A stretch of 62,306 bases of DNA. Origin: Fimbriimonas sp. (GTDB lineage: Bacteria > Armatimonadota > Fimbriimonadia > Fimbriimonadales > Fimbriimonadaceae). The stretch lies in NCBI GenBank assembly GCA_029866005.1, contig JARXAE010000038.1, forward strand, positions 1 through 62,306, written 5' to 3'. This document shows positions 1 to 62,306 of the stretch, in pieces. Positions within the stretch are counted from its first letter, which is position 1. Each line of letters begins with the position of its first letter. The position numbers were made by a program, and so were the translations under genes. The notes below the pieces were generated by a model. The model was given only the letters and a program-made list of their open reading frames with translations. It made no database searches and had not been told where the DNA came from.

Positions 1-242
1 TACTTGCTGGTGTCAGCCGGCATTTCGTTGCCTGGTGAGTTTGGTGCCATACCCGCGGTCGGGACGTCTTCCTTGCCAGCAGCCGTGCCTGTTGCACCGA
101 GCTCAGCCTGAGCGGCTTGTTGCGCGTCTGGCGTTGCCACGGTACTGGCTGGGGCACCCGAAGTCGTATCGGAATCGTGCGATCCACATCCAAAAATACC
201 AAGCAAAACTACAAGACCTAAAAGTGAGTACATGGGCTGCAT
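1..242 (-). CDS. Small lipoprotein, partial at window edge
   Basis: Reading the minus strand from ATG at 242 gives an N-terminus with a short hydrophobic stretch (LLGLVVLLGIFGC) ending in a lipobox-like IFGC. A Ser/Thr/Ala/Pro-rich tail follows, with no charged core. About 80 residues are visible before the window ends, and the last partial codon begins with TA, so the stop may lie exactly at the edge. An alternative ATG is at 233. The product should be a lipid-anchored exported peptide of unknown function. It resembles the small lipoprotein at 1328-1528 in architecture and in lying next to the prepilin gene at 375, from which it diverges. Confidence 0.6.
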   Translation of the reverse strand, partial: MQPMYSLLGLVVLLGIFGCGSHDSDTTSGAPASTVATPDAQQAAQAELGATGTAAGKEDVPTAGMAPNSPGNEMPADTSK

Positions 243-374
243 CTGTTCTGATCTTACCGTGCATTGAGTTTTGGCTGAAGTGCTCGAAAATTGGAATAGT
301 ATGTTAAAATGCAAATTGAGGACCAGTCCGATTCTCAATGGAGAGTAAGGAAGGAGCCCAATTAGGACCTCAAT

Positions 375-1328
375 ATGAAATCTTCACGAAAGGGATTCAC
401 CCTGATCGAGTTGCTGGTTGTGATTGCTATCATTGCAATCCTGGCGGCAATCCTCTTCCCCGTTTTTGCTCAGGCAAAGGCTGCAGCCAAAAAAGCCCAG
501 GCAATCAGCAACGTCAAAAACATGGGTACAGCGACTGAGTTGTACAACACTGACAATGACGACACTTACGGTTTGGCAACCCCATTCCTTGGTGGCACGA
601 TTGGACAGTGGAGTTGGGATCGGTTCCTTCCGGTGCCACAACTCATTAAGACCACGACGAACGTTTCGCTTGCTGACGGTATTCGATGCCACATCAACAA
701 CGCGATGCAGCCGTACATCAAGAACTGGGACATCTTCCAGGACCCATTTGCAACTCGCCATACGGTCGCCGGAACTTCCGTTCCAAATGCGGTCGGAATT
801 GTTGCTGCAGACTACACTGCGAGTATTCCTTCCATCACCTACACGTTTAACGGTCTGCTTCAAAGCATGTCGAGCACTGCTGTCGCTGCTCCAGCATCCT
901 TGACAACCTGGTGGAACGGCCAAGGAAAGCGCAGTTTGATCGGACTGAACTACTCCTCACCTCAGTTGATTTGTACAACGCCCGGTGCCGACTGCAGATA
1001 CGTTCCAGCAACGAGCTCCGCATGTTCGGGTAACGGAGGCTATAGCTTCTACACCAGCAACGCCAGCTTGCGAGGATGGGATATGTACACGCGAAACCAC
1101 ATCTACGCGTATGCCGACACTCACGCCAAGACCCGCAAGTCAGGCGTGTATGAAAACAACAAGCGACAGGACCCACGATCTGATCCGTTCGCTTTTTACT
1201 TGGGCCAGGAAGTTGACCGATTCCGCGCCGGAGGAGCCAGATACTGGGATCAATTCTATTGCCATCCGTATCTCTTCCGCCCTGATTTCGACTTCGCAAC
1301 CTGGGATCAAGTGTTGGTGGCTCCGTAA
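375..1328 (+). CDS. Type IV prepilin-like protein (pseudopilin, DUF1559-type)
   Basis: 317 residues. The N-terminus MKSSRKG|FTLIELL is a class III prepilin leader: short basic peptide, Gly at -1, Phe at +1, Glu at +5, then a hydrophobic helix to about residue 30. PilD-type peptidase should cleave and methylate it, and the mature protein would sit in a pilus or secretion pseudopilus. The region around residues 235-250 (HIYAYADTHAK) resembles the H-X9-DG segment of prepilin-like proteins common in Armatimonadota and Planctomycetes. The start at 375 is chosen because it gives the canonical leader; an AGGA lies about 8 nt upstream. The stop overlaps the next ATG (TAATG), so the lipoprotein at 1328 is probably co-translated. 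Confidence 0.9.
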   Translation: MKSSRKGFTLIELLVVIAIIAILAAILFPVFAQAKAAAKKAQAISNVKNMGTATELYNTDNDDTYGLATPFLGGTIGQWSWDRFLPVPQLIKTTTNVSLADGIRCHINNAMQPYIKNWDIFQDPFATRHTVAGTSVPNAVGIVAADYTASIPSITYTFNGLLQSMSSTAVAAPASLTTWWNGQGKRSLIGLNYSSPQLICTTPGADCRYVPATSSACSGNGGYSFYTSNASLRGWDMYTRNHIYAYADTHAKTRKSGVYENNKRQDPRSDPFAFYLGQEVDRFRAGGARYWDQFYCHPYLFRPDFDFATWDQVLVAP

Positions 1329-1528
1329 TGACAAAAGCACTTGCGATTCTTGCGCTCCTGACGGCGTGCATCGGAACCATCGGTTGCTCTTCAAGTGACT
1401 CGACCACTGAGGCGCCTCCTAAGGGCCCTGAGCCAGAAGTGAAACAGGCAGACCCAAGCATGAAGTCACCGGAAGAGCGAGCCAGAATGGGCAACAAGCC
1501 TTCCGAGGGTCCGGACGGCGGAACCTAG
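1328..1528 (+). CDS. Small lipoprotein coupled to prepilin
   Basis: 66 residues starting in the TAATG overlap with the prepilin gene. The N-terminal 20 residues are hydrophobic. They contain two possible lipobox cysteines, LTAC (Cys14) and TIGC (Cys20); I favour Cys20 from the length of the signal peptide. The rest is a Pro/Glu/Ser/Gly-rich, probably disordered tail. No known family. The tight coupling to the prepilin and the intrinsic terminator just downstream suggest a two-gene unit, so a role with the pilus-like product is possible but unproven. The partial gene at 1-242 looks like a relative. Confidence 0.75.
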   Translation: MTKALAILALLTACIGTIGCSSSDSTTEAPPKGPEPEVKQADPSMKSPEERARMGNKPSEGPDGGT

Positions 1529-1550
1529 TCGATACCCTCGTTCCTGGAGA

Positions 1551-1582
1551 GACTCCGATTCAAAAGAATCGGAGTCTTTTTT
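1551..1582 (+). terminator. Intrinsic terminator of the prepilin-lipoprotein unit
   Basis: Perfect 11-bp stem GACTCCGATTC / GAATCGGAGTC (1551-1561 with 1566-1576), loop AAAA, followed by six T (1577-1582). This is a textbook Rho-independent terminator placed 22 nt after the lipoprotein stop and before pgk. Confidence 0.95.
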
Positions 1583-1595
1583 GTTTCCCCAGATG

Positions 1596-1601
1596 TAGAC
1601 T
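1596..1601 (+). promoter_or_regulatory. Putative -10 element of pgk
   Basis: TAGACT ends 6 nt before the pgk ATG and just after the upstream terminator. No Shine-Dalgarno separates it from the start, so the transcript may be leaderless. I see no clear -35. Confidence 0.4.
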
Positions 1602-1607
1602 CAAGTC

Positions 1608-2777
1608 ATGGCTCAGATAACAGATTTGGACGTGGCAGGCAAGCGTGTACTCGTTCGGTGCGATTTCAATGTCCCTCTTGAAAACGGGGAGATAACGGAT
1701 GATCGGCGTATCACGGAGGCGTTGCCAACCATCGAGTATTTGCTCAAGAACGGTGCCGCGGTCATCCTCTGTAGTCACATGGGCCGACCCAAAGGCGTCA
1801 CCCCGGAGTTCTCGCTTAAACCTGTCGCCGAAAGACTTTCAGAACTCCTGAAACAAGACGTCACTCTACTCCCCGACTGTGTTGGCGAGGAAGTCGAAGC
1901 GAACTGTAAAGCCCTAAAGACCGGTCAAGTCGTCCTTCTCGAAAACGTCCGATTCCACCCCGAAGAGGAGAAGAATGACCCAGCCTTCGCCCGTCAACTC
2001 GCCAACCTCGCCGATGTCTACGTCAACGACGCTTTTGGCACCGCTCACCGCGCCCATGCCAGCACCGCTGGTGTCGCCGACTACCTCCCCAGTGCCGCCG
2101 GTTTTCTAATCGGAAAAGAGATCGAGTTCCTTGGCAAAGCCATCAACAATCCTGATCGTCCTTTCGTCGCCATCATGGGCGGGAGCAAGGTCAAGGATAA
2201 AATCGCCTTGATTGATAACCTTCTTCCCAAAGTCGATACGCTCATTATCGGTGGTGGAATGGCATACACCTTTCTCAAAGCCCAAGGATTGGAAATCGGC
2301 AAATCGCTCCTTGATGAAGCCAGCATCGAGTATGCCGGTCAACTCCTGCGCGACAACCCCGGAAAGCTCCTCATCCCAACTGACTTCATCATCGCCCCAG
2401 AGTTTTCTCCCACCTCTCCAGCCACGACCGTTCAAGCCGACGGTATTCCCGCGGATCAAATGGGACTCGACATCGGTCCAGACTCCCGGGTGACCTTCGC
2501 CAAAATCATCGAAGCCGCTGGAACTGTCCTCTGGAACGGCCCAGTCGGAGTCTTCGAAATGGATTCCTTCGCGGAGGGAACCAAAGCCGTCGCTCAGGCA
2601 ATGGCGAACTGCAAGGGTCTCACAATCGTAGGAGGAGGTGACTCTGCCGCTGCCGTCGAGAAATTCGGTTTCGCCGATGACATGAGCCACGTCTCGACCG
2701 GAGGCGGTGCATCACTTGAATTCCTCGAAGGCAAAGAACTCCCCGGAATCGCAGCGCTCGGAAAGGTAACTCAATGA
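1608..2777 (+). CDS. pgk: Phosphoglycerate kinase
   Basis: 389 residues, the usual bacterial length. It catalyses transfer of the acyl phosphate of 1,3-bisphosphoglycerate to ADP in glycolysis (cytosol). Diagnostic segments are present in order: [12 protein letters not shown] near residue 15, CSHMGRPKG near 57, the [10 protein letters not shown] and [13 protein letters not shown] stretches of the N-domain, [10 protein letters not shown] at about 190, then [16 protein letters not shown] and [11 protein letters not shown] of the nucleotide-binding C-domain. The start follows a terminator and a -10-like TAGACT. The stop overlaps the next gene by ATGA, so the hydrolase at 2774 is translationally coupled. 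Confidence 0.98.
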
Positions 2778-3487
2778 TCACAGCTCTTCTCGCTACTCAT
2801 CTTTTCAACACCGGGAAATCGTTCGACTACAAAATCGGTTCCCAGACATTCCAGGGATATTCCATCGCAGGTGCGGCATCCAAGCCAACCGTGGTCGTTG
2901 TTCAGGATTGGAACGGTGTTAATGACCACGAAATCGATGTAGTTGAGAAGCTCGGTAAGCTCGGATACAGCGCGGTTGCCATCGACATTTACGGTAAAGG
3001 TGTTCGCCCTTCCTCGGTTCAAACATGCTCAGCCGAGAGCGGTAAGTACTATGCCGATCCTGCTCTTTTCCTCCAGCGACTCGAGGGTGGAATCAAAGCT
3101 GCGAAGATCAAAGGGAAATTCATTGCGATTGGCTACTGTTTCGGCGGAACGGGTGTGCTGGAGCTCGCGCGGGCAAACGTCAAAAACCTTGCCGGAGTGG
3201 TCAGTTTCCACGGTGGATTGAAGGCCCTTGCAAAATCTCCCGCAAAGATTAACTCTCGGGTCCTGGTTCTTCACGGAGCCGTCGATCCCTTCGTTCCGGC
3301 TGCCGATGTGGATGCGGTCAAACTCGAAATGAAGAAGGCAAAGTCCTTCAAATTCGTTGCCTACCCAGGGGCAGTTCATGCATTTACGGTGAAGTCGATG
3401 GGATTCGAGGTTGATGGAGCTAAGTACAACGAGGCTGCCGACATGGGTTCCTGGAAAGAACTCCTGACAGCTCTTAAAACCTGGTAA
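2774..3487 (+). CDS. Dienelactone hydrolase family protein
   Basis: 237 residues, alpha/beta-hydrolase of the DLH family (esters or lactones as substrates; the real substrate is unknown). The nucleophile elbow is GYCFGG, with Cys in place of Ser as in true dienelactone hydrolases. The acid is in HGAVDPFVP and the catalytic His in GAVHAFT. It overlaps pgk by 4 nt, but there is no obvious metabolic link; the coupling may only serve expression. The first dozen residues are hydrophobic, but I see no clear signal peptide. A carboxymethylenebutenolidase assignment would be over-precise. Confidence 0.88.
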
Positions 3488-3503
3488 GGGCGAATCAAAC
3501 CTC

Positions 3504-3542
3504 CGGACATCTCCGTCTTGAAATAACAGACGAAGATGTCCG
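3504..3542 (+). promoter_or_regulatory. Long inverted repeat covering the DUF1844 start codon
   Basis: Arms CGGACATCT-c-CGTCT and AGACG-a-AGATGTCCG (3504-3518 and 3528-3542) pair over 14 bp with one mismatch and a 9-nt loop. The ATG at 3536 lies inside the right arm. No T tract follows, so a terminator is unlikely. In a read-through pgk transcript the start codon would be sequestered. Confidence 0.6.
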
Positions 3543-3811
3543 AACCAACTCGAGAAGCACCAACCGTATTTGATCATATCGCCGTTCTGCTCGACCAGAT
3601 GGCAGGGGTAGCGTGGCAGAAGCTCGGACTTCAGCCGGACATGGTCACCGGGCAGATTGAGCCAAATCTTGACCAGGCTCGAGTAGCGATCGACGTCGTT
3701 TCTTTCCTCGCTGGCAAGCTGGAAGACCAACTTGACGAGGACGATAGACGCCATGTCCAGTCACTCGTCCGCGATCTCAAAATCAACTTCGTGCAAAAAG
3801 GGGGTGCCTAA
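3536..3811 (+). CDS. DUF1844 family protein
   Basis: 91 residues, cytosolic, no signal or membrane segment. The region from FDHIAVLLDQMAGVAWQKLG to the LDEDDRRHVQSLVRDLKINF end matches the DUF1844 pattern: a helical domain of unknown function that is common in Planctomycetes, Acidobacteria and Armatimonadota, often near translation or core-metabolism genes. The stop overlaps the next ATG (TAATG), which indicates co-translation with the unknown protein at 3811. Confidence 0.85.
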   Translation: MSEPTREAPTVFDHIAVLLDQMAGVAWQKLGLQPDMVTGQIEPNLDQARVAIDVVSFLAGKLEDQLDEDDRRHVQSLVRDLKINFVQKGGA

Positions 3812-4197
3812 TGGCGTTCACTTGGCCAGGTCGAGTCGCCCACCACGATCTCCCGGAAGTTCAAAAGCCTGCAGTTCGGCTTGAGCAATTGGAGGTTTTC
3901 GGTGAGGTCTTCGTCAGCTTCTCCCAAGCTCTCAATGACCTCACGCTGTACGGTCCCGTCGGATCAAACCAAGCTCGGGTTAACGAGTTACGAGAGGCCG
4001 CCAAGTTTGCCTACTTGCCTGTGAAGGAGTTTCTTAGTCCTTACTTCAAAAGATGTCCAAACCCCCTGGATCACCTCCTTTTTGGCCTCACCGAAGTCTG
4101 GAGTCAACCGTATTTGAGTCAAAAGGTCGAAAACGCGACCGAAGCCCTAAGTATCTACGGTCAGCATCTGCGATACTTGATCTCGAAAAGCGAATGA
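3811..4197 (+). CDS. Conserved-looking hypothetical protein
   Basis: 128 residues, predicted soluble and mostly helical, not recognised. It starts in the TAATG overlap with the DUF1844 gene and ends in an ATGA overlap with the GNAT gene, so it sits in the middle of a three-gene coupled unit. The sequence has no metal-binding motif or signal peptide. Its position argues that it is real and expressed with its neighbours. Confidence 0.75.
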   Translation: MAFTWPGRVAHHDLPEVQKPAVRLEQLEVFGEVFVSFSQALNDLTLYGPVGSNQARVNELREAAKFAYLPVKEFLSPYFKRCPNPLDHLLFGLTEVWSQPYLSQKVENATEALSIYGQHLRYLISKSE

Positions 4198-5132
4198 TCA
4201 TTGACTGGCGCGAAGCAGACCACGACAAAATCCTCGAACTTTGGAATCAATTCCACCCCGAGCGATACCGCATTGATGCCGACATTTTGCGCATCAACAC
4301 TGTCGATGCTGATACTTTCGACTGGGGAACGTCACTCGTTGATGTCGATTTTGACGGAGATATTCGAGCTTTCATCAGCATCAAAAAAGCGCCCGCGAAG
4401 CATCACAAGGTTGGCGACCCCGACGCCATCCACCTGAGCGCAATCGCCTTCACGGATGCCACCCACGCCATCGACCTCATGAGCGATGCTAAGAAGACTC
4501 TTCGCCAGCGGGGAGTCAGCTGCATACTTTTTGGCATGGATTCCCGTCACTTCTGGCCAGGAGTACCAACCGACTTTCCGTCCCTCAATAACTTTCTCAC
4601 CATCGAAGGCTTCGACCTGAGTGGCGAATACTTCGACGTCGAACGCGACATTTCGAACTACCAGCCCCCCCGCCCGATGCCGACTGAGAACGTCGAGTTC
4701 AGGGTCCTCACGTCTGATGACCAAAGAGGCCTTGAGAGATTCTTTGACCGAGAATTCCCTGGTCGTTGGCGGTACGACATATTTTGGAAGATCGAGCGAG
4801 AAGGGAATTACGACGGGTTGGTTGGTCTTTTTCACAAAGGTGACATCCACGGATTCGCATCGATTCAAGGACCCGGAACTCAGTTCCCCATCGGTGGTGC
4901 CGTCTGGCGAAATGACCTCGGCGAAAACTGGGGCGCGCTGGGTCCCATCGGAGTCTCCCAGCAAGTGCGTGGTGAAGGTTGGGGCGGTGCCCTCCTCTCT
5001 GCAGGACTCCTGGAACTGAAAGCAAGAGGTACCAAGCAGTGCATCATCGACTGGACAACGTTGGGCGAGTTTTACGGCAAACACGGGTTCGAAAAGAGCA
5101 GACTCTACCGCTCAGCGAAGCTGACAATCTAG
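4194..5132 (+). CDS. GNAT family N-acetyltransferase, tandem domains
   Basis: 312 residues from ATG 4194, chosen because ATGA overlaps the upstream stop. An in-frame start at 4053 would run deep into the preceding gene. The protein has two GNAT-like halves. The C-terminal one carries the acetyl-CoA loop region GPIGVSQQVRGEGWGGAL followed by LGEFYGKHGFEKSRLY, the typical beta6/beta7 end. The N-terminal half is diverged and may be structural, as in mycothiol-synthase-like tandem GNATs. The acceptor substrate cannot be inferred. Cytosolic. Confidence 0.85.
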   Translation: MIIDWREADHDKILELWNQFHPERYRIDADILRINTVDADTFDWGTSLVDVDFDGDIRAFISIKKAPAKHHKVGDPDAIHLSAIAFTDATHAIDLMSDAKKTLRQRGVSCILFGMDSRHFWPGVPTDFPSLNNFLTIEGFDLSGEYFDVERDISNYQPPRPMPTENVEFRVLTSDDQRGLERFFDREFPGRWRYDIFWKIEREGNYDGLVGLFHKGDIHGFASIQGPGTQFPIGGAVWRNDLGENWGALGPIGVSQQVRGEGWGGALLSAGLLELKARGTKQCIIDWTTLGEFYGKHGFEKSRLYRSAKLTI

Positions 5133-5136
5133 GCAC

Positions 5137-5142
5137 CATAAT
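5137..5142 (+). promoter_or_regulatory. Putative -10 element of the aminotransferase gene
   Basis: CATAAT lies 6 nt before the GTG start at 5149, with no Shine-Dalgarno between them. It is one of several -10-like boxes in this window at leaderless spacing. Confidence 0.35.
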
Positions 5143-5148
5143 AGATAG

Positions 5149-6471
5149 GTGCCCCCAAAGTTTCCAGGTCCCATTTCTGCGTCAATGCTCCTCGAAATGG
5201 GCAACTACGTCATCGCTGAGCCATACCCTTTCGCGGTTGACATTGAGAAATGCCACGGCATGTATCTGGCCACTGTTGACGGTCAAGAACTGTTCGACTG
5301 GGCCGGCTACTACGGCAGCAAGCTGATCGCCCACAACCACCCCGGTCTGTACGAGCCCGAGTATCTGAAGCGCCTCCAGGTCGCTGCGAACAACAAGATC
5401 GCCAACCCCGACTTCCTCACCAAGGAGTGCCTGGACTACTACCGCCTCATCTACCAAAACGCCCCTGAGGTGATGAAGAGCGACGATCTTGAAGTTTATG
5501 TCGTGAACTCCGGCGCTGAGGCGGTCGAGAACATGATGAAGTACATGGTTGCCAAGTACAACCAGAAGTGCCTCGTCTCGGGCAAAATGCCGGGGAACCG
5601 CCGATTCATCTACTTTGATCGCGCCTTCCACGGGCGAACCGTATTTGCCCTCGGGGTCACCGAAACTGTTGACCCGGTGGCAACCAAGGACTTCGTTGGA
5701 CTCGGTATGGGAGGCAATATCAAGCTCCCGTTCCCAAGCTTTAACTCAGATTGGACCGAAGGCGAGAACATGGCGAATGCCAGCAAGGTGCTCAGCCAGC
5801 TTGAATCGATCCTTCAATCGATGTCCGAGGACATCGTCGGTCTCATCATGGAGCCAATCCAAGGTGCGGGTGGCAACCGAGTTGCTCTTCCATCCTTCTT
5901 CCGTGGACTAAGCGAACTCTGCCACAAATACGGCATCTACCTTGCCTTTGACGAAGTCCAGACCGGCCTGGGACCCACCGGGAAAATGTGGGCAATCGAT
6001 CACTTCGATCTCCCCCACCGCCCCATCGCGGTCGCCAGCGGAAAGAAGTGGGGCAACGGCCTGCTCTACATGGCGGATACTCTCGAAGACATCGGAATCC
6101 TCGATTCCACCTGGGGAGGCAACACCGCCGACATGGTTCGTGTCTGCTGCGAGGTCGAAATCGTTCAGAAGGAGGGCTTGATCGAACGAGCCGCGACAAA
6201 CGGCACGCTCCTTTCTGACGGTCTTAAAAAGCTCGTCGCCAAATACGACTTTGCCGATAATGTTCGCGGGATGGGACTTTACCAAGGCTTCTCACTCGAT
6301 ACCGACGAACGCAAAGGCAAGTTAGTCCGAGCCGCTCGCGAGAACCACAGCCTCCTCCTGCTTGGAGCTGGAAACCGTTCGATTCGCACCCGTCCCAATC
6401 TTTCGGTCACGTCCGAAGAGATCGAACTGTTTCTGGGACTTCTCGATCTAGCCCTGGCTGATGTGGCTTAG
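5149..6471 (+). CDS. Class III aminotransferase, probable L-lysine 6-transaminase
   Basis: 440 residues, PLP enzyme of fold type I. It has the NSGAEAVENMMKY cofactor-phosphate segment, FHGRT, EPIQGAGG, the Asp of AFDEVQTGLG that binds the pyridine nitrogen, and the Schiff-base Lys in ASGKKWGNG. The segment STWGGNTADMVR closely matches lysine-epsilon-aminotransferases, so oxidation of lysine toward alpha-aminoadipate semialdehyde is the best guess. The GTG start at 5149 is preferred over ATG 5185 because it includes the family N-terminal motif FPGPIS. No cyclase or dehydrogenase partner is adjacent. Another omega-aminotransferase activity is possible. Confidence 0.85.
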   Translation: MPPKFPGPISASMLLEMGNYVIAEPYPFAVDIEKCHGMYLATVDGQELFDWAGYYGSKLIAHNHPGLYEPEYLKRLQVAANNKIANPDFLTKECLDYYRLIYQNAPEVMKSDDLEVYVVNSGAEAVENMMKYMVAKYNQKCLVSGKMPGNRRFIYFDRAFHGRTVFALGVTETVDPVATKDFVGLGMGGNIKLPFPSFNSDWTEGENMANASKVLSQLESILQSMSEDIVGLIMEPIQGAGGNRVALPSFFRGLSELCHKYGIYLAFDEVQTGLGPTGKMWAIDHFDLPHRPIAVASGKKWGNGLLYMADTLEDIGILDSTWGGNTADMVRVCCEVEIVQKEGLIERAATNGTLLSDGLKKLVAKYDFADNVRGMGLYQGFSLDTDERKGKLVRAARENHSLLLLGAGNRSIRTRPNLSVTSEEIELFLGLLDLALADVA

Positions 6472-6507
6472 ATTCCCCCCGATGTAGCAGGGGGGTGGGA
6501 TCTAAGC
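6466..6507 (+). terminator. Hairpin after the aminotransferase gene
   Basis: GCTTAGAT-T-CCCCCC pairs with GGGGGG-TGG-GATCTAAGC across a 9-nt loop. It overlaps the aminotransferase stop codon. The stem is strong and GC-rich with a small internal bulge but has no T run, so it may be a terminator or an mRNA 3'-end stabiliser. Confidence 0.45.
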
Positions 6508-6602
6508 TAGAGCTTGAATGTGCCCGCATCAATCGACATCGGCGGCAACTTCACAGTCGTCACCCCGCCGCCAACCGACGCCTCGAAATCTCGAGCCTCC
6601 AT
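6507..6602 (-). pseudogene. Possible glycoside-hydrolase C-terminal remnant
   Basis: The minus strand from ATG 6602 to TAG 6507 reads as 31 residues ending VTTVKLPPMSIDAGTFKL. This form (beta-strand, LPPxS, short tail, stop) is typical of the C-termini of arabinofuranosidase-like and other glycoside hydrolases. A stop lies a few codons upstream in frame and no gene body remains. It sits just downstream of the regulator of the arabinose-type locus. The opposite strand over the same bases also has a short open frame, so the call is tentative. Confidence 0.3.
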
Positions 6603-6668
6603 CGCAAAGAGTTTCGAGCATCGTTACACAGCGAACACTGGCGAGCCAAGTTAAAGAGTAGTGAGAAG

Positions 6669-7634
6669 CTAAGCGAAAGGGAACACTTTCTTTGCCGCAG
6701 GAATATCTCCGCCCTTCGAAGAGTGGTGAATCTTGAAGACGATATCCGTCTCGTACGAGCCAAAACCCTTGCCAAATAAGGAAAAGCCGCCCTGATTTGG
6801 CGCCTCCGGCTTCACTCCAAGCCGGACTTTGGTCGCCTGCCAGGGCTGGACGTTGATTGAGGCGATGGTGACATCGCTCATCTTATCTCCATCAACAAAC
6901 GCACCCGATGGTCCGACGCTAAACGTCTTGTAATAGCCGTGTTGATTCATGTAGTCCTGCCACCAGGGCGGGTTCAAACGCCCGCGCTCTCCACCCGGAT
7001 CACCAGGCGAAAGCCAAGTGCCAATCTCAACATCATTGATCCAAATCGTGATATCGCTCGGGTAATCGTTCGCATAGCCAGGTGCTTCCGAGCTGAGCTC
7101 CAGTGCAAGCTCAATCGAGTCAATGACCGTCGTAAAGGGTAGCGAGTTGGGGAACACATACTCCACGAATCCACCCCCCGCCCAAAGGATCTCCGCCTTG
7201 GCCCGATCGGGAAAGCTAAATGCCAACGGATCGTCGATCACCCCGATCATTCGGTCTCTGGTTGCCAACCCGCAGGTCGGAGTAGGCTCGATCTGAGTGT
7301 ACATTCCTACCGGCACCTGCACTTCGACAACGTAGTCCTTCTCCTTGGCTTTTCCGCCCAAATCGACGACGATTCGGTCGTGAATCCGGCGGCAACGCTT
7401 TTGCATGCCTTGGACCCCGGAGGTGTAGTCGCTGACGACGAGTCCGGCTTCTTCTAGGGTCTGAACGTGCTTCGTGATGCTGGGCTGCGCCAGGCCAAGT
7501 GCAGCGGAGAGTTCGTTGATGTTCATCTCCCCTTCGCTCAAAAGTTCAAGAATCCGTATCCGAGACTCAGACGAAAGCGCACGAAAGATCGCTGCACTTT
7601 CATTACTGTTTAGGTCTCTCAGATTCAGCGACAT
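6669..7634 (-). CDS. ArsR-type HTH regulator with large C-terminal domain (COG4189-like)
   Basis: 321 residues. Residues 10-75 form a winged helix (ALSSESRIRILELLSEG, then LAQPSITKHVQTLEEAGLV) typical of ArsR-like regulators. The remaining ~240 residues are beta-rich and contain DITIWINDVEIGTW and HSSKGGDIPAAKKVFPF. This resembles predicted regulators of the COG4189 group rather than simple metal sensors. I see no Cys metal site, so a sugar or sugar-derived ligand is more likely. It is divergent from the isomerase at 7787 with a repeat-rich AT region between them, which makes it the likely regulator of the pentose locus and of itself. Confidence 0.85.
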   Translation of the reverse strand: MSLNLRDLNSNESAAIFRALSSESRIRILELLSEGEMNINELSAALGLAQPSITKHVQTLEEAGLVVSDYTSGVQGMQKRCRRIHDRIVVDLGGKAKEKDYVVEVQVPVGMYTQIEPTPTCGLATRDRMIGVIDDPLAFSFPDRAKAEILWAGGGFVEYVFPNSLPFTTVIDSIELALELSSEAPGYANDYPSDITIWINDVEIGTWLSPGDPGGERGRLNPPWWQDYMNQHGYYKTFSVGPSGAFVDGDKMSDVTIASINVQPWQATKVRLGVKPEAPNQGGFSLFGKGFGSYETDIVFKIHHSSKGGDIPAAKKVFPFA

Positions 7635-7646
7635 GGGTTACCAAGA

Positions 7647-7652
7647 ACTATA
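7647..7652 (-). promoter_or_regulatory. -10 element of the ArsR-type regulator gene
   Basis: TATAGT on the minus strand, 12 nt upstream of the ATG at 7634. Confidence 0.5.
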
Positions 7653-7672
7653 CACCCGCACGGCACGAATTA

Positions 7673-7724
7673 CATTCTTTAGAATAACAGGGAGGGAATA
7701 TTCCTTGTTAAGAATATTTATAAT
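7673..7724 (+). promoter_or_regulatory. Pentose-operon promoter and putative operator repeats
   Basis: TATAAT at 7719-7724 is a consensus -10 for the isomerase operon. Just upstream lie ATTCT-TT-AGAAT (7673-7684), the perfect palindrome GGAATATTCC (7695-7704) and AAGAATATTT (7710-7719). These repeated GAAT/ATTC half-sites overlap the -35/-10 region, where a dimeric winged-helix repressor would bind; the adjacent ArsR-type protein is the obvious candidate. Confidence 0.55.
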
Positions 7725-7731
7725 TACCAGC

Positions 7732-7761
7732 TTAGATTTATCGGAGCATCAGCGAATCTAA
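7732..7761 (+). promoter_or_regulatory. 5'-UTR hairpin of the pentose operon
   Basis: TTAGATT (7732-7738) pairs perfectly with AATCTAA (7755-7761) across a 16-nt loop, between the TATAAT box and the isomerase ATG at 7787. It could affect mRNA stability or translation. No T tract follows. Confidence 0.4.
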
Positions 7762-7786
7762 ATCGTGCAAAATAGTGACATTCACC

Positions 7787-9193
7787 ATGAAGAGAGTCAC
7801 GCTAGGCGTCATCATCGGCAACCGGGGATTCTTCCCAACTCACCTCTGCGAAAGCGGTCGAAAGACAATCCTTGAGGTCTTGGAGCAAGAAGGAATTGAC
7901 GTAGTCATTCTCCCTGACACTGCCTCACCTGCAGGTTCAGTTGAATCCCTTGCCGAGGCCCACGCCTGCGCAGATCTCTTCCGGGCGAACCGCGACAAGA
8001 TCGACGGTGTTCTCGTCACTCTTCCAAACTTTGGCGACGAACGGGCCATCGCAAATGCGCTCCGCTTTGCTGATCTGAACGTCCCTGTTCTCATCCACGC
8101 TTTCGCTGACGATGCCAAGCGAATGACCATCGCCGACCGACGCGACAGCTTCTGCGGCAAGATGTCCGCTTGCAACAATCTTCGCCAATACGGAATCAAG
8201 TACAGCCTTACCGACCTCCACACAGTTGATCCCACCAGTGCCTCCTTCCGCGCCGACCTTCAAAAGTTCGCCGCAACTTGCCGGGTAACCAAGGGTCTCC
8301 GACGCGCCCGAATTGGTGCGATCGGCGCCCGACCGGGTGCGTTCAACACCGTCCGCTACAGTGAGAAGTTGTTCGAGCAAGCCGGGATCACCGTCGAGAC
8401 CCTCGACCTTTCGGAAGTCCTCGGCTGGGCAAACAAGCTCACCTCTGGAGATGCCACGGTCAAAGAGAAGCTCGACAAGATTCGCGCCTACACCAACACC
8501 GACGGGATTCCTGCCGAGAGCTTGGACAAGATGGCTCGCCTTGGTGCCGCCATCGACACCTGGTCGACCGACAACCGGATTGATGCTACAGCTATCCAGT
8601 GCTGGACCTCTCTTGAAGAGTTTTATGGCGTCGTGCCCTGCACCATCATGTCGATGATGTCCGACTCGCTCAAGTCCAGTGCTTGCGAAACTGACGTAGC
8701 TGGAACCGTCTCGATGTACGCCCTTCAGCTTGCTTCATACCGCCCGTCGGCGCTGCTGGATTGGAACAACAACTACGGTGGAGACCCCGATAAGTGCGTG
8801 GTGTTCCACTGTTCCAACCTTCCAAACTCAGTCTTCGCTGAGCAGAAGATGGACTATCAAGAGATCATTGCCGGGACCGTCGGCAAGGACAACACCTACG
8901 GCACAATCGTTGGTCGAATGAAGACCGGTCCGTTCACTTTCTGCCGAGTCTCGACGGATGACTACAGCGGCGAAATCGTGGCTTACCTCGGCGAAGGAAA
9001 ACTCACGGACGACAACCTCATCACCTTCGGTGGATTCGGTGTCGCAGAGATTCTGAATATGCAGAACCTTCTCAAGTTCATCTGCGAGAACGGCTTCGAG
9101 CACCACGTCGCCTTCAACCTCTCTGAGGTCGCAGGTGCCGTCGAAGAAGCGATGAGCAACTACCTCGGCTGGGCCACCTACCGACACCGCTAA
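7787..9193 (+). CDS. L-fucose/L-arabinose isomerase family protein (COG2407-like)
   Basis: 468 residues from ATG 7787; an in-frame GTG at 7775 is a weaker option. The fold is that of FucI-type ketol isomerases, not canonical AraA: an N-terminal Rossmann-like half (VLVTLPNFGDERA), then the metal region with ACETDVAGTV, LDWNNNY and a His in GFEHHVAF near the C-terminus. It is first in an operon with ribulokinase and ribulose-5-phosphate 4-epimerase, so the likely reaction is L-arabinose to L-ribulose in the cytosol. A different pentose or 6-deoxyhexose substrate cannot be excluded from sequence alone. Confidence 0.85.
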   Translation: MKRVTLGVIIGNRGFFPTHLCESGRKTILEVLEQEGIDVVILPDTASPAGSVESLAEAHACADLFRANRDKIDGVLVTLPNFGDERAIANALRFADLNVPVLIHAFADDAKRMTIADRRDSFCGKMSACNNLRQYGIKYSLTDLHTVDPTSASFRADLQKFAATCRVTKGLRRARIGAIGARPGAFNTVRYSEKLFEQAGITVETLDLSEVLGWANKLTSGDATVKEKLDKIRAYTNTDGIPAESLDKMARLGAAIDTWSTDNRIDATAIQCWTSLEEFYGVVPCTIMSMMSDSLKSSACETDVAGTVSMYALQLASYRPSALLDWNNNYGGDPDKCVVFHCSNLPNSVFAEQKMDYQEIIAGTVGKDNTYGTIVGRMKTGPFTFCRVSTDDYSGEIVAYLGEGKLTDDNLITFGGFGVAEILNMQNLLKFICENGFEHHVAFNLSEVAGAVEEAMSNYLGWATYRHR

Positions 9194-9198
9194 TGTAA

Positions 9199-9217
9199 CC
9201 CCGGCTTAACGCCGGGG
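9199..9217 (+). promoter_or_regulatory. Intercistronic hairpin between isomerase and kinase
   Basis: CCCCGGC (9199-9205) and GCCGGGG (9211-9217) form a perfect 7-bp GC stem with loop TTAAC in the 35-nt gap. There is no T tract, so it is more likely an mRNA processing or stability element than a terminator. Confidence 0.5.
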
Positions 9218-9228
9218 ATATCTCAGAT

Positions 9229-10866
9229 ATGTCCACTAAATACACTATCGGCGTTGACTACGGTACCAACTCGGTCCGAGCCTTGATCGTTGACATCAGC
9301 AACGGCGAGGAAGTTGGAACTGGGGTCTGGAATTACGAGACCGGCGAAGCCGGGATTCACCTTGACCCCAACGATGTTCACCTAGCTCGGCAAAACCCTG
9401 CTGATTATCAGAAGGGTTTCTACGAGTCAGTCCGTCTGGCTCTGGATGATGCGAATGAGATTGACAAAAGTCAGATCATCGGCATTGGAGTTGACACAAC
9501 CGGTTCGACTCCTCTTCCCATCGACGCAGATGGTATCGCCCTCGCCCTCAAACCTGAATTCAAAGGCAATCTCCACGCCATGGCGTGGCTCTGGAAGGAT
9601 CACACGGGCTATGCCGAAGCCGCCGAGATCACTGAGAAAGCTGCGAACTACCCCTACTTAGCCAAGTGCGGGGGAACCTACTCCTCGGAGTGGTTCTGGT
9701 CCAAAATCCTTCGCTGCAAGCGCGTGGCACCAGATGTGTTCGATGCTGCCGACTCCTGGGTCGAACTCCAGGACTACGTCCCCGCTTGGCTAGTAGGGAA
9801 ATCTAAACCCGCGGATATCCCCCGAGGAATCTGCGCTGCCGGACACAAGGCGATGTACCACGAAGACTGGGGCGGTCTTCCCTCAGAGGAGTTTCTGACC
9901 ACCCTCGATCCCGCCCTGGCCGAGCTGAGAAGTCGACTATTCTCCAAGACCTACACCTCCGACCAATCCGCCGGAACACTTCAAAGAGAGCATGCTGAAA
10001 AGCTGGGCCTCCCCGAAGGGATCACCGTAGCTGTCGGCGCGTTTGATGCTCACCTTGGTGCGGTTGGCTCCGGAGTGAAGCCCGGAACCATCGTCAAGAT
10101 CATGGGCACCAGCACCTGTGACATCATGATCGGCGATGCATTCACGCCGGACATCAAGGGAGTCTGCGGTATCGTTCCTGGTTCTGTCGTTCCTGGCTAC
10201 ATTGGAATCGAGGCCGGCCAAAGTGCGGTAGGCGACCTCTTCAACTGGCTGGTCAACCATTTTGGCAGCGATCACGCCACCCTGAACGAAGAAGCGCTAA
10301 ATCTTAAGCCCGGCGAAAGCGGCCTTGTCGCCCTGGACTGGAACAACGGCAACCGAACCATTCTTGTTGACCCGCTCTTGACAGGCCTCATCCTGGGCCA
10401 AACCCTTCACACCACCCGAGCGGAGGTCTACCGAGCACTGATCGAAGCAACCGCATACGGCTCGCGAAAGATCATCGAAAGGATCGAGGAGGGCGGCGTT
10501 GCTGTGACTGAAGTTGTTGTTTGCGGAGGCATCGGCGAAAAGAGTCCGTTGACCATGCAGATCTATGCCGACATTCTGAACAGACCCATCAAAACGAGTC
10601 GCTCTGCACAAACCTGCGCCCTCGGATCGGCAATAGCCGCAAGCGTCGCCGCTGGAGCGCATGATGACATGCTAACCGCAGTCCAAGCGATGACTGGCAC
10701 CAAGGATAAGGTCTACCTGCCGTCGGTTGAGTCCAATAAAACCTACGAAGACCTCTACAAAATCTACACGCTTCTCCACGATTCCTTCGGAGTCAAAGGA
10801 ACCCAAAATGACCTCAGCCAGGTCATGAAGCAACTCATCCAAATCCAGAAGGACTCCGTCAAATGA
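9229..10866 (+). CDS. araB: Ribulokinase (FGGY carbohydrate kinase)
   Basis: 545 residues, near the 550-570 of AraB. It phosphorylates L-ribulose with ATP. The N-terminal ATPase motif IGVDYGTNSVRALIVD, the substrate loop GVDTTGSTPLPIDADG and LHAMAWLWKDHT, and the C-terminal IEAGQSAVGDLFNWLV and VVCGGIGEKS segments are all as in AraB-type FGGY kinases. The residues HLARQNPADYQKG near position 45 are also AraB-like. The gene overlaps the epimerase gene by ATGA and follows the isomerase, giving the expected three-step route to D-xylulose-5-phosphate. Confidence 0.92.
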   Translation: MSTKYTIGVDYGTNSVRALIVDISNGEEVGTGVWNYETGEAGIHLDPNDVHLARQNPADYQKGFYESVRLALDDANEIDKSQIIGIGVDTTGSTPLPIDADGIALALKPEFKGNLHAMAWLWKDHTGYAEAAEITEKAANYPYLAKCGGTYSSEWFWSKILRCKRVAPDVFDAADSWVELQDYVPAWLVGKSKPADIPRGICAAGHKAMYHEDWGGLPSEEFLTTLDPALAELRSRLFSKTYTSDQSAGTLQREHAEKLGLPEGITVAVGAFDAHLGAVGSGVKPGTIVKIMGTSTCDIMIGDAFTPDIKGVCGIVPGSVVPGYIGIEAGQSAVGDLFNWLVNHFGSDHATLNEEALNLKPGESGLVALDWNNGNRTILVDPLLTGLILGQTLHTTRAEVYRALIEATAYGSRKIIERIEEGGVAVTEVVVCGGIGEKSPLTMQIYADILNRPIKTSRSAQTCALGSAIAASVAAGAHDDMLTAVQAMTGTKDKVYLPSVESNKTYEDLYKIYTLLHDSFGVKGTQNDLSQVMKQLIQIQKDSVK

Positions 10867-11516
10867 ACCCCCATATCCAGTCACTGAGAGAGAGAGTCTG
10901 TAGCGCAAACAAGATGCTTCCCAAAGCGGGCTTGGTCACCATGCATAGTGGCAACGTCAGCGGTCTTGACCGCGAAACCGGGAAGCTCTACATCAAGCCT
11001 AGTGGCATGGACTACGACGCCATGATCCCCGCCGACATGGTTGAAGTTGATCTTGAATCCGGCGAGGCAACCGCGAACCAACGCAAGCCCAGCGTTGACC
11101 TCTCGCACCACGTCTACCTTTTCAAAAACGACCCAACCATCAACGCTGTTGTCCACACCCACAGCAACTACGCGACCGCTTTCGCCGCCGCCCACAGTTC
11201 CATTCCTTGCGTTCTCACCGCCATCAGTGACGAGTTTGGCGGAGAAATCCCCTGTGCGCCCTACATCGACAATGAGGGTGACCATATTGGTGAGGCGATC
11301 CTCAAGTACCGAGGTCGGGGCCCCGCGATCCTTCTTGGAAACCACGGTGTATTCGCCTGGGGCGAAACCGTGGAGAAAGCCCTCAAAGCCGCGATCATGA
11401 TCGAAGATGTCGCGAAAACCGTCCACCTCAGCTACCAGCTAGGCCAGCCGATACAGATTGATCCGGCGGAAGTCGAGAAGTGGTGGGATCGCTACCACAA
11501 CAGATACGGTCAATAA
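10863..11516 (+). CDS. araD: L-ribulose-5-phosphate 4-epimerase
   Basis: 217 residues, class II aldolase/adducin fold, slightly shorter than E. coli AraD (231). It converts L-ribulose-5-P to D-xylulose-5-P for the pentose phosphate pathway. Visible sites are the phosphate-binding SGNVSG and KPSGMDYD, the KPSVDLSHH segment, and the zinc ligands of VVHTHSNYATAF and the LLGNHGVFAWG loop. It is coupled to araB by ATGA. The zinc site is intact here, unlike the Cys sites of the tRNA enzymes elsewhere in the window. Confidence 0.92.
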   Translation: MNPHIQSLRERVCSANKMLPKAGLVTMHSGNVSGLDRETGKLYIKPSGMDYDAMIPADMVEVDLESGEATANQRKPSVDLSHHVYLFKNDPTINAVVHTHSNYATAFAAAHSSIPCVLTAISDEFGGEIPCAPYIDNEGDHIGEAILKYRGRGPAILLGNHGVFAWGETVEKALKAAIMIEDVAKTVHLSYQLGQPIQIDPAEVEKWWDRYHNRYGQ

Positions 11517-11553
11517 ACCTAAGCTTGGACCCTCGATCGCCAACAATTCTGGC

Positions 11554-12900
11554 ATGGGCGAGCGACCTTCAAAAGCAAATATTCTTGGCGCCCTGTCCCA
11601 AGCTCTCGATCTGGTCGAAGGTCAGCCGGAGGGGCACGCTCTCCGTACAGCAAAGCTCGCGCTTCGATTGGCTGACGAGCTGAAACTGTCAGATTCAGAC
11701 AAGGAAGACCTCTACTTCGCTGCAGTTCTGAAGGACTCTGGCTGTTCAAACAATGCCGTCCGCATTCAAAAGATGTTCGGTGGTGATGAATTCCTCGCGA
11801 AGCAAAAAGTGAAGCTCGTAGATTGGACTTCAAATCTTGAATCCATTAAATTCGCAATTGCCCAGACCGAGGCCGGTAACACCATCGGAGCAAAGCTCCG
11901 ACGCCTCGCCCAAAACCTTGGACATCCAACAAAGGTAATGGATGAGGTCACCGAGGCCCGATGCACGAGGGGCGCAATGATCGCCAAAATGCTTGGCCTA
12001 AAGGCCGAAGTGGCGAATGCGATTCATGCACTCGACGAGCACTGGGATGGACAGGGATCACCTTACAAAATTAAAGGTGCAGACATCCCGCTTCTCGCCC
12101 GAGTCCTCTGTTTCTGCCAAACGTTTGAAGTCTTCGTCCAAAGTTTTGGCCTCAACGCTGCCTACCAAATGGCCGAGGAGCGGAATCATAAGTGGTTTGA
12201 TCCTGAAGTCGTTGCCACATGCCGAGCGATTTCCTCTGATAGCCAATTCTGGAATTCCTTCAACGACCTTGAAGGCATCTCAATTCAGTTTGCCGAGTCT
12301 CACGAATCCGCGATTGACGCCGACCTTGATGGAATCGCCGAAGCCTTCGCCCTTATCATCGACGCAAAATCGAGCTTCACTGCTGAGCACAGCACCCGCG
12401 TCGCCCGTTACGCCGTCCAAATTGGTCGCTACATGGACCTGCCCGCCGACACAATCAAACTTCTTCACCGTGCTGGACTCCTCCACGATATCGGCAAGCT
12501 CGGAATCTCCACCGCCATCTTGGAAAAGCCCGGAAAGCTTGAGCCAGAGGAGTTCGACCAGATCAAACTACACCCCAAGTACAGCGACCTGATCCTCCGC
12601 CGAATTCCAACGTTCGAGGATATCGCCGACTTGGCCTCAACCCACCACGAACGACTCGATGGAAAGGGCTATTGGCGTGGCCTGGGTGCCGACCAGCTCA
12701 GTCTCACCTCGCGAATCATGACGGTGAGCGATGTCTTCGATGCCTTGAGCGCAAATCGTCCCTATCGCCAAGCCCTCCCGCTCGAAACAATCTTCCAGAT
12801 CATGGATCGAGATATTGGCTCAGCCTTCGATCCGGATTGCATGATTGCCTTGCACGAAATCTATTCAGATCGCGAAAAATCACTTCCTCTCGCAGCCTAA
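11554..12900 (+). CDS. Tandem HD-GYP protein, probable cyclic-dinucleotide phosphodiesterase
   Basis: 448 residues from ATG 11554; an upstream TTG at 11458 would overlap araD by 60 nt and is disfavoured. The N-terminal half (about 1-250) is a degenerate HD domain: KDSGCSNNAV replaces the HD pair and EHWDGQGSPY is a GYP-like relic. The C-terminal half is a full HD-GYP domain with HSTRVARYA, LLHDIGKLGI, HPKYSD and HHERLDGKGYWRGL. The GYP motif reads GYW here. It probably hydrolyses c-di-GMP or a related signal. Its place between pentose catabolism and the sugar transporter suggests a sugar-linked signalling role, which is inference. Confidence 0.85.
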   Translation: MGERPSKANILGALSQALDLVEGQPEGHALRTAKLALRLADELKLSDSDKEDLYFAAVLKDSGCSNNAVRIQKMFGGDEFLAKQKVKLVDWTSNLESIKFAIAQTEAGNTIGAKLRRLAQNLGHPTKVMDEVTEARCTRGAMIAKMLGLKAEVANAIHALDEHWDGQGSPYKIKGADIPLLARVLCFCQTFEVFVQSFGLNAAYQMAEERNHKWFDPEVVATCRAISSDSQFWNSFNDLEGISIQFAESHESAIDADLDGIAEAFALIIDAKSSFTAEHSTRVARYAVQIGRYMDLPADTIKLLHRAGLLHDIGKLGISTAILEKPGKLEPEEFDQIKLHPKYSDLILRRIPTFEDIADLASTHHERLDGKGYWRGLGADQLSLTSRIMTVSDVFDALSANRPYRQALPLETIFQIMDRDIGSAFDPDCMIALHEIYSDREKSLPLAA

Positions 12901-12943
12901 AGCCTAGCCTCGGTTAGACTCAAAAGGGTAACGTCTCGCCCAG

Positions 12944-14404
12944 ATGATCCAGGCGATAGGACTGACGAAGGCGTTCGGCAACAACATCGCTCTTAACGCG
13001 TTCGACATCACTATCGAGCCCGGCGAAATCATCGGCGTCATCGGTGAGAACGGTGCTGGAAAGAGCACCTTTATGAAACTCCTCAGCGGAGTTCACCAGC
13101 CTTCTGGGGGCTCGATTTCAATCCAGGACGAAGCCCAAACGTTCGCGACCCCACGGGAAGCGATCGCCAAAGGAATCGCGATGGTCCACCAGGAGCTGAA
13201 CCTGATCCCAACCCTCAGCGCGGCCGACAACATCTTTCTTGGCCGGGAAAAGGGAAGTCTCACGGTCAACCGAAAGGACACAAACACAGAGGCTGCTGAA
13301 CTCCTGCGCCTGGTCGGAGCATCATTCGGCCCCGAAACCCTTTGCGGTGATCTCTCCGTCGCCCAACAGCAGCTCGTTGAAATCGCTAAGGCCATCAGCC
13401 AGAAACCTAAACTCATCATCTTCGACGAACCCACCGCCGTCCTCGGCGAGCAGGAGTCTCTCGAACTCTTCGCGCTCATCCGTGGACTAAAGGAGCAGGG
13501 CGTGGCGGTCCTGTACGTCTCCCACCGCCTCCCGGAAATCCTTTCACTCACCGACCGGCTGGTCGTCCTTCGTGACGGAGTCAAAGTCGGCGAATACTTA
13601 ACCCAGGGTCAATCGGAAAGCTCGTTGGCTGATCTCATGGTGGGACGTCCGCTCGCCGATATCTTCCCTTCGAGGAGCCAGGTAGCCCCCGACCGCACCC
13701 CAGCTCTGGAAGTTAAGAATCTCTCGTCCTCTCCTCTGGTGAAGGACATCTCCCTCACCCTCCACCAAGGCGAAATCCTCGGCATCGCCGGTCTCATCGG
13801 TTCCGGCCGAACCGAGTTTGCCGAAGCCCTCGTTGGCCTAAGAACCGCAACCATTGGTCACATCAGTCCCATTAAGCCGATCCACACCTATCAGGAAGCG
13901 ATCGCGCAAGGTGTCGTCTACATTTCCGAAGACCGCAAAGGGAAGAGCCTTGTCACTTCCATGTCCATCCGTGACAACATCTGCCTGGTCGCCCTCCAAG
14001 CAATCAAAAGCAAGCAAAGTCAACAAGCGACGACTAAGAACTGGATCCAAAACCTTTCCATCAAAGTCGCCGACATGGAACTACCTATGACCAGTCTCAG
14101 CGGCGGTAACCAGCAAAAGTGCGCCATCGCCAAGTGGCTCGCCGTCAACCCAAAAATTCTCATTCTGGATGAACCCACGCGGGGTGTGGACGTCGGTGCG
14201 AAAGCCGAAATCTATTCCCTCATCGCAAAATTCGCCCAGGAAGGAATGTCCTGCATCGTGATCTCGTCCGAAATGCCCGAAATCATCGGCCTCTGCCACC
14301 GCGCCCTCGTCTTTCGAGACGGCCGAATCGAGGGCGAACTCGAACAGAATGAACTCACCGAAGCCAACATCATGCGCCTTGCCGCAGGAGTAGAAGCCGC
14401 TTGA
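12944..14404 (+). CDS. Sugar ABC transporter ATP-binding protein (RbsA/AraG type)
   Basis: 486 residues with two fused ATPase domains. The first has Walker A GENGAGKS (about 35-42), Walker B LIIFDEPTAV and a diverged signature (DLSVAQQQLVEIA). The second has the degenerate GLIGSGRTEF loop typical of this family, the LSGGNQQK signature and LILDEPTRGVD. It energises uptake of a monosaccharide, most likely the pentose handled by the upstream enzymes. Permease (14401) and binding protein (15393) follow with overlaps, forming a complete CUT2-type importer. A -10-like TAACGT lies 9 nt before the ATG. Confidence 0.93.
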   Translation: MIQAIGLTKAFGNNIALNAFDITIEPGEIIGVIGENGAGKSTFMKLLSGVHQPSGGSISIQDEAQTFATPREAIAKGIAMVHQELNLIPTLSAADNIFLGREKGSLTVNRKDTNTEAAELLRLVGASFGPETLCGDLSVAQQQLVEIAKAISQKPKLIIFDEPTAVLGEQESLELFALIRGLKEQGVAVLYVSHRLPEILSLTDRLVVLRDGVKVGEYLTQGQSESSLADLMVGRPLADIFPSRSQVAPDRTPALEVKNLSSSPLVKDISLTLHQGEILGIAGLIGSGRTEFAEALVGLRTATIGHISPIKPIHTYQEAIAQGVVYISEDRKGKSLVTSMSIRDNICLVALQAIKSKQSQQATTKNWIQNLSIKVADMELPMTSLSGGNQQKCAIAKWLAVNPKILILDEPTRGVDVGAKAEIYSLIAKFAQEGMSCIVISSEMPEIIGLCHRALVFRDGRIEGELEQNELTEANIMRLAAGVEAA

Positions 14405-15396
14405 AATTCCTCAGTAACAACAAAGCCCTCGTCGCCCTAGCGGCGCTGTACATCATCTACGTCCTGATCGATATTCTCCACTGGAAACAAGGGCTTCCGA
14501 TGAATCCCCAAAACCTCCGGAATATTCTGAGCCAAACTTCGTACACGGGCATCATCGCCGTAGGAATGACGCTTGTCATCATCGGAGGTGGAATCGACCT
14601 TTCCGTAGGCTCGCTCATGGGACTCCTTGGAGTCCTTAGCATCCTTGCTCTTAACAAGCCTAGCGGCGAACCGCTGCAAACAATTGCAGCCATCGTAGTA
14701 GCTATCGGAGCCGGAGCTTTGATTGGCTTCGCGAACGGAGTCATCATCACGTGGGGCAAAATCGCCCCCTTCGTTGCGACTCTTGCTGGCCTCGTAGGTT
14801 TCCGAAGCCTTGCGCTCGCGCTTACCGACGCCCGATCTCTTACCGCAACTAGCAAAGAAGTTTTTCCGGGACTCGCCCAAGGTGGGATTCCCATCCCAGG
14901 GGCATTTGATGCAGCCGGCCGCCCCCTTCTAGCACAGTGGCCCATCTTTATCTGTATTGCGGTCGCAGCCGTCGGTTCATGGATTCTTAACCGAAGCGTC
15001 TATGGCCGAAGATTGATCGCAGTCGGTGCCAACGAGACCGCCGCAATCTACTCGGGCATTCGCGCCAACCAAATAAGGGTTATTTCCTACACCTTCCTCG
15101 GTCTCTGCACAGGCATTGTCGCTGTGCTACAAGGCTCGCGCCTCACCGGCGCGGACCCTGCCTCACTAGGACAAAATGTTGAGCTCGATGCCATCGCCGC
15201 CGTCGTCATTGGCGGAACTAGCCTCAGTGGTGGTAAAGGCCAGGTCTGGGCGACTGTTGTCGGAGTCCTCATTCTCGGCCTGATTGGCAATATGCTCACC
15301 ATAAGTAACATCAACAACAACTGGCAAGGCTGCGTGAAAGGTGTTATCATTCTTCTTGCAGTTCTGATTCAACGCGGACAGAAATCAACCTCATGA
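14401..15396 (+). CDS. Sugar ABC transporter permease (RbsC type)
   Basis: 331 residues, inner-membrane permease with about 8-10 hydrophobic segments and the family motif GIDLSVGSLMGL near residue 65 and GGTSLSGGKG near 270. It starts with TTG at 14401, overlapping the ATPase stop (TTGA), and ends in an ATGA overlap with the binding-protein gene. It is a homodimeric channel for the CUT2 importer. The TTG start is favoured by the overlap and by the basic residues just before the first membrane helix. Confidence 0.92.
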   Translation: MKFLSNNKALVALAALYIIYVLIDILHWKQGLPMNPQNLRNILSQTSYTGIIAVGMTLVIIGGGIDLSVGSLMGLLGVLSILALNKPSGEPLQTIAAIVVAIGAGALIGFANGVIITWGKIAPFVATLAGLVGFRSLALALTDARSLTATSKEVFPGLAQGGIPIPGAFDAAGRPLLAQWPIFICIAVAAVGSWILNRSVYGRRLIAVGANETAAIYSGIRANQIRVISYTFLGLCTGIVAVLQGSRLTGADPASLGQNVELDAIAAVVIGGTSLSGGKGQVWATVVGVLILGLIGNMLTISNINNNWQGCVKGVIILLAVLIQRGQKSTS

Positions 15397-16406
15397 AATC
15401 ACGAAACCTACTCAAATTCGGCCTCATCGCCGCCGCCGCTCTGATGGTATTCGGATGCGGATCGGGTGACGCCTCCTCAAGCGCAAGCTCCACTACTCCA
15501 ACCACAGCTCCAGCCGCCGAAGGCAAGAAGCTAAAAATTGGTGTCTCCATCCCATCCGCCGACCATGGCTGGACCGGAGGAGTCAAGTACTGGGCCGAGC
15601 AGGAAATGAAGAACCACCCAGAAATTGAGTGGGTCTACCAAACCGCCGACAACCCCGCCAAGCAGAACGAGAGCCTGGATGCGATGCTCGCGCAAAAGAT
15701 TGACGGCCTCGTCATTCTTGCCCATGCCAGCGAGCCACTGACTCCAAAAGCAAAAGAACTCCACGATGCCGGCGTCTTCATCGTAAACGTTGACCGAGGC
15801 TTCACCGAGCCAATCGCCGATATTTTCCTTGCCGGAGACAACAAAGCATTCGGTCGCATCTCCGCCGAATTCATCGCCAAACAGCTGAACGGAAAAGGAA
15901 ACGTCCTGATTCTCGAAGGTGTCGCGTGCAACGTCAACACCGACCGAGTCGAAGGCGCCAAGGAGATTTGGGCCAAGAATCCGGGCATCAAAGTTCTTGA
16001 TAGCCAACAAGCCGACTGGAACATGCAGAAAGCATTCGAGAAGATGCAGACCATGCTGGTCAAGCACAAAGAAGTCAACGCAATTTGGGCGGCTGACGAC
16101 GACATGGCCCTCGGAGCTGAAAAGGCACTCAAAGAAGCTGGACGAGACAAGAATATCTTCATCCTCGGCGGAGCTGGTATGAAGGACATCGTCAAGAGAG
16201 TCATGGACGGAGACCCAATGTTCCCTGGCGACGTCACGTACCCACCAAGCATGATCGCTCAGGGTATCAAGCTCGCTGTCGAGACAATGAAGGGCAAGAC
16301 CAAGGAAGAGCTGAAGGCTCGAAAGCCAACGAATGAGACGGTGAAAATTGAACTCATCGAAAAGGCAAACGCCAAGGACTTCTACTTCCCAGACTCCATT
16401 TATTAA
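15393..16406 (+). CDS. Sugar-binding lipoprotein of ABC importer (RbsB-like)
   Basis: 337 residues. A lipoprotein signal (LIAAAALMVFGC) anchors it in the periplasm, followed by a Ser/Thr/Ala/Pro linker of about 20 residues. The mature part begins KKLKIGVSIPSADHGWTGG, the classic start of periplasmic binding protein type 1. AQKIDGLVILAH, AGDNKAFGRI and WAADDDMALGAEKAL are typical RbsB/XylF/AraF landmarks. It delivers sugar to the transporter encoded just upstream (ATGA overlap). The ligand is inferred from context to be L-arabinose or a related pentose. Confidence 0.92.
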   Translation: MKSRNLLKFGLIAAAALMVFGCGSGDASSSASSTTPTTAPAAEGKKLKIGVSIPSADHGWTGGVKYWAEQEMKNHPEIEWVYQTADNPAKQNESLDAMLAQKIDGLVILAHASEPLTPKAKELHDAGVFIVNVDRGFTEPIADIFLAGDNKAFGRISAEFIAKQLNGKGNVLILEGVACNVNTDRVEGAKEIWAKNPGIKVLDSQQADWNMQKAFEKMQTMLVKHKEVNAIWAADDDMALGAEKALKEAGRDKNIFILGGAGMKDIVKRVMDGDPMFPGDVTYPPSMIAQGIKLAVETMKGKTKEELKARKPTNETVKIELIEKANAKDFYFPDSIY

Positions 16407-16426
16407 GGTCTGAACCAAAAGAGCGT

Positions 16427-16457
16427 AAAATGGCTGGTAATGCTACCAGCCATTTTG
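16427..16457 (+). terminator. Terminator hairpin overlapping the next start codon
   Basis: AAAATGGCTGGTA (16427-16439) and TACCAGCCATTTT (16444-16456) form a perfect 13-bp stem with loop ATGC. TTTTGCTTTT closes it as a Rho-independent terminator for the transporter operon. The loop contains the ATG at 16440 of the following gene. Confidence 0.8.
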
Positions 16458-17684
16458 CTTTTATCCGTTCAACAAGCCGGTGCGCTCGAACTCGAATCAA
16501 CTGGCGCCGTTACCGCGAAGCTCGGATACATGCCCGTCCAAATTCAGCTCACAGACAAAAAGCCAGCGAAAATCACGAAGGAGCCGGCCTACCGAGCAAC
16601 TCCCCAGTACGCGACGATCAAAGTCGGCAATGGACCCAAGAGCGATCACGTCATCGCCCTCGACGAGCCGAAAGATCAAGAGTGGAAGATCTACATCGAT
16701 TTTAACAATAACGGCAATCTCACCGACGATGGAACCGGCGCCTGGAACACTAAGCGGGACGGCGATCGCCCTATGTACGGTGTGATGACCATCAACCTAC
16801 GTGCATCTTACGGAACCGCCACTAAAGAAACTGGTTCTGCCAACTGCACACTGGGCTTCTACCGCTTCGTTCGCGAAGGGGCAAATCCTCTCCTTTGCTA
16901 CCGTCAATCCGCCCGAACTGGCGAAGTGAAAATCGACGGTGCCAGCCACAAAGTACGCCTCATCGAAAACGACGCCGACGGCCTGTATAACAAGCCCGTC
17001 ACGAAGGTCGAAGACGCCGGGAAGACCCGTCCTGTCTGGCTCCAGATCGACACCAAAGACGATGGAACCTATGCCAGCGGCACCATTGACGCCCGTGCGC
17101 CTTTCCAACTCGGCGAAAAAGTGTACGAAGCCAAAATCTCCGACGACGGTTCGAAGCTCGAAATCAAGCCAACCAAAAAACCGGTGATCGAACTCACTCC
17201 GAAGCGGGAAGCACCCAAGCCCCTCCTCAAAGAGGGAACCCCGGCCCCCGACTTCGTCGCGGAGAAATGGGGCGGAGGCGAGCTCAAGCTCTCCGACTAT
17301 CGAGGGCAAATCGTCATCCTCGACTTCTGGGCAACCTGGTGCGGTCCTTGCCAAAAGTCGATGCCTCACGTTGAGCAAGTCTACAAAGCCGTGAAAGACC
17401 AAGGCGTCGCCGTCCTCGCGGTCTGCGTTTGGGATGACAAAAAGCCCTACGAAGCATGGATCCCCGCCAACAAAGATAAGTACACCTTCCAGTTCGCCTT
17501 CGACCCCGCCGGTCGGGACAGTGCAAAGAGCATCGCCGGCAGCAAGTTCAACGTCAGCGGAATTCCGACCACCTACATCATCGATAAGGACGGCAAAGTC
17601 GCCGCCGCCATCGTTGGTTACGAAGACAACGACAAGCGTGTCGAAGAAGCCCTCAAAAAGCTTGGCGTCAGCGTCAACCTCTGA
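16440..17684 (+). CDS. TlpA-like thioredoxin-domain protein, exported
   Basis: 414 residues. The N-terminus MLPAILLLSVQQAGA looks like a short signal peptide but lacks a basic residue. Reading upstream in frame gives KWLVMLPAILLL, a better signal, so a non-ATG start (CTG 16434 or 16410) is possible. Residues ~20-250 are a beta-rich domain of unknown type. From ~265 there is a TlpA/ResA thioredoxin domain with FWATWCGPC and the cis-Pro loop VSGIPTTYI. It probably acts as a periplasmic thiol-disulphide oxidoreductase. The gene lies between the sugar importer and the porin; a link to sugar uptake is not evident. Confidence 0.85.
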   Translation: MLPAILLLSVQQAGALELESTGAVTAKLGYMPVQIQLTDKKPAKITKEPAYRATPQYATIKVGNGPKSDHVIALDEPKDQEWKIYIDFNNNGNLTDDGTGAWNTKRDGDRPMYGVMTINLRASYGTATKETGSANCTLGFYRFVREGANPLLCYRQSARTGEVKIDGASHKVRLIENDADGLYNKPVTKVEDAGKTRPVWLQIDTKDDGTYASGTIDARAPFQLGEKVYEAKISDDGSKLEIKPTKKPVIELTPKREAPKPLLKEGTPAPDFVAEKWGGGELKLSDYRGQIVILDFWATWCGPCQKSMPHVEQVYKAVKDQGVAVLAVCVWDDKKPYEAWIPANKDKYTFQFAFDPAGRDSAKSIAGSKFNVSGIPTTYIIDKDGKVAAAIVGYEDNDKRVEEALKKLGVSVNL

Positions 17685-17697
17685 GCCCTAAAATAAT

Positions 17698-17730
17698 GAC
17701 CTTGGCGTGAAAACATCTCACGTCAAGGTC
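17698..17730. repeat. Inverted repeat between TlpA-like and porin genes
   Basis: GACCTTGGCGTGA and TCACGTCAAGGTC (13-nt arms, one G-T wobble) flank a 7-nt loop. On the plus strand no T tract follows. On the minus strand a TTATTTT follows, but there is no minus gene here. It may act as an mRNA 3'-end or operator element. Confidence 0.5.
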
Positions 17731-17765
17731 GATTCAAAAGAAAACCGAAGACTCGTTCCGCCACA

Positions 17766-18977
17766 ATGTTAAGGATGTTCAAACCGTCCGCTTTGGTCTT
17801 CCTCGGGCTTGTCGCCGCCTCTAGTTTTGGTCAACAAGACCTGATCAAGCAACGCGAAGCTCTCGAAAAGCAACTGCTGGAATACACCCTTGCCTCCAGT
17901 GGCACCGAAGCCGCCTTTGCCGACGAAGTTGCTGAACTCAAAACCCAAATCGAAGCGATCAAGAAGAAGCTCAGCGCCTCTTATATCCAACCAACCAACC
18001 AAGGCTGGTTCAGCGGCTTCTTTCAAATGCAGTTTGCAAACACACAGAGCAACGGCGCCACAACTGGAGACTTCCGCAACCGACGTTCGCGCCTCAATTA
18101 CAACCACCTTGCCGACGACAAAACCATGCTTCGAGCCAGCGTCGATTTCAGCGCCGGAGCCAACCAAACCAGCGCCCAAATTCGGGATGGATTTATCCAG
18201 TTTAAACCAAACTCCTATCTCGCCCCAAGCGGTCCAACCTACACAATCGGACAACAGCTGACACCGCTCGGATATGACATCTTGCTCGCCAGCTGGGCGC
18301 GATTGTGGCCAGAACGCTCGGTTTACGAACAGGCATATCACAATGGTGAGCGCGGCCGAGGGTTTCTTTACCAAAACGGAGACAGCAGCAACTACTGGTT
18401 CGCAGGGCTTTGGTCTTCTATGATGGTGAACGACTTTGAAGCCGTCAATAACTCCCGCGGACCAGCCGGTGAAACCGGTCCCATCGGCGGTGTACGGCTA
18501 AAGAAAGGAGCCTGGGAAGGTGGACTCTCCGCTCTCTCGACTCGACGCCCAAGATTTGTCAGTGGCAATACTGATCTCCCTGTCGCTGACCGAAAGTTCA
18601 CCTACTTCGACGTTCGCTACAATCCTAAATCGTCCAGATTCGACATCCGAGCCGAGTACATGCAGGGCAAGGACCGAATCCCTGGGCAGAATTATGCGGC
18701 AACCGACACCACCGGCTACCACGTCGTCATGGACTACAAGCTCAACAAAACCGACTCCTTCGTGCTCCGCCACGAAGAGTGGGACGCCGACTCTTCTCTC
18801 GACGGCGGTCTCACCACTCTGAACGGAATCGCTTATGTCCGGGATGTCAGCCAGTTTGTTCGGCTCAGCCTCGCCTGGCAGTGGAACACGCAGCTCGGCC
18901 AAGCCACCGTCACCCCCGCCAACGCCCCCATCAACAGCATTCAGCAGTTAACTCTTCGTGCCCAGTTCAAGTTTTGA
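17766..18977 (+). CDS. OprO/OprP-like outer-membrane porin
   Basis: 403 residues. The signal peptide ends at about ASSFG. A helical/coiled-coil region of ~55 residues (EALEKQLLEY, DEVAELKTQIEAIKKKL) follows and then a long series of amphipathic beta-strands ending in LTLRAQFKF. The C-terminal Phe is the beta-barrel assembly signal, so the organism has an outer membrane. FRNRRSRLNY, TIGQQLTPLG and YHNGERGRG fit the phosphate-selective porin O/P superfamily, though substrate choice cannot be read. It follows the sugar importer and may be its outer-membrane entry port. Confidence 0.85.
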   Translation: MLRMFKPSALVFLGLVAASSFGQQDLIKQREALEKQLLEYTLASSGTEAAFADEVAELKTQIEAIKKKLSASYIQPTNQGWFSGFFQMQFANTQSNGATTGDFRNRRSRLNYNHLADDKTMLRASVDFSAGANQTSAQIRDGFIQFKPNSYLAPSGPTYTIGQQLTPLGYDILLASWARLWPERSVYEQAYHNGERGRGFLYQNGDSSNYWFAGLWSSMMVNDFEAVNNSRGPAGETGPIGGVRLKKGAWEGGLSALSTRRPRFVSGNTDLPVADRKFTYFDVRYNPKSSRFDIRAEYMQGKDRIPGQNYAATDTTGYHVVMDYKLNKTDSFVLRHEEWDADSSLDGGLTTLNGIAYVRDVSQFVRLSLAWQWNTQLGQATVTPANAPINSIQQLTLRAQFKF

Positions 18978-19045
18978 GCGATAACGTAAACTCGAACGGT
19001 TGAGGCTGTCATCAACAGAGAACAACTTCAGTGGTTAAGGGGCTG

Positions 19046-19071
19046 TTAACAAATAGTTAGCCCTTTGTTAA
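19046..19071. repeat. Inverted repeat upstream of second prepilin
   Basis: TTAACAAA (19046-19053) and TTTGTTAA (19064-19071) are perfect 8-bp arms with a 10-nt spacer. AAGGAGG follows directly, 80 nt before the prepilin ATG. It could be an operator; the following leader is unusually long for this window. Confidence 0.4.
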
Positions 19072-19152
19072 GGAGGTCAACTGGCAGGGAAAATGTTATG
19101 TGCTGGATCGGCTGTAGCACGACTGCAGCAAACTCAGGAGACATTCTTTCAA

Positions 19153-20178
19153 ATGAAAAAGGCATTTACCCTCATCGAGCTGTTGGTCGTCATTGCGATC
19201 ATCGCTATTCTCGCTGCTATCCTCTTCCCAGTCTTTGCTCAAGCAAAAGCTGCTGCGAAGAAAGCCGCTGACCTCAGCAACGTCAAGCAGATCAGCCTTG
19301 GCATCACCATGTACACCATTGATGCTGATGACATGTACCCATCCGCATACTTCCACCGAGCCTTCAACCCAGCTCTCGGCGGAACCAACGCAGGATACAT
19401 CCACTGGTCCGGTATGACTCAGCCATACATCAAGAACATTGACATGTTCGTTTCGCCAGGCGACACCATTGGTGGACACGCTCCGACCTGCTTCTCTTCG
19501 GCTGACAACAACAGCGGAAAGGGCGCGCCAGGCGGCCAAACTGCAAACATCTGCACCGCAAACCCAGGTATCGTTCCTCCGAACTTTGTTCGCGGTGGCT
19601 CGATTGTCGATGAGCAAGTGCCTCGCATCTCCTACACCGTTAACTCGGCAGTTATTCCTCGAATGCGAAACATCGGTGATGTTAACCGTGGAATCTCCAT
19701 CGTGAGCCAAACCGCTCTCGACAGCGTTGCTAACACGATTATCATTGCTGGTTTCACCCGCAACCTCGAGTGCCTTGCATCGGCTTCAATCACCTCGGTC
19801 ACCCGAAGTGCGTCACACCGTTCGACCAACGCGATCACCCGAGATGCGGCTAACAACCAGGTTTACTTCGGTAGCCAAGAGGATGGTGCAACCCGGCCTC
19901 CACAGCTGTTCGGTTTGAACTTCCAGAACCTCCGAGCGAACAATATCTTCAACCTCTGCCGAACCGCTCCTTCAACGAGCTACCCGCTCATCGTGTACCA
20001 CGGTTGGAACAACTGGAGCAACCAGGGCGACAACTACGGAATGGCCGACGGTTCCGCAAAGTTCCGACCTTTCGCTCAGACGATCGCTGCTAACAACTAC
20101 CAGTGGGGCGCCAAGGCCTTCACAGACGGTGGAGCTGCTATCCTCGACCCAGTCACCGGTCTCCCAGTTACCAACTAA
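19153..20178 (+). CDS. Type IV prepilin-like protein (DUF1559-type)
   Basis: 341 residues from ATG 19153, chosen because MKKA|FTLIELL is the canonical short prepilin leader and AGGAG lies 12 nt upstream. The in-frame ATG 19093 would add a 20-residue leader. The residue before the cleavage site is Ala, not the usual Gly. The hydrophobic helix and the following FPVFAQAKAAAKKA are nearly identical to those of the 375-1328 protein, while the C-terminal bodies differ. The C-terminus has YHGWNNWSNQGDNYGMADGS, the H-(X)n-DG type ending. It probably forms or decorates a pilus or pseudopilus. A strong terminator follows, so it appears monocistronic. Confidence 0.9.
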   Translation: MKKAFTLIELLVVIAIIAILAAILFPVFAQAKAAAKKAADLSNVKQISLGITMYTIDADDMYPSAYFHRAFNPALGGTNAGYIHWSGMTQPYIKNIDMFVSPGDTIGGHAPTCFSSADNNSGKGAPGGQTANICTANPGIVPPNFVRGGSIVDEQVPRISYTVNSAVIPRMRNIGDVNRGISIVSQTALDSVANTIIIAGFTRNLECLASASITSVTRSASHRSTNAITRDAANNQVYFGSQEDGATRPPQLFGLNFQNLRANNIFNLCRTAPSTSYPLIVYHGWNNWSNQGDNYGMADGSAKFRPFAQTIAANNYQWGAKAFTDGGAAILDPVTGLPVTN

Positions 20179-20194
20179 GCTGGCGACTCTCTCC

Positions 20195-20233
20195 AAATCC
20201 CTTCCCCGCATCGTTCGGGGAAGGGATTTTTCG
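20195..20233 (+). terminator. Intrinsic terminator of the second prepilin gene
   Basis: AAATCCCTTCCCCG (20195-20208) pairs perfectly over 14 bp with CGGGGAAGGGATTT (20216-20229), loop CATCGTT, then a T run. Confidence 0.93.
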
Positions 20234-20347
20234 TTTCTGCAGACAACGCAAAAAGAAGTCTTGGAATGAAACAGCGCCGTAACGGGGAATTTCATCCGTC
20301 CCGCGTGACGGCAAGCTGAGAATCCTTCTCAAATAGCGCACCCGTTT

Positions 20348-21673
20348 ATGTCTAAAATGAACGCAATGTCACGCTTTCTTCGCCTGTTCCTCTTGATGTT
20401 CTTGGAATATGCGATCTGTGGAGCTTGGGCCCCCACCGCGGCGGTCTACTTCCAGTCCGGCGGTCAAGGTGCCATGAACGCAACTGGCTTGCAGATTGGA
20501 GCCCTGTTCCTATTGATGCCGCTTGCAACCATTTTCATGCCTCCCATCTTCGGCTCCTTAGCCGACCGGTTTGTGCGCACAGATCGCCTCCTCGGTCTTC
20601 TTCACGTCCTCTCCGGCTTAGCCTTATTCGCCGCCGCAAAGCAAACTTCCTTCTATCCGGCGATGACCTGCCTCGGTCTTCACGCACTCCTGTACGCCCC
20701 GACGATCGCCCTCACAAATTCTCTCGTCTTCGCTCATTTGGATGACCATCACCGCCAATTCACCCCTATCCGCGTTGCCGGCACCATCGGCTGGATGTCC
20801 GCCGGGCTGGGACTCTCCCTCTGGCGGCTCAAGTTCAACGCCCCCGTCGGCGACCTCTTTCTGCTCGGGGCTGCTCTCAGCATCCTCCTCGGCTCCTTCT
20901 CGCTGCTCCTTCCCGCCACCCCACCAACTCATGCATCAAGCAACCGATTCGCCTTTGGCAAAGCCGTGAAGCTCCTCAAGAATCCAAGCTTCATGGCTCT
21001 CATTGTCGTCGGGACTGTGGCGTCCGCCATGTTCGACTACTACTACCTCTTCGCCGGAGGCTTCCTCAGCGCACCACGTCTCGAAGCCCTCAAGGCTGCA
21101 CTTCCCGAAAGCTATTTCAACCCAGGCGCCGCAGGGCTCGGAATTCCACTTGGCAAACTCTCCGCCATGATGACAATCGCCCAGTTTGGGGAACTGCTGG
21201 TGATGCTCTGTCTCCCTTGGCTGATCAAAAGGCTTGGCATCAAATGGGTGCTTGCGCTAGGTCTTGTCGCCTGGCCGATGCGTTACGCGCTGTTTGTGTT
21301 CTTCCCGTCCTCATCAGTTGCCTTGCTTGGACTGTTTATCCACGGACTGTGCATCCCCTGTTTCCTCATTGCGGGGTTCATGTACACCGAGCAAGTTGCC
21401 CCGACCGATATCCGCGCATCTGCCCAGTCACTCTTCCTGGTCAGCACTCAAGGAATCGGCAGGGCGGCGGGTTCCCTCATGGCCGGTTACTCGCAGGTGC
21501 AGAACACAACGATGCTCCCGTCGAGAGTCTCGGTGGCTGGCTCCACCGATATCAACAAACTCGTTGATTGGCAATCAATGTTCATCATCCCTCTTGGTGT
21601 CGGCTTGGCCTGCGCCCTCGTTTTCCCATTTGTCTTTCGACCCGCCAAGCCAACAAAACTGGCGAGTGAGTAA
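20348..21673 (+). CDS. MFS transporter, nucleoside-H+ symporter (NupG-like) family
   Basis: 441 residues, 12 predicted membrane helices. The N-terminal LMFLEYAICGAWAPTAAVYF, the loop SLADRFVRTDRLLG and TIGWMSAGLGL are close to the NHS (NupG/XapB) branch of the major facilitator superfamily, which imports nucleosides with protons. A short basic N-terminus precedes helix 1. The start could also be the second ATG at 20366. It stands alone between a terminator and the convergent metG gene, and no nucleoside catabolic gene is near. The exact substrate is inferred only from family. Confidence 0.82.
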   Translation: MSKMNAMSRFLRLFLLMFLEYAICGAWAPTAAVYFQSGGQGAMNATGLQIGALFLLMPLATIFMPPIFGSLADRFVRTDRLLGLLHVLSGLALFAAAKQTSFYPAMTCLGLHALLYAPTIALTNSLVFAHLDDHHRQFTPIRVAGTIGWMSAGLGLSLWRLKFNAPVGDLFLLGAALSILLGSFSLLLPATPPTHASSNRFAFGKAVKLLKNPSFMALIVVGTVASAMFDYYYLFAGGFLSAPRLEALKAALPESYFNPGAAGLGIPLGKLSAMMTIAQFGELLVMLCLPWLIKRLGIKWVLALGLVAWPMRYALFVFFPSSSVALLGLFIHGLCIPCFLIAGFMYTEQVAPTDIRASAQSLFLVSTQGIGRAAGSLMAGYSQVQNTTMLPSRVSVAGSTDINKLVDWQSMFIIPLGVGLACALVFPFVFRPAKPTKLASE

Positions 21674-21748
21674 TCACCCGGGCGCAAGAAACCGGGGGGC
21701 GGCGTATGCCAAGGCGTGCCAGCCCGGCGGATCCCCACCCCCTCCCCT

Positions 21749-23683
21749 TTAGCGAACTTGCGTTCCTTCGGGTGCCTCGCGATCTGGCTGCAGAAGAATG
21801 GCTCCACCGTTCTCGTCCGTCGCCGCGAGGAGCATCCCTTGGCTCTCAGTTCCGCGCAGCTTAGCTGGCTTGAGGTTGTAGACAACTACGACCTGTCGTC
21901 CGATCAAATCCTCTGGCGAGTAGTTCGCTCGAATTCCCGCAACGATCTGCCGCTTCTCCTCGCCGATGTGCACCTGGAGCTTCAGCAACTTGTCGCTTCC
22001 CTCGAGAGGCTCGGCCTCAAAGACCCGACCAACCCGCAACTGAACCTTTGCAAAGTCATCAATCGTAATGATTCCGGTCGTCTCTTCTGCTGGCTTCTTT
22101 GTTTCTTCCATCTTGGGTTTCTCAGGTTTTTCGGGCTTTTCGGGTGCGGGGACCTTCGAGAGGTCGATACGGGGGAAAATTGGCTGTGGCTCGTTCAAAA
22201 CGGTACCTGCGGGCAACGAATCCGGCGATCCAATCAGCGACCAGTCGGCGGAAGGTGCAACCCCAAGCTGACGAGCAACCTCGTCACACACTGTTGGCAT
22301 AAACGGCCGCAGCATCCCCTCGGCTGCTCGAACGCAGAGGATCATTGATCTCAGAACGGAAGCCAAAGCCGGATCGCCCGCCTTTGCTAACGCCCACGGG
22401 GCCCGGGTGTCGACATACTTGTTGACAAATCGAATGACATCAATTCCGGCGTTCGCCGCACGTTCCAATCGGAACCCAGTCATCGCCTCCTCGTAAGCGG
22501 TCTTGCATCGAGTGATCGCTTCTAAAACCTCCGCCTCCACTGGCGCATCGGGAACGATTCCGTCCACAAACTTGTGCGCCATTGCCAACGATCTGTTTAA
22601 GGCATTGCCTAAATCGTTAGCCAAATCGCTATTGTATCGCTTATGGAAGTCCTCATAAGTGAACGTAGAATCGTTCTCGTATCCCATCGTCGCCGTAATG
22701 TAGTAGCGAACAACATCCACTGCCACGGCAGGCGAGCAACCGGCCAAAGCCGCCGTCTCTGCCGCCAACTCTAACGGTCGAACAACATTCCCCTTCGACT
22801 TCGATATCTTTTCTGTGCCGAGCAAAATCCAGGCGTGAGCAATCACGTGCTTAGGCAGCGGCAAATCCGCGCCCATCAGCATTGCTGGCCAAAGCGTCGC
22901 GTGGAACCGGGTCAGAATGTCCTTTCCGAGCCACTGCGCCTCCGCCGGCCACTTTTCCTCCCAGCCCGGATTCGGCCACCCAGTCGCCGTGATGTAATTG
23001 ATCAGAGCATCAAACCAAACGTAGATGACCTGCGACTCATCCCCCGGAACCGGAATCCCCCAGCCGTTGTTCTTGCGCGAAACGCACTGGTCCATCAGCC
23101 CAGATTTGATGAACGAAACAACCTCGTTCTTACGCGTTTCCGGAATGATGAAAGAAGGATTCGCCTCGATATGCGCCAGCAACCGATCCCCAAATGCCGA
23201 GAGCTTGAAGAAGTAGTTTTCCTCGCTCACCCACCGGACTTCATTGCCGTCTGGGCTCTTACCGTCAACTAAGTCAGCTTCCTTGAAGTAAGTCTCGGTC
23301 GAAACGTCATACCAACCCTCATACTTGGCGGTGTAGATGTAGCCGTTTTCCTGAAGCTTGGCGAACAGTGCCTGCGAAGCCGCACGATGCTCGGGAAGGG
23401 AAGTGCGAACAAACTTGTCGAACTTCATGCCCATGCCGTCAAAAATCTCGATAAATCGTTGCGCAATCTCGGCCGTAAACTCATGCGGATCCCGGCCCAA
23501 AGCCTCCGCAACTTCCTTGATCTTGAGCCCATTCTCGTCCGTCCCCGCGACCGAAAAAACATCTTGGCCCCGCATCCGCAGGTACCGAGCCGTCACATCG
23601 CCCGACAGCGTCGTCAAGATATTCCCGATATGCGGTGTGCTATTCACATAGGGAATAGCCGTCACGATGGTGGTCTTCGGCAT
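21749..23683 (-). CDS. metG: Methionine-tRNA ligase with C-terminal tRNA-binding domain
   Basis: 644 residues. Class I aminoacyl-tRNA synthetase that charges tRNAMet. The HIGH-type motif is TPHIGNILT (about 17), the KMSKS loop is EKISKSKGN (about 300), and an anticodon helical bundle follows. After a Lys/Pro/Glu-rich linker (about 525-550) there is a Trbp111/EMAP-like OB fold (IDDFAKVQLRVGRV to the end). The connective peptide reads GWYDVSTETYF and DGKSPDGNE where B. subtilis-type enzymes have a CxxC...CxxC zinc knuckle: all four Cys are gone. It diverges from ileS with a palindromic promoter. A -10-like TAAACT lies 8 nt before the ATG. Confidence 0.96.
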   Translation of the reverse strand: MPKTTIVTAIPYVNSTPHIGNILTTLSGDVTARYLRMRGQDVFSVAGTDENGLKIKEVAEALGRDPHEFTAEIAQRFIEIFDGMGMKFDKFVRTSLPEHRAASQALFAKLQENGYIYTAKYEGWYDVSTETYFKEADLVDGKSPDGNEVRWVSEENYFFKLSAFGDRLLAHIEANPSFIIPETRKNEVVSFIKSGLMDQCVSRKNNGWGIPVPGDESQVIYVWFDALINYITATGWPNPGWEEKWPAEAQWLGKDILTRFHATLWPAMLMGADLPLPKHVIAHAWILLGTEKISKSKGNVVRPLELAAETAALAGCSPAVAVDVVRYYITATMGYENDSTFTYEDFHKRYNSDLANDLGNALNRSLAMAHKFVDGIVPDAPVEAEVLEAITRCKTAYEEAMTGFRLERAANAGIDVIRFVNKYVDTRAPWALAKAGDPALASVLRSMILCVRAAEGMLRPFMPTVCDEVARQLGVAPSADWSLIGSPDSLPAGTVLNEPQPIFPRIDLSKVPAPEKPEKPEKPKMEETKKPAEETTGIITIDDFAKVQLRVGRVFEAEPLEGSDKLLKLQVHIGEEKRQIVAGIRANYSPEDLIGRQVVVVYNLKPAKLRGTESQGMLLAATDENGGAILLQPDREAPEGTQVR

Positions 23684-23691
23684 GAACCCCT

Positions 23692-23724
23692 AGTTTACCG
23701 GGGCAACCCGGTTTCCCGGTAAAC
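23692..23724. promoter_or_regulatory. Palindromic divergent promoter of metG and ileS
   Basis: AGTTTACCGGG (23692-23702) and CCCGGTAAACT (23714-23724) are perfect 11-bp inverted arms around an 11-nt centre that carries a third CCCGGT. Each arm presents TAAACT as a -10-like box facing outward: 8 nt from the metG ATG and 12 nt from the ileS ATG. The two promoters must overlap, so RNA polymerase or one shared regulator could coordinate both synthetase genes. Confidence 0.6.
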
Positions 23725-23736
23725 TGTTAGGTTCAA

Positions 23737-26505
23737 ATGGACTTCAAATCGACTCTCCATCTCCCGGACGCTGAAGCGACAATCCCCATGAAGGCGAACC
23801 TGCCGACCTTGGAGCCGTCGATTCAGCAGATTTGGGATTCAGAGGCGATTTATCACAAACTCCAAGAAGCCCGGAAGGACTGCCCGAGCTACGTCCTCCA
23901 TGATGGCCCGCCTTACACGAACTCGCCGATCCACATCGGAACTGCGATGAACAAAATCCTGAAGGATTTTGTTCTTAAGAGTCGCCAGATGATGGGCTTC
24001 AGAACCCCTTACGTTCCGGGATTCGATAACCACGGTCTGCCTATCGAGCAAGCCGTGATGAAGAAATTCGTGGAAAAGAAGATCACGCCTACGATCCCTG
24101 AACTTCGCCAAGCCTGCCGCGACCACGCTTCCGAATACCTCGCCATCCAACGCGACCAGTTCAAAAGGCTTGGCATCTTCGGCCTTTGGGAAAAACCTTA
24201 CACGACGATGGACTTCCGGTTCGAAGCCGAGATCGTGCGAGTGTTCCGTCGCCTTGTTGAGAAAGGCTATGTCTATAAGGGTCTCCGACCAACCCTCTGG
24301 AGCCCCACCAGTCGAACCGCCCTTGCAGACACCGAGATCGAGTACCACGACCACGTGAGTAAGGCGATCTATGTCAGATTCCCCCTCAAGAGCGATCCAA
24401 ACCAAGAGCTAGCCGGACTAGACAACGTCTACACCGTGATCTGGACCACTACGCCGTGGACGATCCCCGCAAACCTTGCCTGCGCCTTCCATCCCGAGTT
24501 CAACTACGACGTCGTCAAGGTCGGCAACGATCACTACATCATCCTCCAAGACCTCGTCGCCAAAGTCGCCGAGAAAGTCGGCTGGGCCGAGTACACCACC
24601 GTCAAAACTCTCGAAGGGATCAACTTCGACAAGATTGAGTTCAAACACCCGATTTTTGACCGATCCAGCCTCGCCGTCATGGCAGACTACGTCACGACAG
24701 AGGACGGAACCGGCGTCGTCCACACTGCCCCCAGTCACGGACGTGATGACTTCTTCACCGGGCAAAAGTACAATCTGGGAGTCCCGAACACGGTTGACGA
24801 GAGAGGAGTCCTTACGCACGAAGCCGGTGAGTTCGAAGGTGTCTTCTACAAGAACTGCGACACTGTCGTAGTCGAACGACTCCAAGAAGTCGGAGCCCTG
24901 CTCAGTGTCAGCGATTACCAACACAGTTACCCCTACGCCGAGCGCGATGGCCAGCCCGTGATCTTCCGCGCCACCGAGCAATGGTTCCTTAGCCTTGAAC
25001 ACGAGGGCCTACGGGGACGAATGCTTGACAGCATCCAAGACGTGAATTGGGTCCCGAGTCAGGGCCAAAACCGCATTGAGGCGATGATCCGAAACCGCCC
25101 CGACTGGTGCATCTCTCGACAACGCCCTTGGGGAGTCGGAATCCCGGTCTTCTATGGTCGCAAGTCTCGAGTTCCGGTGCTTGATCCGGTTGCCATCGAT
25201 GCGGTTGCGAACCTAGTAGAAGCCGAAGGCTCCGACGCCTGGTTCATCAAAGAAGCCGCCGACATTCTTCCCGCCGGTTATGTCCACCCCGAAACTGGCG
25301 AAACCGAGTTCGACAAGGAAACCGACGTCCTCGACGTCTGGTTCGACTCCGGTTCCACCTCCCTCGCAGTCCTTGAAGGCAACGTCTATCCCGAGTGGAA
25401 AGAGAACTGGCCCGCGGACATCTACCTCGAAGGCTCTGACCAACACCGAGGCTGGTTTAACACATCTCTCATCCTCGGCCAAGCCACTCGCGACGGCGCG
25501 CCTTACAATACCGTCCTCACCCACGGTTTTGTTACCGATGGCGAGGGACGCAAAATGTCCAAGCGCCTCGGCAACGTCGTAGACCCGGTCAAAGCCTGTG
25601 CCGACTACGGTGCCGATGTCGTCCGCTATTGGGTCGCTGGAACCGATTACGCAAACGACGTCCCCTGCAGCGATCCGATTCTGAAGCAGTTCGGCGAGAG
25701 CTACCGAAACATCCGCAACGCACTCCGCTTCCTGATCGGAAACCTGAAAGGTCACACCGCGGACTCGGTCGAAACGCTGCTTCCCATTGACCAATGGTTC
25801 ATCGAGCAAGCCGACCTCCTCGTCACCGATTGCATCGACGCCTATGAGCGGTTTGATTTCGGAACCGTGATGTCGAGCGTCCACAACTTCTGTCGCCAAC
25901 AGCTCTCCGCCTTCTACGCCGATGCAGTCAAGGACCGGATGTACTGCGACGCTGAAGACTCCGCTGAACGAAGATCCGGCCAACAAGCTTGCTATGAAGT
26001 GGCGGAAAAGCTGATCAAGCTCATCGCTCCGGTCTTGGTCCACACCGCCGAAGAGAGTTGGCTCAAGATGCATGAAACCCTCGGCGTGAAGCCAACTTCA
26101 GTCTTCTTCGAGACCTTCGATGCCGTTAGCATTGACGAGATTGAAGGCAGCGAACTCCAACAACGGTTCGCCGCGGTCATCGCAGCCAAGCAGGTCGTCA
26201 ACAGCTCGTTCGAGCCGTACAAGGGAACCGACGGGATCAAGAACTCACAAGACGTCGTCGCGAAACTCGCCGTTGACGCCACCGAGAAACAACTTCTCGA
26301 AACCTTTACTGCCGACGAACTAGCGAACTTCTTCAAAGTCAGCTGGGTTGAACTGGCTGAAGGGGAGCCTGCTGTGACGTTTGTGAAATCGCCCTACAAC
26401 GAGTGCATCCGCTCCCGAGTCCGGCGGCCCGACGTTGCCGAAGTCGAAGTGGACGGAGAAAAGGTTTTCCTGAGTGCCCGCGACCGAAAGGTGCTTGATC
26501 TTTGA
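23737..26505 (+). CDS. ileS: Isoleucine-tRNA ligase
   Basis: 922 residues, typical bacterial IleRS size. Charges tRNAIle and carries a CP1 editing domain. Motifs are PIHIGTAMNK (HIGH site, about 67), the editing-domain TTPWTIPANLA, DVWFDSGS, and GRKMSKRLGN (KMSKS). The C-terminus aligns with the Cys4 zinc-finger tail of bacterial IleRS but reads ECIRS and LSARD where CERCW and LCARC are expected, so three of four zinc ligands are missing. The TGA overlaps the TTG start of lspA. It is divergently transcribed from metG. Confidence 0.97.
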   Translation: MDFKSTLHLPDAEATIPMKANLPTLEPSIQQIWDSEAIYHKLQEARKDCPSYVLHDGPPYTNSPIHIGTAMNKILKDFVLKSRQMMGFRTPYVPGFDNHGLPIEQAVMKKFVEKKITPTIPELRQACRDHASEYLAIQRDQFKRLGIFGLWEKPYTTMDFRFEAEIVRVFRRLVEKGYVYKGLRPTLWSPTSRTALADTEIEYHDHVSKAIYVRFPLKSDPNQELAGLDNVYTVIWTTTPWTIPANLACAFHPEFNYDVVKVGNDHYIILQDLVAKVAEKVGWAEYTTVKTLEGINFDKIEFKHPIFDRSSLAVMADYVTTEDGTGVVHTAPSHGRDDFFTGQKYNLGVPNTVDERGVLTHEAGEFEGVFYKNCDTVVVERLQEVGALLSVSDYQHSYPYAERDGQPVIFRATEQWFLSLEHEGLRGRMLDSIQDVNWVPSQGQNRIEAMIRNRPDWCISRQRPWGVGIPVFYGRKSRVPVLDPVAIDAVANLVEAEGSDAWFIKEAADILPAGYVHPETGETEFDKETDVLDVWFDSGSTSLAVLEGNVYPEWKENWPADIYLEGSDQHRGWFNTSLILGQATRDGAPYNTVLTHGFVTDGEGRKMSKRLGNVVDPVKACADYGADVVRYWVAGTDYANDVPCSDPILKQFGESYRNIRNALRFLIGNLKGHTADSVETLLPIDQWFIEQADLLVTDCIDAYERFDFGTVMSSVHNFCRQQLSAFYADAVKDRMYCDAEDSAERRSGQQACYEVAEKLIKLIAPVLVHTAEESWLKMHETLGVKPTSVFFETFDAVSIDEIEGSELQQRFAAVIAAKQVVNSSFEPYKGTDGIKNSQDVVAKLAVDATEKQLLETFTADELANFFKVSWVELAEGEPAVTFVKSPYNECIRSRVRRPDVAEVEVDGEKVFLSARDRKVLDL

Positions 26506-27032
26506 AGTCACGCCTGCCCCTCTTCTGGATTCTCACGATCCTCATGGTCGTGGTCGACCAAGCCATCAAGTCGTGGACAAGAAACACGTTGATGGTAGGT
26601 CAGTACTGGGACGGCGGACCTTGGAAAGGCGTCCTCGAATTCACCCTCAGTTATAACAAGGGCATCGCCTTCGGCATGTTCCAAGGCTCGGCTCTCGCGA
26701 TGGCGCCTGTCGCGATCATCATCGCCGGTTTTGCTGTTTACACAATCCATAAGAACCGAAACGAATCCCGCTGGGGCACGATCGCGCTAGCCCTCCTCGC
26801 CAGTGGAGCCGTCGGGAACCTCATCGACCGAGTCGCCAACGAGAAAGGCGTTACCGATATGTTCCTCGTTCGTTTAGCAAACCTTACAGGGGGGAGGCTC
26901 AACGATTTTCCGGTTTTTAACTGGGCCGATAGCTGCATCACCGTCAGCATGATCATGCTGTTCCTGAGCTGGGGCAAGCCCAGCAAAGACGACCAAACCG
27001 AGCCTCTTCAACCCAAAGAAGAAGTTTTGTAA
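26502..27032 (+). CDS. lspA: Lipoprotein signal peptidase (signal peptidase II)
   Basis: 176 residues, inner-membrane aspartyl protease that cleaves prolipoprotein signal peptides. It has four hydrophobic segments. Catalytic and conserved boxes are VVDQAIKSW near the N-terminus, YNKGIAFG, GAVGNLIDRV and FNWADSCI with the second Asp. The TTG start overlaps the ileS stop (TTGA), a common ileS-lspA arrangement. The C-terminal 25 nt overlap the convergent DUF554 gene. Substrates in this window include the small lipoproteins at 1-242, 1328-1528 and 15393. Confidence 0.95.
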   Translation: MKSRLPLFWILTILMVVVDQAIKSWTRNTLMVGQYWDGGPWKGVLEFTLSYNKGIAFGMFQGSALAMAPVAIIIAGFAVYTIHKNRNESRWGTIALALLASGAVGNLIDRVANEKGVTDMFLVRLANLTGGRLNDFPVFNWADSCITVSMIMLFLSWGKPSKDDQTEPLQPKEEVL

Positions 27033-27718
27033 TGTGTGAAGGCCAGGTAGCAGCGATGCAAAACCGGGACCATCAACAGTCCCGGTAGGTAGTTCGCCGT
27101 TGGCATCTGCTTGAGCCCCAACAGTGAGATGCCAATTGACAGGATCATCAGCCCGCCTACCGCTGTGAACTCGTTCAGCAACTCCTCATCCTCGCGCAAC
27201 CACTTCAGCCGCGACGCCAAGAGCGTAATCGCCCCCTGAAACACCAGCACAACCACCGCGGAAAACAGCACACCGATACCAAGCGACGCTGCCAAAAAGA
27301 ACCCAGCAACCCCGTCTAATGTCGACTTCAACCCGAGCAGCTCCGACCGACCCTCAAGCCCATCCTGGATGCACCCCAAAATCGTCATCGGTCCCACGCA
27401 GAACAATATCGAAGCCGTCAGTAAACCCTCGCTGAACTTCCCTCTACCCCCGACAACCTCTTTCGCCCAAACGGAGAGACTCTCCAATCCCGCCTGAACA
27501 CCAAACAGAAGCCCAAGAATTCCGCCAAGGGCAATGCATGCCGCTACCAGAATCAGATTCTTCGAGGGCAAAAACATTTTGACTCCCAGCGCCAGGTTGA
27601 CCAGCCCGATCCCTGAGAGTGCAATGTCTTGGGCGTTGGAAGGTAACAACTGCCCAACCAGCAAACCAAGGGTGGAGCCGACAACAACTGTCCCAGTGTT
27701 GATCAGTGTTCCTTTCAT
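27008..27718 (-). CDS. DUF554 family membrane protein (YqgA-like)
   Basis: 236 residues from ATG 27718, chosen because MKGTLINTGTVVVGSTLGLL is the standard N-terminus of the family and the codon overlaps the upstream stop (ATGA). It has about six to seven hydrophobic helices with GLVNLALGVKMFLPS, FCVGPMTILGCIQDGLEG and LTEFTAVGGLMILSIG-like segments. The family is an inner-membrane putative transporter of unknown substrate. It forms a pair with the upstream Mpv17-like gene and converges on lspA with a 25-nt overlap. Confidence 0.88.
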   Translation of the reverse strand: MKGTLINTGTVVVGSTLGLLVGQLLPSNAQDIALSGIGLVNLALGVKMFLPSKNLILVAACIALGGILGLLFGVQAGLESLSVWAKEVVGGRGKFSEGLLTASILFCVGPMTILGCIQDGLEGRSELLGLKSTLDGVAGFFLAASLGIGVLFSAVVVLVFQGAITLLASRLKWLREDEELLNEFTAVGGLMILSIGISLLGLKQMPTANYLPGLLMVPVLHRCYLAFTHYKTSSLG

Positions 27719-28407
27719 TCCACCGACCTCGACCCCACCGACGTAATGATTAGCCCCCACGCCGCCTGTGCCGCCATCGAAACCGGAAAGTTGAGCGCCA
27801 ACGGGAGCGAATAGAGCGCAACTGTCACCGGTCCGAAGTACATCCAACAAGTCACGAGAGTAGGGAAGTATCGTTTCCAAAAATCCCCCTCTGCCAGCTT
27901 CTGCCGCATCGCAGCAAAACTTAGCCCCGAGTCAATCCACATGAACGTCAGCGCAGCCACCGGCATTGAAAGCAGCGGAGAAAAGATCAACATGTCAAAT
28001 GCAATCTTCGCAACCACAACGCCGAGCGAAGGCTTGTCTCCCAGTTGCTGGCTAAGAAAGATGTAAAGAGTGTCGACTGCTACCGCGATGAATCCGAAGT
28101 AGGCAAGCTTTACCAACAAACCCGCAAAGCTCGTTTTCGGCCGGGCGTGGCGAGTAACAATTGCGGCCACCTCGGGAACAACCAGACTCGCAACCCAAAC
28201 CGAACCCAACGTAAAGACCAGCCCCCATTTCTCACGGAACGATCGAATGGTCTCAGGTAGCGACTGCCAACTCGGAATCGCGTAATACAAAACGACAAAA
28301 ATCAGAAAGCAAATCTGAATCAGAATGATTGGCTTTCGAGCCGCCCGCATCGATGCAAGCCCTGGTGCCGCAAGTGCTCGAACGTCAATCTTTGAACCAG
28401 AGGCCAC
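27715..28407 (-). CDS. Multipass membrane protein, possibly Mpv17/PMP22-like
   Basis: 230 residues from GTG 28407, preceded by AAGGTAG about 9 nt upstream; ATG 28350 is the alternative. About five hydrophobic segments. The C-terminal arrangement (GDFWKRYFPTLVTCWMYFGP then LNFPVSMAAQAAWGLIIT) recalls the eukaryotic Mpv17/PMP22 signature (W-x2-WP...NF-x2-VP...WN). The similarity is by pattern only and may be coincidental. The gene is coupled (ATGA) to the DUF554 gene and divergent from tgt. Function unknown. Confidence 0.7.
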   Translation of the reverse strand: MASGSKIDVRALAAPGLASMRAARKPIILIQICFLIFVVLYYAIPSWQSLPETIRSFREKWGLVFTLGSVWVASLVVPEVAAIVTRHARPKTSFAGLLVKLAYFGFIAVAVDTLYIFLSQQLGDKPSLGVVVAKIAFDMLIFSPLLSMPVAALTFMWIDSGLSFAAMRQKLAEGDFWKRYFPTLVTCWMYFGPVTVALYSLPLALNFPVSMAAQAAWGLIITSVGSRSVE

Positions 28408-28461
28408 AAGATAATCTACCTTTTCCCCCGAGTTCAATTGAGGTACACCTAACTGTCCCGC

Positions 28462-29571
28462 ATGAACTCCCCTAACGGCGTCCGCTACGAACTCCTCGGA
28501 ACCTGCCCCCACACCAAGGCACGCCTTGGGCGACTCCATACACCACACGGCACGGTCGAAACCCCTTTCTTCATGCCCGTCGGAACCCAGGGAACCGTCA
28601 AAACCGTCGGTAGCGAAGACATCGAAGCCCTCGGCTTTGAGCAGATCCTGTCCAACACCTATCACCTTTCCCTTCGCCCGGGTTCAGATCTGATCGAGAA
28701 GCTGAACGGCCTCCACAACTTTATGTCGTGGAAGGGCGCTATCCTGACCGACAGCGGCGGCTACCAGGTCATGTCGCTCAGCAACACCAACGAGGTCACC
28801 GACGAAGGTGTCACCTTCAAATCCCACCTCGATGGCAGCAAGCACTTTCTCACCCCCGAGCGATCGATCCAAATACAGGCTCAATTAGGCGTCGATATCA
28901 GCATGATGCTCGACCAATGCCCTCCTTACCCCTGCTCCCGCGATGAGGCCCACCAAGCCATGAAGCGCACTCACGAATGGGCGCATCGCAACCTCGCCGC
29001 GCGTAAAGAAGGTCAAGCCATCTTCGGAATCGTACAAGGCGGGGTCCACTTCGACATGCGCGAAGAAAGCGCGGCATACATCTCCGACCTCCCCTTCGAC
29101 GGAATCGCCATTGGTGGCGTTTGCGTCGGCGAGCCTACCGAGATGCAATACCCCGTCGTTGAGCACACCGCGCCGTTGCTGCCCAACGACAAAGCTCGCT
29201 ATCTGATGGGCGTCGGTCACCCGAAAGACATCATCCACGCCGTCGCTAGCGGAGTCGATATGTTCGATTGCGTCTTGCCCACTCGCATGGCGCGCCACCA
29301 CTGCCTTTACACGCTAAACGGCCGAATCAACGCCATGAACAAACAGTGGGCTGAGCATGATGGCCTCCACGACGAAGGCTCCTCATTCGCGGCAACCAAC
29401 CGCTACTCCGCCGCCTACCTCCGCCATCTCTTCAAAGCCAACGAACCTCTCGGCGCAAGAATTGCTACCCTGCACAATCTCGCGTTCTACGCGCGCCTCA
29501 TGCAAGAGATACGCGACGCGATTGCACAAGGGACTTGGCCCGAACTCGTTGCTCGCTACGCGCAAGCGTAG
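28462..29571 (+). CDS. tgt: tRNA-guanine transglycosylase (queuine/preQ1)
   Basis: 369 residues. Exchanges guanine-34 of GUN-anticodon tRNAs for preQ1 in queuosine synthesis. TPFFMPVGTQGTVK, LTDSGGYQVMSL (active-site Asp), FGIVQGGV, and DCVLPTRMARH (nucleophile Asp) are intact. The zinc site is not: where E. coli has ECDCYTC before YSRAYLHHL, this protein has GSSFAAT before YSAAYLRHL, so all three Cys ligands are replaced while the following His is kept. It is not accompanied by other queuosine genes here. Confidence 0.95.
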   Translation: MNSPNGVRYELLGTCPHTKARLGRLHTPHGTVETPFFMPVGTQGTVKTVGSEDIEALGFEQILSNTYHLSLRPGSDLIEKLNGLHNFMSWKGAILTDSGGYQVMSLSNTNEVTDEGVTFKSHLDGSKHFLTPERSIQIQAQLGVDISMMLDQCPPYPCSRDEAHQAMKRTHEWAHRNLAARKEGQAIFGIVQGGVHFDMREESAAYISDLPFDGIAIGGVCVGEPTEMQYPVVEHTAPLLPNDKARYLMGVGHPKDIIHAVASGVDMFDCVLPTRMARHHCLYTLNGRINAMNKQWAEHDGLHDEGSSFAATNRYSAAYLRHLFKANEPLGARIATLHNLAFYARLMQEIRDAIAQGTWPELVARYAQA

Positions 29572-29583
29572 CCATTCGCTTGC
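29562..29583 (+). terminator. Weak hairpin at tgt stop codon
   Basis: GCAAGCG (29562-29568) pairs with CGCTTGC (29577-29583) around an 8-nt loop that holds the tgt stop. Only a CTTCCCC tract follows, so termination activity is uncertain. Confidence 0.3.
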
Positions 29584-29656
29584 CTTCCCCTCATATTCCC
29601 GATCGTGTTCGCCCCCGGAATGATTTGAAATGCGAGCGAATCAGCATCTCATCGGT

Positions 29657-30934
29657 TCAGGCGGCTCTAGAATCGCTTCGATTCTTGTCGTCAAAGAATC
29701 GCTCAATTGCAATTTGGCGCCTTATGGGTCTGGAGTAGTAGAAACCCTGAGCAATATTGTAGCCGTATGAGCGGACCATGGACTCTTGTTCTGAAGTCTC
29801 CACGCCCTCCACGAGCGCAGTCTTTCCGAGCTGAGTAAGGAGCTTGCCAAAGGCCTGTAATAGGAGTGCTGCAGATTCGCACTGCGGAAGACCCATACAG
29901 AATTCTCGATCAAGTTTGACAGTATCAAACGGCACTTTGTAGAGATTGGCAAGGCACGAGTGTCCGGTTCCAAAATCATCAAGCAGGATATGAAAGCCAG
30001 CCGCCTGGATGTCACGAATGATTCCGACGCACATCGAATCAGATGCGATGTCTCCGCTCTCCGTAATCTCGATTCCGAGCGCACCAACCGGAATGCCTGT
30101 TTTCGCGGTCAGAGAATTTAGCAAGTCAACTATCGAAGAGTCCAACTGTTTCGGAGATACATTGACAGTCACGAGTGGAAAGTTCTTGTTTTGCCAGCCC
30201 GGCAAGAGTTCCTTTGCCATGGCCGCCGCCTCCGAAATGACGAAAGCCCCAAGTTCTCGGATGAGGCCGTATCGCTCGGCGACGTCAATAAACTGATCAG
30301 GGTATGCAATGGGCTTGTTGCAAATCTCCCACCGACACAGTGTCTCGAACCCAACGGTGGCGCCGGTGGCCAGGTCAATAAGAGGCTGGAACATTGTGGA
30401 AAGCTGCCCATCCTCAATTGCGACTCTCAAATCGGCGGCCATGTGCTTATCTGAGCGAGTTTGATCAGATTCGCGTTCCACCACTGAGGTAATGATCTGC
30501 AAGACTTCATCAACTGCAAAGGGCTTATTCAGGATCAAGAAGTTTGGTGTGTTTCCCAACACCGCGCGTAACTCCGCGAAGCTGTAGTCAGAATACGCCG
30601 AACAAAGCACAATGAACTGATTGGGTTCAACATTCCATATCTCGCGAATTGTTCGTAGACCATCCCAACCCGGTGGCATTCGCATGTCGACAAAGACTAC
30701 GTCAAACGCCTGAATGAGTCTCTCCTTGTTAAACAGCTCAAAACCCTGCTCGCCTTGAGTTGCCGTGAACAAGTCGCAGTGAGACGACGGCTGAGCGGCG
30801 GTGACGCTGCCAAACAAGGCGCCTTCAATATCCTCTAGATCACCTGAATCCGCATTGCAAGATGGCATCAAAATCTTTCGGAAGTCGTTTAGTATTCCCG
30901 AGTTATCATCAATGGCAAGGACTCTTGGGATCAT
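29657..30934 (-). CDS. Response regulator with EAL c-di-GMP phosphodiesterase domain
   Basis: 425 residues from ATG 30934. Receiver domain 1-~150: acidic pair AIDDN, phospho-Asp 83 in VFVDMRMPPG, Lys in LNKPF, and an insertion of about 35 residues between helix 1 and strand 2. EAL domain ~175-425 with a full catalytic set: ETLCR (EAL motif), NVSPKQL, IEITES, LLDDFGTG, KLDREF, VEGVETSEQ. It should hydrolyse c-di-GMP when phosphorylated. It begins 1 nt after the kinase gene ends, so the two form a dedicated two-component system linking an extracytoplasmic signal to c-di-GMP turnover. Confidence 0.93.
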   Translation of the reverse strand: MIPRVLAIDDNSGILNDFRKILMPSCNADSGDLEDIEGALFGSVTAAQPSSHCDLFTATQGEQGFELFNKERLIQAFDVVFVDMRMPPGWDGLRTIREIWNVEPNQFIVLCSAYSDYSFAELRAVLGNTPNFLILNKPFAVDEVLQIITSVVERESDQTRSDKHMAADLRVAIEDGQLSTMFQPLIDLATGATVGFETLCRWEICNKPIAYPDQFIDVAERYGLIRELGAFVISEAAAMAKELLPGWQNKNFPLVTVNVSPKQLDSSIVDLLNSLTAKTGIPVGALGIEITESGDIASDSMCVGIIRDIQAAGFHILLDDFGTGHSCLANLYKVPFDTVKLDREFCMGLPQCESAALLLQAFGKLLTQLGKTALVEGVETSEQESMVRSYGYNIAQGFYYSRPIRRQIAIERFFDDKNRSDSRAA

Positions 30935-30935
30935 G

Positions 30936-32831
30936 TTATGCGGCTTCCTTTTCGAGTGACTCCGTGCGATCCAAGAGGACAAAGCTTGCACCCATTCCTG
31001 GTCCAGCACTCTCCATGCGGATACTCCAACCCATTTCTCTTAGTGTGTTGGCGCAATAGTGAAGCCCGTACCCCGAGCCGTTCGGCTTGGTTGTAAATCC
31101 ATTCGAGAAGATCCTCGTTGCATCGTGAACTTCGACACCCTCGCCATTGTCCTGGACGAGGAGTGATGCTCCGCCTTGCGGAAGACGCTTCAACTGCATC
31201 TTGATAGTCCGGTCACCAGCTTCGCGGCATTGAACTGCGTCTTTCGCGTTTGTAAGCAGATTTACGAGCACGCGAATCAACAGAGGTGGAAAACAACTAG
31301 CCTTGACTTCAGGCTCAAGCGAAAGCTCGAGGTTCACACCGTGGTGTTGTAATGATTTCTGAACAATTCGAGCTGATTCCTCAACGATTGGAGCAAGGAA
31401 AACTTCCTCTTGCTGTGACATTGGACTCGCAAACGTGTACTGCGCAAGAATAACTTCCCTCATGTGAGCCACTGAGCCGGAGAGGTCGTCCAATTCACTG
31501 AGCGAGTGCTTGTGGTCGTCTACGAGTCGATCGCTAAGGGCGGTGAGGAATGGAAGAACTTTGGAACCTTTAGGATCTTCCTTAGTGTAGCGATCGAGAT
31601 CCTCTTTGTTCTCGTTCAGGAGAGCGACTGACTCTTGAAGGCGCAGAAACTTCGAGTTTGCGGCAATCGAATGCAGTTGTCCAAATGCGACCCGAATCGA
31701 GTTGAAGACGTTGCCCGCGTTGTGCAGAACTTCCCGAGCAACAGATGCCATTCCAGCTTCGTGTGAAGCTTTTACCAGCGAAATCTGCGCTACTTCGAGT
31801 TGGTCAAACGCTGTCTGGAAAAATCGGGAAACGAGTCCGATCTCATCATTACGCTCAGTCAGAGATGGTGAAACCAGTCGGCTATTCCCCTTACCGATGT
31901 CACTCACTTCTGCAGACAGCGTCGCCAGCGGTCTGGTAACCATGATTTTGATCAAGATAAGCCCCAGCAACGAACTAAATAAGCTAAAGCAAATCATGTA
32001 CCCGATTGAGTTGTTCACGGTTCCAACTCCGTCGATCAGAATTGTCGGACCTGTGCGGCAGATGATCCCAAAACGAGTCTCGCCGTCATCCCCGGTTACG
32101 TTCCTAATACTGATGACATCAGATTGAACCGTGGGTGGTGAGTTGTAGCTAAATGTTCCTTGCAAGGGCGGCACTGGGAGTTGCCCGAGTTGCCTCTTAA
32201 GTCCACTAAGATCTTCCAGTGAAAATACAACTCCTATCGCGGAGGCCAGGTTGTCAACCTTCTTCCTATCCAGAAATCGGCCGATGACAATCATTCCGAC
32301 CGGTTGCTTCTTTTCTGAACTGTCGAGAACTGGTCTTGCATACAACACCATGGGCTGCTGTCCCACAGTGCGAATATCCCACGCGCCCTTGTTACGTGGC
32401 TTCCCCCCGAGGTTGGCGGGAAACGCGAAGTCAACCAGATTGACACCAGGATCTCCGCGATGAATGACACCATTGAGGTCTCTCCAACCGGCATATCTGA
32501 TCAGCTGAGTGTTGCTCATGATCCAGATGAGGTCGACGTGTGTGGTCTCGAACGTCGAGTCGGAAAGGTTCACACGCCTATAGTTTGGATTGGAGTCCAG
32601 GACGAAGTCATATGTATCGTCCCAACTGCCCCAATCTTGCGTTTGCCGTCCCAACGCGGAAACCTCGGTCAGAATTGATTTGTACGCTCGGTCAGCATTG
32701 AGCTCGGCCGCCGCGGATTGGAGCTTCACGAAGCTCTTCAGCATCATTGGTCGCTGAAAAAGAACGAAAACACAAAGAACAACAGACGTGATCCCCAGAA
32801 TTCCCAATCCAACTTTGCTTCCGAGTTTCAT
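30936..32831 (-). CDS. Membrane sensor histidine kinase (CHASE4-like sensor, HAMP)
   Basis: 631 residues. A membrane helix at ~8-26, a periplasmic sensor (~30-270) with WGSWDDTYDFV typical of CHASE4 domains, a second helix at ~277-298, a HAMP region, and a dimerisation helix with AREVLHNAGNVFNS, in which His370 is the likely phospho-acceptor. The HATPase domain follows with NAKDAV (N box), DNGEGV (G1), FTTKPNGSGYGLHY (F/G2) and GPGMGASFVL. It phosphorylates the receiver-EAL protein encoded immediately downstream. The signal is unknown. Confidence 0.92.
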   Translation of the reverse strand: MKLGSKVGLGILGITSVVLCVFVLFQRPMMLKSFVKLQSAAAELNADRAYKSILTEVSALGRQTQDWGSWDDTYDFVLDSNPNYRRVNLSDSTFETTHVDLIWIMSNTQLIRYAGWRDLNGVIHRGDPGVNLVDFAFPANLGGKPRNKGAWDIRTVGQQPMVLYARPVLDSSEKKQPVGMIVIGRFLDRKKVDNLASAIGVVFSLEDLSGLKRQLGQLPVPPLQGTFSYNSPPTVQSDVISIRNVTGDDGETRFGIICRTGPTILIDGVGTVNNSIGYMICFSLFSSLLGLILIKIMVTRPLATLSAEVSDIGKGNSRLVSPSLTERNDEIGLVSRFFQTAFDQLEVAQISLVKASHEAGMASVAREVLHNAGNVFNSIRVAFGQLHSIAANSKFLRLQESVALLNENKEDLDRYTKEDPKGSKVLPFLTALSDRLVDDHKHSLSELDDLSGSVAHMREVILAQYTFASPMSQQEEVFLAPIVEESARIVQKSLQHHGVNLELSLEPEVKASCFPPLLIRVLVNLLTNAKDAVQCREAGDRTIKMQLKRLPQGGASLLVQDNGEGVEVHDATRIFSNGFTTKPNGSGYGLHYCANTLREMGWSIRMESAGPGMGASFVLLDRTESLEKEAA

Positions 32832-32935
32832 TTGACCTGATAAGTAGAATTGGCAGGACGAACTCTAATCACAACGGGGCTTGTCCCAATTTTGCGACGA
32901 TTGTCGCTCTGTGAGGATCGCAAAAATTGATGGGC

Positions 32936-32981
32936 CGAAAAACAAAGTCGCCCCCTCAGTGAATACTGAGGGGGCGACTTT
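32936..32981 (-). terminator. Intrinsic terminator of the rpsO-pnp operon
   Basis: A perfect 17-bp stem, 32944-32960 with 32965-32981, loop of four bases (GAAT on plus). On the minus strand it is followed by GTTTTTCGG. It lies 15 nt past the pnp stop and is one of the strongest terminators in the window. Confidence 0.95.
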
Positions 32982-32996
32982 CAGCTTCCGAAGAGC

Positions 32997-35333
32997 TTAC
33001 TGTCGCTTTCGGAAGTTAGGCTCGCCGCCGCCGGAAGCTGGTCGCTCCGCTCGGTCTGGGCGAGGGCCGTCTCGTCGAGGACCTCGGTCTCCGCCTCGAT
33101 CGCCACCGCGATCTCGACCGCCGAATCCGCCGCCGCGTCCGCCTCGGTCACCACCGCGACCTCGGTCTCCGCCTGGGCGTCCGCCGCCGCCACCTTGCGA
33201 TGGAGGAGGGGTTCCGTCTTCGTTACCTTCAAGGGTCGGAAGATCTTGCTTGACGCCGATTGCCGTGAGGTTGAGTCGTCCCTGGTCATCAAGCTCGAAA
33301 GTCTTGACGTTAAGGGTGTCGCCCATGTTCACCACGTCTTCAATGCGGTTGATTTCCTTGAGAGTGATCTGCTCCTTCGGAACAAATCCCTGCTTGCCGC
33401 TGGCAAGCTCAACAAGGACGCCTCGACCCATGATTCGAGTCACGACGCCAGTGGTTTCGACTCCCATTTCAACGTCGCCGACCGCATCCTTAACCATCTG
33501 CATGGCCTTGTTAGAGGCTTCTGCTCCGGTTGAGCCGATAAGGACTCGACCGTCTTGCTGAACGTCAACAGTTGCACCAGACTCAGCACAGATCTTCTTA
33601 ATGGTTGCTCCACCAGGTCCGATCAGAGCACCAATCTTTTCGGGATTGATCTGCATCGTAACGACCTGAGGAGCCGTCTCAGCAACGCGGCTTCGAGGAG
33701 CATTAATTTCCTCTTCCATCACGTCGAGGATAGCAAGTCGAGCCGTTAGAGCTTGGTTCAAAGCGCGAGCAAGAACTTCGTCAGGAATACCGTCAAGCTT
33801 GGTGTCAAGCTGAAGCGCGGTGATTCCGGCGCGGGTTCCCGCGACCTTGAAGTCCATGTCTCCGCAGAAGTCTTCCATTCCGATGATGTCGGTAAGGACT
33901 TTGAATTCCTTTCCGTCGCTCATCAGACCCATCGCAATTCCCGCAACCGGAGCCTTGATCTGGATTCCGGCGTCCATGAGAGCCAAAGTCGAACCGCAGA
34001 CCGAAGCCATGGAGGTCGAACCGTTGGACTCAAGAACCTCGGAGGTCAGGAGCATGGTGTAAGGGAACTGAGGATCGCTCAAAGGAAGCACTGGGAGCAG
34101 CGCTCGCTCAGCGAGGGCACCGTGGCCGACTTCTCGTCGTCCGCGTCCTCGGTTTGGCCGAACTTCGCCAACTGAGTAGGCAGGGAAGTTATAGAAGTGC
34201 ATGTATCGCTTAGCATCTACTTCTTCGAGTCCGTCCATTGTCTGGGCGTCTCCGGGAAGTCCGAGGGTAGCGATGGTCATGACCTGGGTCTGGCCGCGAG
34301 TAAAGAGTCCTGATCCGTGGACGCGAGGAAGAATTCCGGCGGTCGCTTCGATGTGTCGAAGCTCGTCGAGCTTTCGTCCGTCTGGTCGCTTGTCCTTGGT
34401 GATGATGAGGTCGCGAACGACACCCTTCACAACGGTATCAGCAGCTTCTGGAAGCTGGCCGAGGATCGCTGGCTGGTCGGCATACTCAGGCTTGAGCTTT
34501 TCAACGATGTCCTTGATTAGGTCGTTGAGAGCAGACTCTCGAACGGCCTTGTCAGCCGAACCGAGAAGCGCCTTCTCGATATCCTTGCCAAACTTCTTGC
34601 TGATCGCCTTCTTCAAGTCCTCATCAATGGTGAACAAGGTGACTTCGCGAACCTTGGTTCCGACAGTCTTCTTGAACTCCTCAAACTTCAGGGCGATCTC
34701 TCGAATTGCGTTGTGGGCGTACTTGAGGGCAGCGGCCATATCGGCTTCGCTGACTTCGTTGGCACCAGACTCAACCATGGAGATGGCATCCTTGTGTCCG
34801 GCAACGATCAGGTCAAGATCAGAAGCCTTGATTTGGTCGTTGGTTGGGAAGAGAATGAACTCACCGTCAATTCGTCCAACTCGGACGCAAGCGATCGGAG
34901 CCTTGAACGGAATGTTCGAGACTGCGAGAGCTGCACCAGCGGCGCAAACTGCGAGAACGTCGGGAGGGCAATCTTGCTCAACTGCGAAAGGCATCGCCAT
35001 GACTTGAATGTCATTGCGCATTCCCTTCGGGAACAGAGGTCGGATCGGTCGGTCCATCAATCGTGAAACGAGAATCGCCTTTTCAGACGGTCGTCCACCG
35101 GACTTGATGAAGCCGCCTGGGATTTTACCGACGGCATACTTGCGCTCTTCGTAGTCGCAAGTCAGGGGCAGGAAGTCGATTCCTGCTTTGGGGTTTTCGG
35201 ACATCGTTGCGACGCCCAGGACGATTGTCTCGCCCATTCCAAGGAGAACTGCGCCGCCGGCTTGTTTAGCCACGCGACCTGTTTCGAGGTAGAACTCCTT
35301 TCCGCCTACCTCGAATTCGAGTGTGTGTATCAT
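32997..35333 (-). CDS. pnp: Polyribonucleotide nucleotidyltransferase (PNPase)
   Basis: 778 residues. Phosphorolytic 3'-5' exoribonuclease. Two RNase PH-like cores are joined by a helical linker; SGLFTRGQTQVM and the C-core stretch EDFCGDMDFKVAGT (active-site acids) are visible. KH domain with IGPGGATIKKI (~565) and S1 domain with GVVTRIMGRGVLVEL (~630). The last ~75 residues are an unusual Gly/Arg/Asp-rich tail of repeated RGGD-type units, probably an RNA-binding or condensate-forming extension. It follows rpsO by 16 bp with GGAG before the ATG, the classical rpsO-pnp operon. Confidence 0.97.
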   Translation of the reverse strand: MIHTLEFEVGGKEFYLETGRVAKQAGGAVLLGMGETIVLGVATMSENPKAGIDFLPLTCDYEERKYAVGKIPGGFIKSGGRPSEKAILVSRLMDRPIRPLFPKGMRNDIQVMAMPFAVEQDCPPDVLAVCAAGAALAVSNIPFKAPIACVRVGRIDGEFILFPTNDQIKASDLDLIVAGHKDAISMVESGANEVSEADMAAALKYAHNAIREIALKFEEFKKTVGTKVREVTLFTIDEDLKKAISKKFGKDIEKALLGSADKAVRESALNDLIKDIVEKLKPEYADQPAILGQLPEAADTVVKGVVRDLIITKDKRPDGRKLDELRHIEATAGILPRVHGSGLFTRGQTQVMTIATLGLPGDAQTMDGLEEVDAKRYMHFYNFPAYSVGEVRPNRGRGRREVGHGALAERALLPVLPLSDPQFPYTMLLTSEVLESNGSTSMASVCGSTLALMDAGIQIKAPVAGIAMGLMSDGKEFKVLTDIIGMEDFCGDMDFKVAGTRAGITALQLDTKLDGIPDEVLARALNQALTARLAILDVMEEEINAPRSRVAETAPQVVTMQINPEKIGALIGPGGATIKKICAESGATVDVQQDGRVLIGSTGAEASNKAMQMVKDAVGDVEMGVETTGVVTRIMGRGVLVELASGKQGFVPKEQITLKEINRIEDVVNMGDTLNVKTFELDDQGRLNLTAIGVKQDLPTLEGNEDGTPPPSQGGGGGRPGGDRGRGGDRGGRGGGFGGRDRGGDRGGDRGPRRDGPRPDRAERPASGGGEPNFRKRQ

Positions 35334-35340
35334 TTATGCT

Positions 35341-35356
35341 CCGTTAAGATTAACGG
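35341..35356 (-). promoter_or_regulatory. Hairpin at rpsO stop, between rpsO and pnp
   Basis: CCGTTA and TAACGG form a 6-bp stem with a 4-nt loop spanning the rpsO stop codon. Its position recalls intercistronic processing sites of rpsO-pnp operons, but the structure is small. Confidence 0.3.
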
Positions 35357-35631
35357 GGCTTAACTTCACGAATGCCGAGTTTCTTAATAAGAGCACGGTA
35401 GCCAACAACATCCTTATTGCGGAGGTACGCCTCGAGGCGACGTCGCTTACCAACCAACACGAGCAATCCACGTCGACCGTGGTTGTCTTTCTTGTGGGTG
35501 CGAAGGTGATCAGTGATCTGCTGGATTCTCGCCTGCATAATCGCGATCTGAACTTCTGCCGAACCGGTATCTCCCGGTTTGGTGGCGTTATCGGTGATGA
35601 CTTGTGATTTCTTATCTGGACTCAGGGGCAT
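35350..35631 (-). CDS. rpsO: 30S ribosomal protein S15
   Basis: 93 residues (usual 88-89). Primary 16S rRNA-binding protein of the small-subunit central domain. [30 protein letters not shown] and [12 protein letters not shown] are diagnostic for S15. First gene of the rpsO-pnp operon. GGAG stands about 12 nt before the ATG. The ~160 bp upstream carry a TTGACT that could be a -35, but no clear -10. Confidence 0.97.
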
Positions 35632-35793
35632 GGTGTTTCTTAAGCTCCGTAGTTAAATCGAGATCGAGAGTATTTCGTCCACCGCTCAGTTCAGGCTCCC
35701 TTGTCCCGTAGGCTTTTGGGGGGCTGAAGTCAACGGTTGACGCGCAACCATCGATTCGACACATCAATATACCTGATTGACATGATTTAGGGT

Positions 35794-36510
35794 TTACGGA
35801 ACTTTTGTATAGGCTGCTGGCGCAAAGCTCGGCGTGTCACAGAATCGAGTTCGTCCATTGCGGTAAACCGCAACGCAAGTCACCCAATCCGGAACTCCGG
35901 CTGGCAGCGCGCGAAAGTTAACCGAATTGCGGGGCTTATCCGTCAAATTCGGAGTGACCCGGTGATAGACGTGACCATGAAGCAGAACCAGTGTCCCGGC
36001 CCTTGGCGTCAGCACGACCTCGCCGGAGATCGGGTCTTGCGTCCCACCAGGGGGAATGACGCCTTGTTTATGAGATCCAGGAACCACGACAATGGCCCCG
36101 TTCTCCAGGTTTGTATCAGAAGGATACAAAAGGCGATTGAGGTTGAAAAGTCCGACTTCCTCCGGCGGGCAGTCTTGGTGCCAAGCCTGACCCCTCCCGT
36201 GAGGAATGCTAAACATAATCAGTGACGTCTGAGTCTCAAAACCATCACCGAGGACCTCAGCCGTTGCTTGACGAAGCTTCTCCGAAGCCGCGAGCTCACA
36301 GAAAACGGGATGCCCCTCTAAAACTGGATCCCACGCAAGAACATCGCACTCATCGTGGTCGCTCTTTTCAGCCACTTGGCGAGTTTCCGCTTGCCACTGG
36401 GCATACTTTACATCCAAGCTCTCATTGAGTTGGTCATTTTCGTGATCAGTTAGAAATCCTTCGATGACCACGTAACCGCGTTCGTCAAACTCCTCTCTAA
36501 AGGACGACAA
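35794..36510 (-). CDS. Phytanoyl-CoA dioxygenase (PhyH) family protein
   Basis: 238 residues, Fe(II)/2-oxoglutarate oxygenase of the PhyH type. The iron ligands are in WHQDCPPEE (HxD) and the distal His in LHGHVYHRVTPN; the 2-oxoglutarate-binding Arg would be in KPRNSVNF. It starts at TTG 36510, 3 nt after the upstream stop, so it is the last gene of the hydroxyproline operon. It could hydroxylate an amino acid or consume the 2-oxoglutarate that the pathway makes. The substrate cannot be inferred. Confidence 0.85.
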   Translation of the reverse strand: MSSFREEFDERGYVVIEGFLTDHENDQLNESLDVKYAQWQAETRQVAEKSDHDECDVLAWDPVLEGHPVFCELAASEKLRQATAEVLGDGFETQTSLIMFSIPHGRGQAWHQDCPPEEVGLFNLNRLLYPSDTNLENGAIVVVPGSHKQGVIPPGGTQDPISGEVVLTPRAGTLVLLHGHVYHRVTPNLTDKPRNSVNFRALPAGVPDWVTCVAVYRNGRTRFCDTPSFAPAAYTKVP

Positions 36511-36513
36511 CTG

Positions 36514-37881
36514 TTACACCCACCGAGGAGCGTTCTGGTACGCAACCGGCCGCAACCATCGCTCTGGAGCGTGATTACCAACACTCGTAAACCGTGAATC
36601 CGAAGCCGCAGGGTACGGTCCGCCATGCTGAGTCGCCTCGCAAACCTCGACGCCGGTAGGGAAGCCGTTAAAAACAATCCGCCCCGCGATCTGCTCCACC
36701 ACAGGAAGCAGAATCTCAACAAGTGCTTGGTCATCGGGACCGAAGTGGATCGATGAAGAAAGGTTGCCCTGCGTTCCAACGCAAGCCAGCATTTCATCAA
36801 AGCTCTTGCACGTGACGATCAGCCCAAACGGCCCGAACACCTCTTCTTGCAAGTGGGGGTTCTTGATGAAATCTGCTCCCGACACTTCGGCAAGCCCAGC
36901 TTGACCAGGATTTGTCACCTCAACCAACGTTGAGACCCCCTCCTGCCGACATGTCGTCTGAGCTAGCCGAACGTAGTTCTCAGCTATCCCGTCCGTCAAC
37001 ATCTTCCCAACCGGAGCCGCCGCCGCCAACTCTTGCATTTTTGACTTCGACGCCGTCCACTCAGGAGAATCAATCCCAAAAACAATCCCCGGATTAGTGC
37101 AGAACTGTCCAACTCCAAGGGTCAATGATGGTACATATCCCTCGGCGAAGCCTGCCACTCCCCCCGGCAGAACAAACATCGGATTCACCGACCCCATCTC
37201 CGCAAAAACCGGAATCGGAACCGGACGCTTCGCCGCCGCATCCATAAACAACCGACCAACCCGAAGTGATCCCGTAAACCCAACACCCTTGATCAACGGA
37301 TGCTCAACCAACCCCAACGAAACCGCATTATCCCCATGGACGCACTGGAACGTCCCTTCCGGAAATCCATGCGCTTTCACCTGCGCCGACACGATATCGG
37401 CTACCATCCGAGACGTCTCCGGATGCGCCGGGTGAGCCTTCACAATCACCGGGCAACCCGCCGCCAGCGCCGAAGCAGTATCGCCCCCCGCCACGCTGTA
37501 AGCAAGAGGGAAGTTTGAAGCCCCAAAAACCGCAATCGGCCCCAACGGAATCATAAACCGGCTGATGTTTGGACGAGGCGGCGTCCGATCTGGAATTGCC
37601 GTAACCACATCGACTGCCTTAAACCGCCCCGCGCGAACATCAAGTGCATGATTGCGGAACTGCCCAGCGGTCCTGTCGCACTCTCCGTTCAGCCGAGCCT
37701 CCGGAAGGTGGGTCTCCCGCATTGCAACCGGAACGATCTCCGCCTTAGCTGTCGTCAAGGCATTCGCAATCCCATCCAACAAATCCGCCAGAACCGACCC
37801 TTCAACTGAGCGCAAAAACGGAGCCGCATCAGCAGCGCGTCGGATAACAGAATCGAGTTCAGAAATAGTGATTTCAAGCAT
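36514..37881 (-). CDS. Aldehyde dehydrogenase, probable 2-oxoglutarate semialdehyde dehydrogenase
   Basis: 455 residues from ATG 37881, which overlaps the upstream stop by 8 nt. It has the NAD(P) region GPIAVFGASNFPLAYSVAGG, GSLRVGR and the catalytic Cys in GQFCTNPG. This short ALDH type with HPAHPETSR belongs to the 2,5-dioxovalerate (alpha-ketoglutarate semialdehyde) dehydrogenase group. It would oxidise the deaminase product to 2-oxoglutarate, the last step of trans-4-hydroxy-L-proline breakdown. The neighbours support this assignment strongly. Confidence 0.9.
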   Translation of the reverse strand: MLEITISELDSVIRRAADAAPFLRSVEGSVLADLLDGIANALTTAKAEIVPVAMRETHLPEARLNGECDRTAGQFRNHALDVRAGRFKAVDVVTAIPDRTPPRPNISRFMIPLGPIAVFGASNFPLAYSVAGGDTASALAAGCPVIVKAHPAHPETSRMVADIVSAQVKAHGFPEGTFQCVHGDNAVSLGLVEHPLIKGVGFTGSLRVGRLFMDAAAKRPVPIPVFAEMGSVNPMFVLPGGVAGFAEGYVPSLTLGVGQFCTNPGIVFGIDSPEWTASKSKMQELAAAAPVGKMLTDGIAENYVRLAQTTCRQEGVSTLVEVTNPGQAGLAEVSGADFIKNPHLQEEVFGPFGLIVTCKSFDEMLACVGTQGNLSSSIHFGPDDQALVEILLPVVEQIAGRIVFNGFPTGVEVCEATQHGGPYPAASDSRFTSVGNHAPERWLRPVAYQNAPRWV

Positions 37882-39121
37882 AACGGTTCGGGTCAAGTTG
37901 GTTAAGTGGCAAGGACGTCTCCCGCCCAGAGAGGAGTTCAGAAACAAGCTTACCGGTGATCGGACCGAGGCTCAGCCCCATCATCCCGTGACCAGAAGCA
38001 ACGATAACATTTGGATTCGTCTTGATCCGCCCGATATAAGGCAGACCATCCGGCGGACAAGGGCGATTACCCACCCAAATCGGCTCGCCGTGCATGTCCG
38101 CCTCTGAAAACTCCGGATAGAACTGCGGCACCGACTCAATAATCCCATGCACCCGGTTCTCGTTCACATAGTCGCTCGGCGGACCAAGCTCCATCGTGCC
38201 CGCAATCCGCAGACCATTCTCCATCGGAGTAATCGCCACCCGAGCCTCCGCAAGCAACGCGCAAACTTTCGGCATGACCGGCGGCTTTTCGACCGTCATG
38301 CTATACCCCCGCCCAGCCAACATCGGCATTTTGAGACCGAGACTCCGAACCATGCCGCCCGACCAAGCCCCGGTAGCAACCACCAATTCATCAAACGGAT
38401 GATCCCCCACCTGGGTGTGAACCCGGTCGAGTTTGCCCTTTGTCTTCCCAAACCCAGTCGGGGACTGCAAGTTCACAAAAGTCGCCCCATGTCGTGTGAG
38501 GTGGTCTCGTAAAGCAGACAGCAGGTTCTGAGGCGTCAGCGAAGCATCATCCAAAAAGCGCACCGCCCCACAAACATCAACCTGCGCCCCAGTCTCAACT
38601 TCCCTCAACTCTGGTAACGACAAAACCTTCGCCCGAACCCCAATCTGGTTCGCTCGCTGCGCGAGCTTCGCCTCATGGTCAAGCGTGCTCTGCTTCTTGC
38701 AGAGCATCAACAAGCCATCTTTCCGAAGCTCAAACCCGACCCCAATCGCCTCCGTCAAAGCCTCATATTCACGACGAGAAAACAGGTTCAAATCGCGAAG
38801 AATCGTCTCCGTCTTCTCAACATGTGTCGAGTTTGCGGCCTTATAGAAGTTCCAAGTCCACAGTAACTGATCAACCGAAGGAGGGAAGTGGAACCCAAAC
38901 GGCGACTTGGGATTCAGGAGCATCTTCAGCCCCATCTGAATCATCCCCGGAGCAGCCAGGGGAACAAAGTGACTAGGAACAATCATCCCTGCGTTCCCAG
39001 TTGAAGTCGAACCCGCCCCTTCATATTGGTTGTCGATAACCGTAACGTCATGCCCATCTTGCTGGGCATAGTAAGCCGAGCAAAGCCCCATGATCCCGCC
39101 ACCGATGATAACGACCTTCAA
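37874..39121 (-). CDS. FAD-dependent D-amino-acid dehydrogenase, probable cis-4-hydroxy-D-proline dehydrogenase
   Basis: 415 residues, DAO superfamily. The N-terminal dinucleotide fold is VVIIGGGIMGLCSAYYAQ, followed by STGNAGMIVP as in DadA-like enzymes. The C-terminal GHGMMGLSLGPITGKLVSELL closes the FAD site. It would oxidise cis-4-hydroxy-D-proline to pyrroline-4-hydroxy-2-carboxylate. It overlaps the epimerase gene (ATGA at 39118-39121) and the ALDH gene by 8 nt, so all are co-translated. Confidence 0.9.
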   Translation of the reverse strand: MKVVIIGGGIMGLCSAYYAQQDGHDVTVIDNQYEGAGSTSTGNAGMIVPSHFVPLAAPGMIQMGLKMLLNPKSPFGFHFPPSVDQLLWTWNFYKAANSTHVEKTETILRDLNLFSRREYEALTEAIGVGFELRKDGLLMLCKKQSTLDHEAKLAQRANQIGVRAKVLSLPELREVETGAQVDVCGAVRFLDDASLTPQNLLSALRDHLTRHGATFVNLQSPTGFGKTKGKLDRVHTQVGDHPFDELVVATGAWSGGMVRSLGLKMPMLAGRGYSMTVEKPPVMPKVCALLAEARVAITPMENGLRIAGTMELGPPSDYVNENRVHGIIESVPQFYPEFSEADMHGEPIWVGNRPCPPDGLPYIGRIKTNPNVIVASGHGMMGLSLGPITGKLVSELLSGRETSLPLNQLDPNRYA

Positions 39122-40041
39122 GAAATCCCCCAGCAGAACGGATCCGATTCATCAAAGATTAGCTTCGACTCCCCACAGACATAAGCCCGACCAACAATGT
39201 GCGGGATCAACTGCTGCTGCTCATCAAGCGTCACCCAGCCTGTGAACTTCGATCCAGTAATCGACTCCTGAACCCAATTCTCACCCTCTGCTAGTTTCCC
39301 ATCGGCGAACAAACAAGCCAGCTTCGCACTCGTCCCCGTCCCGCAAGGAGATCGGTCATAAGCCGACCCTGGGCAAAGAACGAAGTTGCGCGAATCTGCA
39401 TTCGGAGTATCGTCAAACAGCTCGACGTGGTCAACAAAGTGACTATCTGACTCGAGCGCATTAACCGCGTCCCTAATCTCCTCCGTCAAACTGACAAGAG
39501 CGGCCGCATTTTCGACGAGCAACTCCGGCATTTCTGGAGTTCGGTGCGCAAGGAAGAACCAATTTCCTCCCCAAGCCACATCACCGACCACAGTTCCGAG
39601 CGACACCTCAACAGAAATCCCCTCCTGCGCCCGAACACTCGGCACATTCTGAATCTCCACCTCGCCATTCTCAAGCAAAGTCGCCTCAACAACTCCCACC
39701 GGAGTCTCAATCCGATGCACTCCCGCATCGATCCGCCCAAGGTACTTCAGAGTCTCAATCACCCCAATCGTCCCGTGCCCGCACATGCCTAGGTAGCCGA
39801 CATTGTTGAAAAACACCACCCCGCAGACACAAGAATCATCCTGCGACTCAGTCAGCAGCGCCCCCACGATCACATCATTCCCGCGCGGCTCACAAACCAC
39901 GCCTCTGCGCAAATGATCCTGCTCCCGAAGCATCCAGTCCCGCTTCTCAGCCGCCGTCGCGCCATCAGGCTCCGGCCAGCCGCCAACAACAACTCGCGTT
40001 GGTTCGCCGCCAGTATGAGAGTCAATGACGTGAATGTTCAT
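39118..40041 (-). CDS. 4-hydroxyproline 2-epimerase (proline racemase family)
   Basis: 307 residues from ATG 40041; a TTG one codon upstream is less likely. Both catalytic cysteines of epimerases are present: MCGHGTIG and DRSPCGTGTSAK. The second distinguishes it from the dehydratases with Thr at that site. HVIDSHTGGEPTRVV is the family N-terminus. It converts trans-4-hydroxy-L-proline to cis-4-hydroxy-D-proline in the cytosol. Three nt separate it from the deaminase gene upstream. Confidence 0.93.
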   Translation of the reverse strand: MNIHVIDSHTGGEPTRVVVGGWPEPDGATAAEKRDWMLREQDHLRRGVVCEPRGNDVIVGALLTESQDDSCVCGVVFFNNVGYLGMCGHGTIGVIETLKYLGRIDAGVHRIETPVGVVEATLLENGEVEIQNVPSVRAQEGISVEVSLGTVVGDVAWGGNWFFLAHRTPEMPELLVENAAALVSLTEEIRDAVNALESDSHFVDHVELFDDTPNADSRNFVLCPGSAYDRSPCGTGTSAKLACLFADGKLAEGENWVQESITGSKFTGWVTLDEQQQLIPHIVGRAYVCGESKLIFDESDPFCWGIS

Positions 40042-40044
40042 CAA

Positions 40045-40950
40045 CTACAGTGTAGGGCGATTCGCAATCGCTTCGTCGATCACGCCTTGAATCCGGGCTC
40101 GCTCCGCTCCCACCAAAGGCAACCGAGGTAACCGAACGTGCTCCGCGCAGTAACCCGTCGTAGCCGTCGCCAGCTTGATGTTCTGAACAAACTTGATTCC
40201 CACGTCCAAGTGCGCCACGGGCGAGAACCACTTGTAAAGCTCCCGAGCCTCGTCCCACTTGCCCGCCATCGCCAAGTCCCAAAGCCGCTGATTCTCGTAC
40301 GGGAAGGCAAGTCCAATCCCCATCACCCAACCAACCGCACCGAGGAACGCACACTCAAGAGCAAGATCATCAACCCCCGCAAACAGCGCCAAACGATCCC
40401 CAATCTGCTTCTGGATATCCAGGAACCGTCGAGTATCGCCGGAGGACTCCTTTAATGCTACAAACCGATCACTCGCATCGCATAAGTTTTCCAAAATCTC
40501 CGGCGTCAAATCACCCGGATAGGCCAGCGGGTTGTTGTAAAGCAAAATCGGCAGATCACTCGCCTTTGCGACAGTGGTGAAGTGCGTGATCAGCTCATCC
40601 CGATCCGCCTTATAAACCATCGCCGGCATCAGCATGATCCCGTCAATTCCTAAAGCCGCACATTTAGCCGAATAGTCAGCCGCCTGAGCCGTCGAAGTAT
40701 CTGCCACCCCGCTCAAAACCGCCACTCGCCCGGCCGAAACCTCGCGAGCAACTCGCAAAATCTTAAACTTCTCGTCCCAAGTCAGCGCGAGGTTCTCACC
40801 CAGCGATCCCATCATCACAAACCCCTTCACACCCGAATCAATCAGAACTTCAAGGTGAGCCCGCAACTGATCGTAGTTGATCGAAAGATCAGAGTTGAAA
40901 GGAGTCGTCAGAGCCGGAAACGATCCGGACCAGTAAGGCATGCTGGGCAT
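40045..40950 (-). CDS. DapA/NAL-family lyase, probable 1-pyrroline-4-hydroxy-2-carboxylate deaminase
   Basis: 301 residues from ATG 40950; ATG 40941 is an alternative. TIM-barrel aldolase of the dihydrodipicolinate synthase superfamily with the Schiff-base Lys in VALKESSGD and the proton-relay Tyr in ILLYNNP. KGFVMMGSLGENLAL is the DapA-like pyruvate-binding segment. In this operon it should deaminate pyrroline-4-hydroxy-2-carboxylate to 2-oxoglutarate semialdehyde. It is the first gene of the operon. The -10-like TAAAAT 7 nt before 40950 supports that start. Confidence 0.88.
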   Translation of the reverse strand: MPSMPYWSGSFPALTTPFNSDLSINYDQLRAHLEVLIDSGVKGFVMMGSLGENLALTWDEKFKILRVAREVSAGRVAVLSGVADTSTAQAADYSAKCAALGIDGIMLMPAMVYKADRDELITHFTTVAKASDLPILLYNNPLAYPGDLTPEILENLCDASDRFVALKESSGDTRRFLDIQKQIGDRLALFAGVDDLALECAFLGAVGWVMGIGLAFPYENQRLWDLAMAGKWDEARELYKWFSPVAHLDVGIKFVQNIKLATATTGYCAEHVRLPRLPLVGAERARIQGVIDEAIANRPTL

Positions 40951-40957
40951 CGGGCTG

Positions 40958-40963
40958 ATTTTA
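40958..40963 (-). promoter_or_regulatory. Putative -10 of the hydroxyproline operon
   Basis: TAAAAT on the minus strand, 7 nt before the ATG at 40950. Its first three bases are the stop codon of the peptidase remnant just upstream. Confidence 0.45.
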
Positions 40964-41018
40964 CTTCCACCGAGGCTCAACACCAAGCAGATTCTTCACC
41001 AGAAAGTCTCGCCGCTCT
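40961..41018 (-). pseudogene. C-terminal remnant of a second S9 peptidase
   Basis: The minus strand reads ERRDFLVKNLLGVEPRWK and a stop. This matches the C-terminus of the intact peptidase at 41606, which ends KQRDFLVKNLLGVEPRWK. Over the shared 54 nt there are six mismatches, and within RDF to the stop all are synonymous, so the copy evolved as a protein-coding paralogue before decay. A stop codon lies a few codons upstream in frame and no gene body remains. Confidence 0.8.
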
Positions 41019-41122
41019 CCTCAGAATGACTACGTTCCGCCAGTTCCACCCAGGCGACAGAAGCATCAACGTGTTTCTGAGAAGACTTGACCATGGGTTA
41101 CCAAAAGTGCAGGTGAACAACT

Positions 41123-41563
41123 CTAGTTCGAGTTTCGATACGCTTCTTGCTGTCTTTCGTGTGCAACCATGTAACACTTTTCTAGCTCGCGATCATCAGT
41201 CGAACTAATCAGCCCCAGAAGTCGAACTAGCTTCTCAACGCAGCGCTCCGGATTGGTCAATTCAAACGCAATAAGGGAATCTAGGGCTTTGGGAAAAACG
41301 AATGCGACACTTGGCAAGTTGAACGCAAGTAGTCCTTCCACGAATGTTCCATGACTGACTGCGTTGCGGATTGTCGCGATTCCGTCCGTATCCGCGCACA
41401 GTCCTAGGAGTTCTCGTTCGCGCCATTCGAAGCTTAGTCGAATCCAGATGCGACTGTCGCTGATCCAAATGTCTTCAGATTCGGTCACTGGCACTTCTTG
41501 CCAGTCAGCACACTGCCGAAGCGCGATCCTGACGATCGATTCGAAGGTAGGTTGACTTGACAT
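41123..41563 (-). CDS. Hypothetical protein between peptidase tails
   Basis: 146 residues, soluble, acidic, no family recognised; ATG at 41563. It contains WISDSRIWIRLSFEWRERELL and AFNLPSVAFVFPKALDSL, which look like a small alpha/beta protein. It lies between the intact S9 peptidase tail (41606) and the decayed S9 tail (40961), so it may have arrived or been trapped by rearrangement. I find no SD or clear -10. Its reality rests on length and amino-acid composition only. Confidence 0.55.
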   Translation of the reverse strand: MSSQPTFESIVRIALRQCADWQEVPVTESEDIWISDSRIWIRLSFEWRERELLGLCADTDGIATIRNAVSHGTFVEGLLAFNLPSVAFVFPKALDSLIAFELTNPERCVEKLVRLLGLISSTDDRELEKCYMVAHERQQEAYRNSN

Positions 41564-41605
41564 TGCTTTCAGTGATCGCGTTTTCTGACGAAGTGGTAGC
41601 GTCGC

Positions 41606-44071
<2,466 letters not shown>

Positions 44072-44105
44072 TCCCGTATTACACCCGACATTCACCCGAA
44101 CCGGC

Positions 44106-44393
44106 TCCACCGACCCCAACCTCGGCTCCGGAATGAGCGGCGGAACCGTCTACCTCCTTGACCCCACCCCCGAAAGCCTCAACCAAGACTACGTCGGTCT
44201 CAACGAGCCATCAGAAGAAGACAGCCAAAGAATCAAACAACTCCTCGAAACCCACTTCAAGCAAACCGAAAGCGCCGTCGCCGAGAAGCTTCTAGTAAAC
44301 TTCGCCCCGAGCCGTTTCAAAGTTGTGAAGACCAATCTGGTGCCCGAATGGCTCCCAGAATGGTCCCAAGAACCAACCGCTCAAGTTCTCTGA
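44106..44393 (+). pseudogene. Glutamate synthase (GltB) C-terminal remnant
   Basis: An open frame reads LGSGMSGGTVYLLDP and DYVGLNEPSEEDSQRIKQ, then LETHFKQTESAVAEKLL and FAPSRFKVVKTNLVPEW. This is the end of the GXGXG (alpha) domain and the C-terminal tail of glutamate synthase large subunits. About 95 residues remain of a ~1500-residue enzyme, with no start context and no rest of the gene upstream, where the divergent S9 peptidase begins. An ATG at 44133 could still give 86 residues. It is most likely a decayed fragment. Confidence 0.75.
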
Positions 44394-44404
44394 CACTCCC
44401 ACCA

Positions 44405-44433
44405 TTGCATAAGCAAAGCCAATTGGCTATGCT
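44405..44433 (+). promoter_or_regulatory. Sigma70-type promoter of galM
   Basis: TTGCAT (44405-44410) and TATGCT (44428-44433) are separated by exactly 17 bp. The ATG at 44443 follows the -10 by 9 nt without a Shine-Dalgarno, so the mRNA is probably leaderless. Confidence 0.7.
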
Positions 44434-44442
44434 AAGGGTGCA

Positions 44443-45516
44443 ATGGTGCTCACTAGCCTCGCTTTACTTGCCACAATGCAGACAAAATTCGGTGAATTCG
44501 AAGGGAACCCAGTCTCCCTTTACACTCTCAAGAACAAGAACGGAATGGTCGCCAAGATCATGGATTACGGCGCAACCGTCGTCTCCCTCACCGCTCCCGA
44601 CCGCACCGGAAAGCTCGGCGAAGTGACCCTCGGATTCCCCGAATTTGAGGCGTACCCAGAAAAGAGCCCCTACTTCGGCTGCACCGTCGGCCGATTCGGC
44701 AACCGAATCGCGAAAGGGAAGTTCAAAATCGACGGCAAAGAGTATTCGCTCCCCATCAACAACGGGCCCAACTCGCTCCACGGCGGAACCAAGGGCTTCG
44801 ACAAAATGATGTGGAAGGTCCTCCGAAAGCCTACGTCGAAGAACGCCAGCATCGTCTTCCACCTCACCTCGCCCGACGGCGATCAGGGCTACCCCGGCAA
44901 GCTCGAAGTCACGGTGACCTACACGCTCACCGCGAAAAACGAACTCAAAATCGACTACCGAGCAACCACCGACAAGGCAACCCACGTCAACCTGACGAAC
45001 CACACCTACTTCAACCTCGAAGGGCCAAAAGCCAAGGATAACACCGGACACAAGGTGCAAATCCTCAGCGACTACATCACCCCCGTCTCGGCCGAGCTCA
45101 TCCCAACCGGAAAGCTCATGCCCGTCAAAGGAACCGCCTTCGACCTCCGAAAGCCAACCGTCGTCGCCAAAGGCATCGACTCCGACCACGAGCAAATGGT
45201 CTTCGGCGGCGGATACGACCACAACTGGGTCCTGCGCGGCCGCGGACTCCGAAAGGTCGCCGCTGTCCACGAGCCCAAGACCGGTCGCTACATGGAAGTC
45301 ATGACCACCGAGCCCGGAATCCAGTTCTACAGCGGAAACTTCCTCGACGGAACCCTCTCCGGCCACGGCGGAGCAACCTACGTCAAGCGCTTCGGCTTCT
45401 GCCTCGAAACCCAGCACTACCCCGACTCCCCCAACCACGCCAACTTCCCGTCGACGTTGTTGCGACCCGGGAAGACGTATCGAACTACAACCGTCTACAA
45501 GTTCTCGGCTCGTTGA
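44443..45516 (+). CDS. galM: Aldose 1-epimerase
   Basis: 357 residues. Interconverts alpha and beta anomers of aldoses. The substrate-binding GRFGNRIAKGKF, the catalytic His in LTNHTYFNLEG and the catalytic Glu region CLETQHYPDSPNHANFPS are all present. The N-terminus is short and hydrophobic (MVLTSLALLATM), perhaps a weak signal peptide or a start-site artefact; a later start at ATGCAGACAAAA (44476) would give a typical cytosolic form. It stands alone after a good promoter. Confidence 0.93.
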   Translation: MVLTSLALLATMQTKFGEFEGNPVSLYTLKNKNGMVAKIMDYGATVVSLTAPDRTGKLGEVTLGFPEFEAYPEKSPYFGCTVGRFGNRIAKGKFKIDGKEYSLPINNGPNSLHGGTKGFDKMMWKVLRKPTSKNASIVFHLTSPDGDQGYPGKLEVTVTYTLTAKNELKIDYRATTDKATHVNLTNHTYFNLEGPKAKDNTGHKVQILSDYITPVSAELIPTGKLMPVKGTAFDLRKPTVVAKGIDSDHEQMVFGGGYDHNWVLRGRGLRKVAAVHEPKTGRYMEVMTTEPGIQFYSGNFLDGTLSGHGGATYVKRFGFCLETQHYPDSPNHANFPSTLLRPGKTYRTTTVYKFSAR

Positions 45517-45649
45517 CATCCACCGGGTTTTCGCTTACCTTTGAACTTCCGAAATCGAAGCAAGTGCCTCCCCAGCCGAAACTGCGGAGGCCCACCCTAG
45601 TAGACTTAGATTCAACGCTGGGCTAGAGTAAACTTTGTTCTAGGATCAA

Positions 45650-46930
45650 ATGTTGATGGAGACCAATACAGATAAACCTTTCCAGCCAAAGTCTTGGATT
45701 GGACTCTGGATCAAGGTTTTCATCCCGCTCAACATCTTTTTTCGACTTCTCCACGTTGCATTCCCCAACGCCGATATCCCAGAAGGCTGGCCGATCTCCG
45801 AGGGCCGATTCAGCCTCCCAACCGGAACTGGAATACTATTCGCCCTCCTCGCCATCGGCAGCTACTTCGTCTACCGCTCTAAGAAAGGGAGTCTGAAGAC
45901 CTTTGGCCTTCTCGGCGTCCTGGCCCTAGCATTCTTTGGACTAAATTTAGCCCACGGCGTTCGGTCATCGATGGTGGCAGTCAACGCCAGCGACTCCATC
46001 GAGACAGAGTATTACCAAGACGCCGCCCGCTACAGATCGGTCGGAGAGGTGCTCCGAAACTACAACCGTGACCAAACAACTCTCGGGATGCACTCCGCAT
46101 CCCACCCACCGCTTCCTGTAGCGGTTAGCGTTGCTGCCAAACAACTTTTTGGTGATCAGCCCGAAGTCATTGCGATCGTCCTCGGAACGATCATCTTTGC
46201 CTGCTATTTCCTTCTTCTTTCCGAGGCATCAGACTCAAGTCGGTTCCTACTCTCAACGTGGCTCGCGCTGTTGACGTACTCTATGTTCACCTTCGATGGG
46301 ATCATTGCATTAATCACGCTGGTTATTGCAAAAGGCCTGATGGACAAAAGATATTGGGTGCTCGCGTTTATTCCGGTCGGACTGATGTTCAATTTTGGAT
46401 TCATCATCCCAGTCCTCGGGTTGTTGACTTGGCAAGCCGTTGCTCGAAAGAACTTACTCACCGCCATAATTGCCGCTGTTTGGACAGCGGCTTTTCTGAT
46501 TCTTATCAACTTCGGCACCGGATACAATTTCTGGGAAGGTTTCCGCACCGCAAGCCGGATCGAGAATGCCGACGGCTTTCGGCTCTTTGTCGACCCCATT
46601 TCATTCATCTGCACTCGCTTAGAAAACGTCGCCGAAATACTTTGGTTCGGGGGTCCCGTGGGTCTCTGGTTAGTCAGCACAATCCGTCATTGGCCAGCTG
46701 AAAATCGAAAGCTGATCACCATTGTTTTTTCCATCATGATGCTCGCCTTCTTGACCGGTGCATATCACACCGGAGAGACCGCCCGAGCATGCTTGTTCGT
46801 AATCCCAATCTTCAGCCTCGCAGCTCTAGAATGGATCAAAAAACTACCTGAGGAAAACATTCGCCAAGCGGCTCAAACGCAACTCGGTTTCGCGGTGCTG
46901 GTTGGAGTGTTAATGAATTTCTTCTGGTAA
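45650..46930 (+). CDS. Multipass membrane protein, glycosyltransferase-like (GT-C)
   Basis: 426 residues with about ten membrane helices. Residues ~75-145 form an extracytoplasmic loop containing HSASHPPLPVAVS, which resembles the loop of GT-C (PMT/ArnT-like) glycosyltransferases, and HTGETARACLF near the C-terminus resembles the last conserved loop of that group. It might transfer a lipid-linked sugar at the outer face of the inner membrane. No polysaccharide gene is adjacent. The start is ATG 45650, or 45656 six nt later. Confidence 0.65.
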   Translation: MLMETNTDKPFQPKSWIGLWIKVFIPLNIFFRLLHVAFPNADIPEGWPISEGRFSLPTGTGILFALLAIGSYFVYRSKKGSLKTFGLLGVLALAFFGLNLAHGVRSSMVAVNASDSIETEYYQDAARYRSVGEVLRNYNRDQTTLGMHSASHPPLPVAVSVAAKQLFGDQPEVIAIVLGTIIFACYFLLLSEASDSSRFLLSTWLALLTYSMFTFDGIIALITLVIAKGLMDKRYWVLAFIPVGLMFNFGFIIPVLGLLTWQAVARKNLLTAIIAAVWTAAFLILINFGTGYNFWEGFRTASRIENADGFRLFVDPISFICTRLENVAEILWFGGPVGLWLVSTIRHWPAENRKLITIVFSIMMLAFLTGAYHTGETARACLFVIPIFSLAALEWIKKLPEENIRQAAQTQLGFAVLVGVLMNFFW

Positions 46931-47252
46931 GCGACAACTTGCTGACAAGGCCGGGCTACCAAAAGGAGTTGCGTTGGAACTGCTCGTCAAGGTGAATCCA
47001 AATCGGGCGTACTTTATGCCCTGTGGCGCACTACCCAATCGGGCTAGCTTTCTTGCGGAGCACTAAGATCAGAGTTTATTGACTTTGAATATGTAGCGAC
47101 GAGCCATCGTTGGATTATCGATCTGCGGGAAACTGGTTACAACTCTGGTTTTGATGCCTCGGGATCCTCGATCCCGCAGGCTAAAACTGTGAACCAACTT
47201 CAAAACCGCCGAGCCTAGAAAACTCGACTGAGTAATGCCCTGAAGTCCGCTC
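46931..47252. other. Gene-poor stretch with fragments of possible coding
   Basis: No complete gene is seen in 322 bp. On the plus strand a frame from about 46935 to 47065 reads RQLADKAGLPKGVALELL to RASFLAEH and stop without a good start. On the minus strand the end of a frame reads VVTSFPQIDNPTMARRYIFK near 47069-47130. Either may be a relic. CGGGATC-CTC-GATCCCG at 47160-47176 is a 7-bp hairpin. Confidence 0.3.
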
Positions 47253-48392
47253 CTACTGCCGAAGCGCGTGCGCCCCGACTGCAGCTGCAGGACTCCCCGA
47301 CTTAACTCGCAAATCGCCCGCGCCGGCATCAATGAATCCCGGATCCGCGCCATAAATCCCACCAACCTCAGCCACCGGAAGGCTGGGTTTGCTTGCCCTC
47401 GCCGAGGTGGCGTTGAACCAGAAGTTCCGGGCGAAATTGAATGTCTCTGGTGAAGTTCGCGCCCCAACGTTGACCCCACCGCTCACCCAGTTCTCCGACT
47501 TAAAAACGATCAAGTTGTCCGCGAATACCCCGCGCCGCGAAGGAACAAACCCCGCGACGGTCGTCTCCTGCAGGATTCGAAGTGCCCAGCGTTCCGGCTT
47601 GTAAATGGTGTTGAATGACACTTCCGCACCGTCGACGCCAACAAACGCGAAGGGTGCCGCGCCTCCGATGAAAGTACACCCGCGGACCCGAATATCCTTC
47701 GCCTCATAACGCGATCCAGAAGGAATTGATTCCAGTGCCGGACGGAAGAACTGAAGCCCGGTGCTGCCGCCAATGTTTACTCCACGCTGACCATAAGCCT
47801 CAAATCGACTCTTCTCGATCAAAACCGCGCTCGTCCCACCTTTCGCCTGAATTCCGCTGTCTCCCCCTTGCCGAAGCGAGCACCCAGAAATCTTCCCCCG
47901 ATGGCAGCCCACCATATCGATCCCCGATCCGCCCCAATCCTCAATCGTGCAATCCGCGATCTCAAAGTCATCGAGGCCAGATAACTTGATGCCGTCGTGA
48001 TTTCCCTTGGGCAAGTGCCGAACTTGAATCTTGCTCACACGAACGTGATGCGATGCCGTCCCAGTCGTCCCACCGTCGTCAATGTTCAGTCCGTTCGTCG
48101 TTGCATTCTCAATGACCAGATCAGAGATTTGAATGTGGCTGATCTTTGAGAACTGCAAACCGCTCGTAAACGTGGGTGGCTTCTTCGGGTCTTGCGCCGT
48201 GATGATGATTGGGCGTTCAGACGTCCCGTGCAGATTCGAAGCAAACACCCCCCGGTAACTTCCCGGAGCAATCTTGATAACCGATCCCGGCCCCGCCTTC
48301 GAAAGCGCGCCCATCGGCTGTGCCGAATCGCCGACCACGACCGGCGACGTTTGATTCAGAAGCATGGCCAAGTTTGCAAGTATCGAGAGCAT
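47253..48392 (-). CDS. Secreted right-handed parallel beta-helix protein
   Basis: 379 residues. A hydrophobic N-terminus (MLSILANLAMLL) suggests export. Then follow repeating beta-helix coils (ISHIQISDLVIENATTNGL, DFEIADCTIEDWGGSGID, KISGCSLRQGGDSGIQ) as in pectate-lyase-like and NosD-like proteins. GSVIKIAPGSYRG is a common first coil. It probably binds or cleaves a polysaccharide, but no catalytic set can be assigned. A -10-like TATGGT is 8 nt before the ATG. Confidence 0.85.
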   Translation of the reverse strand: MLSILANLAMLLNQTSPVVVGDSAQPMGALSKAGPGSVIKIAPGSYRGVFASNLHGTSERPIIITAQDPKKPPTFTSGLQFSKISHIQISDLVIENATTNGLNIDDGGTTGTASHHVRVSKIQVRHLPKGNHDGIKLSGLDDFEIADCTIEDWGGSGIDMVGCHRGKISGCSLRQGGDSGIQAKGGTSAVLIEKSRFEAYGQRGVNIGGSTGLQFFRPALESIPSGSRYEAKDIRVRGCTFIGGAAPFAFVGVDGAEVSFNTIYKPERWALRILQETTVAGFVPSRRGVFADNLIVFKSENWVSGGVNVGARTSPETFNFARNFWFNATSARASKPSLPVAEVGGIYGADPGFIDAGAGDLRVKSGSPAAAVGAHALRQ

Positions 48393-48984
48393 CTATGACG
48401 ACCATACCCTTGCAGCAAGCAACATCTCCACTCACCCATCAAGCCAAAACAAACCCCGCCCTGCGCATATTCCACCGAGCGTAGCGAGCCCAAACTCTCA
48501 AACAAGCCACTCACCTCAAAATGCCACCCATCCGGGGTGGAGGGTGGGAAGAGGCGCCATCAAAAGATCGCTTAAAGCTCAAGCGGAGGTTGACAAACCC
48601 CCAACTTCTTCGCCTAGTAAGTGATGATTCAATCGCACCTCAAAATCAAATTCCCGCAGTTACAGTCGTACTGTCGAATCTGCGCCCATTTGCGCCCAAT
48701 GTTTGCCAAAAACCGGACTCATCTTGAACCTAATGCGCCCATCAATCTCTACACACGCACTCTCACCGCAGCCTGCCCCTTACTGCCCCACAAAAAGCAA
48801 AATCCGAGAACATTTGAACCTAAACTGCCCCTCAAACTCTACACGCGTTGTCCCTACCTGTCCCCACCAAATCTTGGAAAGTCAGACGGTATCGAACCTG
48901 ATTCCCCATCTAATATCGTCGCAGTTCTCTTCATACCGCGAATAGAAACTGAGAACCGAGAACCGAAAACTGTAAACTGTGCGG
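48393..48984. repeat. Gene-free region with degenerate tandem repeats
   Basis: 592 bp without a convincing gene. From about 48655 to 48920 a unit of roughly 80-90 bp occurs about three times: each copy has GCCC-rich segments, then a G/TCAAA-type stretch, then GAACCTRA followed by a CCCC..TCAA motif (GAACCT at 48726, GAACC at 48816, GAACCT at 48894). From about 48946 a short G/A-rich repeat of GAGAACC and AAACTG units runs to the start of the next gene and supplies its -10-like TAAACT. Confidence 0.5.
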
Positions 48985-50703
48985 ATGCCCCTGATTCCCG
49001 TCGCACTCCTGCTCGCCCTCCAGGGTGGTCGATTTCAGCCCGCAAACCCCCTCCCCGGTCTTCCGCCGGTCTTCCTCGATAAACTTCTCGACTACAAAGG
49101 ACCGACCAAGCAAGTCTGCGAAAAAGCTGGCCTCGAAGGAAGAATCCTCTGGATCGACGCCACCGCGAACATCGAGCGATACAACACTGAAGAGAAGATC
49201 ATTGCCCTCTTCGCCCGAGTTGCCAAATCAGGTTTCAATACCGTCGTCTTCGACGTCAAGCCCCTCTCCTCCGAGATGGTCTACCCCAGCGCATTCGCGC
49301 CAAAACTGAAAGAGTGGCGAGGCAAAGAACTAGGCGACTTCGACCCAATGCCCGCGGTCAGCCGCGAAGCCCGCAAGAATGGCCTCATGCTCTTCGTCAG
49401 CATGAACGCTTTCTGCGAAGGTCACCGCCTCCTCAACCGAGGCCCGGGCTTCGACCGCCCCGAAGAAACCAGCGTCGTCTACGAAGCGGCGCCAACCGTG
49501 AGAATCGGCGACAAGTCGTTCCCATTCTCCACCAGCGGAGAAATTGACAAAGTCACCATCGCGGCCACCCCGCCACCCGTCCCGCAAGACGACATGCCAA
49601 GCAAATCCGTCGTCTGCAATAAATTCGGCGTCGTGGTCGATGCAACAACGCCGCCAAAAGGCGGCTTCACCGTCACCGCCATTGGCGTCCCTGCCGGCGT
49701 GCTTGCCGTCTACGGACAGCCCGGAGCAAAGATCATCCTCGAGTCCGAACCGAGCTTTGTCCGCCTCACCGACTCCGCCGATAAGCAGTACCCGCTGATG
49801 ACCAACCCGAACAACCGGACCGTTCAGGAGCGAATCAAGAACTTATGTAAGGAGGTCGTCACCAAGTACGACATCGACGGCGTCATCTTCGACGATCGAC
49901 TCCGCTACACCGGCCTCAACGGCGACTTCTCACCCGTCACCCAAACCCTCTTCGAGCGGAAAGTCGGTAAGAAACTCGTCTGGCCCGACGACGTCTTTAA
50001 GTTCACCTACACCTACAAAGATGGCCTCGTCCGAGGAATGAAGCCCGGCCCCTACTACGAGCAGTGGCTCGCCTGGCGCGCAAACGTCCTGAAGCAATTC
50101 ACCATCGACATCCGATCTGAAATCCGTAAGCTCAAACCCACCGCCAAGCTCGGCGTCTACGCCGGCTCCTGGTACGGCGACTACCAGCACTACGGCAACA
50201 ACTGGGCGGCTCCCGCAACGGAGGCCGGCTTCTGGTTCATGACCCCGGAATACCGCAAAACCGGCTTTGCTCCCGAGCTCGACTTCCTGGTCACCGGTTG
50301 CTACTATCCAACCGGCCCCATCTTCGATGCGCTACAAGAGGGTCGTGGGGTTGGTGTCACCGTCGAATCCGCCGGAAATCTCAGCTACCGAGCCGCACAT
50401 GACGAGACCTTTGTTTACGCCGGCCTTAGCCTCGCCGACTTCAAAGATAACCCCGATGGACTCGGCAAAGCCCTGCAGTCCGCCGTCGCCACGACCAACG
50501 GAGTCATGGTCTTCGATCTCTCTCACGACATCGAACCAATGTGGAGCGTCTTCGAGAAAGCATTCTCGGTGAAGAAAAAGTCCCCCCAAATCTCCGACGC
50601 CTACTTGGCGGAAGCCAGGAGGAGAAGAGTAATCCTGGAGAAGCGTGGCCAGAAAGAACCGCCAATCATCATCAGCGGCGGCGCGTCCGGAGTGGGATTC
50701 TAA
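48985..50703 (+). CDS. GHL10/DUF4015-like putative glycoside hydrolase
   Basis: 572 residues from ATG 48985, favoured because TAAACT lies 6 nt upstream; GTG 48979 is an alternative. A signal peptide (PLIPVALLLALQGG) is followed by a TIM-barrel-like domain: WIDATANIERYNTEEKI, GFNTVVFDVKPLSSE, and later DIDGVIFDDRLRY, where the acidic residues are likely catalytic or substrate-binding. This is the pattern of the GHL10 (YngK-like) group, predicted to act on cell-wall or other polysaccharides. An inserted beta-rich segment lies at ~165-260. Confidence 0.75.
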   Translation: MPLIPVALLLALQGGRFQPANPLPGLPPVFLDKLLDYKGPTKQVCEKAGLEGRILWIDATANIERYNTEEKIIALFARVAKSGFNTVVFDVKPLSSEMVYPSAFAPKLKEWRGKELGDFDPMPAVSREARKNGLMLFVSMNAFCEGHRLLNRGPGFDRPEETSVVYEAAPTVRIGDKSFPFSTSGEIDKVTIAATPPPVPQDDMPSKSVVCNKFGVVVDATTPPKGGFTVTAIGVPAGVLAVYGQPGAKIILESEPSFVRLTDSADKQYPLMTNPNNRTVQERIKNLCKEVVTKYDIDGVIFDDRLRYTGLNGDFSPVTQTLFERKVGKKLVWPDDVFKFTYTYKDGLVRGMKPGPYYEQWLAWRANVLKQFTIDIRSEIRKLKPTAKLGVYAGSWYGDYQHYGNNWAAPATEAGFWFMTPEYRKTGFAPELDFLVTGCYYPTGPIFDALQEGRGVGVTVESAGNLSYRAAHDETFVYAGLSLADFKDNPDGLGKALQSAVATTNGVMVFDLSHDIEPMWSVFEKAFSVKKKSPQISDAYLAEARRRRVILEKRGQKEPPIIISGGASGVGF

Positions 50704-50740
50704 ACCTAACTGGTCAAAAGGGCGTAACATAGAAGTGACA

Positions 50741-52237
50741 ATGAAAAAGTCGTCTCGGTTGGTTTTCGCGGTTCCGGTTTTGGTGGCAGTTTCTGTCGCC
50801 CAGAACCCAGAAGATGTCTACAAGCAGCTCCAAAAAGAGACGTTCTTCGTCAGCCCCAAGTTCAAGGGGAGGATCGATCCAAGTCGGATTCGAGTCACTG
50901 CCGACCAGGTCAAGCCCTACGATCTCAAGGTCCTCGTTGTTCCGGCGCTCGGCTCTAAGTGGGTCAAGAACGGCAAAGAGAATCGAGGCGGGTTCTCGGA
51001 ATACGTCGCCGGAAAGATTGGCCAAGGTCAAGACGACATCACCATCGTGTTGACCAACAAGGGAATCGCCACTTACGTCGCCAAGCTCAACGCGGCTCAG
51101 CTTTCAGCAATTGACGGCAAGGCCGTTTCTGCCGCCCGAAGCGGTGGTGCCGATGCCGCGATTCTCACTGCCGCAACCGAGGCGAAGGCCACACTTCAAA
51201 CCGTCGGCCAAACTCGGAATGAGGTTGGCTATGTCCCACCGGTCCGTTCCACTCCTGCTGAATCTTCGAGTTGGGGAATTCTCGGGCTTCTCGCATGCCT
51301 AGCCGTTCCTGCTGCACTGATCGGAGGAATCGTTCTGTTAGTCAGGAAGGCCGGTCTCAAGCAGGCTCAAACCCAAGCTGAAGCTATCAAGAACCAAGGT
51401 ACTGAAGCCCTCGCCTACCTCGACAGTTATGATGGATTGATAGACGACCCGACCGACGCCTCGGCCGTCCGCCAGTACCGCGACCGAATGGCGCAGAACT
51501 ACGACGAAGGTCTAACTATGATCAGTCGCGCCAAGTCGAAGCAGGAATACGAGAACGCACGACGCCAGCTCGCGCTTGTGCTTCAGGACTTCGAAAGTGC
51601 AAAGCAGCACATCGACCACTCGACGGGTGGTACCGGAATGGCGTTCACCATCCCGCCAATCGTTGACACCCAGCGCGCCCCGATGTTCGAGCCAGTGCAA
51701 GGAGTCTCGTACTTCTCGTCGGAGCCTTCGGATCGACTCGTTCCTGTTGAAATGAACTTCGGCGGTCAGCGCCGAACCGTCATGGTTACCCCTTACGAGC
51801 GTGACCAAATGATGAACGGACAGATGCCGGAGATGCGCGGTATGAACCAGAACGGACGCTTTACGCCCTGGTATGGAGTGCAGGGCTACAACCCGCACAA
51901 CGACTTCAGATCAAGTGACTTCTTGTGGAACATGATGGCCATCAGCGCAGTCTCCAGCATGTTCCAGCCGCATTACGGCTACGGGTACGGCGGCGGCCTT
52001 TTTGGCGGTGGCGGACACTATAGCCACGGCGGCGACACCACAATCATCAACAACTACGGCTCAGACTATAGCTCCGGTGGCGATTACTCGTCGGGTGGAG
52101 ACTTTGACTTTGGCGGGTCGTCCGGTGGCAGCGACTACAGTTCCGGTGGTGACTTCGACTTCGGCGGCGGCGGAGACTCCGGCGGTTTCGACTTCGGTGG
52201 TGGCGACTCGGGCGGCGGCGGCGGCGGAGACTTTTAG
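50741..52237 (+). CDS. Membrane protein with exported N-domain and Gly/Asp/Phe-rich tail
   Basis: 498 residues from ATG 50741, with a -10-like TAACAT 10 nt upstream. Signal peptide to about residue 20, then an extracytoplasmic domain (about 22-150) that recalls TPM domains in order of elements (LKVLVVPALG, DDITIVLTNKG) but without clear motifs. One membrane helix at ~178-201 and a cytosolic helical region (~205-310) follow. The C-terminal ~110 residues are low-complexity repeats of SSGGD, FDFGG and GGGGG, as in TPM-type proteins ending in GGGGSW. Function unknown. Confidence 0.75.
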   Translation: MKKSSRLVFAVPVLVAVSVAQNPEDVYKQLQKETFFVSPKFKGRIDPSRIRVTADQVKPYDLKVLVVPALGSKWVKNGKENRGGFSEYVAGKIGQGQDDITIVLTNKGIATYVAKLNAAQLSAIDGKAVSAARSGGADAAILTAATEAKATLQTVGQTRNEVGYVPPVRSTPAESSSWGILGLLACLAVPAALIGGIVLLVRKAGLKQAQTQAEAIKNQGTEALAYLDSYDGLIDDPTDASAVRQYRDRMAQNYDEGLTMISRAKSKQEYENARRQLALVLQDFESAKQHIDHSTGGTGMAFTIPPIVDTQRAPMFEPVQGVSYFSSEPSDRLVPVEMNFGGQRRTVMVTPYERDQMMNGQMPEMRGMNQNGRFTPWYGVQGYNPHNDFRSSDFLWNMMAISAVSSMFQPHYGYGYGGGLFGGGGHYSHGGDTTIINNYGSDYSSGGDYSSGGDFDFGGSSGGSDYSSGGDFDFGGGGDSGGFDFGGGDSGGGGGGDF

Positions 52238-52240
52238 TCT

Positions 52241-54316
52241 CTACTTCCGCGTTGCGAACCGTTTAACTTTGCGCTTCTCTTGGCCTAATCGGCCGTCACT
52301 GGTTCCTGCGATCTTACGCAGGGACTCAATCTCGTCGCGGACTCGCGCGGCCTTTTCGAACTCCATCGCCTTTGCGAGGTCTTTCATGTCTTTTTCGAGG
52401 GCCGCGATGAGCATGGGAATATCTTCGACCCGGACCGCCGACCCGTCCTGACCGAGCCGTTCTAAAGTGCTCTCTGCATATTGCGACGTCACCTCGGCGA
52501 CTTGGTCGTAGGAGCGAATCGTCTCGCGGACTTCCTTCTTGATCGTGACCGGCGTAATGTTGTGAGTCTCGTTATAGTCCTGTTGAATTTTTCGACGGCG
52601 GTCTGTCTCATCAATTGCCCGCTGCATGGATCCCGTGATGTTATCGGCGTACATCAGGACCTTCCCGCCTACGTTTCGAGCGGCTCGACCGATCGTCTGA
52701 ATCAGTGAGGTTTCGGAGCGCAGGAAACCTTCTTTGTCGGCATCTAGGATGGCGACAAGGGTGACTTCGGGGAGGTCGAGACCTTCTCGGAGGAGGTTAA
52801 CTCCAACGACTACGTCGTAAACACCTAACCGCAGATCTCTCAGAATCTCTGGTCGCTCCAACGAGTGGATGTTCGAGTGAATATAGTTAACTTTAACCCC
52901 TAAATCTTGCAAATATCCGGTGAGATCCTCTGCCATTTTCTTGGTCAAAGTTGTGACCAGCGTTCGGCTTCCTTTCGCGACGACCTGCTGAATCTCAACC
53001 ATGAGATCGTCAATCTGGTTCGCGGTGGGGCGAATCTCGATCTCGGGGTCGACGATGTAGGTCGGACGGATGATCTGCTGGGCAACCGATGCCTGATTTT
53101 CCTTTTCGAACGGCCCCGGAGTGGCAGAGACGAACACGACTTGCGGAACCCGCTCCAAAAACTCGTCAAATTTCAGAGGTCGGTTATCCAGCGCCGATGG
53201 CAATCGGAAACCGTAGTCAACCAGGACCGACTTCCGCTGCTGGTCGCCATTGAACATCGCCCGAATCTGCGGCAACGTCTGGTGGCTCTCGTCGATGAAA
53301 ACGATGGCGTCGGAAGGCAAGAAGTCCAGAAGGGTGTACGGAGCCGTCCCCGGCTGGCGGCCGTCGAAGTAGCGCGAGTAGTTCTCGATTCCGTTGCAGT
53401 ACCCCAGCTCCTTCATCATCTCGATGTCGAATTCGACCCGTTGCCGGATCCGCTGAGCTTCTAGGAGCTTGCCCTGAGACTTGAACAGGGCTTCTTGGGC
53501 ATCCAGCTCTTCCTGAATCTTGACGATGGTTTCCTCCATCTGCTCCCAAGGCGTCACGTAGTGAGTCGCAGGGAAGACGGAGACTTTGGAGGGTTCGTCG
53601 ATGACTTCCTGGGTTAAAGGATCAACCAGTCGAATCCGCTCAATCTGGTCGCCGAAAAACTCAATCCGGGTGACGATCTCCTCATCTTTTGGTTGAATCT
53701 CTAACGTGTCGCCACGCACTCGGAAGGTCCCGCGCTCCAGAACCATGTTGTTTCGAGTGAACTGCATGCCGATGAGCTTCTTCAGGCACGCGTCTAGCTC
53801 AAAGGTCATTCCCGTCTCAAACGTCACCGCCGCATCCACGTAGGTATCCGGTGAGCCAAGACCATAGATACACGAGACGGAAGCGATCACAATGATGTCC
53901 CGCCGCTCTAAAAGCGCCTGGGTCGCGGCGTGTCGCAATCGCTCAATCTCGTCGTTAACGGAGCTGTCTTTCTCGATGTAGAGGTCGCTCGAAGGCACAT
54001 AGGCCTCAGGCTGATAGTAGTCGTAGTAGGAGATGAAATACTGAACTGAGTTGTCCGGGAAGAAAGCCCGGAACTCCTGGCAAAGCTGTGCGGCAAGAGT
54101 CTTGTTGTGCGCCAAGATTAGCGCTGGGCGCTGGGTTTGCTGGATGACGCTCGCCATGGTAAACGTCTTTCCGGTTCCGGTTGCACCCAGCAGAGTCTGG
54201 AATCGATACCCGGACTCCAAGCCGTCGCAGATCGAAGCAATCGCGGTGCCCTGATCTCCCTTCGGCGAAAAGTCATTGCTCAGCACGAGGGGGTTGTCGT
54301 ATTGAACAATATCCAT
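52241..54316 (-). CDS. uvrB: Excinuclease ABC subunit B
   Basis: 691 residues. DNA damage-recognition helicase of nucleotide excision repair. Walker A GATGTGKTFTM (about 43), the beta-hairpin YDYYQPEAYVP, Walker B FIDESHQTLPQ, VSATPGPFE, the helicase motif TIGRAARN, and the C-terminal UVR domain (ALEKDMKDLAKAMEFEKAARVRDEI) are all present. TATAAT lies 6 nt before the ATG with a TTTACG -35 at 18-bp spacing, so the mRNA is probably leaderless. Confidence 0.98.
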   Translation of the reverse strand: MDIVQYDNPLVLSNDFSPKGDQGTAIASICDGLESGYRFQTLLGATGTGKTFTMASVIQQTQRPALILAHNKTLAAQLCQEFRAFFPDNSVQYFISYYDYYQPEAYVPSSDLYIEKDSSVNDEIERLRHAATQALLERRDIIVIASVSCIYGLGSPDTYVDAAVTFETGMTFELDACLKKLIGMQFTRNNMVLERGTFRVRGDTLEIQPKDEEIVTRIEFFGDQIERIRLVDPLTQEVIDEPSKVSVFPATHYVTPWEQMEETIVKIQEELDAQEALFKSQGKLLEAQRIRQRVEFDIEMMKELGYCNGIENYSRYFDGRQPGTAPYTLLDFLPSDAIVFIDESHQTLPQIRAMFNGDQQRKSVLVDYGFRLPSALDNRPLKFDEFLERVPQVVFVSATPGPFEKENQASVAQQIIRPTYIVDPEIEIRPTANQIDDLMVEIQQVVAKGSRTLVTTLTKKMAEDLTGYLQDLGVKVNYIHSNIHSLERPEILRDLRLGVYDVVVGVNLLREGLDLPEVTLVAILDADKEGFLRSETSLIQTIGRAARNVGGKVLMYADNITGSMQRAIDETDRRRKIQQDYNETHNITPVTIKKEVRETIRSYDQVAEVTSQYAESTLERLGQDGSAVRVEDIPMLIAALEKDMKDLAKAMEFEKAARVRDEIESLRKIAGTSDGRLGQEKRKVKRFATRK

Positions 54317-54322
54317 TCTTCT

Positions 54323-54352
54323 ATTATAGACGCCTGTCTAGGTGTTCGTAAA
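54323..54352 (-). promoter_or_regulatory. Promoter of uvrB
   Basis: On the minus strand, TTTACG (54352-54347) and TATAAT (54328-54323) are 18 bp apart. The uvrB ATG starts 6 nt after the -10. Confidence 0.65.
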
Positions 54353-54360
54353 CCGGAAAT

Positions 54361-54858
54361 CTAATCCTCGACACCAACCGCGCGCCGAAACTCCTGAATC
54401 GCCTCTGCAGACTCAAATGCCTTGTACGGCACATAAACTAACCGATACTTCCAGAGTTCGATCACGACGTACTCGACCCGCGCCTTCACATCCCGAATCT
54501 GGTCGCGATGAATGCGATAGTTGAACTCCAATGGATCGGTGACAAAGTAGACATGCTCGCCTTCACAGACCATTTTTGTCGGCAAAATCGCTCGTCTTGA
54601 GGCTTTTGTGGTGATAAGGATGGACCTTGCCGGAATGCTGATCGGCCAGAGAATCATCATCATCCCGAGGCCCTTGTAGAGGTTCCCCGAGAACAGCGAA
54701 AAGATCAAAAGTCCAGTGATCGGAATCGAGATAAAGAACGGCCAGAATCGACGTGCGTACTCAAATCCCGTCCAGTACGCGAGTTGCGACCGGGAAACGC
54801 TGTAGATAGTTGTCTCGATTCGCTTCAAGCCGTCCTCATTATGTAAGATGGAGGGCAT
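54361..54858 (-). CDS. Small membrane protein, YcxB-like C-terminus
   Basis: 165 residues with two adjacent membrane helices (about 40-80), flanked by a soluble N-terminus and a C-terminal beta-rich domain ending in VYVPYKAFESAEAIQEFRR, similar to YcxB-like proteins. ATG 54858 is inside the first codons of the divergent enoyl-CoA hydratase gene. An in-frame TTG at 54828, preceded by GAGG, may be the true start. Function unknown. Confidence 0.65.
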   Translation of the reverse strand: MPSILHNEDGLKRIETTIYSVSRSQLAYWTGFEYARRFWPFFISIPITGLLIFSLFSGNLYKGLGMMMILWPISIPARSILITTKASRRAILPTKMVCEGEHVYFVTDPLEFNYRIHRDQIRDVKARVEYVVIELWKYRLVYVPYKAFESAEAIQEFRRAVGVED

Positions 54859-55624
54859 GATAAAAGTGGATCGTCACGGCCCGGTACTGCGGGTTCAACT
54901 TAACCGGCCCGAGGTGCGAAACGCACTCAATGACGACCTGATTGGAGCCTTGTATCAGGTCTTCACGACGGTCTCAACCGATATTCGAGCGATCATTCTC
55001 GGCGGAGAGGGCCCGGCATTCTGCGCCGGTGGTGATCTGGATTGGATGCGAAAAGCCGCCGCTTACACCGAGGAAGAAAACAAGCGGGACGCCACGTTGG
55101 TCAGCAAGCTCTGGGCGGCAGTGCAGAACTGCCATGCGTTTACGCTCGCGAATGTCCACGGAGCCGCCATGGGCGGTGGGTCGGGGCTGGTGGCGTGCTG
55201 CGATATGGCGATTGCTACCGAAGACTCGAAGTTTGCGTTCAGCGAAGTCAAATTGGGTTTGATTCCGGCGACGATTGGGCCGTTTGTGGTTGACAAGATT
55301 GGCAAGGGTCATGCCCGGGCACTGTTCGCGACAGGGGAAGTCTTTTCTGCCCAGCGAGCCTACGAAATAGGATTAGTTCACGAGGTGGTCGCCTCCAAGG
55401 ATAAGGAAGCGCTGATCACCAAAAAGCTCCGGCACGTCCTCTCGGCGGGACCGAAGGCGGTCGCCGGGTCGAAGAAGCTGGTTCTCGACATGCCACTCAG
55501 CTATGAGGAAACGGCAGCCAGGCTGGCGGCTTTTCGGGCTTCGGAAGAGGGCCAAGAAGGTTTGGCGGCGTTTTTGGAGAAACGGACAGCGAGTTTTGTC
55601 GAGCAGGTTCCGGAAGTGGAGTAG
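54857..55624 (+). CDS. Enoyl-CoA hydratase/isomerase family protein (methylglutaconyl-CoA hydratase-like)
   Basis: 255 residues from ATG 54857, which has TAAGAT 7 nt upstream; an ATG at 54848 would add three residues. Crotonase fold: FCAGGDLDWMRK and HGAAMGGGSGLV form the oxyanion hole, and FSEVKLGLIPATI carries the catalytic Glu. The DLDWM element is common in methylglutaconyl-CoA hydratases of leucine breakdown, but other enoyl-CoAs are possible. The 5' end overlaps the divergent membrane protein gene by a few bases. It is followed by rplA with its own promoter. Confidence 0.88.
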   Translation: MIKVDRHGPVLRVQLNRPEVRNALNDDLIGALYQVFTTVSTDIRAIILGGEGPAFCAGGDLDWMRKAAAYTEEENKRDATLVSKLWAAVQNCHAFTLANVHGAAMGGGSGLVACCDMAIATEDSKFAFSEVKLGLIPATIGPFVVDKIGKGHARALFATGEVFSAQRAYEIGLVHEVVASKDKEALITKKLRHVLSAGPKAVAGSKKLVLDMPLSYEETAARLAAFRASEEGQEGLAAFLEKRTASFVEQVPEVE

Positions 55625-55625
55625 G

Positions 55626-55631
55626 TATACT
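55626..55631 (+). promoter_or_regulatory. -10 element of rplA
   Basis: TATACT starts 2 nt after the enoyl-CoA hydratase stop codon. It would start transcription about 55638, just upstream of the L1 leader hairpin. Confidence 0.6.
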
Positions 55632-55644
55632 CTGAAGTTCGAAC

Positions 55645-55675
55645 CGTGGGAGGTCTTCGGGCCGCCTGAACCACG
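55645..55675 (+). promoter_or_regulatory. Putative ribosomal protein L1 autoregulatory leader
   Basis: Outer stem CGTGG (55645-55649) with CCACG (55671-55675). Inner stem GGTC (55652-55655) with GGCC (55660-55663), capped by a C(UUCG)G tetraloop. An asymmetric internal loop (GA opposite GCCTGAA) separates them. The GTGGGAGG...AACCAC pattern resembles L1-binding mRNA sites that mimic the 23S L1 stalk. GAGGTG follows directly as the SD for rplA. Confidence 0.6.
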
Positions 55676-55686
55676 AGGTGATTCCA

Positions 55687-56406
55687 TTGCGAAAGAACGT
55701 TAAAAAGAACCTGCACTCGCCACGCTATGTGGCCATCGCCGCTACCGTCGACAAAGACACTCTCGTCACCGTTGAAGAAGCTCTAGCCCAGGTCAAGAAG
55801 ACCGCTAACGCGAAGTTTATCGAGTCTGTTGACATGGCAATTGTCCTCGGCGTCGATCCTCGAAAGAGCGACCAGAACGTCCGCGGCCTTACCCAGCTTC
55901 CGCACGGAACCGGTAAGAAGCGAACCGTCGCCGTCCTTGCAAAGGGAGATGCAGCTGCTGATGCTGAGAAGGCAGGCGCAGACGTCGTCGGAGCTGACGA
56001 CCTGATCGCGAAGATCCAGGGCGGATTCAAGGATTTTGATGTCATCCTGGCAACCGAAGATATGGCCCCGCAGATCGGAAAGATCGGTCGAGCCCTCGGA
56101 CCCAAGACCCCGAACAAGCGAAACGGAACCGTCACCAACAACATTGCAACCGCCGTCAAGGAAATCAAGGCTGCAACCCGTGTTGAGTACCGGACCGACA
56201 AAGCTGGCGTCGTTCACATGTGCCTCGGTAAGGTCAACTTCACCGACGAGCAACTGATCGAGAACTTCAAGGCTGGCTTCGGTGCCGTCCTTCGCGCAAA
56301 GCCTGCAAGCTCCAAGGGTAAGTACATCAAGTCGCTCACCCTCAGCGCAACCATGGGCCCCGGTATCGCTCTCGATACCACCCTTGCATCCAAGTTCGCT
56401 GGTTAA
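55687..56406 (+). CDS. rplA: 50S ribosomal protein L1
   Basis: 239 residues from TTG 55687, favoured over GTG 55678 because GAGGTG lies 6 nt upstream and MRKNVKKN fits a basic N-terminus. KFIESVDMAIVLGVDPRKSDQNVRG, LPHGTGK and GRALGPKTPNKRNGTV are diagnostic. It binds the mobile L1 stalk of 23S rRNA and represses its own translation in many bacteria. Here it stands alone: rplK is not upstream, yet the leader hairpin is kept. A strong terminator follows. Confidence 0.96.
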   Translation: MRKNVKKNLHSPRYVAIAATVDKDTLVTVEEALAQVKKTANAKFIESVDMAIVLGVDPRKSDQNVRGLTQLPHGTGKKRTVAVLAKGDAAADAEKAGADVVGADDLIAKIQGGFKDFDVILATEDMAPQIGKIGRALGPKTPNKRNGTVTNNIATAVKEIKAATRVEYRTDKAGVVHMCLGKVNFTDEQLIENFKAGFGAVLRAKPASSKGKYIKSLTLSATMGPGIALDTTLASKFAG

Positions 56407-56424
56407 GGCCAAGTCAACACTTCC

Positions 56425-56460
56425 AAACGGCTTCCTCATATCGAGGAAGCCGTTTTTGTT
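56425..56460 (+). terminator. Intrinsic terminator of rplA
   Basis: AAACGGCTTCCTC (56425-56437) pairs perfectly over 13 bp with GAGGAAGCCGTTT (56443-56455), 5-nt loop, then TTGTT. Confidence 0.93.
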
Positions 56461-56479
56461 TGCGTGATATGCTTGTGCA

Positions 56480-56998
56480 ATGAGCGAACAAGAGATCCCC
56501 GAGGAAGATATGCCGGGTCCAACGCATCCAACCCCACACCACGCATGGCTGCATCATTTGGTTGGTGAATGGAAGACCGAGCCCGCACCGAATGAGGACG
56601 GTACCCCCGACGAGTTCAGTGGCTCCGGGCACGAATCTTACAAGATGTTTGGCGACCTCTGGGTGCTTGGCGAAGGCGAAATCACTTTTCCGGACGGTAG
56701 CCAAATGCTCAGCCGAATGGGGCTTGGCTACGACGTCAGCTATAGCGAATACCGGGCCTTCTGGGTTGCCACGGTGTCATCGCACCTGTGGAAATACACC
56801 TGCGAGCTGAGTGACGACCACAAAATCCTCACAATGAATTGCGAAGGGCCCGACATGATGGGCGACGCTCCAAGTGCGCTCTACCGAGACATCATCGAAA
56901 TCATTGATGAAGACCACCGTACCCACACCTCGACGATGCAAGACAAAGATGGGAACTGGACGCAGTATATGAAGAACTACTACACCCGAGTCAAATGA
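56480..56998 (+). CDS. DUF1579 family protein
   Basis: 172 residues, soluble. HHAWLHHLVGEWKTE near residue 22 and FGDLWVLGEGE, AFWVATVSSHLW are typical of the DUF1579 family (small beta-rich proteins of unknown function, often called heat-shock or lipocalin-like). TATGCT ends 6 nt before the ATG without SD, so leaderless translation is likely. The stop overlaps the phosphatase gene by ATGA. Confidence 0.88.
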   Translation: MSEQEIPEEDMPGPTHPTPHHAWLHHLVGEWKTEPAPNEDGTPDEFSGSGHESYKMFGDLWVLGEGEITFPDGSQMLSRMGLGYDVSYSEYRAFWVATVSSHLWKYTCELSDDHKILTMNCEGPDMMGDAPSALYRDIIEIIDEDHRTHTSTMQDKDGNWTQYMKNYYTRVK

Positions 56999-58371
56999 TG
57001 CTAACTGCTCTCATCCTCGCTCAAGGCTCCGGACCATTACTCGCGACCGGTTCATTCCTGCATTACCCCTATGTCCAAATTGGGCGCCCAGAAAAGGTCG
57101 CAAATGAACTTACGCTGATGTGGCAAGCTCCCATCGAACGTGGAAGGTGGGAGGTTCGCTACCAGTCCTCGAGAGGAATCATAACAAACTTGGCGGAGTT
57201 CAACCGTGTGGATACCACTTCTCCGGGATTTCTCAACTTTCACACCGAGCTAACTTCACTCGCCCCCGGAAAGCCCTTCAAATACGAAGTCTGGAAAGAC
57301 GGCAACAAGGTCTTCGAAGCCAAGGCCAAAGCGCCGGTTCAACCAAAGCAAAAGTGGCGGTTGGTTGCCTTCGGCGATTGTGGGCGCGGCACCGCTGAGC
57401 AAGCCAAGGTCTCGTACCGAGCTTCACAGGTCAACGGGGATGCGGTTCTCGTCACCGGCGATATTGTCTACGACCTCGGTCGAGTCTCTGAGTACGAAAC
57501 TAAGTTCTGGACCTACTACAACGGCAGCGTAACGAGTCCTGAGAGAGGATCGCAAATGATGCGCTCAATCCCGTTCCTTCCTGTTCTGGGCAACCACGAC
57601 ATGGCATCAAATGACCTCACCCGGTACCCCGATGGTCTCGCCTATTTCTACTTCTACCGCGTTCCGCTTAACGGTCCTAAACTGGCTCCCGATAGCCCGC
57701 TGACTCCCAACGCAAAGGGAACTGGTCTGAACAACTTCCTCTCTGCGGCTGGAGAAAACTATCCGCAAACCGCCAACTACTCGTTCGATTATGGCAACGC
57801 TCACTTCGTTGTCCTCAACTCAAATCCAAACGTCAATTGGACAACTCCCGAACTTGTCGACTGGCTGAAGAAGGACCTTGAAAGTGCAGACCCCAAGAAG
57901 TGGAGAATTGTCAGCTACCACCACCCCGAGTTCCAAAGCAGCAAGGTCCACGCAACCGACCGTTGGATGCGCGTCCTATCCGATCTCCTTGTGAAGTGCA
58001 AAGTTGACCTTGTGCTGAACGGTCACGTCCACAACTATCAGCGCACAAAGCCAATCGACCTCTCTTTCAAACCGCTATTGAGTACTTCGCTCAACGCCAA
58101 TGACTGGAAGGTTGACCAAGCCTTTAACGGCTCCACTGTGACCAAAACCGACGGAGTGATCCGAATCGTCACCGGCGGTGGAGGTGCCCCACTCTACAAC
58201 CCCGAACTCGAGCCAACCCCCGACAAGTGGCTCCCCTTCACCGAGAAGTATCACGTCCAATACTCTTTCTCTCAGCTCGACTTCGAAGGTGACAAACTCA
58301 ACTTCAAGCAAATCGACCTGGAAGGGAAGCTCTTGGACTCGTTTTTGTTGACAAGAAAGCCCAAAAACTAG
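56995..58371 (+). CDS. Purple acid phosphatase-like metallophosphoesterase, exported
   Basis: 458 residues. A short hydrophobic N-terminus (MLTALILAQGSG) suggests secretion. Residues ~20-115 form a fibronectin III-like domain. The metallophosphatase domain has AFGDCGRG, VTGDIVYDLG, LGNHDMA, YHHPEF and LNGHVHNYQRT, the full set of metal ligands of the family. It hydrolyses phosphomonoesters or related substrates outside the cytosol. It is coupled by ATGA to the DUF1579 gene. Confidence 0.92.
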   Translation: MMLTALILAQGSGPLLATGSFLHYPYVQIGRPEKVANELTLMWQAPIERGRWEVRYQSSRGIITNLAEFNRVDTTSPGFLNFHTELTSLAPGKPFKYEVWKDGNKVFEAKAKAPVQPKQKWRLVAFGDCGRGTAEQAKVSYRASQVNGDAVLVTGDIVYDLGRVSEYETKFWTYYNGSVTSPERGSQMMRSIPFLPVLGNHDMASNDLTRYPDGLAYFYFYRVPLNGPKLAPDSPLTPNAKGTGLNNFLSAAGENYPQTANYSFDYGNAHFVVLNSNPNVNWTTPELVDWLKKDLESADPKKWRIVSYHHPEFQSSKVHATDRWMRVLSDLLVKCKVDLVLNGHVHNYQRTKPIDLSFKPLLSTSLNANDWKVDQAFNGSTVTKTDGVIRIVTGGGGAPLYNPELEPTPDKWLPFTEKYHVQYSFSQLDFEGDKLNFKQIDLEGKLLDSFLLTRKPKN

Positions 58372-58415
58372 CCTGAGCCCCCCAGCTATTAGCTATGCTA
58401 GAACCGAAACGCCCG

Positions 58416-61298
58416 ATGAAGAGTGTTAGAATTGTCGTCTCCATTGCCTCGCTGACCTTGCTTGCTGCCGGTGTCGTATTTGCGCCTGCTCAAAAGGCTA
58501 CCAAAGCCCCGAAGAGAATCGACTTCAATAAAGACATTCGGCCAATCCTCAGCGAAAACTGCTTCAAATGCCACGGTCCTGATGCAAAGTTCATCAAGGG
58601 TGACCTGCGTCTCAGCGACGAGAAGGACGCCAAGAAAGATCGCGACGGCGAGTTCGCGATTCTTCCGGGGAATGCCAAAGATTCGCTTGTCATTCAAAGA
58701 GCAGTCAGCAAAGAAAAGTTTGCGCAGATGCCTCCACCTGATTCGGGCCTTCCTCGACTCAATGCCGCTCAGGTCAAGCTTCTCTCCGATTGGATCAACC
58801 AGGGCGGAAAATACGAAAAGCATTGGGCACTCGTTCCACCGAAGTCGACCGAGCTACCAGCGGTCAAAGACCAGAAATGGGTTCGAAATGAGATTGACCG
58901 ATATGTTCTCGCAAAGATGGAAGAAAAGGGTCTCAAACCAGCCCCAGAGGCAGATCGCGCGACCCTCCTTCGCCGGGCTGCACTGACTTTAACTGGGCTC
59001 CCCCCAACCACGGAAGAACTCAACTTATTCCTCAGCGACGAGCAACCCGATGCCTACGAAAACGCAATCGATCGACTCTTGGCAAGTCAGCGCTACGGAG
59101 AAAACCAAGCTCGTTACTGGTTAGACGCCGTCCGATACGGCGACACCCACGGACTCCACCTCGACAACGAGCGAAGTGTCTATCCCTACCGTGACTGGGT
59201 CGTCAACGCTTTCAATAAAGATCTGAGTTTCGACAAATTCACCCTCTGGCAACTTGCGGGCGACATGCTCCCGAATCCGACTCGTGAGATGAAGGTCGCT
59301 ACCGGTTACGTTCGAATGAACCCAACCACCGCCGAAGGCGGAGCGATCGAGGAAGAGTTCCTCGTCAAAAACACTTTTGACCGGGTTGATACCACCTCAA
59401 CCGTTTTCCTTGGACTCACTGTGGGGTGCGCCAAGTGCCACGACCACAAATACGACCCCATCAGCCAGAAGGACTATTACGGTCTCTTCGCCTTCTTCAA
59501 CTCAACGAAGGACGCGCCGCTTGACAGCAATGATCTCGCCCCTCCTCCCGTCATTGCTGATCCAACCCCCGAGCAAGAAATCGTCCTGACTCAAGCCGCA
59601 AACAGAATTGCCGAGCTTGAGAAGGCGACAAACGTCGGATCCGCGAAGCGCTGGATTGAGACCAGCTCTCCTCCCGTGGTGGCCGTCGGTAACTGGGAAA
59701 TCGCAGGTCCATTCCCTCATAAGACCTTCAATGAAGCATTCGAGTTTGATGACAAACCAACTGACTGGAAACCTCTCAAGCTCGAACTCGGAAAGGCGCT
59801 GAGCACGGTAAAGGTAAACATTGGTAGTGCCTACCACCGAACCACCTTGACCGCCGAAACCGACCAGGAAGCCGACCTCTCCATCGGTAGCGATGACGGT
59901 GTAAAAGTCTGGCTAAATGGAGCTCAGATCCACAGTAACCCCGCGCAGCGAGGAGTGGAGCAAGCCACCGATCTGGTCAAGGTCCGACTTAAAAAAGGCG
60001 AGAACCAGCTGGTCATCAAAGTCACCAACGGCGGGGGAGCCGATGGCATTCGCTTTAACATCGGAAGCGAGGCGCAAACCAAGCTCGCTATCGCTTTGAA
60101 GACCGGGAAATCTGAGGAGATCGTACGCGCTTACCTCGCTTACGGCCCTGAGACCACCGTTTCTAAGCAGTACCGCACAACCGTCGCCGACAAGATAAAG
60201 CTTGAAGCCCAAGTCCCACGCACACTCATCGCCGAGGAAATGGATAAGCCCCGTCCGGCGTACCTCCTGAACCGAGGCGAGTACGACCAGCGCGGTGCGC
60301 AGGTTGCGCGAACGCTCCCCGGTGTGTTCGAGACCAAGCTCCCCGATTCGAACCGTCTGGGGTTAGCCAAATGGCTCATCGATGAGAAAAATCCTCTCAC
60401 CAACCGGGTCTTCGTGAACCGCATCTGGCAGCAACACTTTGGAACCGGGCTCGTCAAAACCGCCGAAGATTTCGGCAACCAAGGAGACTGGCCATCTAAC
60501 CCTGAGCTCCTCGACTACCTGGCGATTCGATTCCGCAAGGACGGATTTAGTCTCAAGAAGCTCCACAGACTTCTTCTCACTAGCGCTGCATTCCGTCAGT
60601 CATCCCAAGTGAGTCCCGAAAAGCTACAAAAAGACCCCGAAAATCGACTCATCAGCCGTGGTCCCCGCTTCCGACTCGACGCCGAAGTTCTTCGCGATCA
60701 AGTACTCCAAGCGAGTGGCTTGCTCGTCCAGCGAAAGGGCGGACACGGTTTCAAACCCTACCAGCCCGCCGGACTCTGGGAAGATGTCGCCTTCCCCGGC
60801 TCGAACACCGCCCGATACACCCAAGATACCGACGCCGGAATCTATCGTCGCACCCTCTATCTGTTTTGGAAGCGAACTTCGCCCCACCCGGTGATGAGCA
60901 CCTTCGACGCGCCCACCCGCGAAGCCTGCGTGGTGCGTCGGTCCATTACCAACACGCCCCTCCAAGCTCTCACCACCATGAACGAGCCGGCCTTCTTTGA
61001 AGCCGCACGTAAGTTTGGCGAGAAAATTGTGGCGACCAAACCGACCGATGAAAGTCGCCTCGACTTCGCCTTCCGAACCGCGCTGAGCCGTAAGCCCTCC
61101 GAAAAGGAAAAGACGATCCTCATGGGAAGCCTTAAGCGGTATCAGAAGATGTTCTCCGACCGCCCTCAAGACGCAGCCGGAGTCATCCAGATCGGGTTGG
61201 CACCTGTCGACCGGAAGCAAGACTTTGTCGACCAAGCCGCCTGGAGTCTGATCGCTTCGACCCTCTTTAACCTCGACGAATTCCTCTCACAACACTAA
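58416..61298 (+). CDS. DUF1549/DUF1553 protein with cytochrome c-like (PSCyt1) domain
   Basis: 960 residues from ATG 58416. The in-frame ATG at 58395 lies inside the -10-like TATGCT and is rejected. A signal peptide (VSIASLTLLAAGVVFAPAQ) is followed by a PSCyt1 domain with ENCFKCHGPDA and QMPPPDSGLP, then DUF1549 with a second heme-like VGCAKCHDHKYDPI, a ~150-residue beta-sandwich insert, and DUF1553 to the C-terminus. Such proteins abound in Planctomycetes and Armatimonadota and are predicted exported, heme-bearing and linked to polysaccharide or sulfatase systems; their biochemistry is poorly known. The next gene is a close tandem paralogue. Confidence 0.88.
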   Translation: MKSVRIVVSIASLTLLAAGVVFAPAQKATKAPKRIDFNKDIRPILSENCFKCHGPDAKFIKGDLRLSDEKDAKKDRDGEFAILPGNAKDSLVIQRAVSKEKFAQMPPPDSGLPRLNAAQVKLLSDWINQGGKYEKHWALVPPKSTELPAVKDQKWVRNEIDRYVLAKMEEKGLKPAPEADRATLLRRAALTLTGLPPTTEELNLFLSDEQPDAYENAIDRLLASQRYGENQARYWLDAVRYGDTHGLHLDNERSVYPYRDWVVNAFNKDLSFDKFTLWQLAGDMLPNPTREMKVATGYVRMNPTTAEGGAIEEEFLVKNTFDRVDTTSTVFLGLTVGCAKCHDHKYDPISQKDYYGLFAFFNSTKDAPLDSNDLAPPPVIADPTPEQEIVLTQAANRIAELEKATNVGSAKRWIETSSPPVVAVGNWEIAGPFPHKTFNEAFEFDDKPTDWKPLKLELGKALSTVKVNIGSAYHRTTLTAETDQEADLSIGSDDGVKVWLNGAQIHSNPAQRGVEQATDLVKVRLKKGENQLVIKVTNGGGADGIRFNIGSEAQTKLAIALKTGKSEEIVRAYLAYGPETTVSKQYRTTVADKIKLEAQVPRTLIAEEMDKPRPAYLLNRGEYDQRGAQVARTLPGVFETKLPDSNRLGLAKWLIDEKNPLTNRVFVNRIWQQHFGTGLVKTAEDFGNQGDWPSNPELLDYLAIRFRKDGFSLKKLHRLLLTSAAFRQSSQVSPEKLQKDPENRLISRGPRFRLDAEVLRDQVLQASGLLVQRKGGHGFKPYQPAGLWEDVAFPGSNTARYTQDTDAGIYRRTLYLFWKRTSPHPVMSTFDAPTREACVVRRSITNTPLQALTTMNEPAFFEAARKFGEKIVATKPTDESRLDFAFRTALSRKPSEKEKTILMGSLKRYQKMFSDRPQDAAGVIQIGLAPVDRKQDFVDQAAWSLIASTLFNLDEFLSQH

Positions 61299-61443
61299 TG
61301 TGCGATGAGCCCGTCGGCGATGAGCAGGGAAGAACAATCTTCTCTGAAGAGCGACTCGACCCAAGTCGAATAATCCATGCGATCAGACCAAAAGCCAGCC
61401 GAATCTAACGAAAAATTCGCTATGCTAGAAATGAAAACGCCCA

Positions 61444-62306
61444 ATGACGAGTGTTAGAGTTGTTCTGCCTGTAGTCTCACTGACCTTGCTTGCCGCAGGA
61501 GTGGTTTTTGCGCCCGCTCAAAAAGCCGTGAGAACTCCGAAAAAGATCGACTTCAACAAAGACATCAGGCCAATATTGAGCGAGAACTGCTTTAAGTGCC
61601 ACGGTCCCGACGCCAAATTCATTAAGGGAAACCTCCGCCTCAGCGACGAGAAGGATGCCAAGAAGGATCGCGATGGAGAGTTCGCGATACTTCCTGGAAG
61701 GGCAAAAGATTCTCTCGTGATTCAACGAGCGCTCAGCAAAGAAAAGTCTGCGCAGATGCCCCCGCCGGACTCTGGTCTGCCGAGATTAACTGCTCAGCAA
61801 ATCAAACTTCTTTCCGATTGGATCAACCAGGGTGGACGGTACGAAAAGCACTGGGCACTCGTCCCGCCAAAGACGACCGAGCTACCAACCGTCAAAGACC
61901 TGAAGTGGGTTCGGAATGACATCGACAGGTTTGTGCTTGCAAAGTTGGAAGAGAAGGGTCTCAAGCCGGCTCCCGAGGCAGATCGTTCTACCTTGCTTCG
62001 CCGCGCGACACTCGCGCTGACTGGTCTGGACCCAACCACCGATGAGTTGAACAACTATCTCGGAGACTCTGCTCCCGGAGCCTACGAACGAGCTGTCGAC
62101 AGGCTGCTTGCGAGTCAGCGCTACGGCGAGCACGAAGCACGGTATTGGCTGGACGCAGTTCGGTACGGAGACACTCACGGTCTTCATCTTGATAACGAGC
62201 GCAGTATCTATCCTTACCGGGATTGGGTGGTCAACGCCTTTAACAAGGACTTGCCGTTCGACAAATTCACTCTCTGGCAACTCGCCGGCGATATGTTGCC
62301 GAACCC
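61444..62306 (+). CDS. DUF1549/DUF1553 paralogue, truncated by window edge
   Basis: 287 residues are visible. The sequence parallels the 58416 protein from the signal peptide (VSLTLLAAGVVFAPAQKA) through ENCFKCHGPDA to the tail DKFTLWQLAGDML with few changes. The start ATG 61444 matches ATG 58416 in position. An upstream ATG at 61422 (within TATGCT) leads to a stop. The -10-like TATGCTAGAA and the CGCCC-rich leader are duplicated as well, so the duplication includes the promoter. Confidence 0.9.
   Translation, partial: MTSVRVVLPVVSLTLLAAGVVFAPAQKAVRTPKKIDFNKDIRPILSENCFKCHGPDAKFIKGNLRLSDEKDAKKDRDGEFAILPGRAKDSLVIQRALSKEKSAQMPPPDSGLPRLTAQQIKLLSDWINQGGRYEKHWALVPPKTTELPTVKDLKWVRNDIDRFVLAKLEEKGLKPAPEADRSTLLRRATLALTGLDPTTDELNNYLGDSAPGAYERAVDRLLASQRYGEHEARYWLDAVRYGDTHGLHLDNERSIYPYRDWVVNAFNKDLPFDKFTLWQLAGDMLPN

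Follow-up and report, generated by a model that had tools for sequence, protein, structure and literature searches.

Where the promoters of a divergent gene pair overlap in the ordinary way, each lies within the footprint of the other. The bidirectional promoters of Escherichia coli are described in the accessible parts of PMC12825309 as having one common -10 element and transcription starts that are mostly 18, but also 10 or 23 bp apart, which is too close for two polymerases at once. According to the same text, the two directions do not compete at basal activity, and competition is seen only once one of them has been strongly activated (PMC12825309). Leaderless genes with a TANNNT motif whose first T lies about 12 nt ahead of the start codon need no -35 element and constitute a large minority of genes; in the available parts of the two sources they are known above all from Actinobacteria and Deinococcus-Thermus (PMC3160421; PMC12340547). 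Armatimonadota were not met among the phyla in the accessible part of PMC3160421, and in that of PMC10783764 Fimbriimonadia appears only within an anti-Shine-Dalgarno table. Our partial coverage of the literature returned no promoter study of Armatimonadota or Fimbriimonadaceae as judged by title or the beginning of the abstract.

The DNA analysed here, referred to as the window, is a stretch of 62,306 nucleotides from Fimbriimonas sp. Within it, metG and ileS are found in divergent orientation with 53 nt between them, as given by ORF calls with Pfam support. The 922-aa ORF is putatively ileS rather than the gene for another class I synthetase, the name having been given by the reader of the sequence. 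The intergenic region contains an inverted repeat, AGTTTACCGGG and CCCGGTAAACT, with arms of 11 bp that are 100% complementary and a loop of 12 nt, and the initial annotation was thus right about both the coordinates and the perfection of the arms. It had also placed a TAAACT -10-like box in each direction at near-leaderless distance. This holds as well, since the gaps from TAAACT to ATG (8 nt for metG, 11 nt for ileS) fall within the range of about 6-12 nt that marks a TANNNT motif ahead of a start codon, and the box is conserved in relatives. The inner edges of the two hexamers are 22 bp apart, and there is no single -10 element common to both directions. No sigma-70 consensus promoter with a -35 element was called in positions 23400-24000. 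The features are listed in Table 1.

Table 1. Features of the metG/ileS locus (window coordinates), and the loci of the most frequent back-to-back gene pair of the order
Feature	Position	Strand	Basis or remark
metG, methionyl-tRNA synthetase, 644 aa	21749..23683	-	ORF call; Pfam tRNA-synt_1g and tRNA_bind; relatives
metG start codon	23683-23681	-	
Predicted metG transcription start zone, 0-3 nt leader	23683..23686	-	Predicted from the -10 position only
metG -10 hexamer TAAACT	23697-23692	-	8 nt before ATG
Left arm, metG promoter box (very probable) CCCGGTAAACT	23692..23702	-	Inverted-repeat search; box kept before metG in relatives
Spacer, 12 nt, with third CCCGGT at 23707-23712	23703..23714	.	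Not conserved; the spacer of G001 differs and has 13 nt
Right arm, ileS promoter box (very probable) CCCGGTAAACT	23715..23725	+	Inverted-repeat search; box kept before ileS in relatives
ileS -10 hexamer TAAACT	23720-23725	+	11 nt before ATG
Predicted ileS transcription start zone, 2-5 nt leader	23732..23735	+	Predicted from the -10 position only
ileS start codon	from 23737	+	
ileS (putative), isoleucyl-tRNA synthetase, 922 aa	23737..26505	+	ORF call; Pfam tRNA-synt_1 and Anticodon_1; relatives
DUF1015-like / polyprenyl synthase-like loci	L104-L109, L111-L113, L124, L125, L127-L130, L134, L150-L155		

The palindrome is in all likelihood composed of two separate leaderless-type housekeeping promoters that face away from each other, its symmetry being a by-product of their common consensus. 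Each of the two arms very probably serves as the -10 promoter element of the synthetase gene next to it, at a distance that is near-leaderless. Each carries the recurring box of the order, with a consensus of about CGGTAnACT, in which GG stands directly in front of a TANNNT -10 hexamer. This box would be melted, without the need of a -35 element, by RNA polymerase, presumably carrying the main sigma factor, and the mRNA would begin 0-5 nt before the ATG. The short intergenic region would then read as a near-perfect palindrome because the same consensus is used on opposite strands, and the dyad symmetry itself is, within this explanation, not a binding site. The metG and ileS boxes resemble those of leaderless TANNNT genes in Actinobacteria and Deinococcus-Thermus in their position near the start and in their predicted -35 independence, while the boxes of Armatimonadota/Fimbriimonadaceae differ by the GG in front and by a core that reads TAnACT. 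With ordinary divergent pairs the locus shares the mutual overlap of footprints, but its boxes are also the leader-free start signals of the genes, so that the intergenic region is only 53 nt. In contrast to the E. coli bidirectional promoters in the accessible text of PMC12825309, metG/ileS has two -10 boxes, and its predicted starts, unmapped and derived from the -10 positions, are about 46-52 bp apart. The arrangement is tidy but ordinary, and very probably belongs to the known leaderless TANNNT promoters, here in a poorly studied phylum. A conspicuous palindrome can thus arise merely from two promoters of the same consensus facing away from each other, which calls for caution in palindrome-based operator prediction in leaderless-rich genomes.

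The use of the box was followed in 462 kb of the source genome, made up of 21 stretches (the window and 20 stretches of 20 kb) with 380 ORFs that were called crudely from stop to stop and begun at the first ATG. Of these ORFs, 97 have TANNNT upstream of the first ATG at a gap of 5-12 nt. The enrichment is positional; for 377 first starts there are 103 matches at gaps 5-12 compared to 27 at gaps 20-27. The peak is at gap 6, where the frequency is 8.2%, whereas distant positions give about 1% and internal ATGs 0.4%. Among the 97 ORFs the commonest hexamer is TAAACT (15), followed by TAGACT (9). G is enriched at the two positions preceding TANNNT, and no -35 signal was found upstream of it in this sample. 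In the whole genome the pattern CGGTANACTN{5,10}ATG occurs 19 times, compared to once for a backward control pattern, and all of the 61 genomes searched (61/61) have at least one match, although a few relatives display no clear enrichment over the control (e.g., 13 vs. 10 in G010 and 1 vs. 4 in G045). For a phylum that has received little study, the box supplies a promoter consensus that can be put to use.

When it comes to the two synthetase genes, metG was found in 60 and ileS in all 61 of 61 genomes, including the source genome (G000). By coordinates they lie at most 1 kb apart in only three of the 61 (G000, G001, and G018), a lower bound given that many of the genomes are fragmented. Upstream DNA was compared for 30 metG loci and 30 ileS loci; L006, L052, and L055 have incomplete flanks, and L055 gave no leader. 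The best-matching TANNNT of each locus fits GGTANA[AC]T in 24 of the 30 metG loci and 29 of the 30 ileS loci, leaving six and one without a fit, and the exact GGTAAACT is present in 15 and 18, respectively, all counts that the choice of the best site per locus pushes up somewhat. As the box is present before metG and before ileS across the relatives, it belongs to each gene singly and not to the pair. An 11-nt match is found in only 2.2% of metG-ileS box pairs drawn from other relatives. The perfection of the palindrome is accordingly in the tail compared to the box pairs of relatives; the separated boxes of G018 match equally well.

With 22 bp between the hexamers, a polymerase on one promoter would cover the other, and judging from this spacing two could not be bound at once, as is likewise the case for the promoters in the accessible part of PMC12825309. 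Mutual exclusion between two polymerases at the metG and ileS boxes is therefore plausible. The initial annotation went further and held that the two promoters must compete or be co-regulated. This is too strong and not warranted, since the basal activity of the E. coli bidirectional promoters was too low for competition (PMC12825309, accessible part).

Box pairs of this kind are not confined to metG and ileS. In the 462-kb sample, TANNNT boxes are found on both sides in five of 80 divergent pairs, metG/ileS among them, and in three more of the five the starts are no further than 29-35 nt apart. The 113 genomes of the order were searched for AGT[T/G/C]TACC-spacer-GGTANACT, allowing a spacer of 6-60 nt, and 87 loci were examined, further matches existing beyond these. 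A locus was counted as positive when, on both sides, a start codon lay at a distance of 4-14 nt from the box and opened a frame of 50 codons or more. Start codons flank the box pair on both sides in 51 of the 87 loci, compared to 111 of 3671 positions picked at random within these loci, and protein clustering reduces the 51 loci to 23 gene pairs with pattern lengths from 22 to 72. A DUF1015-like / polyprenyl synthase-like pair, named from reading the sequences, accounts for 22 loci and has a pattern length of mostly 33-37, but also 24 and 41. ileS is found in this layout with metG (34, 35), with a small ORF (35, 35, 26), and with a prfA-like gene (71, 71), while a metG relative has another partner once, in L115 from G055, with a pattern length of 30. 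No fixed or helically phased spacing of the boxes is claimed; pattern lengths in the family of the window do cluster at 33-37, but the 22 loci represent one orthologous pair, and the overall range is 22-72. Box pairs in genomes of family f2 often have GGTATACT and are often much closer (pattern length 22-26) than those of the window's family. Divergent starts that are only 33, 29, and 35 nt apart are found at L078:6659-6692, L078:12663-12692, and L088:1762-1797, respectively, where the TANNNT boxes nearly touch; these are nearer to the strict bidirectional type than metG/ileS. The set of natural divergent pairs constitutes material for testing polymerase exclusion.

One wider reading of these pairs is that back-to-back leaderless promoters form a recurrent regulatory architecture in the order, in which the boxes lie within each other's polymerase footprint, one polymerase would act at a time, and the two outputs would be tied without a regulator. 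Conservation would then be strongest in the DUF1015-like/polyprenyl synthase-like pair, with metG/ileS as a recent instance, but we regard this as doubtful. For the locus itself it is unlikely that the layout is a selected coupling device that balances the two synthetases through polymerase exclusion at overlapping promoters. The geometry would suit such a device, as the 22 bp between the hexamers would make the footprints overlap, and so would the recurrence of the layout in 23 gene pairs and the three different partners of ileS. However, metG and ileS were seen as neighbors only in three close genomes, one of which, G018, does not have the layout, the boxes of the ileS pairs lie at very different distances (pattern lengths 34, 35, 26, 71), and the E. 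coli bidirectional promoters showed no competition at basal level in the accessible part of PMC12825309.

The two other genomes with neighboring metG and ileS serve as natural experiments on what the dyad is. A perfect repeat of this size might be read as an operator at which a dimeric transcription factor controls metG and ileS together, and G001 at first sight agrees with this: both arms are letter-identical to those of the source genome, although the spacer differs in sequence and part of the metG leader has also changed. The spacer of G001 is, however, 13 nt as against 12, so the spacing of the half-sites is not fixed, and half-sites recur singly before metG, before ileS, and before unrelated genes. 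In the sister genome G018, metG and ileS are separated by 643 nt with two small minus-strand ORFs inside, and both flanking boxes are still CCCGGTAAACT; the palindrome is lost and both boxes are kept. Both small ORFs lie in locus L032; one matches DUF433 (E 3.4e-15) and the other DUF5615, the latter below the family cutoff (E 1.6e-4). Together they resemble a pair of the toxin-antitoxin type, presumably, and perhaps one inserted between the boxes; PADLOC gave no match for this ORF pair. That the two halves have been kept when apart is what two promoters would lead one to expect, but not what one would expect of an operator dyad, and an operator is very unlikely. The conservation of the palindrome in relatives, which had been proposed as a check, is borne out by the arms of G001 but not by its loop, nor by G018 with its separated arms. 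There is no support for treating the palindrome as a single functional unit of both genes, as the box recurs singly before metG or ileS and two small genes lie between the arms in G018.

Even less probable is that the palindrome acts as a hairpin or cruciform, be it a terminator, an RNA switch, or alternative structures formed through the third CCCGGT. As DNA, the 53-nt region folds better than its shuffled versions (z = -4.0; none of 200 shuffles fold as well). Both predicted starts lie outside the arms, so neither mRNA would contain the hairpins, and hairpins in the metG and ileS mRNAs are therefore unlikely. No terminator-like site was called at the palindrome, and no Rfam family reached the gathering score anywhere in the window, on which ground T-box or riboswitch control was also rejected. 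The third CCCGGT noted initially is indeed present, but the importance given to it through alternative hairpins is not upheld, as it is absent from the spacer of G001 and the predicted starts lie outside the palindrome. A chance inverted repeat without function is the least credible reading of all: perfect inverted repeats of 11 bp around a loop of 3-20 are a common class in the 462 kb of this genome (41 cases), but a perfect repeat of at least 11 arose in only 24 of 20000 dinucleotide shuffles of the 53-nt region, which places it locally above chance, and both G001 and G018 have the same two arms although the spacer has changed, as has part of the metG leader in the case of G001. Such conservation of the arms beside diverged flanks contradicts a chance origin.

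Two minor features are seen around the start of ileS. The stretch between its box and the ATG (23726-23736 in the window) contains GGT[TC]C, often as AGGTTC, in 13 of the 30 ileS loci (L031-L060), and could be a start-site signal or a weak ribosome-binding signal. A direct repeat, TTCAAATGGAC / TTCAAATCGAC, with a period of 11 nt and two copies only, spans the ileS start codon at 23732-23753 and is possibly of chance origin.

What the first reader, a model, noticed from the sequence alone, without database searches (positions are those of the whole stretch)
29371..29430. Tgt lacks all three cysteines of its structural zinc site
The E. coli enzyme has ECDCYTC just before YSRAYLHHL. Here the same place reads GSSFAAT before YSAAYLRHL, keeping only the final His. 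Catalytic Asp residues and substrate loops are intact. Loss of these ligands is destructive in characterised Tgt enzymes, so compensation is expected.
Basis: partly seen in the sequence, partly recalled or inferred. Interest (0 to 1): 0.65.

Follow-up and report, generated by a model that had tools for sequence, protein, structure and literature searches.

The report
Zinc-free queuosine enzyme in Fimbriimonadaceae
The bacterial enzyme that starts queuosine modification of tRNA, normally described as needing a structural zinc atom, has lost three of its four zinc ligands throughout one bacterial family and (independently) throughout the Rhizobiales sampled here, yet it looks intact and in use, so the zinc seems dispensable in evolution.

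Summary
The window's only Tgt (28462-29571, +, 369 aa) reads GSSFAAT where characterised enzymes have xCxCxxC. The three cysteines are Ser307, Phe309 and Thr312; the fourth ligand, His338, is kept. This is not an error or decay. All 51 distinct Tgts from Fimbriimonadaceae and a second family of the order lack the cysteines and share a fixed replacement, S-x-F-P-x-T plus His. All 13 Tgts from three other families of the order keep CxCxxC+H. Catalytic and preQ1-pocket residues are invariant, dN/dS is about 0.05, the modelled fold matches Zymomonas Tgt (rmsd 1.5 Å), and QueC, QueA and QueG are present in the genome. The premise that zinc loss must be destructive does not hold in general: 76 of 76 Rhizobiales Tgts surveyed also lack the site, by different replacements, and Tgt works in that order (Bartonella henselae, Sinorhizobium meliloti papers). 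Best reading: a zinc-independent variant of ordinary bacterial Tgt, with the zinc knot replaced by a packed, hydrogen-bonded core. Unexpectedly, IleRS in the same window has also lost its C-terminal zinc finger, as have nearly all sampled Rhizobiales. Activity and metal content remain untested.

The parts
28462..29571 (+). tgt, tRNA-guanine(34) transglycosylase, 369 aa, the only copy in the genome
   Evidence: TIGR00430 448 bits; single PF01702 match in the genome
29377..29397 (+). GSSFAAT: place of the zinc loop; C1, C2, C3 replaced by S307, F309, T312
   Evidence: alignments
29473..29475 (+). His338, the retained fourth zinc ligand (H349 in Z. mobilis)
   Evidence: 51/51 in the zinc-less clade
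29404..29430 (+). YSAAYLRHL, helix after the loop; carries the positions of the Z. mobilis dimer-interface aromatics W326/Y330/H333 (Y315, Y319, H322)
   Evidence: role in the dimer is from established knowledge of Z. mobilis Tgt
28750..28752 (+). Asp97, catalytic Asp (Z. mobilis D102)
   Evidence: 51/51 Asp in the clade
29266..29268 (+). Asp269, catalytic nucleophile (Z. mobilis D280)
   Evidence: 51/51 Asp in the clade
26404..26502 (+). C-terminal end of IleRS (gene 23737-26505), place of its zinc finger: CIRS...LSARD, three of four Cys replaced; a parallel loss in the same window

Best explanation
This is a working bacterial Tgt that no longer uses the structural zinc. Shown: the zinc loop kept its length and place in almost all members, and three ligands were replaced by one fixed set, Ser307-x-Phe309-Pro-x-Thr312, with His338 retained, in the ancestor of two sister families of Fimbriimonadales. 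The barrel, the active site, the preQ1 pocket and the dimer helix are unchanged, and the queuosine pathway genes checked are present. Inferred: Phe309 fills the hole left by the metal, while Ser307, Thr312 and His338 hold the loop by hydrogen bonds, so that the C-terminal subdomain still supports tRNA binding and dimerisation. The enzyme should then exchange G34 for preQ1 in GUN tRNAs as usual, but without zinc.
For: S307 50/51, F309 50/51, P310 45/51, T312 40/51 (otherwise mostly L), H338 51/51 in the clade. One clade (SH-aLRT 98) in a tree built without the ligand columns; families f2-f4 of the order are CCCH, so the site was lost. Catalytic and pocket residues D97, D151, C153, Q192, G219, V222, E224, D269 are 51/51. 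dN/dS 0.05 overall and 0.03 in the subdomain against a near relative. AlphaFold model pLDDT 91.7, with the loop blocks at 91-96; 1.5 Å rmsd over 364 residues to Z. mobilis Tgt 1pud. QueA 60/61, QueC in all f1/f5 and QueG in all near-complete genomes. Independent precedent: 76/76 Rhizobiales Tgts lack the site; B. henselae Tgt partially complements an E. coli queDF tgt mutant (PMC11570991); S. meliloti tgt mutants have clear phenotypes (PMC3568095).
Against: No activity, metal or queuosine measurement exists for this clade. AlphaFold models no metals, and a confident loop may partly be copied from zinc-bearing homologues. A paper of the field states that Tgt requires zinc for activity (PMC9508795). 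That the B. henselae and S. meliloti enzymes themselves lack the ligands is inferred from their order and genus; those two sequences were not read here. Some clade-specific His/Cys columns (15, 158, 253, 279, 280) leave a moved metal site formally possible.
Confidence: 0.85

Rival explanations
1. The enzyme is degenerating: zinc loss is the first sign of a dying queuosine function.
For: Three ligands that are nearly universal elsewhere are missing.
Against: Fixed replacement motif in 51 distinct sequences, invariant active site, dN/dS about 0.05, and QueA/QueC/QueG retained family-wide.
Confidence: 0.03
2. The protein still binds zinc or another metal, with Ser/Thr/His and water at the old place or with new ligands elsewhere (for example H253, H279/H280).
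For: His338 is invariant although the Cys are gone; several Cys/His columns are specific to the clade.
Against: The second ligand is Phe in 50/51, which cannot bind zinc; no new conserved Cys/His appears within the region 288-351. The new His columns lie in barrel loops, not at the subdomain.
Confidence: 0.08
3. The loss is part of a general low-zinc economy of these bacteria (a cause of the change, compatible with the best explanation of how the enzyme works).
For: IleRS has no CxxC of its C-terminal zinc finger left in 29 of 31 Fimbriimonadaceae, is partly reduced in family f5, and has lost it in 26 of 27 readable Rhizobiales; MetRS in the window has no CxxC either.
Against: Ribosomal protein L36 keeps its CCCH zinc site in all 29 relatives extracted, own genome included, and the IleRS loss came later than the Tgt loss and more than once. 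Only four proteins were looked at, and metal-free MetRS is a known variant.
Confidence: 0.15
4. The Fimbriimonadales and Rhizobiales zinc-less Tgts share one origin through gene transfer.
For: Both orders lack the site.
Against: Different replacements (S,F,T,H against S,C,A and A/N/I/V) and separate supported clades, with CCCH sisters in the window's order.
Confidence: 0.02

Closest known systems
Zymomonas mobilis / E. coli bacterial Tgt (TIGR00430; PDB 1pud, 10FA)
   Same: Fold, catalytic Asp pair, preQ1 pocket with Cys and Val that mark preQ1 use, dimer-interface helix
   Different: No CxCxxC; three of four zinc ligands replaced
Tgt of Hyphomicrobiales/Rhizobiales (Bartonella, Nitratireductor and 76 surveyed)
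   Same: Also lacks the zinc site; function known in B. henselae (partial complementation) and S. meliloti (mutant phenotypes)
   Different: Other solution: S-x-C-P-x-A and the His mostly replaced by A/N/I/V; separate clade
Tgt of other families in the same order (f2, f3, f4)
   Same: Nearest relatives that have the site; same last steps of the pathway
   Different: Intact CxCxxC...H in 13 of 13

Membership tests
bacterial tRNA-guanine(34) transglycosylase (Tgt, TIGR00430) | Scores above the family's curated cut-off | tested here: met
   448.3 bits against 306.75
bacterial tRNA-guanine(34) transglycosylase (Tgt, TIGR00430) | Catalytic Asp102/Asp280 and pocket Asp156, Cys158, Gln203, Val233, Glu235 (Z. 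mobilis numbers) | tested here: met
   All present in the window and 51/51 in the clade
bacterial tRNA-guanine(34) transglycosylase (Tgt, TIGR00430) | Barrel fold of Z. mobilis Tgt | tested here: met
   AlphaFold model; Z 51.7, rmsd 1.5 over 364 residues to 1pud
zinc-containing Tgt (the characterised kind) | Structural zinc site CxCxxC...H | tested here: not met
   S307, F309, T312; only H338 kept. Hence filed as a zinc-free variant, not as the zinc enzyme
bacterial tRNA-guanine(34) transglycosylase (Tgt, TIGR00430) | Exchanges G34 for preQ1 in GUN tRNAs | not testable with these tools
   Only inferred from residues and pathway genes
bacterial tRNA-guanine(34) transglycosylase (Tgt, TIGR00430) | Genome holds enzymes that make and mature preQ1 | tested here: met
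   QueC, QueA, QueG found, QueH absent; QueD, QueE, QueF, FolE not searched

The most novel reading that the evidence does not exclude
Structural zinc has been lost in parallel from the same two tRNA-handling enzymes, Tgt and IleRS, in two unrelated bacterial groups (Fimbriimonadaceae and Rhizobiales). IleRS converged on the same replacement (CxxS...[ST]xxD), which would point to a shared selective cause, such as zinc economy, acting on particular zinc sites while others (L36) are kept.
Probability: 0.2. Interest if true: 0.65.

Novelty: new variant of a known kind. Interest (0 to 1): 0.45.

Why it matters
Tgt is described as a zinc enzyme, and its zinc site is counted among the hallmarks of the family (PMC6165067, PMC9508795). 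Two independent, lineage-wide losses with different replacement cores, one of them in an order where Tgt function is known, say that the metal is a replaceable structural prop. The natural variants give a direct way to test how a zinc knot is replaced step by step. A parallel loss in IleRS in the same two groups, if it holds up, would be a lead on zinc economy in tRNA enzymes.

Tried and rejected
Sequencing error or pseudogene: rejected by relatives and dN/dS. Second, zinc-bearing Tgt elsewhere in the genome: none. Missing Q pathway: rejected. QueH as the last enzyme: absent in 61/61, QueG instead. A new Cys/His set in the loop region: none. A solved zinc-less Tgt in the PDB: none recognised; the best matches of a Rhizobiales Tgt are Z. 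mobilis, and 10FA-10FC are E. coli Tgt. Papers describing Tgt without zinc: none found in the held library; subscription papers, including Chong 1995 and the 2025 review by Reuter and Ficner, are not held, so prior notice cannot be excluded. Proteome-wide zinc loss: spoken against by L36. Searches centred on locus ids failed and were redone with genome handles.

Full report
Observation. The window carries one tgt gene, 28462-29571 on the + strand, 369 aa, which scores 448 bits with the Tgt equivalog model TIGR00430; it is the only Tgt in the genome. Against Z. mobilis Tgt the zinc loop E-C-H-C-A-V-C aligns with G-S-S-F-A-A-T, residues 306-312, 29377-29397. The three Cys are thus Ser307, Phe309 and Thr312; the fourth ligand is His338 (29473-29475).

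Organism and extent. The closest named genomes are uncultured Armatimonadetes and Fimbriimonas (92-72% identity), so the window is from Fimbriimonadaceae, Armatimonadota. I collected Tgt from 60 relatives and read the four ligand positions. All 51 distinct sequences of the window's family (f1) and of a second family (f5) lack the three Cys; all 13 from families f2, f3 and f4 of the same order have C,C,C,H. Within the zinc-less clade Ser307 is 50/51, Phe309 50/51, Pro310 45/51, Thr312 40/51 and His338 51/51. One member (L134) has also lost three residues of the loop. In a tree built without the ligand columns the zinc-less f1+f5 Tgts form one clade (SH-aLRT 98) inside CCCH relatives, so one loss there suffices (quick search, no bootstrap).

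Is it working? The catalytic Asp97 and Asp269 and the pocket residues Asp151, Cys153, Gln192, Gly219, Val222 and Glu224 are 51/51. Cys and Val at these places mark preQ1-using enzymes (PMC3660597). Against the nearest relatives dN/dS is about 0.05 for the gene and 0.03 for the zinc subdomain, with dS near 1, so the values are rough; against more distant ones the subdomain varies somewhat more than the rest. The AlphaFold model has pLDDT 91.7, with 96 and 91 for residues 291-300 and 301-310, and superposes on Z. mobilis Tgt with 1.5 Å over 364 residues. The genome holds QueC, QueA and QueG; QueA is in 60 of 61 relatives, QueG in all near-complete ones, QueC in all f1/f5; QueH is absent. Degeneration is therefore very unlikely.

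Is zinc needed? The field says so (PMC9508795). But brought up two Bartonella and one Nitratireductor Tgt, and one spirochaete, without the site. A survey of 81 Rhizobiales genomes (further sequences) gave 76 Tgts, none with the four ligands; the usual set is S,C,A and A/N/I/V for the His. In Spirochaetota 77 of 81 Tgts have the site and four are altered. Rhizobiales and Fimbriimonadales Tgts are separate supported clades with different replacements. Function is documented in that order: B. henselae Tgt partially complements an E. coli queDF tgt mutant (PMC11570991), and S. meliloti tgt mutants lose HeLa-cell and symbiotic phenotypes (PMC3568095). I did not read those two sequences; that they lack the ligands is inferred from 76/76 in the order and 2/2 in the genus Bartonella. 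A Rhizobiales zinc-less Tgt also models confidently (pLDDT 92.6).

Mechanism. Shown: fixed replacement motif, unchanged active site and fold, pathway genes present. Inferred: Phe309 fills the metal's place; Ser307, Thr312 and His338 hold the loop by hydrogen bonds; the subdomain continues to serve tRNA binding and the dimer. A metal held elsewhere is not excluded: several His/Cys columns are specific to the clade, but none lies in the loop.

A second loss nearby. IleRS (23737-26505) in the same window has no CxxC at all. Its C-terminal finger, CxxC...CxxC in f2 (11/11) and f3 (1/1), is C-x-x-S...[S/T]-x-x-D in most Fimbriimonadaceae: 29 of 31 have no CxxC left. In f5 it is intact in 3, half lost in 2 and lost in 2, which shows stepwise loss in place. 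In Rhizobiales 26 of 27 readable IleRS have the same CxxS...[ST]xxD, one is intact. The IleRS tree separates the two groups by intact f2/f3 sequences and needs at least four changes of state. L36 keeps its zinc site in all 29 relatives extracted, so the loss is not general. With two lineages the coupling of Tgt and IleRS losses is only suggestive; whether IleRS lost zinc before the Rhizobiales arose was not tested.

Verdict. A zinc-free variant of a known enzyme, fixed across two families, convergent with Rhizobiales. Not degenerate, and not a new kind of system. I found no paper that reports it, but key subscription papers are not held.

Noticed in passing
23737-26505 (+), C-terminus 26404-26502: IleRS has lost its C-terminal zinc finger (CIRS...LSARD); no CxxC left in 29/31 Fimbriimonadaceae, partly lost in family f5, lost in 26/27 readable Rhizobiales, while f2/f3 are intact.
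   Followed up: partly
21749-23683 (-): MetRS in the window has no CxxC zinc knuckle; metal-free MetRS is a known variant, so this may be ordinary.
   Followed up: no
L134 (genome G033): The Fimbriimonadaceae Tgt of this genome also lacks three residues of the former zinc loop (PFSE---FPGLDRYS), yet its IleRS keeps both CxxC pairs.
   Followed up: no
L135 (genome G046, family f5): A second, distant Tgt-like protein of 366 aa beside the normal Tgt; weak match to PHROG 887 'queuine tRNA-ribosyltransferase' (24.5 bits), perhaps of phage origin.
   Followed up: partly
L262, L305 (genomes G168, G179, Spirochaetota): Two very divergent Tgts with SYSH and TTTH at the ligand places, on a long branch apart from the other spirochaete Tgts; possibly a separate subfamily.
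   Followed up: no
L217 and L371 (genome G084, Rhizobiales): The one Rhizobiales genome with an intact IleRS zinc finger (L371) still has a zinc-less Tgt (SCAI), so the two losses are not strictly tied.
   Followed up: no
Tgt residues 253, 279, 280 (29218-29220, 29296-29301): His residues typical of the zinc-less clade (H253 47/51 against none in the reference set; position 280 His/Cys 86% against 1%) in barrel loops.
   Followed up: no
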